Positions 1 to 33,646 of a DNA stretch of 33,646 bases are shown piece after piece. Location of the stretch: the NCBI GenBank assembly GCA_003989075.1, contig RXIX01000027.1:1-33646 (forward strand), in the 5' to 3' direction. This stretch comes from Candidatus Competibacteraceae bacterium. GTDB taxonomy: Bacteria; Pseudomonadota; Gammaproteobacteria; Competibacterales; Competibacteraceae. Each line of letters opens with the position of its first letter. Positions within the stretch are counted from its first letter, which is position 1. The notes under the pieces are model-generated. The model saw nothing but the letters and a program-made list of their open reading frames with translations, was not told the origin of the DNA and made no database searches. A program made the position numbers and the translations under genes.

Positions 1-66
1 CATTACCAGCCCGATGAGCAGGTATTTCCACCAGGGATATTGATTCAGAGTGTATGGAGTGGCCAT
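1..66 (-). CDS. secD: SecD, protein translocase subunit (N-terminal fragment)
   Basis: Only the first 22 codons are in the window; the gene continues past position 1. The fragment reads M-A-T-P-Y-T-L-N-Q-Y-P-W-W-K-Y and runs into a hydrophobic stretch (LLIGLVM). This matches the short cytoplasmic start and first membrane segment of SecD (typically N-x-Y-P-x-W-K-Y). SecD with SecF and YajC forms the accessory complex that helps SecYEG release exported proteins using the proton gradient. It lies 48 bases downstream of yajC on the same strand, the usual yajC-secD-secF order. The call rests on the short match plus synteny. Confidence 0.75.
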   Translation of the reverse strand, partial: MATPYTLNQYPWWKYLLIGLVM

Positions 67-114
67 GGCACGGCGGTTTCCGCGAGGCGCCGCAAGGGCG
101 CGATGAGGGAAGCG

Positions 115-465
115 TTACAGGGAACCTTTGCAGGTGCCCTTGGGCATCAGAGAGCCGACCGCCTGTTTCTGGATGCGGACCTGCACGCCCTCGGCAACTT
201 CCAGTTGCACGAAGTTTTCGCCAACGTCAGTGATGCGGCCGAGCACGCCGCCGCCGGTGACGATCTCGTCGCCTTTCTTGAGCGCCTCGACCATCTGCTT
301 GTGTTCCTTGGCGCGCTTGGTCTGCGGGCGGATCAGCAGGAAGTAAAAGGCACCGATCAGGATAATGGGAAAGAGCAGATTCATCAGGCCCATTTCGGCG
401 CCGCCGGGCGCACCGGCAGCCTGAGCAGCGGCGGTGGGGATCAGCAGGTTCAGCAGGCTTTCCAT
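115..465 (-). CDS. yajC: YajC, Sec translocon accessory subunit
   Basis: A 116-residue protein with one membrane segment (about residues 27-44, NLLFPIILIGAFYFLLI) followed at once by the family motif RPQTKRAKEHKQM, then a small soluble domain with GDEIVTGGGVLGRI. Length, topology and motifs are those of YajC, which binds SecDF and the SecYEG translocon at the inner membrane. The ATG at 465 is preceded by GAGGAG with good spacing, so the start is well supported. The N-terminal Ala/Pro-rich stretch before the helix is common in YajC. It sits between tgt and secD, a standard gammaproteobacterial order. Confidence 0.95.
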   Translation of the reverse strand: MESLLNLLIPTAAAQAAGAPGGAEMGLMNLLFPIILIGAFYFLLIRPQTKRAKEHKQMVEALKKGDEIVTGGGVLGRITDVGENFVQLEVAEGVQVRIQKQAVGSLMPKGTCKGSL

Positions 466-585
466 CGGGACTCCTCGTTTTAGGTTGGCTCCCTGTGCCC
501 GGTTGCGCAGCGCGGTGGCCTGATGGCGGCAGCGCGGACAGCGGGCATGTGTGCGGGGCGGGCGGGATCGTTGTTAAAGCGCGGC

Positions 586-591
586 ATTATA
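586..591 (-). promoter_or_regulatory. Candidate -10 element upstream of yajC-secD
   Basis: On the minus strand a perfect TATAAT lies about 120 bases upstream of the yajC start, inside otherwise very GC-rich DNA. I see no convincing -35 hexamer at 16-18 bases. It would give yajC-secD its own promoter in the roughly 200-base gap after tgt. Assignment is by motif only. Confidence 0.4.
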
Positions 592-669
592 CACGGGATG
601 CGCGGCCGGGCGTGCGACCGTGGCGTGCTGGCCTGCGTGGCCGCGTGTCGGCAGACGGCGGTATCAGCG

Positions 670-1794
<1,125 letters not shown>

Positions 1795-1883
1795 TTAGGT
1801 CATGGAGATCGGCGGTAAAGGGCGTTATCTTGGCGGCAACACAGTCTGCCTGGCAAGGCGCGGCGGTCAGGAATGCGAAGAGG

Positions 1884-2348
1884 ATGCAGGTAGTGAACAG
1901 AGAATCGAGGGTGCAGGCGTGGCGTACAGCGGGCCGGATGCTGCTCATTGTGGTCGCGCTGGCCGGCAGTGGTGCGATGGCGCGTGACATGCTGCGCGTG
2001 GGGGTGGGCGCAGCCCAGTTTAACGTCGAGCTGGCGCGAACGCCTGCGCAGCGGCAGCGTGGCCTGATGTTCCGCCAGGATATGCCGCGTGAGAGCGGTA
2101 TGTTGTTCATGCAGGAAGCGGGGCCGGCGGTATTCTGGATGAAGAACACCCACATTCCGCTGGATATCCTCTATTTCGATGCCGAGGGTCGCCTGCTGGA
2201 GATTGTCGCTGCTGCCCCGCCCTGCCATACGCCTGAGTGTCCGCTGTATCCGAGCACTTCGGCGGCGGTGCGCTATATCCTGGAAATCAATGCCGGCGAG
2301 GCTGCGCGGCGCGGTATCCAGGCTGGCGATCGCCTGGTGCTGCCGTGA
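1884..2348 (+). CDS. Exported DUF192-family protein
   Basis: About 154 residues. An N-terminal signal peptide is visible: a basic stretch, then LLIVVALAGSGAMA with likely cleavage before RDMLRV. The mature part carries the DUF192 signature: AQRQRGLMFRQDMP, then GMLFMQ, FWMKNTHIPLDILYFD, and a C-terminal GDRLVLP. The biochemical role of DUF192 is not established; proteins of this kind are periplasmic or secreted and small. The frame is open further upstream over the tgt start, but codon content and the signal peptide favour a start near 1884 (ATG); GTG at 1893, preceded by AGGA, is an alternative. It stands alone, followed by a gene-free stretch. Confidence 0.8.
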   Translation: MQVVNRESRVQAWRTAGRMLLIVVALAGSGAMARDMLRVGVGAAQFNVELARTPAQRQRGLMFRQDMPRESGMLFMQEAGPAVFWMKNTHIPLDILYFDAEGRLLEIVAAAPPCHTPECPLYPSTSAAVRYILEINAGEAARRGIQAGDRLVLP

Positions 2349-2440
2349 TTCAGGGTGGATGCGGCCCGGGATTTCCCTAGGAAAAGGCAGGGATCTGTTT
2401 CACAATGACCGGACTTCAGCACGAAATGCATGGGTGGACA

Positions 2441-2825
2441 TTCTTGACCTCCTCCCCGCCCGCCGCCTACGCGGGGGCAGGCTCTAAAGGACGGGGATTC
2501 CTGAGCTCACAATCAGGGTTTTCTGTTTCACTGAGGATTGCCCAGAGGAGCTAAGGCTTGGTTTTCGCCGATTGGATTCCCCAGAGTAGGGAGTCTTACG
2601 CGGTTCGAACCGCAGCCGGCAACTCCCCCAGGCTTCGCCGTGAGCTCAGCCGAACGGTCTCACATCCTCTCCACAGACTTCACATCCCGCCCGCCCGGCG
2701 GTAGGTCTTGAATAGGAGACGTTGAAGATGCTACCGAAAAGAGCGGTGCTTAAACAGTTCCCACGAGGGGGACTGCCGCGCCGTCCGCTATTCCTCCCCG
2801 CCCTGAATGCCGGGGTCTCTCGCGG
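2441..2825 (-). mobile_element. Degenerate IS200/IS605 (IS1341-type, TnpB) remnant
   Basis: The 485-base gap 2349-2833 holds no intact gene. Read on the minus strand, 2441-2500 contains GAATCCCCGTCCTTTAG, then GCGGGGAGGAGGTCAAG. This resembles the subterminal hairpin and right-end tail common downstream of tnpB genes, the 3' region of omega RNA. A second similar piece lies at 2791-2825 (ATTCAGGGCGGGGAGG on minus, with a CCCCG/CGGGG stem). Between them a 25-codon fragment ending DVKSVERM-stop (stop at 2660-2662) vaguely recalls a TnpB C-terminus. No transposase is intact. Exact ends and family are uncertain; recognition is by memory of end motifs, not by a search. Confidence 0.5.
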
Positions 2826-2833
2826 AGAACCTG

Positions 2834-3322
2834 ATGAAGGACTGGTGGCAACAACTGAACAGCCGTGAACGCGCTCTGCTCACAGGCGGCACGGCGCTGC
2901 TCGTGGTCCTGCTGCTGTATGTCCTGCTCTGGGAACCGTTTCGCGCCAGCGGCCAGCGCCTGCGTCAGGCCGTGGCCGAGCAGCGTGCCGAACTGGCCTG
3001 GATGCGTCAGTCCGTCCAGGAGCTGCAACAACTCAGCAGCAATGCCACAACCCAGGCTGGCGCCGGGCGTTCGCTGCTGACCGTGGTTGATCAGACCGCG
3101 CGCGCCGCCGGTCTGGGCACGGCGCTCAAGCGGCTGGTGCCGCAGGGTGACGACCAGATCAGCGTCCAGCTCGACGCGGTCGCCTTCAATCCGCTGCTCA
3201 ACTGGCTGCTCAAACTGGAGCGCGAACAGCGCCTGACCCTCATCAACCTCAACGTGGATCGCACCGGCAATCCCGGTCTGGTCAATGTCCGCATCATCCT
3301 GCAAGGCAGCGCCCAGCCATGA
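2834..3322 (+). CDS. gspM: Type II secretion system protein M
   Basis: 162 residues with the GspM plan: a short cytoplasmic N-terminus (MKDWWQQLNSRERALL), one membrane helix at about 17-34 (GGTALLVVLLLYVLLWEP), a coiled-coil-prone segment rich in R, E and Q, and a periplasmic ferredoxin-like domain. GspM works with GspL in the inner-membrane platform of the type II secretion pseudopilus machine. The start at 2834 has GGAG seven bases upstream and begins with the family-typical residues. The next gene, gspN, overlaps it by four bases (ATGA). gspL, its usual upstream neighbour, is absent: the mobile remnant ends just before this gene. Confidence 0.88.
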   Translation: MKDWWQQLNSRERALLTGGTALLVVLLLYVLLWEPFRASGQRLRQAVAEQRAELAWMRQSVQELQQLSSNATTQAGAGRSLLTVVDQTARAAGLGTALKRLVPQGDDQISVQLDAVAFNPLLNWLLKLEREQRLTLINLNVDRTGNPGLVNVRIILQGSAQP

Positions 3323-4077
3323 AACCCTTTCTACGCTACAGTCTACTGGGATTGCTGGCATTTCTGGCGTTCCTGCTGCTGCTGGCTCCAGCCACGCTGG
3401 TCACCGACCGGGTCGCCGAGCACCTGCCCGGTTTCAGTGTGCAGAATGTCTCGGGCAGTGTCACCGACGGTATCGCCCAGGGCCTGCACTGGCGCGGCAA
3501 CCGGATCGAACAACTAAGCTGGGACTGGCAACCGCTGGCCCTGCTGTCCGGCTGGCTGGAAGTAGGGCTGCGCAGCAATGATCCCGACATGCAGGCGGTC
3601 GGCAAGGTCGCGATTGCCTTTGATCGCAGCCTGCGTCTGCGCGATGCCAACGGCCGCATGTCGCTTAACCGGCTGGCTGCGCTGGCGGGTCACAAGTCGC
3701 CGGCACAGGGCATTTTGGAATTCAGCCTGCGCGATTTGCATCTGGATGCCAACGTCCGGCCCCAGTCCGCTTATGGCGCGGTGCATGTGCTCAACCTGCG
3801 CGTCGAGTTGCGCCAGCCGCTGAATCTGGGCGATTTCACCCTGCAACTGACCCCCGTGGAACCGGCCGGCATACAAGGCGTGATCGAGGACCACGACGGA
3901 CCGCTGGCGCTGCAGGGTACGGTCAAGCTGTTCCCCGATGGCCGCTACCAGGTCGACGGACAGGCAGCGGTGCGCGATCCGGCCAATCAGGCCCTGCGTC
4001 AGGCGCTGAGCCTGCTCGGACCGCCCGACGCCAACGGTCGCTGGCCACTGAATTTCTCGGGCGTCCTCGCCCGCTAG
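3319..4077 (+). CDS. gspN: Type II secretion system protein N
   Basis: 252 residues. One N-terminal membrane helix (about 7-28, SLLGLLAFLAFLLLLAPATL) is followed by a periplasmic beta-rich domain. The sequence has the GspN pattern of GSV-x-DG-x-AQGLHWRG, then a long stretch of short strands, ending in GRWPLNFSGVLAR. GspN is an accessory inner-membrane component present in only some type II secretion systems. The ATG overlaps the gspM stop (ATGA), which points to translational coupling. No further gsp genes follow; the next gene starts 82 bases later and is unrelated. The core operon (gspC-gspL) must lie elsewhere if present. Confidence 0.88.
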   Translation: MKPFLRYSLLGLLAFLAFLLLLAPATLVTDRVAEHLPGFSVQNVSGSVTDGIAQGLHWRGNRIEQLSWDWQPLALLSGWLEVGLRSNDPDMQAVGKVAIAFDRSLRLRDANGRMSLNRLAALAGHKSPAQGILEFSLRDLHLDANVRPQSAYGAVHVLNLRVELRQPLNLGDFTLQLTPVEPAGIQGVIEDHDGPLALQGTVKLFPDGRYQVDGQAAVRDPANQALRQALSLLGPPDANGRWPLNFSGVLAR

Positions 4078-4159
4078 ACACCGGTTTTCCACGGCGCTGC
4101 CGCGGATTTGATTTTCTTTAATCTTCGAGACATCAATGCAATCAAGGGGGAAAGCGCTC

Positions 4160-5392
4160 ATGCGACGACCACTGCGTGGATTTCTAACCACCTTAACGCT
4201 GCTCGTGCTGGCCGCCTGCGCTACCCAAACGGTACCGCCCAAGGCCCAGATCTCCGGCGAAACATCCTACGATCCACAGTTCCCCGCACCACCGGAACTG
4301 CAACCACAGATCGCCTTCTGGCGCAACGTGTACGCCAGTTGGGGACGCGGCCAGGTTGCGCTGCACGACGACCGCTACATGGATCTGATCTACGACGTCA
4401 TCACCCTGCCCGAGCCGGTCGGCGAAGGCTACACCAGCGAGCAGAAGGCACTGCTCAAGGCCCGCTTCGACGGTCTCGAAGAACAGCTGCGCCAGGTTGA
4501 ACGCAAGGTCGCCACCCAGGCACCGCTCAACCCCAGCGAACAGGCCCTGGCCACGCGCATCCAGGCCAGCAGCGGCGGCCCGGCGGCCATCAGCGGCGCC
4601 AGCGAACGCCTGCGCAGCCAGCGCGGCCTGCGTGAACGCTTCAAGCGCGGCCTGGAAATCAGTGGCCGCTACGATGCTGCCTTCCGCCAGGTATTCCGCG
4701 AAGCCGGCCTGCCTGAAGATCTCGCCTATCTGCCGCACGTCGAATCCTCCTTCCAGAACCACGCCGCTTCCTCGGTTGGCGCGGTCGGCATGTGGCAGTT
4801 CATGCCTGCTACCGCACGGCAGTTCATGATCATGAACGCCGCCGTGGATGAACGCCTTGACCCGGTCGCCTCGGCGCAGGGTGCTGCACGCTACCTTGGT
4901 AATGCCCACGAGCGCCTCGGCAGTTGGCCGCTGGCTATCACCTCCTACAACCACGGCGTCGGCGGCATGCGGCGCGCCCAATCCACCTACGGCAATGACA
5001 TTGGCCGCATCGTCCAGCAGCACTCCGGCAGCGGTTTTGGCTTCGCCTCGCGCAACTTCTACACCGAATTCCTCGCCGCCCGGGAAATCGCCCGCAACCC
5101 GCAGCGCTTCTTCCCGGAGGGTGTCGCCTTCGAACCGCCGCTGAACCTGGACCGGGTACGGCTGCGCCAGAGCGTGCCGGCCACCACCGTAGCGTCCTAC
5201 TATCAGGTCAACCTGAGCGAGCTCAACAGCCTGAACCGGGCCTGGAAACCTGCTGCAAAAAGCGCCAGCATACCGCTGCCGGCCGGCGTCATGGTCTGGC
5301 TGCCCAACGGCACCCTGACCCGTCTGGCCCAGCGTGGCTCCGTCGAACGCGCTCTGGCCCTGCTTGCCGATCCGGTGCCCGCCACCCGCTGA
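4160..5392 (+). CDS. Lipoprotein lytic murein transglycosylase (MltD/SLT type)
   Basis: 410 residues. A lipoprotein signal ends in the lipobox LAAC (Cys20), so the mature protein should be lipid-anchored, probably in the outer membrane. The central domain is a soluble-lytic-transglycosylase fold: GLPEDLAYLPHVESSF with catalytic Glu195, then GAVGMWQFMPATARQF and ITSYNHGVGGM. These enzymes cleave the MurNAc-GlcNAc bond of peptidoglycan and leave 1,6-anhydro ends. The C-terminal 100 residues resemble a degraded LysM-like segment but lack a clear LysM repeat, unlike E. coli MltD. I chose ATG 4160 because AGGGGGA precedes it and the signal peptide begins there; an in-frame ATG lies at 4136. Confidence 0.88.
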   Translation: MRRPLRGFLTTLTLLVLAACATQTVPPKAQISGETSYDPQFPAPPELQPQIAFWRNVYASWGRGQVALHDDRYMDLIYDVITLPEPVGEGYTSEQKALLKARFDGLEEQLRQVERKVATQAPLNPSEQALATRIQASSGGPAAISGASERLRSQRGLRERFKRGLEISGRYDAAFRQVFREAGLPEDLAYLPHVESSFQNHAASSVGAVGMWQFMPATARQFMIMNAAVDERLDPVASAQGAARYLGNAHERLGSWPLAITSYNHGVGGMRRAQSTYGNDIGRIVQQHSGSGFGFASRNFYTEFLAAREIARNPQRFFPEGVAFEPPLNLDRVRLRQSVPATTVASYYQVNLSELNSLNRAWKPAAKSASIPLPAGVMVWLPNGTLTRLAQRGSVERALALLADPVPATR

Positions 5393-5411
5393 TACCTCAA
5401 CGCAGTGCAAC

Positions 5412-5440
5412 AAAAAAGCCCCTCGTCGAGGGGCTTTTTG
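5412..5440. terminator. Bidirectional intrinsic terminator
   Basis: A perfect 13-bp inverted repeat (AAAAAGCCCCTCG / CGAGGGGCTTTTT around a single T) sits between the convergent transglycosylase and fimV genes. It has a T-run on each strand, so it can end transcription from both sides. Confidence 0.93.
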
Positions 5441-5451
5441 CTGGCCGGCGC

Positions 5452-8082
5452 TCAGCCCAGCTTCCTGAGCAGGGCCTCCGCCCGCTGGCGCTGCGACGCT
5501 TGCCCCTCCTTGATCACTTCCTCCAGCAGGCTGCGCGCGCCGACCTGATCGCCCATATCGAGATAGGCACTGGCCAGGTCCAGCTTGGTCTCGACGTAAT
5601 CGGCACCACCGTTGCCGCCAAGCGTTGCCGTCTCGAGCGTGCCCAGGTCGAGCGTGTCATTGCCGAAATTCTGCAGTTCTTCATCCAGGCGCAGCGGCTC
5701 CCCGGCAGCCGCAGCCTTGCTCAGATCATCGGCGACATTGCTGAACTCGAACTTGAGATCGGCCACGTTCAATACCGAAGGCGCGCCATCCCGATCACGC
5801 GGGCCGGCAGCATTGCCCCTGGCAGAGTCATCGGAAATTGCATTGCGCAGATCAGCGGCCTTGATTGGCGTTGGCACTGGTGCCGGCGTTGCACTGGCTG
5901 CGGTTCCAGTATCGGGCCCAAAGTCGCCAAAGCTGAAATCCAGCGCCGGCAGCGAGGGCAGATCATCGGTAGCTTTGGGCGGCGCCGGGGGCGTCGTCGG
6001 AGGTGCCGGCTGCTTGAGATCCAGCGCTGGCAGTTCGGCTGGGGGCGTGCGTGCGGTGCTGCCCATATCCAGATCGCCAAAATCGAAATCCATGCCGTCA
6101 AGACGAAATTCGGATGGCAATTCCGCTTGCGCAGCAGGCGCTTTGGGTGATGCTGCGGGCGTGGCTGCAACCGCTGGCGCGGGCATGACATCAGGCGCAG
6201 GCGCGGACTTGGCCAGAGCCGGCGGCGAGGGTCGCCGGGTAACCGATGCCGTCGGCGGCTCGGTATCGGGCAGCGCCGGGGCCAAATTCTGCACCGGCGT
6301 TTTACCTGCCGCTGCGGGCGCGGGTGCGGGCGCGACATGGTCACCCAAACCGAAATCGATGTCCTTGAGCAGTTCGTCGATAGGTTTGGGCGGTTGCTGA
6401 GCTGCGGATTTGGCGGGTGCAGGCTTACTGCCCGTCGTGCCGGCGGACACTATCGCAGCCGCAGCAGCAGCTACGGCTGGCGATAGACGCGAGGAACGCC
6501 CTTCGCGCACCACGGCACGCGTGGCCGGCATCGGCGGTATTTCCTCGGCCTGGTGGAACTCTTCCATGACTTCCTCGGCGGGTGGTTCACCCTCGACCAT
6601 GCTGGTCTTCCTGGGTCGCACCGGCCGCCACAGCAGCGGCAACAGCAACACGGCTGCCACCGCCAGCACCAACAGGCCGATGCCCAACCAGACCGCCGGC
6701 TTAGCCCACCAGCCTGACTCCTCAACTACCGGCTCGGGCACGATGGGTTTAGGCTTGACCACGGGCGGCGGCGCAGTCACCACGGGCGGCGGTGGAACCG
6801 GCTCGGATTGCGCGGGCGGCGGTGCAGGTGGTGACGTTGGCGGCGATTGTGGCTGACTCTCCTTGGGCACAATTTCCGGCAACTGTCCGGGCGTTACCAA
6901 AGGCGTACTGCCCGGCGACGTCGCGGCGATCGGTGGCGCAACCGGCAACGGTTCCGCTGGCGGTGTTGGCAGTGGTGGCAACGATGCCGCTGGCGGTGTC
7001 ACTGAGGCTGTTGACGGCAGCGGCGCCGGTTCAGGCGTGGTGACTGGCGCTGTTGACGGCAGCGGCGCCGGTTCAGGCGTGGTGACTGGCGCTGTTGACG
7101 GCAGCGGCGCCGGTTCAGGCGTGGTGACTGGCGCTGTTGACGGCAGCGGCGCCGGTTCAGGCGTGGTGACTGGCGCTGTTGACGGCAGCGGCGCCGGTTC
7201 AGGCGTGGTGACTGGCGCTGTTGACGGCAGCGGCGCCGGTTCAGGCGCAACACTCGGTAACGGAGCCGGTGATGTCCCGGTTTCGGGCGCGGATTCCAGC
7301 GGTGCAGGTGCCGGTCCAGTTGCCGTACTGGCCAGGGACGGCGGCGGCGCGCCCTGCACACCCAGCGCTTGCGGGGTGGGCACCTTGAGCGTGGCCCCGG
7401 CGCGCAGCAGGTTTGGATTGCCGCCGATAAAGGCATCCGGATTGCCAGCGACCAGGATCGACATCATCTCGCGCAGGCCAATCGCGGTTGATGGCCGCAA
7501 CCGATTAGCAATGCCGGCCAGGGTCTCACCTGCCCTGACCGGCCCATAGGGCGTAGCGCCCTCAAAACTCACCGGCGGCGCGGGCGGCAAGGTGGGCGCG
7601 GCAGCCACGGGCGGCGGCGCGGCTACCACGGATGGCGCGACCACCACCGGCGCGGGTGGGGGCGGCGGTTCGCGGCGCTTGGTATACAACTGCGGATCAA
7701 GCTGCACCGCATATTCACGCAACAGGCGTCCACGTGGCCAGACCGCCTCCAGCAGCAGGCGGAAATTCGGTTCCCGGATCGGCTGCACCGAGGTAATGCG
7801 CACCACATTCGGTCCACCGGGCGGCGTCTGTACGGCAAAGCGCAGTTGCGATAACGCTTCCAGGCGGTCAATACCGATCCGATCGAATTCCTGCTGGGGC
7901 GGAATGCGCACAGTCAACCCGACCGCCTCGGCGGGGTTGCTGAAAATCAGGGGGATGTCGGCTTCGAAATTCTGATTAAGCGCCGAGCGCACCTCAATCG
8001 GCCCAAGACCCAGGGCAAACGCGCACAGCGGCGCCGCCAGTCCAGCCAAGAGGAAGAGTCGGAGGAATATCCTGGTCGGCAT
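5452..8082 (-). CDS. fimV: FimV/HubP-family pole-organising protein
   Basis: 876 residues. In order: signal peptide (1-23, ending LCAFA), the FimV N-terminal domain beginning LGLGPIEVRSALNQNFEADI, a LysM-like peptidoglycan-binding region at about 175-235, a long Pro/Ala/Thr-rich linker with perfect repeats (about 278-358), one membrane helix at about 460-485 (AVWLGIGLLVLAVAAVLLLP), an acidic low-complexity cytoplasmic region, and the conserved C-terminal motif (KLDLASAYLDMGDQVGA, then LLRKLG). FimV/HubP places polar machinery, including type IV pili and type II secretion. It lies downstream of asd, as in Pseudomonas. Linker repeats of this kind vary in number between strains. Confidence 0.95.
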   Translation of the reverse strand: MPTRIFLRLFLLAGLAAPLCAFALGLGPIEVRSALNQNFEADIPLIFSNPAEAVGLTVRIPPQQEFDRIGIDRLEALSQLRFAVQTPPGGPNVVRITSVQPIREPNFRLLLEAVWPRGRLLREYAVQLDPQLYTKRREPPPPPAPVVVAPSVVAAPPPVAAAPTLPPAPPVSFEGATPYGPVRAGETLAGIANRLRPSTAIGLREMMSILVAGNPDAFIGGNPNLLRAGATLKVPTPQALGVQGAPPPSLASTATGPAPAPLESAPETGTSPAPLPSVAPEPAPLPSTAPVTTPEPAPLPSTAPVTTPEPAPLPSTAPVTTPEPAPLPSTAPVTTPEPAPLPSTAPVTTPEPAPLPSTASVTPPAASLPPLPTPPAEPLPVAPPIAATSPGSTPLVTPGQLPEIVPKESQPQSPPTSPPAPPPAQSEPVPPPPVVTAPPPVVKPKPIVPEPVVEESGWWAKPAVWLGIGLLVLAVAAVLLLPLLWRPVRPRKTSMVEGEPPAEEVMEEFHQAEEIPPMPATRAVVREGRSSRLSPAVAAAAAAIVSAGTTGSKPAPAKSAAQQPPKPIDELLKDIDFGLGDHVAPAPAPAAAGKTPVQNLAPALPDTEPPTASVTRRPSPPALAKSAPAPDVMPAPAVAATPAASPKAPAAQAELPSEFRLDGMDFDFGDLDMGSTARTPPAELPALDLKQPAPPTTPPAPPKATDDLPSLPALDFSFGDFGPDTGTAASATPAPVPTPIKAADLRNAISDDSARGNAAGPRDRDGAPSVLNVADLKFEFSNVADDLSKAAAAGEPLRLDEELQNFGNDTLDLGTLETATLGGNGGADYVETKLDLASAYLDMGDQVGARSLLEEVIKEGQASQRQRAEALLRKLG
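7007..7247. repeat. Perfect 42-bp tandem repeat in fimV, 5.7 copies
   Basis: The 42-base unit beginning GCTGTTGACGGCAGCGGCGC recurs at 7007, 7049, 7091, 7133, 7175 and 7217. The first five copies are identical; the sixth stops matching after 31 bases. In the protein each unit is 14 residues (PEPAPLPSTAPVTT in the FimV frame), so gain or loss of a unit keeps the frame. Zero divergence between copies implies recent expansion or ongoing homogenisation. Confidence 0.97.
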
Positions 8083-8285
8083 GACCTGTCTCCATTCCGC
8101 CGCCGGAGGGTCATGTTCCCGGCGGGATTGGCTTCGATGCCACCGCCGGCTGCGACCCGCCCGACGGCTTTCCCACTCCGAACCGCCACGGGCGATGTCC
8201 CGGAGATTGCCTTTAAAGATACTCTATTCCAGCCTGTTTCGGCGATGCAGATACACGGCATCGGCGCAACACACACCACATCCAT

Positions 8286-8316
8286 CGCGCCGGCCACCAT
8301 GACCGGCGCGGTTTTT
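8286..8316 (+). terminator. Hairpin followed by T-run on the plus strand
   Basis: CGCGCCGG and CCGGCGCG form an 8-bp stem with a nine-base loop, followed by GTTTTT on the plus strand. It lies just past the 3' end of asd (minus strand). For asd it has only an A-run before the stem and no T-run after it. It would therefore act best on plus-strand transcripts, yet no plus-strand gene is visible before it. Confidence 0.5.
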
Positions 8317-8324
8317 CATCCAGA

Positions 8325-9440
8325 TCAGGCTTCCAGCAGAATCCGCAGCATGCGCCGCAGCGGCTCGGCCGCGCCCCACAGCAACTGATCGCCACAGGTA
8401 AAGGCGGTCAGGTATTCCGGTCCCATGTTCAGCTTGCGCAACCGGCCTACCGGCACGCGCAGAGTCCCGGTCACCGCCGCCGGGGTCAGTTCGCGCATGG
8501 ACTTATCGCGCTCGTTGGGTACCACGTTCACCCAATCGTTATGACTGGCGAGCAGGCCGTGAATATCGGCCAGCGGCACATCACGATTCAGCTTGATGGT
8601 CAGCGCCTGACTGTGGCAACGCATCGCACCGACCCGCACGCACAGACCGTCAATCGGAATCGGCTGCGCGGTGCGGCCGAGAATCTTGTTGGTTTCGGCC
8701 TGCCCCTTCCATTCCTCGCGACTCTGGCCATTATCGAGCTGCTTATCAATCCACGGGATCAGGCTGCCAGCCAGCGGCACGCCAAAATGCTGCGTCGGGA
8801 ACTCGCTGGAACGCAGGGTATCGGCCACCACGCGATCGATTTCCAGAATCGCCGAGGCCGGATCGGCCAGCCGCTCGGCGACCGACGCATGAACAGCGCC
8901 CATCTGCGCGATCAGCTCGCGCATGTTCTGGGCACCGGCCCCGGATGCCGCCTGATAGGTCATGGCACTCATCCACTCCACCAGACCCTCGGCAAACAGC
9001 CCGCCCAGCGCCATCAGCATCAGGCTGACCGTACAATTGCCGCCGATATAATCCTTGACGCCGCGCGCCAGGGCAGCCTCAATCACCGCGCGATTGACCG
9101 GATCGAGAACGATCACCGCATCATCCTGCATGCGCAGCGCCGAAGCGGCATCAATCCAGTAGCCTTTCCAGCCGGCAGCGCGCAATTGCGGATAAATCGC
9201 GTTGGTGTAATCGCCACCCTGACAGGTGATGATCACATCCAGAGCTTTCAGTTCGGCGATGGACCGGGCATCTTTCAGCGCCGGCACATCACGACCGATC
9301 GCCGGAGCAGGGCCACCGACGTTGGAGGTGGTGAAAAATACCGGATCAATCAGGGCGAAATCCTGTTCCGCCTGCATCCGCTCCATCAGCACGGAACCGA
9401 CCATGCCGCGCCAGCCCACCAAGCCTACTCGCTTCATCAT
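8325..9440 (-). CDS. asd: Aspartate-semialdehyde dehydrogenase
   Basis: Reduces aspartyl phosphate to aspartate semialdehyde with NADPH, the branch-point step towards lysine/diaminopimelate, threonine and methionine. 371 residues, typical for the gammaproteobacterial type. Visible: the nucleotide-binding [14 protein letters not shown] at the N-terminus, [11 protein letters not shown], and the active-site [15 protein letters not shown] with Cys136. I prefer ATG 9440 because GAGG lies seven bases upstream; the next codon is also ATG (9437), which would match the E. coli start. It is the last biosynthetic gene in the leuC-(GST)-leuD-leuB run, 63 bases after leuB, and is followed by fimV. Confidence 0.97.
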
Positions 9441-9503
9441 CAACACGCCTCACGTCAGAAAATCATTCAGGAAACACCACAGCGCCCGCGCGCGCAGCCA
9501 CAC

Positions 9504-10583
9504 TTAACCGGCCAGCGCTGCCACCACCGCATCACCCATGGCCTGGGTACCGACTGCGGTCATGCCCGGCGCACTGATGTCCAGGGTACGCAAGCCCTGA
9601 TCCAGCACCTGGCCGACCGCCGCCTCGACCCGTTCGGCCAGATCGAGGCGATTGAGGCTGTAGCGCAGCAGCATCGCCACCGACAAAATGGTCGCCAGCG
9701 GATTGGCCATGCCCTTGCCGGCGATATCGGGCGCGGAACCGTGAATCGGCTCGTACAGACCCTTGCCATTCCGGTCCAGCGAGGCCGACGGCAGCATGCC
9801 AATCGAACCGGTCAGCATCGCGGCGCAATCGGACAGAATATCGCCGAACAGATTGCCGGTCACGATCACATCAAACTGCTTGGGTGCGCGCACCAGCTGC
9901 ATGGCGGCATTATCAACATACATATGCGACAGCGTCACATCCGGATAATCCGCGCCAACCCGCTCGACCACCTCGCGCCACAGTTCGGAAGATTCCAGTA
10001 CGTTGGCCTTGTCCACCGAGCAAAGCTTGCGATGACGCTTGCGCGCAGCCTCAAAGGCCACCCGGGCAATGCGCTCAATCTCCGAACTGCTGTAGCGCAT
10101 GGTGTTAAACCCTTCGCGCTCGCCATTGTCCAGCTTGCGAATGCCGCGCGGCTGGCCGAAATAGATATCACCGTTCAGCTCGCGCACGATCAGGATATCC
10201 AGCCCGGCGACGATCTCCGGCTTGAGCGCCGAGGCACTGGCCAGTTGCGGATAGAGCAGCGCCGGGCGCAGGTTGGCAAACAGTTCCAGATCAGCACGAA
10301 TCGCCAGCAGGCCGCGTTCCGGGCGCAAGGGCCGCTCGATCTGCTCCCACTTTGGCCCACCAACCGCACCCAGCAGAATGGCATCGGCAGCGCGCGCCTG
10401 GCGCTGGGTCTGTTCGGGATACGGCGCACCGAGCGCATCAACCGCACAGCCGCCGAGCAGGCCCTGTTCCAGAACGACATCCAGACCGTATTCCTGGCGC
10501 AGGCATTCCAGCACCTTTACTGCTTCGGCGACGATCTCGGGACCAATGCCGTCACCGGGTAAAATCAGAATCTTGGCAGTCAT
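9504..10583 (-). CDS. leuB: 3-isopropylmalate dehydrogenase
   Basis: Oxidises and decarboxylates 3-isopropylmalate with NAD+ in leucine biosynthesis. 359 residues, the usual length. Family marks: [12 protein letters not shown] at the N-terminus, [10 protein letters not shown], the substrate-binding arginines in [32 protein letters not shown], and the NAD-site region [19 protein letters not shown]. It lies 23 bases downstream of leuD in the same orientation, consistent with one transcript. Confidence 0.98.
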
Positions 10584-10606
10584 GGTTTTTTCCTTGGGTC
10601 AGGCCA

Positions 10607-11245
10607 TCAGGCAAACAGCCAGGGCGCGGTCTGCCGGCGCTGGGTTTCATAGGCGCGAATCGCAGCGGCGTGGCGCAGGGTCAGGCCAATGTCATCCCAG
10701 CCATTCAGCAGACATTCCTTGCGAAACGGGTCGATCTCGAAGGCGAACGCGCTTCCATCCGGCGTGGTGACCGTCTGTTCCGGCAGATCGACCTGCAAGC
10801 GGTAACCGGGTGTGGCTGCGACCGCCGCAAACAGGCGATCCAGCACCGCATCCGGCAGGCGAATCGGCAGCAGACCGGACTTGAAGCTGTTGGTGAAGAA
10901 GATGTCGGCGAAGCTCGGCGCGATCACGCAGCGCATGCCGTACTCGTGCAACGCCCAGACCGCATGCTCGCGCGAGGAGCCGCAGCCGAAATTTTCCCGC
11001 GCCAGCAGAATGCTCGCGCCCTGATAGCGCGGCTGGTTGAGGACGAACTCCGGATTCAGTGGCCGGCGGGCACAGTCCATGCCCGGTTCGCCATGATCCA
11101 GATAGCGCCACTCGTCAAACAGATTCGGGCCAAAGCCGGAACGGTGAATGGATTTCAGAAACTGCTTGGGAATGATGGCGTCGGTATCGACATTGGCGCG
11201 ATCCAGCGGCGCCACCAGGCCATCGAGTCGGATAAACGGTGTCAT
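10607..11245 (-). CDS. leuD: 3-isopropylmalate dehydratase small subunit
   Basis: 212 residues, the swivel-domain subunit that pairs with LeuC to isomerise 2- to 3-isopropylmalate. The family start ([31 protein letters not shown]) is present. The key motif [15 protein letters not shown] and the later [19 protein letters not shown] are also intact. It is separated from leuC by the GST-like gene, whereas leuC and leuD are usually adjacent. It is 21 bases after the GST stop and 23 bases before leuB, so it is very likely cotranscribed. Confidence 0.98.
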
Positions 11246-11266
11246 CTTGGCAACTCCCGGCCGTGT

Positions 11267-11917
11267 TCAGCGACCGCACTCAAATTGTTCGAGCACTTCG
11301 GATTCCTGTTCGGCGGCGGCCATCCAGGCCTGTAGATGGGCATCGGCCATCCAGGTCGCGACGTAATCATCCACCACCCCCGGGCGGCTCACACCGTAGG
11401 GCACGAAGCGCAGCACGACCGGACCGAACATGGCGTCCGCAATGGAAAACGCCCCGAACAGCCAGGGACCGCCAGCGCCAAAGCGCTTGCGGCAATCGGT
11501 CCAGATGGCCTCGATACGGTCGATATCCGCCGCGATCTCCGGCGTGACCGGCACCCGGCGACCGCGCGCACGGGCATTCATGGTCATGCCGGTCCGCAAG
11601 GCGGCGAAACCCGCATGCATCTCGGCACTGACCGAACGCGCTATGGCACGGGCAGCAGCATCCGCCGGCCACAGCGCGGGTGCGCGCTCGGCGAGATATT
11701 CGCAAATCGCCAGCGAATCCCACACCCGCATATCCCCCTCGCACCACACCGGCACCTTGCCCGACGGCGAGTAATGGCGGATCTGCGCTGCACTCTCCGG
11801 GGTATACAGCGCGATGCGGATTTCATCGAATGCGATCCCGGCATGGCGCGCCGCCAGCCAGGGACGCAGTGACCAGGACGAATAGTTCTTGTTGCCAATC
11901 ACCAGTTGCGCACGCAT
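11267..11917 (-). CDS. Glutathione S-transferase family protein
   Basis: 216 residues with a thioredoxin-like N-terminal domain (QLVIGNKNYSSWSLRPWLAAR, then a cis-proline motif GKVPVW and DSLAICEYLAE) and an all-helical C-terminal domain with FGAFSIADAMFGPV. NYSSWSLRPW, with an active-site serine, is typical of a bacterial GST subgroup of unknown substrate. It sits within the leucine operon, nine bases after leuC and 21 before leuD, so it should be expressed with them. Nothing in leucine synthesis requires a GST; its role here is unknown, possibly oxidative or electrophile protection. Base composition matches its neighbours, so I see no sign of recent transfer. Confidence 0.88.
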   Translation of the reverse strand: MRAQLVIGNKNYSSWSLRPWLAARHAGIAFDEIRIALYTPESAAQIRHYSPSGKVPVWCEGDMRVWDSLAICEYLAERAPALWPADAAARAIARSVSAEMHAGFAALRTGMTMNARARGRRVPVTPEIAADIDRIEAIWTDCRKRFGAGGPWLFGAFSIADAMFGPVVLRFVPYGVSRPGVVDDYVATWMADAHLQAWMAAAEQESEVLEQFECGR

Positions 11918-11926
11918 GGCGCTCTC

Positions 11927-13330
11927 CTAGAAGCTGCGCACATCGACGAAATGCCCGGCCAGCGCCGCCGCCGCCGCCATCGCCGGACTGACCAGATGGG
12001 TACGCCCCCCCTGGCCCTGGCGGCCCTCGAAATTGCGGTTGGAGGTCGCGGCGCAGTGTTCGCCGGGCAACAGCCGGTCGGCATTCATCGCCAGGCACAT
12101 CGAACAGCCCGGCTCGCGCCATTCGAAACCGGCGGCGGTGAAGATCCGATCCAGCCCTTCGGCCTCGGCCTGCTGCTTGACCAAGCCGGAACCCGGCACC
12201 ACCAGCGCCTGCTTGAGACTCGCAGCCACGCTGCGCCCGCGGATCACCGCTGCCGCCGCGCGCAGATCTTCAATGCGCGAATTGGTGCAGGAACCGATGA
12301 ACACCCGGTCCAGCCGGATCGTGCTGATCGGCTGGTTGGGCTGCAGGCCCATGTAGCGCAACGCCCGCTCCATGCCCTCGCGCCGGACTGGATCGCTTTC
12401 CCGGGCCGGATCGGGCACGCACTCATCCACCGCCGCAACCATTTCCGGCGAGGTGCCCCAGGTCACCTGTGGCTTGATGGTCGCCGCATCCAGCGTAACG
12501 ATTCGGTCAAACACTGCATCGGCATCGCTGTGCAGATCGCGCCAGGCCGCCACCGCCTGTTCCCACACTTCGCCCTGCGGGGCGAATGGCCGGCCCCTGA
12601 CGTATTCCAGGGTCGTATCGTCAACCGCTACCATGCCGGCGCGCGCCCCGGCCTCGATGGCCATGTTACAGACCGTCATTCGCCCTTCCATGCTCAGTGC
12701 CCGGATCGCATCACCGCCAAACTCAAGCGCATAGCCGGTGCCGCCGGCGGTGCCGATCCGGCCAATGATCGCCAGCACGATATCCTTGGCCGTGACGCCC
12801 GGCCCGGCCTGACCATCGACGCGCACCAGCATCGCCTTGGATTTTTTCTGAATCAGGCATTGGGTGGCCATGACATGCTCGACCTCGCTGGTGCCGATGC
12901 CAAAGGCCAGCGCACCCAACGCGCCGTGCGTCGAAGTATGCGAATCGCCGCAAACCACGGTCATCCCCGGCAGGGTCGCGCCCTGCTCCGGCCCGACCAC
13001 ATGGACGATGCCACGGCGGACATCGCCAATCGGGAAATAGCGCAGATCAAGCGCACGGGCATTCGCATCCAGCGTCTCGACCTGCACACGCGACACCGGA
13101 TCGGCGATGGTGGTAAAGCCCGGATCGGTTGGGGTGTTGTGATCGGGCATCGCCACCATGGAATGCAGCCGCCACGGCGCGCGCCCGGCCAGCCGCAAAC
13201 CCTCGAAGGCCTGCGGCGAGGTCACCTCATGCACCAGATGGCGATCGATATACAGCAGCGCGGTGCCATCGGCATCGGTGTGCACCACATGGGCATCCCA
13301 GAGCTTATCGTACAGCGTCTTAGCGGCCAT
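11927..13330 (-). CDS. leuC: 3-isopropylmalate dehydratase large subunit
   Basis: 467 residues, an aconitase-superfamily protein. It starts with [14 protein letters not shown], the family N-terminus. The three [4Fe-4S] ligands are visible: Cys348 in [14 protein letters not shown], and Cys409 and Cys412 in [11 protein letters not shown]. The catalytic-region motifs [14 protein letters not shown] and GTSEVEHV are also present. With LeuD it isomerises isopropylmalate in leucine synthesis. I prefer ATG 13330, which gives the family start and has GAGG nine bases upstream; an upstream GTG at 13345 is possible. It is the first gene of the operon and divergent from a LysR gene. Confidence 0.98.
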
Positions 13331-13458
13331 TCCTGTCATCCTCACAGCCTGTCATTCAGTGGCGGCCAGCTTACGGCGCCGCTTGACATAACGCCAATTC
13401 ATCTTTTTCATGATTCCCATAAACCATTGGCATATCAAATTTCCGTCGCGCGCTCATC
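13331..13458. promoter_or_regulatory. leuC / lysR divergent control region
   Basis: 128 bases between divergent leuC and the LysR gene. The core is AT-rich against GC-rich flanks. A perfect 6-bp inverted repeat, GCCAAT at 13393-13398 and ATTGGC at 13426-13431, spans 39 bases. That spacing suits a LysR-type regulator binding between divergent promoters. Such regulators usually bind and control the adjacent operon, so regulation of leuC by its neighbour is likely but not shown. Confidence 0.4.
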
Positions 13459-14328
13459 ATGGACATCGCCAGCCTGCAAGCTTTCATCGCAGTCGCCGAT
13501 AGCGGCTCGTTTTCCCTGGCTGCTGCGCACCTGCACCTGACCCAGCCGGCGGTGAGCAAGCGCATTGCCGTGCTGGAACTGGAACTTGAGAGCCGTCTGT
13601 TTGATCGCCTGGGCCGCGCGCTGCGCCTGACCGAGGCCGGCCATGTTCTGCTGCCACGGGCGCGGCGGGTGCTGGCCGAGATCGATGACAGTCGCCGCGC
13701 GCTGCGCAACCTCGCTGGCGGCGTTGCCGGGCCACTGGTGCTGGCCACCAGCCACCATATCGGCCTGCATCGCCTGCCACCGGTGCTGCGTGGTTTCAGT
13801 GCCCGCTATCCGCAGGTGCGACTGGACATGCGCTTCATGGACTCGGAAATTGCCTGTGCGGCGGTGCTGCGCGGCGAGGTGGAACTGGCGGTGATCACCC
13901 TGCCGCCGAGCGTCGAGCCACCGCTGCAGGCTCTGCCGCTGTGGCTGGATCCGCTGGTCGCAGTCGCGGCACGTACGCACCCGCTGGCGCAAGGCCCGGA
14001 ACCTGCCGCCGCAGCGCTGGGCGAGCACCCGGCGATCCTGCCCGGCGAGGCGACTTTTACCCGCCTGATCATCGAGGAGGGACTGGCGCGGCTGGGCGTG
14101 GCGCCACCGGTCGCCTTCGCTACCAACTATCTGGAAACCATCAAGATGATGGTGGTGGTCGGGTTGGGCTGGAGTGTACTGCCGCGCACCATGCTGGATG
14201 GTGAACTGGTGGAACTGGCAATCGCCGGGCTGCGTTTGCAACGCCTGCTCGGAGTCGTGTGCCACACCGGCCGCACCCTGTCCAATGCCGCCCGGGCCAT
14301 GGTCGCGACTCTGGGCAATACATATTGA
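13459..14328 (+). CDS. LysR-family transcriptional regulator, divergent from leuC
   Basis: 289 residues, standard for the family. The N-terminal winged helix-turn-helix is clear at about 1-60: SLQAFIAVADSGSFSLAAAH, LTQPAVSKRIAVLE, LFDRLGRALRLTEAG. A dimerisation helix and then a periplasmic-binding-protein-like effector domain follow (LATSHHIGLHRLP onwards). Its position opposite leuC matches a LysR gene found beside leuC in Pseudomonas, so a role in leucine operon control is likely. The inducer cannot be read from sequence; an isopropylmalate-type leucine pathway intermediate is a guess. mobB follows 32 bases later, probably by readthrough. Confidence 0.93.
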   Translation: MDIASLQAFIAVADSGSFSLAAAHLHLTQPAVSKRIAVLELELESRLFDRLGRALRLTEAGHVLLPRARRVLAEIDDSRRALRNLAGGVAGPLVLATSHHIGLHRLPPVLRGFSARYPQVRLDMRFMDSEIACAAVLRGEVELAVITLPPSVEPPLQALPLWLDPLVAVAARTHPLAQGPEPAAAALGEHPAILPGEATFTRLIIEEGLARLGVAPPVAFATNYLETIKMMVVVGLGWSVLPRTMLDGELVELAIAGLRLQRLLGVVCHTGRTLSNAARAMVATLGNTY

Positions 14329-14360
14329 ATCGACACTTCCAGTCATCAACAGGTGCAGCA

Positions 14361-14873
14361 TTGAAAATTCTCGGTATCAGCGGCTGGAGCGGCTGCGGCA
14401 AAACCACACTGATCGTTGCCCTGCTGCCGCGCCTGCGCGCGCGCGGACTGCGCGTATCGACGATCAAGCACAGCCATCACGACATCGCCGCACACAGTCC
14501 GGGCAAGGACAGTGACCGGCATCGCCAGGCCGGCGCCGAAGAAGTGCTGTTGGTCAGTGGTCAGCGCTGGCTGCTGTGGCACGAACTGCGCGATGCCCCG
14601 GAGCCGGGTCTACCGGAACTGCTCGCGCGCCTGCAGCCGGTTGATCTGGTGCTGGTGGAAGGCTGGAAAAGCGGCGCCTATCCGAAACTGGAAATCTGGC
14701 GCCCCACCCAACCGAATCAGCAACCGCGCTTTCCGTGGGATCCGCACGTTATCGCCGTCGCGGGCGATCCGCCGCCTGATCCGGCCGCGCAAGGCCGCCC
14801 GGAGCTGCCGGCACTGTCCCTGGCTGATCCCGACCGGATCAGCGACTTTATCGCCGCTTTCGCGCGCGCCTAA
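14361..14873 (+). CDS. mobB: Molybdopterin-guanine dinucleotide biosynthesis protein B
   Basis: About 170 residues. The N-terminus KILGISGWSGCGKTTLI is a P-loop. It is followed by STIKHSHHD and later by VDLVLVEGWKSGAYPKLEIWR, both diagnostic for MobB. MobB is a GTP-binding helper of MobA in making the guanine dinucleotide form of molybdenum cofactor. The frame is open upstream, but homology begins at the TTG codon 14361, preceded by an AGGTG-like ribosome site; I take TTG as the start. It converges on moaA with a four-base overlap of stop regions. That places it at the edge of the nitrate reductase locus, whose NarG needs bis-MGD. Confidence 0.92.
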   Translation: MKILGISGWSGCGKTTLIVALLPRLRARGLRVSTIKHSHHDIAAHSPGKDSDRHRQAGAEEVLLVSGQRWLLWHELRDAPEPGLPELLARLQPVDLVLVEGWKSGAYPKLEIWRPTQPNQQPRFPWDPHVIAVAGDPPPDPAAQGRPELPALSLADPDRISDFIAAFARA

Positions 14874-15889
14874 CCACCGGTCTGATTCATATAACGCAGA
14901 ATGCGCGGCTGACCGCTGAGCTGGAAATCATGACCCTGCGGCTTTAACTGCAGGGCACTGATAATGCTCTGCCTCAAGCGCTCGGCATTACCCGGATGGG
15001 CGCGCAGTACATGACGTAAATCCACCGAATGCTCCTGCCCCAGACATAGCAGCAACCGCCCCTCTGCCGATACCCGGACCCGATTACAATCGGCACAGAA
15101 ATTATGGCTGTGCGGGGAAATAAAGCCGACGCGGGTCGTCGTACCGGGAATACGGTAATAGCGCGCTGGACCACCACTGTTTTCCGCAGTTGCCACCAGA
15201 CTAAAAGTCTGCGCCAGATCCGCGCGAATGGCATCGCTCGGATAATAAAACCGGGCGCGATCATGCTCACCCATCACACCCAGCGGCATCTCCTCGATAT
15301 AGCTGATGTCCAGATCATGCTCGACCGCGAAACGCGCCAGTGCCGTGACTTCATCATGATTGCAGTCTTTCAGAACCACCACATTCAATTTGACGCGCGC
15401 AAAGCCAGCGGCCCGCGCGGCATGAATCCCGCGTAGCACGGTTTCCAATGTGCCCACGCGGGTCATACGCCGAAAGCGCGCCGGGTCCAGACTATCCAGA
15501 CTGATATTGACCCGCGCCACACCCGCCGACTTTAAATCGCCGGCCAGCCGTTCCAGTTGTGAACCATTAGTCGTCATCACCAGTTCAGACAGACCGTGTT
15601 CCCGCAGGCGACCCAGTTCACGAAACAGCCACAGCACATTACGCCGTACCAGGGGTTCGCCACCGGTCAGGCGAATCTTGCGCACGCCCAGTTCTACAAA
15701 CACTCGCCCCAGTGTCGCCAGTTCTTCCAGCGTCAAGATCCGGGCATGGGGCATAAAGGTCATGCGCTCCGCCATGCAATATACACAGCGCAGATCACAA
15801 CGATCGGTCACCGAGAAACGCACATAAGTGACCTGGCGACCGAAACGGTCGATTAGCGGCGTCACGGGCGACGGCGTGCTCGGCATCAT
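14870..15889 (-). CDS. moaA: GTP 3',8-cyclase (molybdenum cofactor biosynthesis protein A)
   Basis: Radical SAM enzyme that converts GTP to 3',8-cyclo-7,8-dihydro-GTP, the first step of molybdenum cofactor synthesis. 339 residues. The N-terminal cluster is Cys31-x3-Cys35-x2-Cys38 in TDRCDLRCVYCMA. The C-terminal cluster ligands are Cys265, Cys268 and Cys282. The GTP-binding RLTGGEPL and the C-terminal Gly-Gly needed for activity are present. It follows narI by 51 bases on the same strand, as in the narK1K2GHJI-moaA arrangement I recall from Pseudomonas, so nitrate induction of cofactor supply together with the reductase is likely. Confidence 0.97.
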   Translation of the reverse strand: MMPSTPSPVTPLIDRFGRQVTYVRFSVTDRCDLRCVYCMAERMTFMPHARILTLEELATLGRVFVELGVRKIRLTGGEPLVRRNVLWLFRELGRLREHGLSELVMTTNGSQLERLAGDLKSAGVARVNISLDSLDPARFRRMTRVGTLETVLRGIHAARAAGFARVKLNVVVLKDCNHDEVTALARFAVEHDLDISYIEEMPLGVMGEHDRARFYYPSDAIRADLAQTFSLVATAENSGGPARYYRIPGTTTRVGFISPHSHNFCADCNRVRVSAEGRLLLCLGQEHSVDLRHVLRAHPGNAERLRQSIISALQLKPQGHDFQLSGQPRILRYMNQTGG

Positions 15890-15940
15890 GGGCAGATTAT
15901 CCCTGAATCAAGTGATCAAACGCCTGGAAAAGCGAATCGT

Positions 15941-16621
15941 TCAGCGCTGCCGCACGATCTGATAAGGACGAGCCGGGTAAGTGACAGGCGCGCTCCAGAT
16001 ATGCACCAGGCGGCTAAAGGGAAATACCAGGAAAATGCTCATACCCAGCACCATATGCAGCTTGAACAGAAAACCAATATCACCTACCGCAGCGACAGCT
16101 TCCATTGGATCAAAAGTCACTACATTACGCGCCCAACTCATCAAATTCAGCATGTTATGCCCATCCAGATGCATCAGGGAAAGCGGCACGGTCAACAGGC
16201 CCAGAATCAATTGCACATAAAGCAGCAACAGAATCACAATATCCATTCGACTGCTGGTCGCCCGTATCCGCGGCTCGGTCAGTCGCCGCCGCACCAACAT
16301 TGTCAATCCGGCAAAACACATCAGGCCAAAAATACTTCCGGCCACCACGGCCAATAGCTGCTTGGCACTAGCGGAAATCCCCAAGGCATGCAGAATTTCT
16401 GGCGGCGTCAGCATGCCAAAGAAATGCCCCAGGAACAGCAGAATGATACCGACATGGAACAGATTGCTGGCCAGCCGCATATTCTTTTTATGTAAAATCT
16501 GGCTGGAATGCGCCTTCCAAGTGAATTGATCACGCTCAAACCGCGCCAGACTACCCAGCAGAAATACCGTAGCGGCCACATAAGGATAAACACCAAACAG
16601 CAGGACATCCAGATAATTCAT
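15941..16621 (-). CDS. narI: Respiratory nitrate reductase gamma subunit (cytochrome b)
   Basis: 226 residues with five membrane helices. This subunit takes electrons from quinol at the inner membrane and passes them through two b hemes to NarH. The expected heme ligands are visible: His56 and His66 in the second helix (NLFHVGIILLFLGHFFG), and His189 and His207 near the C-terminus (FKLHMVLGM, RLVHIW). The start ATG is preceded by GAGG. It lies 80 bases after narJ. Codon and base usage are more AT-rich than in the leu genes (24 G+C in the 60 bases at 16021-16080). Confidence 0.97.
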   Translation of the reverse strand: MNYLDVLLFGVYPYVAATVFLLGSLARFERDQFTWKAHSSQILHKKNMRLASNLFHVGIILLFLGHFFGMLTPPEILHALGISASAKQLLAVVAGSIFGLMCFAGLTMLVRRRLTEPRIRATSSRMDIVILLLLYVQLILGLLTVPLSLMHLDGHNMLNLMSWARNVVTFDPMEAVAAVGDIGFLFKLHMVLGMSIFLVFPFSRLVHIWSAPVTYPARPYQIVRQR

Positions 16622-16701
16622 AATCGTAGCCTCTGATGCTGAAAAAACCGAAAAACACCCGCAATTCCACTATCCCTCGCGCTGACGACACCATGCACTC
16701 C

Positions 16702-17421
16702 CTAGCGGGAATGCGTGGGCGTAGCTGATGGTGTTGATGCGGCACACGATCGCCAATGCAGAGGCTGCACCATATCCGGTCCCAAGTGCCTGCCAGCACA
16801 GTCATCCTGACTGGCCAGAAAAGTCACCACCTCCTCTTCCCATAGCTTGTCCATATTCACCACGCTTGGATCCGGTCCTTCCTGGGCAACCTGCTGACGA
16901 ATATCGCTTATATCAGCCGGTTCACCGACCAGAGCCGATAAGGCATCAAAGACCACATGATAATCGCTGCCACGTTCCGCCAAACGCGCGCCCAATAGCG
17001 CAATGACATGCAGGGCATCACCGAGCATATCCAAGGCTTCCGCTAGCGGACGCTGTGCCAGATATTCTAAAAACAGTGGCAAATAATCCGGCAGCTCGCG
17101 AATATTCAAGGAAAAGCCATGCTGTTGATAGATATGTAGCAGATTAACCATGGCCTGACCGCGATCCCGTGATTCTCCATGAATATGCTCAAACAGATGC
17201 AGAGACAAAGCCCGACCGCGGTCAAATAAACGGACATAACGCTCCTGCAATTCCATTAAATCAGTCTGCGCCATCTTCCGCATCAAGTCCTGAACCGCCC
17301 ATCGCTGTCGTTCAGGCACTAGATTTTCCTGCTCCAGAACCTCAGCCATTTCATCCAGAGCCATTTGCATATCCGATTGCGGATAGCACAGCATTACCGA
17401 AAGGATCTTGAGTGTTTTCAT
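16702..17421 (-). CDS. narJ: Nitrate reductase molybdenum cofactor assembly chaperone
   Basis: About 239 residues, all-helical. It begins MKTLKILSVMLCYPQ and contains the family region QERYVRLFDRGRALSLHLFEHIHGESRDRGQAMV and LPDYLPLFLEYL. NarJ binds the NarG N-terminus and oversees cofactor insertion and membrane attachment of NarGH; it is not part of the final enzyme. The start is uncertain: ATG codons lie at 17421, 17424 and 17433, and GGGTGA sits just before the first two. I use 17421, which fits family starts. The gap to narH (141 bases) is larger than usual in nar operons. The C-terminal 25 residues are polar and poorly conserved-looking. Confidence 0.93.
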   Translation of the reverse strand: MKTLKILSVMLCYPQSDMQMALDEMAEVLEQENLVPERQRWAVQDLMRKMAQTDLMELQERYVRLFDRGRALSLHLFEHIHGESRDRGQAMVNLLHIYQQHGFSLNIRELPDYLPLFLEYLAQRPLAEALDMLGDALHVIALLGARLAERGSDYHVVFDALSALVGEPADISDIRQQVAQEGPDPSVVNMDKLWEEEVVTFLASQDDCAGRHLGPDMVQPLHWRSCAASTPSATPTHSR

Positions 17422-17562
17422 CATTTCACCCATGTGAATCTTGCGTGGAATGAGGCGACATCGATCGTGCATTATTACTGACCATGCATATAGCCTCGAT
17501 TCACCTCATTTAAATCCACTGACTCTTGCAGTTCGCAAAAGCGCGGCTGCCCAATCCCATTT

Positions 17563-19116
17563 TCAGGATTTATTTGGCGGTTCAACCCGAATAGGATCGG
17601 CATGGCGGATGGTAATTTTCCTGCTGCCAAACAGGGTTGTCTTATCGGCACCTGGCGAACAGCCGTTACCAAAGCTGAAACCACAGCCACCACGCTCACT
17701 GAAAGCATCATAGGTAGCGCTGGCATATTCACGGTGTGAGGTCGGAATAACAAAACGATCCTCATAATTAGCAATCGCCAGATAGCGATACATCGATTCC
17801 ACCTGATCGATACGCAAATTCACCGACTTCAGCAGCTCCTCATGAATTTCGCCATCGACAGTCTTGCTACGCATATAGGCACGCATCGCCAACATCCGCT
17901 CCAAGGCCAACCGGACCGGTTTTTCATCGCCTGCAGTTAACAGATTGGCCAGATAACGCAGCGGAATTCTCAATGAGCCGACATCGGGAATAATGCCATT
18001 CATGCCAATCTGACCCGCTTCAGCGCGGGCCTGGATCGGCGACAGGGCCGGCACATACCATACCATCGGCAGAGTTCGATATTCAGGATGCAGCGGGAAT
18101 GCAATCTTCCAGTCAATCGCCATCTTGTAAACTGGAGAATCCTGGGCTGCCTGCAGCCATGCCTCTGGAATACCGGCTTCACGCGCTTCCGCTTGCACAG
18201 TTGGACTGAATGGATCGAGGAATAAATCAAGCTGCGCCTGATATAAACTCTGCTCATCGGCGACACTGGCAGCCCGTTCAATCCGGTCAGCGTCATACAG
18301 TAGAACGCCAAGATAGCGGATACGACCGACACATGTTTCCGAACAAACCGTCGGCTGTCCCGACTCAATGCGCGGATAACAGAAGATACATTTTTCCGAC
18401 TTTCCAGTATTCCAGTTATAATAAATCTTTTTATAGGGACAGCCGGAAACGCACATCCGCCAACCCCGGCACTTATCCTGATCAATCAGCACAATCCCAT
18501 CTTCCTCGCGCTTATAAATCGCACCTGATGGACAGGATGCAACACAGGCTGGATTCAGGCAATGCTCGCATAGGCGAGGCAGATACATCATAAAGGTATT
18601 TTCAAATTCGCCGTAAATCTCTTTCTGTACACTCTCGAAATTATAATCCCGGGAGCGTTTGGCGAATTCCGTTCCGAGAATTTCTTCCCAATTTGGCCCA
18701 CCATTAATTTTCTGCATCCGCTCGCCACTAATCGCGGAACGCGGTCGGGCAACAGGCATTGCCTTGGATTCCGGTGCATTTTGCAAATGCGCATAATCGT
18801 AATCCCAGGGTTCGTAATAATCATCAATTGCCGGCATATCAGGATTGGCAAAAATATTGGATAAAATCCGCCACTTACCACCCTGCTTAAGCTCGATTTT
18901 TCCATCCTTGCCGCGTTTCCAGCCACCATTCCAACGCTTCTGGTTTTCCCACTCACGCGGATAACCCACGCCCGGCTTGGTTTCGACATTATTAAACCAG
19001 GCGTATTCCATGCCATCACGGGAAGTCCAGACATTCTTGCAGGTCACCGAACAGGTATGACAACCAATGCATTTGTCCAGATTCAACACCATAGCAATCT
19101 GCGCGCGTACTTTCAT
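17563..19116 (-). CDS. narH: Respiratory nitrate reductase beta subunit (iron-sulfur)
   Basis: 517 residues. It carries electrons from NarI hemes to NarG through four Fe-S clusters on the cytoplasmic face. The first cysteine group is Cys16, Cys19, Cys22 and Cys26 in LDKCIGCHTCSVTCKNVW. Further groups appear in LCEHCLNPACVASCPSGA, CRGWRMCVSGCPYK (with the tryptophan that marks the 3Fe-4S site) and KCIFCYPR. The C-terminus SFGNGCSPGADKTTLF matches NarH ends. The ATG has AAGGA upstream. It follows narG by 92 bases in the operon. Confidence 0.98.
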   Translation of the reverse strand: MKVRAQIAMVLNLDKCIGCHTCSVTCKNVWTSRDGMEYAWFNNVETKPGVGYPREWENQKRWNGGWKRGKDGKIELKQGGKWRILSNIFANPDMPAIDDYYEPWDYDYAHLQNAPESKAMPVARPRSAISGERMQKINGGPNWEEILGTEFAKRSRDYNFESVQKEIYGEFENTFMMYLPRLCEHCLNPACVASCPSGAIYKREEDGIVLIDQDKCRGWRMCVSGCPYKKIYYNWNTGKSEKCIFCYPRIESGQPTVCSETCVGRIRYLGVLLYDADRIERAASVADEQSLYQAQLDLFLDPFSPTVQAEAREAGIPEAWLQAAQDSPVYKMAIDWKIAFPLHPEYRTLPMVWYVPALSPIQARAEAGQIGMNGIIPDVGSLRIPLRYLANLLTAGDEKPVRLALERMLAMRAYMRSKTVDGEIHEELLKSVNLRIDQVESMYRYLAIANYEDRFVIPTSHREYASATYDAFSERGGCGFSFGNGCSPGADKTTLFGSRKITIRHADPIRVEPPNKS

Positions 19117-19208
19117 CTCATGATTCCTTCTGGTTCACCACCCAGGATATGAAAGGCGCCAAAGAAATTCCTTGTGCCTTTCGTGCCTTTTGCGGTTAAC
19201 AATTTCTC

Positions 19209-22200
19209 TCAGTGATCCGTCGTCTCAGTTGCAACTGTCTGTTCATCATCCAGCCAGTCAATCCGGTCCATCTTGCGCACGACGATGAACTCATCGCGAT
19301 TTGCACCGACGGTACCGTAATAATTGAAGCCGTAGCTCTGCTGAGCATAGCTGCCGATCATATGAGTGGGCTTTAATATCGTTCGGGTCACCGAATTATG
19401 AATACCGCCCCGAGTGCCCGTAATTTCCGAGCCTGGTGTATTGACGATCTTTTCCTGAGCGTGGTACATCAGCGACATACCCTCGGGCACCCGCTGACTG
19501 ACAACCGCTCGGGCGGCAATAGCACCATTTAGGTTATAAGCCTCGATCCAATCGTTATCTTCAATTCCCGCTTTTTGTGCATCCTTTTCCGATATCCAGA
19601 TAATCGGTCCGCCGCGCGATAAAGTCAGCATCAACAGATTATCGGTATAGGTGCTGTGAATCCCCCATTTCTGATGCGGTGTAATGAAGTTCAGCACAAT
19701 CTCCTGATGACCATTAGGCTTTTTACCAATGATTGGCGCCACAGTCTTCATATCCACGGGTGGCCGGTAGGCACACAGCGCCTCGCCAAAACCAAGCATC
19801 CACGGATGGTCCTGATAAAACTGCTGACGACCAGTCACGGTACGCCACGGAATCAATTCGTGGACATTGGTATAGCCGGCATTGTAGCTGACCTTTTCAT
19901 CCTCCAGTCCCGACCAGGTTGGTGAGGAAATGATCTTGCGTGGCTGCGCCTGAATATCGCGGAAGCGAATCTTTTCATGTTCCTTAGGCAGGGCCAGATG
20001 GCTATGGTCGCGGCCTGTGATCCGACTCAATGCTGCCCAGGCTTTCACCGCAACGTGACCATTGGTTTCCGGGGCCAACATCATGACCATTTCAGCGGCA
20101 TCAATATCGGTTTCAATGCGCGGACGCCCCTGAGAAATACCCGCCTCGCGTACAGTACCGTTTAATGATCCGAGCGCCTCAACCTCGTGTTCAGTTTTCC
20201 AGCCAATACCTTTACCACCATTGCCCATTTTTTCCAGCAACGGACCAACCGAGGTAAATTTCTTATAGGTATTTGGATAATCACGCTCAACCACGACCAG
20301 ATTCGGTGCAGTCTTGCCTGGAATCAATTCACATTCGCCTTTTTTCCAATCCCTGACATCGGGCATGGCCAGCTCATTTGGCGTGTCATGCAAGGTTGGC
20401 AAGGCAATAACATCCTGCTCGATTCCCAGATGACCGACACAAACCTCCGAGAATGTCCGGGCAATCTCCTTAAAAATATCCCAGTCAGTACGCGCTTCCC
20501 ATGCCGGATCCACTGCTGCTGACAGCGGATGGATAAACGGATGCATATCACTGGTATTGAGATCATTCTTCTCATACCAGGTCGCGGTTGGCAGCACGAT
20601 GTCCGAATACATGCAGGTGGTAGACATGCGGAAATCCAATGTCACGAGCAAATCAAGCTTGCCTTCGGCGCCCGGTCGCCATTTGACTTCCAGCGGTTTC
20701 TCACCACCCTGCTCACCAAGATCCTTGCCCTGCACACCATGCGTAGTACCGAGCAGATATTTCAGGAAATATTCATGTCCCTTTCCGGAAGAACCAAGCA
20801 AATTGGAGCGCCACACAAACAGATTGCGCGGGAAATTGACCGGGTTGTCAGGATCAGCAAAGGCAAAGTCGATATTGCCAGCCTTGAGATTGTCCACCAG
20901 ATAGGCTGTGGGAGCCTGTCCAGCCGCTTCAGCAGCCTTGGCGACATGCAGAGGATTGACGTCAAAATGCGGTGCAGTTGGCAGCCAGCCCATGCGCGCG
21001 GCGCGCACGTTATAGTCAATCTGCGTACCCTGCCATTGCTGCGGATCGACCAACGGCGACAGAATCTCACTCATCGACAGCTTTTCATGCCGCCATTGAC
21101 TGCTGTGGATATACCAGAATGAAGTAGAATTCATATGCCGAGGCGGCCGATGCCAATCGAGTGCAAAGGCCAATGCAGTCCAGCCGGTTTGCGGACGCAA
21201 TTTCTCCTGACCAACATAATGCGACCAGCCACCGCCACTCTGGCCAACACAGCCGCACATCATCAGCATATTGATGACGCCCCGGTAATTCATATCCATA
21301 TGATACCAGTGGTTCATGGCCGCACCGATGATGACCATGGATTTGCCGTGTGTCTTATCCGCATTCTCGGCAAACTGCCGGGCTACAGCGATAATTTGCG
21401 CACGCGGTACGCCAGTAATTTTCTCCTGCCAAGCCGGTGTATAGGGCACATCGTCGTCATAGGTCCGGGCAACATTATCACCACCCAAACCACGATCGAG
21501 GCCATATTGGGCCAAGGTCAGATCGTAGACTGTCGCTACCAAGGCTTCAGTATTATTAGCCAGTCGAACCTTTTTCACCGGAACCTGGCGTATCTGAATT
21601 GGGTCATGGTGCGTGCAGGCAAAATACGGATGCTGAGTTGCACCAAAATAGGGGAATGCGACAGGGACAACGGTATCGCGAATTTCCGACACGGACAGCC
21701 TGAGTTGAGTCTCGGCACCGGTTAATGCCTCCTTCGCCTCCAGGTTCCACTTGCCAATCATGCCCTCCTTCTCACCCCAGCGAAAACCAATCGAGCCGTT
21801 AGGTACAATCAGATGACCGCTCTTTTCATCAAAGGCCAGGGTTTTCCATTCCGGGTTGTTGATGTGACCTGCGTTATCGGCCAGATCAGCGGCATGCAGA
21901 AAGCGGCTATTCACATAGGCGCCATCCTTGCCGGGATCCAGTAGCACCAGCATCGGAAAATCGGTCTTAGTACGGACATAATCCGTGAAATAATCTGACC
22001 GACCATCCAGATAAAATTCGCGCAGAATGACATGACCCATGGCCATTGCCACTGCTGCATCAGTGCCCTGTTTGGGATGCAACCAGATATCAGCAAATTT
22101 CGAGGCTTCCGAATAATCCGGACAAACCACCACGGTCTTGGTGCCGCGATAGCGCACCTCGGTCATGAAATGTGCATCTGGGGTGCGCGTCTGCGGCACA

Positions 22201-22967
22201 TTTGAACCCCACATCATCAGGAAAGTGGAGTTGTACCAATCAGCTGATTCCGGCACATCGGTCTGTTCACCCCAGACCATCGGTGACGCGGGCGGCAAAT
22301 CGCAATACCAGTCATAAAAAGAACCGCAAGCACCGCCAATCAGAGACAGATAGCGTGAACCGGCGGCATAGGAAACCATCGACATCGCTGGAATTGGCGA
22401 GAAGCCATAAATGCGATCCGGACCGTATTGCTTGGCAGTGTAGACATTGGCGGCGGCAATCAATGGATTCACTTCCTGCCAAGTCGCGCGCACGAAACCG
22501 CCCAGACCACGCTTGCTCTTGTACTCTGCTGATTTAACCGGATCTTCTACAATCGAGGCCCAGGCTGTCACCGGATCCTGATGCTCAGCCAGTGCCGCGC
22601 GCCACAGTTTCATCAGGCGGCCGCGCACCATTGGATATTTGACGCGATTGGCACTGTATAGATACCAGCTATAGGAGGCGCCACGCGGACAGCCACGCGG
22701 TTCATGATTCGGCAATTCATCACGGGTACGCGGATAGTCGGTCTGCTGGGTTTCCCAAGTGACCAAGCCATTCTTGACATAAATCTTCCAACTGCAGGAA
22801 CCCGTGCAATTCACGCCGTGGGTAGAACGCACGATCTTGTCATGCTGCCAGCGGGCACGATACGCGTCCTCCCAACCACGATCTTCATTGGTGACCATGC
22901 CGTGATTGCCTGAGAAGGTATCGGTAACTTTCTTGAAAAAATTCAGCCGGTCTAAAAAATGACTCAT
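19209..22967 (-). CDS. narG: Respiratory nitrate reductase alpha subunit (catalytic)
   Basis: About 1252 residues, full length for membrane-bound NarG. It reduces nitrate to nitrite at a molybdenum bis-MGD site on the cytoplasmic side. The N-terminus MSHFLDRLNFFKK and RSTHGVNCTGSCSWKIYVKN closely match E. coli NarG. The FS0 [4Fe-4S] ligands are His50, Cys54, Cys58 and Cys93. The molybdenum ligand is Asp223 in DWYCDLPPASPMVWGEQTDV. I set the start at ATG 22967, with GAGG nine bases upstream and the family start; the frame is open to 22997. NarJ and the Moco genes around it are its assembly partners. Base composition is AT-rich relative to the flanks. Confidence 0.99.
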   Translation of the reverse strand: MSHFLDRLNFFKKVTDTFSGNHGMVTNEDRGWEDAYRARWQHDKIVRSTHGVNCTGSCSWKIYVKNGLVTWETQQTDYPRTRDELPNHEPRGCPRGASYSWYLYSANRVKYPMVRGRLMKLWRAALAEHQDPVTAWASIVEDPVKSAEYKSKRGLGGFVRATWQEVNPLIAAANVYTAKQYGPDRIYGFSPIPAMSMVSYAAGSRYLSLIGGACGSFYDWYCDLPPASPMVWGEQTDVPESADWYNSTFLMMWGSNVPQTRTPDAHFMTEVRYRGTKTVVVCPDYSEASKFADIWLHPKQGTDAAVAMAMGHVILREFYLDGRSDYFTDYVRTKTDFPMLVLLDPGKDGAYVNSRFLHAADLADNAGHINNPEWKTLAFDEKSGHLIVPNGSIGFRWGEKEGMIGKWNLEAKEALTGAETQLRLSVSEIRDTVVPVAFPYFGATQHPYFACTHHDPIQIRQVPVKKVRLANNTEALVATVYDLTLAQYGLDRGLGGDNVARTYDDDVPYTPAWQEKITGVPRAQIIAVARQFAENADKTHGKSMVIIGAAMNHWYHMDMNYRGVINMLMMCGCVGQSGGGWSHYVGQEKLRPQTGWTALAFALDWHRPPRHMNSTSFWYIHSSQWRHEKLSMSEILSPLVDPQQWQGTQIDYNVRAARMGWLPTAPHFDVNPLHVAKAAEAAGQAPTAYLVDNLKAGNIDFAFADPDNPVNFPRNLFVWRSNLLGSSGKGHEYFLKYLLGTTHGVQGKDLGEQGGEKPLEVKWRPGAEGKLDLLVTLDFRMSTTCMYSDIVLPTATWYEKNDLNTSDMHPFIHPLSAAVDPAWEARTDWDIFKEIARTFSEVCVGHLGIEQDVIALPTLHDTPNELAMPDVRDWKKGECELIPGKTAPNLVVVERDYPNTYKKFTSVGPLLEKMGNGGKGIGWKTEHEVEALGSLNGTVREAGISQGRPRIETDIDAAEMVMMLAPETNGHVAVKAWAALSRITGRDHSHLALPKEHEKIRFRDIQAQPRKIISSPTWSGLEDEKVSYNAGYTNVHELIPWRTVTGRQQFYQDHPWMLGFGEALCAYRPPVDMKTVAPIIGKKPNGHQEIVLNFITPHQKWGIHSTYTDNLLMLTLSRGGPIIWISEKDAQKAGIEDNDWIEAYNLNGAIAARAVVSQRVPEGMSLMYHAQEKIVNTPGSEITGTRGGIHNSVTRTILKPTHMIGSYAQQSYGFNYYGTVGANRDEFIVVRKMDRIDWLDDEQTVATETTDH

Positions 22968-23070
22968 GATAATTGACCTCGTTTCAGAGACTCCCACACA
23001 CCGGTGGGAAAATGGATCAGGTTCATCAAGCTAACCCTTACCACTCTCTCCCATCAAAGGGAAGAAATAA

Positions 23071-24423
23071 TCAGCACGGTTTCTCGGCACCTTTGCGCGC
23101 GTAGTACCACCAGTTAATATAAATATTGAAGATATAGAACAGCGCCAGCCCATATAGGAAAGCATTGGGTGATCCGGTTGCTGAGAATGACCATCCAATC
23201 AGCATGCCGAAAATGAACGGGCCAAATGAGGCCATTGCTGCGGTCCAGCCAATGATTCCACCAGCCTGACGCGGCTCGAAGATCATCGGCATTTGCTTGA
23301 AGGTGCTGGCGTTGCCGACGCCGCTAAAAAAGAACATGCCCAGCATCAAGCCAACAAATAATGGGAATTGCTCCATTGAAGTCGGATGGGTATAGAAAGT
23401 GACCGCGATCGCGCAGATCAGCAGGCCAATACCCGACCAGTGCGTAACGATGGCGCCACCAAACTTATCGGAAATCGGACCGGCCATTACCCGTGCAGCA
23501 GCACCGACCAAGGGACCAAGAAAGGCATAGGCTAGTGGATCAGGACCGCCCGGCAATCCGGTATAAAGCTGTTTAATCAGCAGCGGAAACGTAGCTGCGA
23601 ATCCGGAAAATGAACCAAAGGTCATGATATAAAGCGAGGTCATCCAGAAACCATGCCGATTGCCGAAATGAAAGATATCGAGCTGCTCTTGGAAATTGGC
23701 GCGCACTGGCACCGATTTCAGCATTGCCCAAGCAGCAATCGCGAATACTATGATGAAGGGTACGTAAATCAGCGCAGCATTCTGCAGCCAGATCGGCCTA
23801 GTCAGTGCACCAGGTGCTGTAGGGACAAAGACCTGCTGCTCACCAGCCAGTGTACCAAACAGAGCAAAGCCGATAATCCATGGAGTTAAAAATTGCACTA
23901 CGCTGACCCCGAAATTACCGATACCGGCCTGAATAGCCAGCGCAGTACCTTGCAGGCGCTTGGGAAAAAACAGGCTAGTCGAGGGCATGAACGAGGAGAA
24001 ATTGCCGCCACCGAGTCCGGCCAGAAAAGACAACGTCAGCAATACCCAATAGGGCATCGAAGGATCCTGCACGGCGTAAAACCAGCCCAGCGCTGGTATC
24101 AGCAAGGACAGGGTCGAGAATGTAACAACGTGGCGGGTACCATACATCGGTATCAAAAAGGTGTGCAGGGTGCGCAGCAGACCAGCGGCCAAACCGGGCA
24201 TCGCCGTCAGCCAGAACAGCTCGGTGGCATTCAATTTGAAGCCGACATTTGGTAGACGCACCACCAGGGCACTGACCACAAACCAGACAATGAAAGCCAT
24301 CATCAGGTTTAGGGTAGTTATGATCAAGGTTTTCCAGGCCAATGATTTCCCGGTAGACTCCCAAAACCCTGGATCTTCCGGAGCCCAATAACTCAACCAG
24401 GTACGGGGATTATGTTCGATCAT
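23071..24423 (-). CDS. narK: NarK-type nitrate/nitrite transporter (NarK2 class)
   Basis: About 450 residues, major facilitator superfamily, with around 12 membrane helices. Nitrate-transporter marks are GLGGGNFSSFMPSTSLFFPKRLQGTALAIQAGIGNFG (first nitrate signature) and GVGNASTFKQMP (second signature). The short loop start APEDPGFWES is typical of the NarK2 nitrate/nitrite antiporter class. I set ATG 24423 as start because GGAG lies ten bases upstream; an upstream ATG would add 27 residues that look non-family. It heads narKGHJI-moaA and is divergent from the 83-aa gene. It is clearly related to the second half of the fusion at 26628-29324, down to the shared end YARKGA-x-x-PC. Confidence 0.96.
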   Translation of the reverse strand: MIEHNPRTWLSYWAPEDPGFWESTGKSLAWKTLIITTLNLMMAFIVWFVVSALVVRLPNVGFKLNATELFWLTAMPGLAAGLLRTLHTFLIPMYGTRHVVTFSTLSLLIPALGWFYAVQDPSMPYWVLLTLSFLAGLGGGNFSSFMPSTSLFFPKRLQGTALAIQAGIGNFGVSVVQFLTPWIIGFALFGTLAGEQQVFVPTAPGALTRPIWLQNAALIYVPFIIVFAIAAWAMLKSVPVRANFQEQLDIFHFGNRHGFWMTSLYIMTFGSFSGFAATFPLLIKQLYTGLPGGPDPLAYAFLGPLVGAAARVMAGPISDKFGGAIVTHWSGIGLLICAIAVTFYTHPTSMEQFPLFVGLMLGMFFFSGVGNASTFKQMPMIFEPRQAGGIIGWTAAMASFGPFIFGMLIGWSFSATGSPNAFLYGLALFYIFNIYINWWYYARKGAEKPC

Positions 24424-24569
24424 TCGGAATATGCTCCAAAAAATGGCGATAGGCGATGAGTGATCGGTAAATAGTGGAGCCATTGGATAAACAGGTCGCG
24501 GCATGTCAGCGCTTACAACCTGCCCATCCCGTGCTATATATCTAATGCTACCGGTTACTCATTGCTAAA

Positions 24570-24586
24570 AAAATCAGGGTTATTGG
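24570..24586 (-). promoter_or_regulatory. 17-bp box shared by both narK-type promoters (copy 1)
   Basis: Minus-strand CCAATAACCCTGATTTT. The same 17 bases with one change occur at 29380-29396, 45 bases from the NarL-like palindrome in both places. It lies about 150 bases upstream of narK. A TATATA-like stretch follows about 25 bases downstream, so it may overlap the -35 region. It does not match the FNR/Anr consensus TTGAT-N4-ATCAA. The bound factor is unknown. Confidence 0.5.
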
Positions 24587-24614
24587 TATTCAGTTACCGG
24601 TTCATACTGTGGAT

Positions 24615-24630
24615 TACCTCTTTTGAGGTA
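24615..24630. promoter_or_regulatory. NarL/NarP-type 7-2-7 palindrome (copy 1)
   Basis: TACCTCT-TT-TGAGGTA. Two inverted heptamers are separated by two bases; the left one fits the NarL consensus TACYYMT exactly and the right one in six of seven positions. The 7-2-7 arrangement is the established high-affinity NarL/NarP site. It lies between the divergent narK and 83-aa genes, and narX-narL are in this window. In the same gap TTGATTATGATGAT (24653-24666) is a partial FNR-like site, 8 of 10 conserved bases. Confidence 0.8.
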
Positions 24631-24709
24631 TTAGAAAAGATAACGCAATAATTTGATTATGATGATTTTTATGAAATCGACAGATCAGAAAGGTCCTTAC
24701 GTTCTAGCC

Positions 24710-24745
24710 GGCATGACTCCATGGGGGTAACCCGAAAAACCGGGT
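24710..24745 (+). promoter_or_regulatory. Conserved 35-bp element with hairpin (copy 1)
   Basis: It begins GGCATGACTCCATGGGGGTA and continues ACCCGAAAAACCGGGT, which forms a 5-bp stem with a six-base loop. About 29 of its 35 bases recur at 29521-29556. In both places it lies 95-96 bases from the NarL-like palindrome. GGGGGTA inside it is a 6-of-7 inverted NarL heptamer. It could be a further NarL site, part of a plus-strand promoter, or an RNA leader of the 83-aa gene 155 bases on. The remaining gap to 24899 holds another hairpin (24795-24819) and no gene I trust. Confidence 0.45.
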
Positions 24746-24899
24746 GCTGAGCAGGCGTCAGGATGAAAATGGACGGAGGTGAAAACAGCCAGACGGCATC
24801 AGCCTTGTGACTGATGGCCGCTAATCATCACCAGTGCTGGCATGCCCAGTGTCATTAATACTTGTCAGATGCACATCAAAATACACACGGAGATTAAAA

Positions 24900-25151
24900 A
24901 TGCCGATTAACCCGCACTCTCTTGCTGAAATGGTACGCGCTGCCTGCATTGAAAGCGCGCGCGCGGCCTATGAAACAGGTGGCATTCTTGGGTTATGCGC
25001 TGAAGGTCGCTGGGAATATGCAATTTCCGCCATGCAACAACTGGATATGGCTGCTCTCATCCCAGCTGATTCGCCAGATGCCGATCCTTCAGCACCACCA
25101 GCGCCAGTAGAATTTCTTGATGACCAAAATACCGCTGCTCATCGCCGATAA
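24900..25151 (+). CDS. Small conserved-looking protein of unknown function
   Basis: 83 residues, soluble, no signal or membrane segment. I do not recognise a named domain. It opens with a helical segment (SLAEMVRAACIESARAAYETG), then GILGLCAEGRWEYAISAMQQLDM, then a proline-rich acidic tail. The pattern GLC-x-EGRWE-x-AI-x-A looks like a conserved motif of small proteins near molybdoenzyme or nitrate genes, but I recall no function. GGAG seven bases before ATG 24900 makes the start firm. It is divergent from narK and shares the control region with its NarL-type site, so it is probably nitrate-regulated. It converges on nnrS. Confidence 0.8.
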   Translation: MPINPHSLAEMVRAACIESARAAYETGGILGLCAEGRWEYAISAMQQLDMAALIPADSPDADPSAPPAPVEFLDDQNTAAHRR

Positions 25152-25211
25152 TAGTATTGCTGGCCAAGTTGCGGCATACCGTGTTATCAGTCAATTACTC
25201 CGATGTGAGCG

Positions 25212-25239
25212 TACCGTCCCTGCCTATTTCGGGACGGTA
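25212..25239. terminator. Terminator-like hairpin between convergent genes
   Basis: TACCGTCCC and GGGACGGTA form a perfect 9-bp stem with a ten-base loop, between the ends of the 83-aa gene and nnrS. There is no clear T-run on either side, so termination strength is doubtful. Confidence 0.5.
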
Positions 25240-25283
25240 AGTCTACTTATCGGCATCGGATGTCTGCATCGAGACTGTGGCTG

Positions 25284-26468
25284 TTAACCAGACTGTCCAT
25301 CAACACGCGGCTGTGTCAGCATTGACCAGTGGACGATAACAAAAATAAAAAATGCCACGATCCATAGTAGCTGTGCTGTCAGAATCCAGATCACATAATA
25401 ATGGACTGCAATCAGCGGCAAAACGACACGAATGATGGCTGCAGCGATGATGATCGCCAATATCACCGTTACTGCCTTGGATGGATTGTGCACACTTCTA
25501 CCGGTATGACCCAGGGTAACGCGCGCCATCATGCTCAAGGTGATAACACCAATACCGCCGATACTGAAGGCATGAATAGCGATCATGTTGGGCAGGCTGA
25601 GAACTGCATTTAATGCGGTGATAAAAAAACCCAGATTTATAAAACCGAATGCAACAAACAAGCTCCATAGCAGCGGTTTTTTCCAGATTCCCTGTGTATG
25701 CCATCGGACCATTCGAACAGAATTAGCAATTGCCAGACCCAACGCAGTCAATGCAATCAATATCCGCTGCTGCAAAATCACTTCAGCTATCAGAAACACC
25801 AGATACAGCCCGATCACCAATTGATCCAGCCACCAAACATTCACTAGTTTAACCGGATAGCCAACGCCGGCCTCAATAAAAAACGTAATGACGCGCCGGC
25901 CTATCAGTAGAATCATGCCAATAATTAAAAACAGGCCAGCGTAAATCCCCAGCCGGACACCCTCCTCGAAAACGCCGCTAGCGCCCAGATAGAAACACCC
26001 ATTAGCTAACAGCAACAGCAGCAACATCATGACAATACCCAACTGTCGCCACTGCCTGACCTTGGCAATTGGATATGCAACTGCACCAATCAAACCCAGC
26101 ATGAATAGAAGATCAAAAACCGCTGCCAGCATGATCAACTGAGTACCAAATAGCTCAATAACTCTCGGCAATATCCAAAGAACGAATAGTGCCAGCAACT
26201 GGAAGCCACAGGGTGTCTGTATACCGGTCCAGTTACGAACTGCGGTCAACAGGAATCCGGCAACTACTGCCATTGAAAACCCATAGATCATGGCATGGGC
26301 ATGCCATTGAAATAATGAAATTCCTGCTATTGGCAGTGGCATATGGAACGAGTAAACCGCCATCCAGAATGCCATTGAGATTACGGCAAAAATCGCCGCA
26401 CCCATAAAGAAGGGTCGGAATCCCAAATTCAAAAGCGCGGTTTCAGGTGCTACTACGATTTTTCTCAT
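25284..26468 (-). CDS. nnrS: NnrS family membrane protein
   Basis: About 394 residues with roughly twelve hydrophobic helices. Family features are LGFRPFFMGAAIFAVISM near the start, the conserved FQWHAHAMIYGFSMAVVAGFLLTAVRNWTG, and HAFSIGGIGVITLSMMARVTLGHTGR. NnrS is a heme- and copper-binding inner-membrane protein that relieves nitric oxide stress, usually found with denitrification or nitrate reduction genes. The start is ATG 26468, with GGAG 11 bases upstream; a TTG just before it would have better spacing. It follows the NarK fusion by about 160 bases on the same strand. It is AT-rich like the nar operon. Confidence 0.95.
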   Translation of the reverse strand: MRKIVVAPETALLNLGFRPFFMGAAIFAVISMAFWMAVYSFHMPLPIAGISLFQWHAHAMIYGFSMAVVAGFLLTAVRNWTGIQTPCGFQLLALFVLWILPRVIELFGTQLIMLAAVFDLLFMLGLIGAVAYPIAKVRQWRQLGIVMMLLLLLLANGCFYLGASGVFEEGVRLGIYAGLFLIIGMILLIGRRVITFFIEAGVGYPVKLVNVWWLDQLVIGLYLVFLIAEVILQQRILIALTALGLAIANSVRMVRWHTQGIWKKPLLWSLFVAFGFINLGFFITALNAVLSLPNMIAIHAFSIGGIGVITLSMMARVTLGHTGRSVHNPSKAVTVILAIIIAAAIIRVVLPLIAVHYYVIWILTAQLLWIVAFFIFVIVHWSMLTQPRVDGQSG

Positions 26469-26627
26469 CAATCACTCATCTCCGTAAAGCAGACCTGCCC
26501 GGAAATTCAACCTGACCAATGATCAGACCATGCTGATGGATCCACGGCAATTCGGGCAGCGGTAAGTCGGTGATCTGCACCACGCATGCAGATACACAGT
26601 CTTACCGCTGGCGTGTCGGGCACTGTT

Positions 26628-29324
26628 TCAGCAGGGCAGCGCTGCACCCTTACGGGCATAGCCGTGCCAGGTCAGACCCAGGCAGATCAGATAGAACAGG
26701 CTGAAAAACAACAGTGCACCGCCAGGGTCGCCACTCAGATCGAATGAAGCGCCATAGGCGATGGGGATAAAGAAACCGCCAAAGGCAGCAACCGCTGAAC
26801 TGAAGCCCAGGGTTGCTGCGGCTTCGGTAGCGGCGGTGCGGCGTGCCTGCTCCAGAGCGGCTGCGTCCTGCCCGGCCACCTGCCGTTCGCGCAGGGTGCG
26901 GAACAGGATCGGAATCATGCGGAAGGTGGAGCCGTTACCGATCCCGGCGGCCAGAAACAGGATCAGGAACATCAGCATGAAACCGGCTACGCTGCCGCCA
27001 CCGCTCGTGCCGGGCAGGAATGGGATTGCCAGCAGCGTCGCGCCAGCCATGACCAGAAAACTCCAGACGCTGATCATGGCTCCGCCGCGCTGATCGGCCA
27101 GCCAGCCCCCAATCGGCCGTACCAGCGCCGCCAGCAATGGCCCGACAAAGGCGAACTGGACTGCATCCACGCCCGGAAACAGAGTATTGACCAGCATCGG
27201 AAACCCGGCAGCCAGGCCGATGAATGAGCCGAAGGTGCCGGTGTAGAGCACGCTCATCCGCCATTGCTGCGGATGCTTCATGATCGCCACCTGCTCGGCG
27301 AAACCGGCCTTGACCGTAGCGATGTTGTCCATGCCAAACCAGGCAGCCAGTGCCGCGAGGAGGATGAACGGCACCCAGATGAAACCAGCATTCTGCAGCC
27401 AGATCAGCGTAGTGCCGCCGTTCGCCTCACGCAGGGTTTGCGCTTCGCCGCCCAGAATGAGCAGCGCACCACTGTAAATGACAAGGGGAACGATGAATTG
27501 CGCCAAACCAACGCCGAGATTGCCGATACCGGCATTCAGGCCCAGCGCGGTGCCCTGCAGGCGCTGCGGATAGAAGAAGCTGATATTGGCCATGCTGGAG
27601 GAAAAATTACCCGCGCCCAGTCCGCACAGCAGAGCAATGACCACGAACACCGCATAGTGGGTATTCGGATCCTGCACCGCCACACCAATCCACAAGGTCG
27701 GCAGCAACAACAGCGCAGTGCTGAACACAGTCCAGTTGCGCCCGCCGAAGATCGGTACCACAAAGGCATACAGCACCCGAAAGAAGGCGCCGGACAGGCC
27801 CGGCAAGGCCGCCAGCCAGAACAACTGGTTCGGCGTGAATTGGAAACCAACCTGCGGCAGCCTGACCACAATCACGCTCCACACCACCCAGACCGCGAAG
27901 GCCAGCAGCAGCGCCGGCATCGAGAGCCACAGATTGCGATTGGCAATAGCGCGCCCAGTCTGCTCCCAGAAGCTCTCGTCATCGGGCCGCCAATCAACCA
28001 ACAGGTGTCGGCGCGGCCGCCTATGTTCAATCAGTTCGGCCTGTTCCAGCTCGGCACGCGCCTCGGCATGGCGACCCAGAATAGCCTCGCGCTCGTTCTT
28101 CTCGGCCACCCAGGTCCAGAGCATGGTGACCACCACCAGCAGGAACATGAGCATGAAGCAACTGCTGCGCACCCCGACAGCATCTGCGGCAACCCCGAAC
28201 ATGATCGGCAGCACAAAACCGCCCAGGCCGCCAATCAGGCCGACGATGCCACCGACCACGCCCATCTGGGTTGGATAATGATCGGCCAGACTGCGGTAGA
28301 CGCTGGCCTTGCCAAAGCCCTGCGCCAGCCCAACCAGAAAGACCAGCACCGTGAACAGCACGATGCCGGTGGCCAGATTAAGCGACACTTCACCCTTGAT
28401 ACCGTGGATGATCAGCGTGGTCGGCGGATAGCTGAGCAGGAATAGGCACAGCAGGCTGATCCACAGCACCCACCAGGTGACGGTATTGCCGCCCCACTTG
28501 TCGGAAGCCCAGCCGCCCAGCGCACGAATCGCGCCCGACGGCAAATCGAAGAAGATGGTCAAAAAGGCGGCGGTGGCGAGCGGCAGGCCGTATTCGCCGA
28601 CGTAATATTTAGGTAGCCACAGCGCCAGCGCCACGAAACCGCCAAAGACGAAGGCATAGGACAGACCGAAGCGCCAGACGCGTGCATCCAGCAACGGCAA
28701 GAGCTGCTGGCCGAGGCTTGGCCGGATGCGATTCTGATCAGCGCCCTTTTCATGCAGCGGGTCGGTATAGGTGAACAGCCAGAACAGCAGCGCCATCACC
28801 ACCAGCGCCACCGCGTAGACCTTGGGCACCATTTGCCAGGCGCCAAACGAGGCAATAATCAGCGGCGCAATAAATTTGGTCAGCGATGATCCGGCATTGC
28901 CCGCGCCGAAAATGCCCATCGCCGTCCCCTGCCGCTCCTTGCTAAACCAGGCTGAGGTATAGGCGATGCCTACCGCGAATGAACCGCCAGCCAGACCTAC
29001 AAACAATCCCAGCACCAGATATTGCCAATATTCAGTCGCGTAAGACAGCAGCCAGGTCGGAATCGCCACCAGCAGCATCTGGATGAAAAAGATGATCCGC
29101 CCGCCATAGCGATCCGTGAGAATACCCAGGGGTAGACGCACCAGGGAGCCGGTCAGAATAGGCGTTGCGACCAGCAGGCCAAATTCGGTTTCATTAAGAT
29201 TCAGCTCGGCTTTGATCTTGATGCCAATCACGGAAAACATCACCCATACGGCGAAATTAACCGCGAAAGCCATGGTATTCAGGGTCAGGACGGAAATCTG
29301 TTTTCTTTGCAGCGTCGTAGCCAT
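26628..29324 (-). CDS. narK: NarK1-NarK2 fusion nitrate/nitrite transporter
   Basis: About 898 residues: two complete major facilitator domains in one chain. The first (about 1-425) starts LNTMAFAVNFAVWVMFSVIG and resembles the NarK1 nitrate/proton symporter class. A charged linker (EKNEREAILGRHAEARAELE onward) follows. The second half (about 450-898) resembles NarK2 antiporters, with GLGAGNFSSSMANISFFYPQRLQGTALGLNAG and GIGNGSTFRMIPILF. Such natural fusions are known, for example in Paracoccus. It should import nitrate and exchange nitrite. GGAG five bases before ATG 29324 sets the start. It is divergent from mobA. Base composition is GC-rich (37 of 60 at 27301-27360), unlike the adjacent nnrS. 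Confidence 0.97.
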   Translation of the reverse strand: MATTLQRKQISVLTLNTMAFAVNFAVWVMFSVIGIKIKAELNLNETEFGLLVATPILTGSLVRLPLGILTDRYGGRIIFFIQMLLVAIPTWLLSYATEYWQYLVLGLFVGLAGGSFAVGIAYTSAWFSKERQGTAMGIFGAGNAGSSLTKFIAPLIIASFGAWQMVPKVYAVALVVMALLFWLFTYTDPLHEKGADQNRIRPSLGQQLLPLLDARVWRFGLSYAFVFGGFVALALWLPKYYVGEYGLPLATAAFLTIFFDLPSGAIRALGGWASDKWGGNTVTWWVLWISLLCLFLLSYPPTTLIIHGIKGEVSLNLATGIVLFTVLVFLVGLAQGFGKASVYRSLADHYPTQMGVVGGIVGLIGGLGGFVLPIMFGVAADAVGVRSSCFMLMFLLVVVTMLWTWVAEKNEREAILGRHAEARAELEQAELIEHRRPRRHLLVDWRPDDESFWEQTGRAIANRNLWLSMPALLLAFAVWVVWSVIVVRLPQVGFQFTPNQLFWLAALPGLSGAFFRVLYAFVVPIFGGRNWTVFSTALLLLPTLWIGVAVQDPNTHYAVFVVIALLCGLGAGNFSSSMANISFFYPQRLQGTALGLNAGIGNLGVGLAQFIVPLVIYSGALLILGGEAQTLREANGGTTLIWLQNAGFIWVPFILLAALAAWFGMDNIATVKAGFAEQVAIMKHPQQWRMSVLYTGTFGSFIGLAAGFPMLVNTLFPGVDAVQFAFVGPLLAALVRPIGGWLADQRGGAMISVWSFLVMAGATLLAIPFLPGTSGGGSVAGFMLMFLILFLAAGIGNGSTFRMIPILFRTLRERQVAGQDAAALEQARRTAATEAAATLGFSSAVAAFGGFFIPIAYGASFDLSGDPGGALLFFSLFYLICLGLTWHGYARKGAALPC

Positions 29325-29379
29325 GCGAACTCCGTTTTTCATACCTGGGGTCCGATGCTACAACTGCTTATAGCCTGTA

Positions 29380-29396
29380 AAAATCAGGCTTATTGG
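29380..29396 (-). promoter_or_regulatory. 17-bp box shared by both narK-type promoters (copy 2)
   Basis: Minus-strand CCAATAAGCCTGATTTT, one base different from the copy at 24570-24586. A TATAAG (-10-like, plus coordinates 29367-29372) follows on the minus strand, so the box would sit over the -35 region of the narK1K2 promoter, about 60 bases upstream of its start codon. Confidence 0.5.
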
Positions 29397-29424
29397 CAGG
29401 GCTGGCGCGATTCAGTATGCGGAT

Positions 29425-29440
29425 TACCTCTTTCGAGGTA
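29425..29440. promoter_or_regulatory. NarL/NarP-type 7-2-7 palindrome (copy 2)
   Basis: TACCTCT-TT-CGAGGTA, in the gap between the divergent narK1K2 fusion and mobA. The left heptamer is an exact TACYYMT; the right half mirrors it as in the copy at 24615-24630. The preceding GGATTACCTC is also identical in both copies. This predicts nitrate control of the fusion transporter and possibly mobA by NarL. Confidence 0.8.
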
Positions 29441-29520
29441 GGCACGCTGGAAACTTAATAGACTGTTTCTATTGGGATTTAATTCTGCGGTTCCATGATG
29501 GGCCAGGCGGGCTTGATGCT

Positions 29521-29556
29521 GGCATGATCCCGTAGGGGTAACTCGAAAAATCGGAG
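29521..29556 (+). promoter_or_regulatory. Conserved 35-bp element with hairpin, at the mobA ribosome site (copy 2)
   Basis: It begins GGCATGATCCCGTAGGGGTA and continues ACTCGAAAAATCGGAG, ending just before the mobA start codon at 29562. AGGGGTA (29534-29540) is an exact inverted NarL heptamer. CTC near the loop can pair with GAG of the GGAG ribosome-binding site, so it could modulate mobA translation. It is the partner of the element at 24710-24745. Confidence 0.45.
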
Positions 29557-29561
29557 ATGTT

Positions 29562-30248
29562 ATGGATGATTCAGCAATAGCGACCGGCTGGCCTGACCCG
29601 GCGGTACCGGGCATGGCCGCGATCACCGGCGTTCTGCTGGCCGGCGGGCGTGCTGAGCGCATGGGTGGGCAGGATAAGGGCCTGCTGCCGTTGGCCGGTG
29701 AGCCGCTGATTGTCCAAGGTCTGCGCCGCCTGCGGCCTCAGGTTGCGGAACTGCTGATCAGCGCCAATCGCCACCCGGATCGCTACGGCGCGCTCGGCTA
29801 TCGAGTGATCGGCGATCCACCGGACTGCCGCTTTCGCGGACCGCTGGCCGGAATTCTAGCCGCCATGGGCGCCGCCAGGACACCTTGGATCCTGACCGCG
29901 CCCTGTGATTCACCCTTCCTGCCGCCCGACTATGCAGCGCGCATGTGGACGGCGCGGACCCGGTATGGCGCGACGCTCAGCGTTGCCCGGAATGCGGTCG
30001 GCTGGCAACCGGTCTTTGCTCTGCTGCCGGTGACCCTGCACGAGGATTTACGGCATTGGCTGGCGCAGGGCCATGGTGGCGTCGGACGCTGGCTCCAGCA
30101 TTATCAGCCGGCGCCGGTGGATTTTACCGACTGGCCAGCGCTGTTTTGCAACGTCAACACGCCGGCGGAGCTGGCCCGGCTGGAAGCGGCATTCCCGCAT
30201 CCACCGGACTCCCTGCTTAGCGACGAGCGCTCTCCCCGAGATGAGTAA
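29562..30248 (+). CDS. mobA: Molybdenum cofactor guanylyltransferase
   Basis: 228 residues. MobA transfers GMP from GTP to molybdopterin, making the guanine dinucleotide cofactor that NarG requires, in the cytoplasm. The nucleotide-binding motif GVLLAGGRAERMGGQDKGLLPL appears at about 23-44, and LTAPCDSPFLP and FCNVNTPAEL are also typical. The first 17 residues precede the conserved region, so an alternative start is ATG 29613, but ATG 29562 has GGAG upstream and I keep it. It is divergent from the NarK fusion with a NarL-type site between. Its 3' end overlaps narL by 32 bases tail to tail. Confidence 0.95.
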   Translation: MDDSAIATGWPDPAVPGMAAITGVLLAGGRAERMGGQDKGLLPLAGEPLIVQGLRRLRPQVAELLISANRHPDRYGALGYRVIGDPPDCRFRGPLAGILAAMGAARTPWILTAPCDSPFLPPDYAARMWTARTRYGATLSVARNAVGWQPVFALLPVTLHEDLRHWLAQGHGGVGRWLQHYQPAPVDFTDWPALFCNVNTPAELARLEAAFPHPPDSLLSDERSPRDE

Positions 30249-30876
30249 CTGCCCAAACCGCCGCCTCTACCCGCGAGCCCAGGTTCAGCTTGTGCAGCAG
30301 GTGCTTGACATGCACCTTGACGGTGCCCTCGGCAATTTTCAATTGCCGGGCAATCAACTTGTTGCTGTAGCCGGCGGCGATCAACGCCAGCGTCTCCTGC
30401 TCACGCTCGGTCAGATGGATGTGCTCGATCGGCTTGGGGTGGACCTCGTGGCGCAGGGCATTGGCCAGGATGACCGCCACCCGCTCGCCCAGCGCAATGC
30501 GGCCTTGCGCGGCGGTTCTCAGGCATGACAGCACGTCTTCGGGCTCCATGTCCTTGAGCAGATAGCCATCAGCCCCTAGGCGCAGCGCCGCGACCACATC
30601 CTCCTCACTATCGGACACGGTGAGAATGAGCACCCGGCTGTCCATGTCGGTCGCTTTAAGGGCCCTCAGGGTTTCCAGGCCGTTCAGACCGCGCATGTTC
30701 AAATCCAGCAGGATCAGGTCGGGGCGCAGTTGCCGCGCCAGCGCCAGACCCTGTTGACCATTGCCCGCCTCACCGACCAGCCGCAGCGCGCTTTCCATCG
30801 CCACCAGTTGCACAATCCCCCGGCGCATCAAGGGATGATCATCAATGATCAGAATGGTTTGCACATCCTCGGGCAT
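30217..30876 (-). CDS. narL: Nitrate/nitrite response regulator
   Basis: 219 residues. Receiver domain at about 7-125 with acidic pocket IDD (12-13), phosphorylation site Asp58 in LILLDLNMRG, Thr86 and Lys108. A LuxR-type helix-turn-helix follows at about 155-205 (LTEREQETLALIAAGYSNKL then AEGTVKVHVKHLLHKLNL). This is the NarL/NarP layout, and phosphorylated protein binds TACYYMT heptamers. I set ATG 30876 as start, with GAGG upstream; residues before it in the open frame are not family-like. It lies 19 bases after narX and is likely cotranscribed with it. The 7-2-7 sites at 24615 and 29425 are its predicted targets. Confidence 0.95.
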   Translation of the reverse strand: MPEDVQTILIIDDHPLMRRGIVQLVAMESALRLVGEAGNGQQGLALARQLRPDLILLDLNMRGLNGLETLRALKATDMDSRVLILTVSDSEEDVVAALRLGADGYLLKDMEPEDVLSCLRTAAQGRIALGERVAVILANALRHEVHPKPIEHIHLTEREQETLALIAAGYSNKLIARQLKIAEGTVKVHVKHLLHKLNLGSRVEAAVWAVTHLGESARR

Positions 30877-30895
30877 GGCACACCTCGATAGGCAT

Positions 30896-32743
30896 TCAGG
30901 GGGAAATCTGCACCCGGGCGGCAGGCCGAAAGCGCAGATGCACGTTAACGCCGCAGCCGGGCCGCGACTGCAAAAGCAGCGTCCCGCCCAGGCAAGCGGC
31001 CCGCTCATGCATGATGCTCAGACCAAAGTGATGGGTCTTTTGCGCATCATCCGGCAGGCCAATGCCGTCGTCGTCGATCTCCACCATCACCTCACCATCC
31101 TCCAAAGAGCGTAGCTGAACGCGCGCCTGTGTGGCCCGTGCATGCTTGACCACGTTATTCAGGGCCTCGCGAATGATCTGCAGCAGGTGAATCTGCTCGT
31201 TGGGATTGAGCACAACGCCGGTCCAGTCGGCATGATCAAGTTGAATCAATAGGCCGCCACCCTGCTGGCTGAGTTCCTGCACCACATCCCGCAGGCTGTC
31301 TTCCAAACGTGAATGCTGCATTTTCAGGCGAAACGTGGTGATCAGTTCGCGCAGTTGCCGATAGGCATTGTTCAGGCCCTGGCGCAGTTCAGCGATGATC
31401 TCCTGCGTTTCCGCACTCATCGCCGCGCCGCTGGCCGAGGTTTGCAGACGGCTGACCTGGATTTTCAGATAGGACAGGGCCTGCGCCAGGGAGTCGTGCA
31501 GATCACGGGCCATGGCATTACGCTCTTCCAGCAGCGCCAGGCGCTGGACCTGTTCAGCCTGCTCATTGACATACAACGCAGCGGCAAGATTGCGCGCAAC
31601 CGCTTCCAGCAGCGGCAATTGCCAGGCAGTGGTGTTCAGATCGGCATTGCGGACGATCAGTACCCCAAATTGCCGATCCTGATCGCGGACCGGGATGCAG
31701 AAGGTCTGCCGGCTGCTCTCCAGCGTGTGGGTGAAACCCTCGCCCAGACAAGACTGACAGCGTGGGTATTCACAAAAGGACGCCACCGGCGCCGGCGCCG
31801 GGCCTGCGGTGAACACCCGTGTCGCCTGGGTAGTGGTGGGATCGAGCAGGCACAGCCGCACCGAGGCCAGACCGGTCATCTTTTCCACCTCGCTCAAAAT
31901 CGCCTGATAGGTGGCGTCGCGCAGCCGGGATTCGCTGAGCTGGCGGGTGGTGTGATACAGCAGTTCCAGCGAGCGGTTGCTGATGCGCAGCGCCTGGGTT
32001 TGCTGCTCGACCCGCGCTTCCAGATCCGCGTACAGGGTTGAGAGATCGGCCGCCATCAGGTTAAACGCCTGACCGAGCACGCCCAGTTCATCCTGCCCGA
32101 CGTGGCGAATGCGCACCGATAGATCGCCGTGCCGGGCGCGGCGCGCCAGCTCGACCAGATCGCGCAGCGGTACCACGACCCGGCTGTGCAATTGATGCAT
32201 GGCGACAAAGGCCAGCACCAGGGTCAGGAACAGGGCGATGCCCTGCACCAGCCGCAGCAGGCGAATCTTGGCCTCGCTGTCCTGCTCCAGCACCTTGACG
32301 AAGGCATCCAGCCGGGCGACGAACTCATCGATTTCGCGTAGATGGTTCGGGAATGGCGCGGCCTGCGCGGCGGCCTGCAGAGTGGGCCGCAGCTTTTCGC
32401 GCCAGGCGCTTTCGAGCGTTCTGAGCATCTGATGGCGGGAATCGGCCATTGCCGTGGAAATCGCGCCGGTGCGCCAGAGCTGTTCCAGACGGCTTTCGAA
32501 CGCCTGGATTTCCCCGCTGACAGCCGCGACGGCAGCAGGATCGGCGTGATGGACCGGGTCCTGCAGACGGGTGGCAATACGGTAAGACTGCATGCGCAGC
32601 GAGCCGGCCAGATTGATGGCGGTTGCATCACCCTTGCTGGATTCGGCAATCAACATCGCGCTGAGCATGCTCAGCAAGGCCAGCAGGACGATGCCGCCAA
32701 TCGCCAGACCACTACGCAAAATAATGGAATCGTTATTTTCCAT
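30896..32743 (-). CDS. narX: Nitrate/nitrite sensor histidine kinase
   Basis: 615 residues. Membrane helix 1 (about 9-32), periplasmic sensor with the P-box (ATAINLAGSLRMQSYRI, about 40-56) that binds nitrate, helix 2 (about 162-184), HAMP, then a central GAF-like module. That module carries a cysteine group (Cys324, Cys329, Cys332, with Cys349) typical of NarX/NarQ. Next come the HisKA_3 H-box RDLHDSLAQALSYLK with His416, and an ATPase domain with EALNNVVKHA and DDGIGLP. The ATG has AAGGA at proper spacing. With narL it forms the nitrate-sensing pair for this locus. It appears separate from the cytochrome gene upstream because of the hairpin at 32801. Confidence 0.96.
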   Translation of the reverse strand: MENNDSIILRSGLAIGGIVLLALLSMLSAMLIAESSKGDATAINLAGSLRMQSYRIATRLQDPVHHADPAAVAAVSGEIQAFESRLEQLWRTGAISTAMADSRHQMLRTLESAWREKLRPTLQAAAQAAPFPNHLREIDEFVARLDAFVKVLEQDSEAKIRLLRLVQGIALFLTLVLAFVAMHQLHSRVVVPLRDLVELARRARHGDLSVRIRHVGQDELGVLGQAFNLMAADLSTLYADLEARVEQQTQALRISNRSLELLYHTTRQLSESRLRDATYQAILSEVEKMTGLASVRLCLLDPTTTQATRVFTAGPAPAPVASFCEYPRCQSCLGEGFTHTLESSRQTFCIPVRDQDRQFGVLIVRNADLNTTAWQLPLLEAVARNLAAALYVNEQAEQVQRLALLEERNAMARDLHDSLAQALSYLKIQVSRLQTSASGAAMSAETQEIIAELRQGLNNAYRQLRELITTFRLKMQHSRLEDSLRDVVQELSQQGGGLLIQLDHADWTGVVLNPNEQIHLLQIIREALNNVVKHARATQARVQLRSLEDGEVMVEIDDDGIGLPDDAQKTHHFGLSIMHERAACLGGTLLLQSRPGCGVNVHLRFRPAARVQISP

Positions 32744-32800
32744 TGGCGTTCCTTCAGGCTAAGGCGGCCATCCGTGCACAATATGTCCCGCCCCAAATGA

Positions 32801-32827
32801 CAAGGGCCACCCCGAGGATGGCCCTTG
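32801..32827 (-). terminator. Intrinsic-terminator-like hairpin after the cytochrome gene
   Basis: CAAGGGCCA and TGGCCCTTG form a perfect 9-bp stem with a nine-base loop, just past the stop of the cytochrome gene on the minus strand. The following TCATTT is a weak T-run. It probably separates the cytochrome transcript from narX. Confidence 0.65.
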
Positions 32828-32859
32828 GCACGTCACGCGTTTCGAGTGCGGGATAGCGC

Positions 32860-33378
32860 TTACTTAGGCGCGGCCTCGGCAGCCGGAGCCGGTGCAGCGG
32901 CATCAGTCTTGATGCCGGTTTCAGCCAGCATGTAGACGATGGCGTCGCGGATATTGGTCTCGGTCAGCGCCGGATTGCCGCCCTTGGCCGGCATGGCACG
33001 GATACCGTTGACCGCATGGTTGACCAGCGTATCCAGGCCCTGAGCAAACCGTGGCTCCCAGAGATCCTTGGCGCCGACCTTGGGCGCGCCACTGGCGCCC
33101 GTAGCGTGGCAGGCCATGCAGACCTTGTTATAAACCTCCGGCCCGGTCAGAACCGCCGCAACCGGCGGCGCCGCGTTAGGATCAGTGAGCACAATCCGTG
33201 CTACAGGCTTGATGCGGTCAATCACCGCCGCCTGCTTGCGCGAACCATCGTCGGAAGGAATGGCCGTGATAATGCCGATCAGGGCGGCCACAAAAAACGC
33301 CACGGTCGCCAGCAAGGCCAGCGCTGAAATCAGGGTGACGGACGTGACGATACTGGATTTTTCTACTTGCGCATTCAC
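32860..33378 (-). CDS. Membrane-anchored cytochrome c5-type protein
   Basis: 172 residues. One N-terminal helix (about 13-40) anchors a periplasmic c-type cytochrome domain. The heme site is Cys87-x2-Cys90-His91 in KVCMACHATG, with Met129 in GIRAMPAKGG as likely sixth ligand, and TNIRDAIVYML closing the domain. The C-terminus is an Ala/Pro-rich tail. This fits the cytochrome c5 family, which carries single electrons in respiration. A direct link to the nitrate system is not shown; it is upstream of narX on the same strand but separated by a hairpin. GAGGTGAG before the ATG supports the start. Confidence 0.92.
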   Translation of the reverse strand: MNAQVEKSSIVTSVTLISALALLATVAFFVAALIGIITAIPSDDGSRKQAAVIDRIKPVARIVLTDPNAAPPVAAVLTGPEVYNKVCMACHATGASGAPKVGAKDLWEPRFAQGLDTLVNHAVNGIRAMPAKGGNPALTETNIRDAIVYMLAETGIKTDAAAPAPAAEAAPK

Positions 33379-33646
33379 ACTCTCACCTCACTGAACGCAT
33401 TTTTCGACTCGCGCATCCCCAATCATCCGGCTGCGCACAGGGTGTCCGCCTGCTGACCCTGAACAGACGGGGCCGGGGACGTGTGCGTGGTCATGGTCAA
33501 TGGGGCGGGCGGGAACGTTTTGATTTGGATTTTGCTCTTTTGATACGTGTTGGGGTAACGCTAACCGTTTTGATTATATCGTTGTTTGCACTGGCCTGAA
33601 AACCGGCTATCACGACCGGGTGGCGCAGCGTTGGGATCATGATCCG
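33379..33646 (-). promoter_or_regulatory. Upstream region of the cytochrome c5 gene
   Basis: 268 bases with no gene I can support up to the window end. TTTTGAT occurs three times (near 33518, 33537 and 33570), which could be regulator half-sites. TGGGGTA at 33551-33557 is a 6-of-7 inverted NarL heptamer. TTGATTTGGATTTT is a poor FNR-like match. I see no firm promoter. Confidence 0.25.

Follow-up and report, generated by a model that had tools for sequence, protein, structure and literature searches.

Two copies of a predicted NarL-IHF nitrate promoter upstream of narK-type genes in a Competibacteraceae genome

The nitrate respiration locus of a Candidatus Competibacteraceae bacterium (assembly GCA_003989075.1) raises the question of why the same short elements recur at nearly fixed spacing in two of its intergenic gaps, and which of the flanking genes they serve. 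The window analysed here is the whole of contig RXIX01000027.1 from position 1 to 33,646 (33,646 nucleotides); gap1 lies between narK and a gene for an 83-aa protein, and gap2 between narK1K2 and mobA. A 17-bp box (24570–24586 in gap1, 29380–29396 in gap2) is identical at 16 of 17 positions, a palindrome (24615–24630 and 29425–29440) at 15 of 16, and a 35-bp element (24710–24744 and 29521–29555) at 28 of 35. A preliminary description of this DNA had reported all three elements, and the coordinates held, with only its count of about 29 matches in the 35-bp element coming down to 28. Its spacings were likewise reproduced, with 45 bases start-to-start from box to palindrome in both gaps and 95 (gap1) or 96 (gap2) from palindrome to 35-bp element, as was its statement that the sequence between the elements is largely different (13/28 identities from box to palindrome and 26/79 from palindrome to 35-bp element). 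Aligned on the ungapped diagonal at offset 4810, the two gaps share 111 of 237 positions, compared to 84/237 for the runner-up full diagonal. Neither the box (≤ 2 mismatches), the palindrome pattern (≤ 1 mismatch) nor the core of the 35-bp element (≤ 3 mismatches) occurs anywhere else in the 3.4-Mb genome, and because each is limited to these two places, the repeated set is real and exceeds chance. A search of 369 genomes of the class for the element core gave just two single matches outside the family, both apparently in coding sequence and with the other elements missing, and a search of a plasmid collection returned nothing except narK-type matches. Between the palindrome and the 35-bp element, both gaps also contain an IHF-like site; this conserved element, the fourth of the set, was absent from the preliminary description.

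The genes to the left of both gaps are narK-type transporters on the minus strand. Gap1 precedes narK (23071–24423, minus strand; a NarK/NarU-type MFS transporter, Pfam MFS_1), the first gene of narK-narGHJI, which scored 287.7 bits against the NarK-family model TIGR00886, under its cut-off of 311.7. The start of this gene had been placed at 24504, and is corrected here to 24423, where the protein begins MIEHNPR and matches MTEHNPR of relatives; homology begins at this ATG (region 24421–24504), the GGAG ribosome-binding site of which is also present in the relatives. Gap2 precedes a narK1K2 fusion transporter (26628–29324, minus strand), and nnrS (25284–26471, minus strand) lies between narK1K2 and narK. 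On the right of gap1 is the 83-aa gene (24900–25151, plus strand), whose product is a conserved small protein without a Pfam or NCBIfam match and with conservation in its first ~60 residues; 23 of 40 genomes of the order encode a relative, which lies on contigs other than the nar contigs where comparable (in G037, on C58 rather than on the nar contig C56). On the right of gap2 are mobA (29562–30248, plus strand; molybdenum cofactor guanylyltransferase, TIGR02665 above cut-off), narL (30217–31008, minus strand) and a narX/narQ-type nitrate sensor kinase (30896–32743, minus strand), for which the best NCBIfam scores were under the equivalog cut-offs. The 3' ends of mobA and narL overlap at 30217–30248. 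The longest narL reading frame overlaps narX by more than 100 bases, and since NarL homology starts at residue 49 of this frame, the true narL start is probably further in. NarL itself passes the curated model NF007935 (306.8 bits, cut-off 250), and in an alignment with 1a04 its recognition helix, TVKVHVKH, is that of E. coli NarL. Two genes for IHF-type subunits, named by eye, are present in the genome.

Upstream regions of narK were taken from 29 places across Competibacteraceae and those that retained the region were aligned, giving ~23 control regions. For the transcription start (+1), a point seven bases beyond the -10 hexamer of the alignment was used, such that all promoter positions given here are predictions. 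In gap1 the predicted -10 hexamer, TAGCAT (24545–24550, minus strand), aligned with TAATAT or TAGCAT of relatives and puts +1 near 24538; in gap2 the same hexamer (29355–29360, minus strand) puts +1 near 29348. The palindromes, TACCTCTTTTGAGGTA in gap1 and TACCTCTTTCGAGGTA in gap2 (24615–24630 and 29425–29440, without assigned strand), are then centred at about -84.5 in both. Each matches the 7-2-7 consensus at 13 of 14 positions and no other such site was found genome-wide, which, with a narL in the window that passes the curated score, bears out their earlier assignment to the NarL/NarP type; they are predicted to be proximal NarL sites. The palindrome or a variant was found in all aligned regions, most commonly as TACCTCTTTGGAGGTA.

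The 35-bp element had been taken as a separate third signal, and this did not hold, as relatives carry a second 7-2-7 site at that position, the clearest being in G013 (TACCTCCTTGGAGGTA) and G014 (TACCCCCTTGGAGGTA). The corresponding window sequences, TGACTCCATGGGGGTA (24714–24729, one good half, about -183.5) and TGATCCCGTAGGGGTA (29525–29540, about -184.5), match 10–11 of 14 consensus positions, scores that, taken alone, are no higher than chance would give in the window. Proximal and distal sites are 99–103 bp apart throughout the aligned regions, one lineage excepted. By this comparison the 35-bp element is probably a distal NarL site plus a conserved tail (ACCCGAAAAACCGGG at 24730–24744; ACTCGAAAAATCGGA at 29541–29555, overlapping the mobA ribosome-binding region; neither with an assigned strand). 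The relatives' version of the tail is GTATCYCGRAATACC, a near-palindrome in some (e.g. GGTATCCCGGAATACC in G008), and the tail could possibly contain further NarL heptamers. A sigma-54 -24/-12 promoter was considered for the 35-bp element and rejected, as no GC is present at -12 (read by eye). The IHF-like sites, both on the minus strand at about -114, were compared with the consensus only; that of gap1, CAATAATTTGATT (24646–24658), matches YAANNNNTTGATW at 9/9 positions, and that of gap2, TAATAGACTGTTT (29456–29468), is weak at 7/9. Across the family, YAANNNNTTGATW or a near-match (the IHF consensus on the other strand) begins 30–32 bp past the start of the proximal NarL site in 20 of 23 regions, compared to at most 4/23 for non-overlapping windows of the same width, counts that are not independent because the control regions are related by descent.

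The same alignment set apart the gaps' 17-bp box, AAAATCAGGGTTATTGG in gap1 and AAAATCAGGCTTATTGG in gap2 (both minus strand, centred at about -40.5). Eight perfect FNR boxes were found in relatives, at -40.5 or -41.5, and those in g4/g5 are accompanied by one NarL site between -93.5 and -94.5 and another between -193.5 and -196.5. More generally, regions without the 17-bp box have the proximal NarL site at -93.5 to -95.5, IHF at -121 to -126 and the distal site at -193.5 to -198.5, except G027 (-85.5, -115 and -174.5, respectively). An FNR/ANR box at -41.5 was not found in either gap (best score 6/10 in both); the 17-bp box occupies its place there, as it does in one region of G037 and two of G038. 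These five regions have the box at -40.5, NarL at -84.5, IHF at -114 or -115 and the distal NarL site at -183.5 to -186.5, which puts the NarL-IHF-NarL block ~10 bp, or one helical turn, nearer the promoter than in FNR-box relatives. Judged from this alignment, the 17-bp box replaces the FNR box in the clade to which both gaps belong. In most genomes of the order with narK1K2, a second narK follows after a short gap, and narG comes after narK where looked at (G037, G038); given this gene order, narK1K2-narK-narGHJI would be under one control region in most relatives. These single regions (e.g. G008, G013 and G026) are homologous to those of the window, stand 5' of orthologous narK1K2 and have the same site order, but there is one copy per operon rather than two, most g4/g5 members have an FNR box, and the distance from the block to the promoter is ~10 bp greater (G027 excepted). 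In the window, narK1K2 and narK are separated by gap1, the 83-aa gene and nnrS; in G038 they are on two contigs with a control region for each. G002 has two narK1K2 loci (C17 and C57), each with a similar control region of its own.

We consider it highly probable (roughly 85%) that each gap is a copy of a nitrate-activated NarL-IHF promoter reading left into a narK gene. The gaps had been described as divergent control regions, in which the 35-bp element could act as the operator for mobA or the 83-aa gene and the box as that for the left narK genes. The right-hand gene is on the plus strand in both gaps and, in gap2 and G037, the 35-bp element abuts the mobA ribosome-binding site; an effect on mobA of NarL at this position is conceivable as well. 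However, the right-hand neighbour varies: it is mobA in gap2, G037 and G038, the 83-aa gene in gap1, a distant GNAT-like gene at the second G038 copy and, in several relatives, narX or the narL 3' end reading toward narK (recognised by eye). The position of the element relative to narK is constant beside all of these, including an unrelated small gene, which makes bidirectional control improbable; because the element set follows narK whatever gene lies to its right, each gap is, on comparative grounds, a single promoter 5' of narK and not a two-sided device. Far less credible still is that the 35-bp element forms a structured RNA leader (a riboswitch or a hairpin) for the genes on the right. 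The window and G037/G038 sequences do allow short pairings, CTC...GAG and CCC...GGG, but the relatives' GTATCYCGRAATACC lacks them, some relatives have no plus-strand gene downstream, and the element matched no curated covariance model in Rfam; we rejected this candidate.

If each gap is a narK promoter, the pair could owe its constant spacing to a recent local duplication within this genome, with shared descent alone keeping the distances. The elements are collinear on one diagonal, and a tree with gap1 and gap2 forced into one clade is worse by 6.2 log units but is not rejected (p-AU 0.11). Against this, gap1 is no closer to gap2 (50% identity over the aligned region) than to copies from another genus, g13 (55–57%); the spacers have diverged and the sites were retained; and the narK leader of gap1 aligns with that of G038 over ~107 nt, scoring above all 500 shuffles (mononucleotide, a mild test). 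A recent event is thus unlikely, and the duplication probably dates far back, given that the gaps differ no less from each other than from the copies of a different genus. The control-region tree unites the five box regions in a single clade (100/96), in which gap1 pairs with the narK copy of G038, G038b (70/87). The best, if weakly resolved, reading is one old duplication before the g1/g13 split, with G037 now single-copy. The earlier suggestions of an ancient segment duplication or of strong selection on a multi-protein complex are both supported by the comparison, as alignment with related control regions, which had been proposed as a check, recovered the same spacing in ~23 of them. In the tree of narK1K2 coding sequences, the window falls with g10 (G026, G027 and G029) and G037/G038 fall with g3, unlike the control region, which groups the window with g13 (G037 and G038); the control region and the gene may thus have separate histories, possibly through exchange of either. 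As for the box, it could be the remnant of an FNR site, or ordinary core promoter sequence with no factor of its own: it contains ATCAG, which differs from an FNR half-site by one substitution, and the MAFFT alignment puts it at the FNR place, but its conservation spans ~15 bp in five regions with diverged spacers, and these regions score just 6–7/10 as FNR sites. We regard decay as possible, though not probable. That FNR/oxygen input was swapped for another activator acting at the box (-40.5), with the NarL-IHF-NarL block shifted by one helical turn and its geometry kept, is offered more tentatively, as a doubtful alternative. The box was also compared by eye with IHF and inverted FNR sites, and fitted neither consensus.

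The regulators encoded in the genome bear on this point. A PF13545 search found one true Crp/Fnr-type protein (L093), which has the recognition helix MLGVRREGVTEAAG; it is the only HTH_Crp_2 protein found in this genome, and its helix is unusual. Among PF00027 matches, none of the four inspected was a further Crp/Fnr-type protein (a 697-aa match was left out). Thus no FNR/ANR/DNR-type protein was detected in this nitrate respirer, the assembly of which has a listed completeness of 100, with an assembly gap possible. Canonical FNR is encoded in 8 of 40 genomes of the order, and the window's genome is outside these eight. The simple link that the FNR box is missing because FNR is missing fails across the family, because most FNR-box relatives also lack canonical FNR, carrying other Crp/Fnr proteins with E-x-x-S-R, and because G037 and G038 have the 17-bp box although they encode such proteins. 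If the activator swap were true, nitrate respiration would be uncoupled from FNR/ANR in a genome without a detectable protein of the FNR/ANR/DNR type.

From the position, conservation and spacing of the sites, the operon layout and the presence of narXL and IHF-type genes, we infer protein binding, the transcription starts, a nitrate response and the use of the box as an activator site. Phosphorylated NarL would bind the proximal 7-2-7 site (about -84.5) and the distal site (about -184), with IHF bending the DNA between them at about -114, and the folded complex, together with a class-II-type activator at the box (about -40.5), would recruit RNA polymerase. Gap2 is proposed to drive narK1K2, and probably nnrS too, and gap1 to drive narK-narGHJI. 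In ancestors, the whole narK1K2-narK-narGHJI operon would have been under one region, which was then duplicated in front of narK as the operon split; we propose that, as a result, both halves kept nitrate control. The locus illustrates how an operon can come apart with each part still controlled, through duplication of its nitrate switch, and the narG/narK1 regulatory layout appears to hold, with near single-base spacing, across a family of wastewater denitrifiers. If another activator binds the box, its replacement of the FNR box would bear on when these organisms denitrify with oxygen present, and the box would be a natural counterpart of an engineered narG-CRP promoter (PMC9314961).

Two known promoters are close to this layout. 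At E. coli narG, NarL at -89 and -195, FNR and IHF are established, and both NarL regions, IHF and FNR are all required (PMC4549865). As is predicted for the window copies, narGHJI has two NarL regions ~100 bp apart, IHF between them and an activator site near -41; it differs in having FNR at -41.5, where the window has no FNR box, and in lacking true 7-2-7 sites (PMC4549865), whereas the proximal site of the window is a near-perfect one. P. aeruginosa narK1K2GHJI is the same kind of operon as the window cluster, and its narK1 promoter uses Anr/Dnr, NarXL and IHF, with IHF important (PMC12491237). Its 7-2-7 site, TACCTCGAAAGAGGTA, is nearly the same sequence as the window site and lies 52 bp from an FNR-type box, the distance that the same scan gave for E. 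coli narG. The intergenic gap is only 175 bp in the record examined, too short to accommodate a distal NarL site; in contrast to narK1, the window lacks the Anr/Dnr box and carries the region in duplicate. By this comparison of sites, the two gaps appear to belong to the known kind of promoter represented by E. coli narG and P. aeruginosa narK1, as a modest variant with a replaced activator site.
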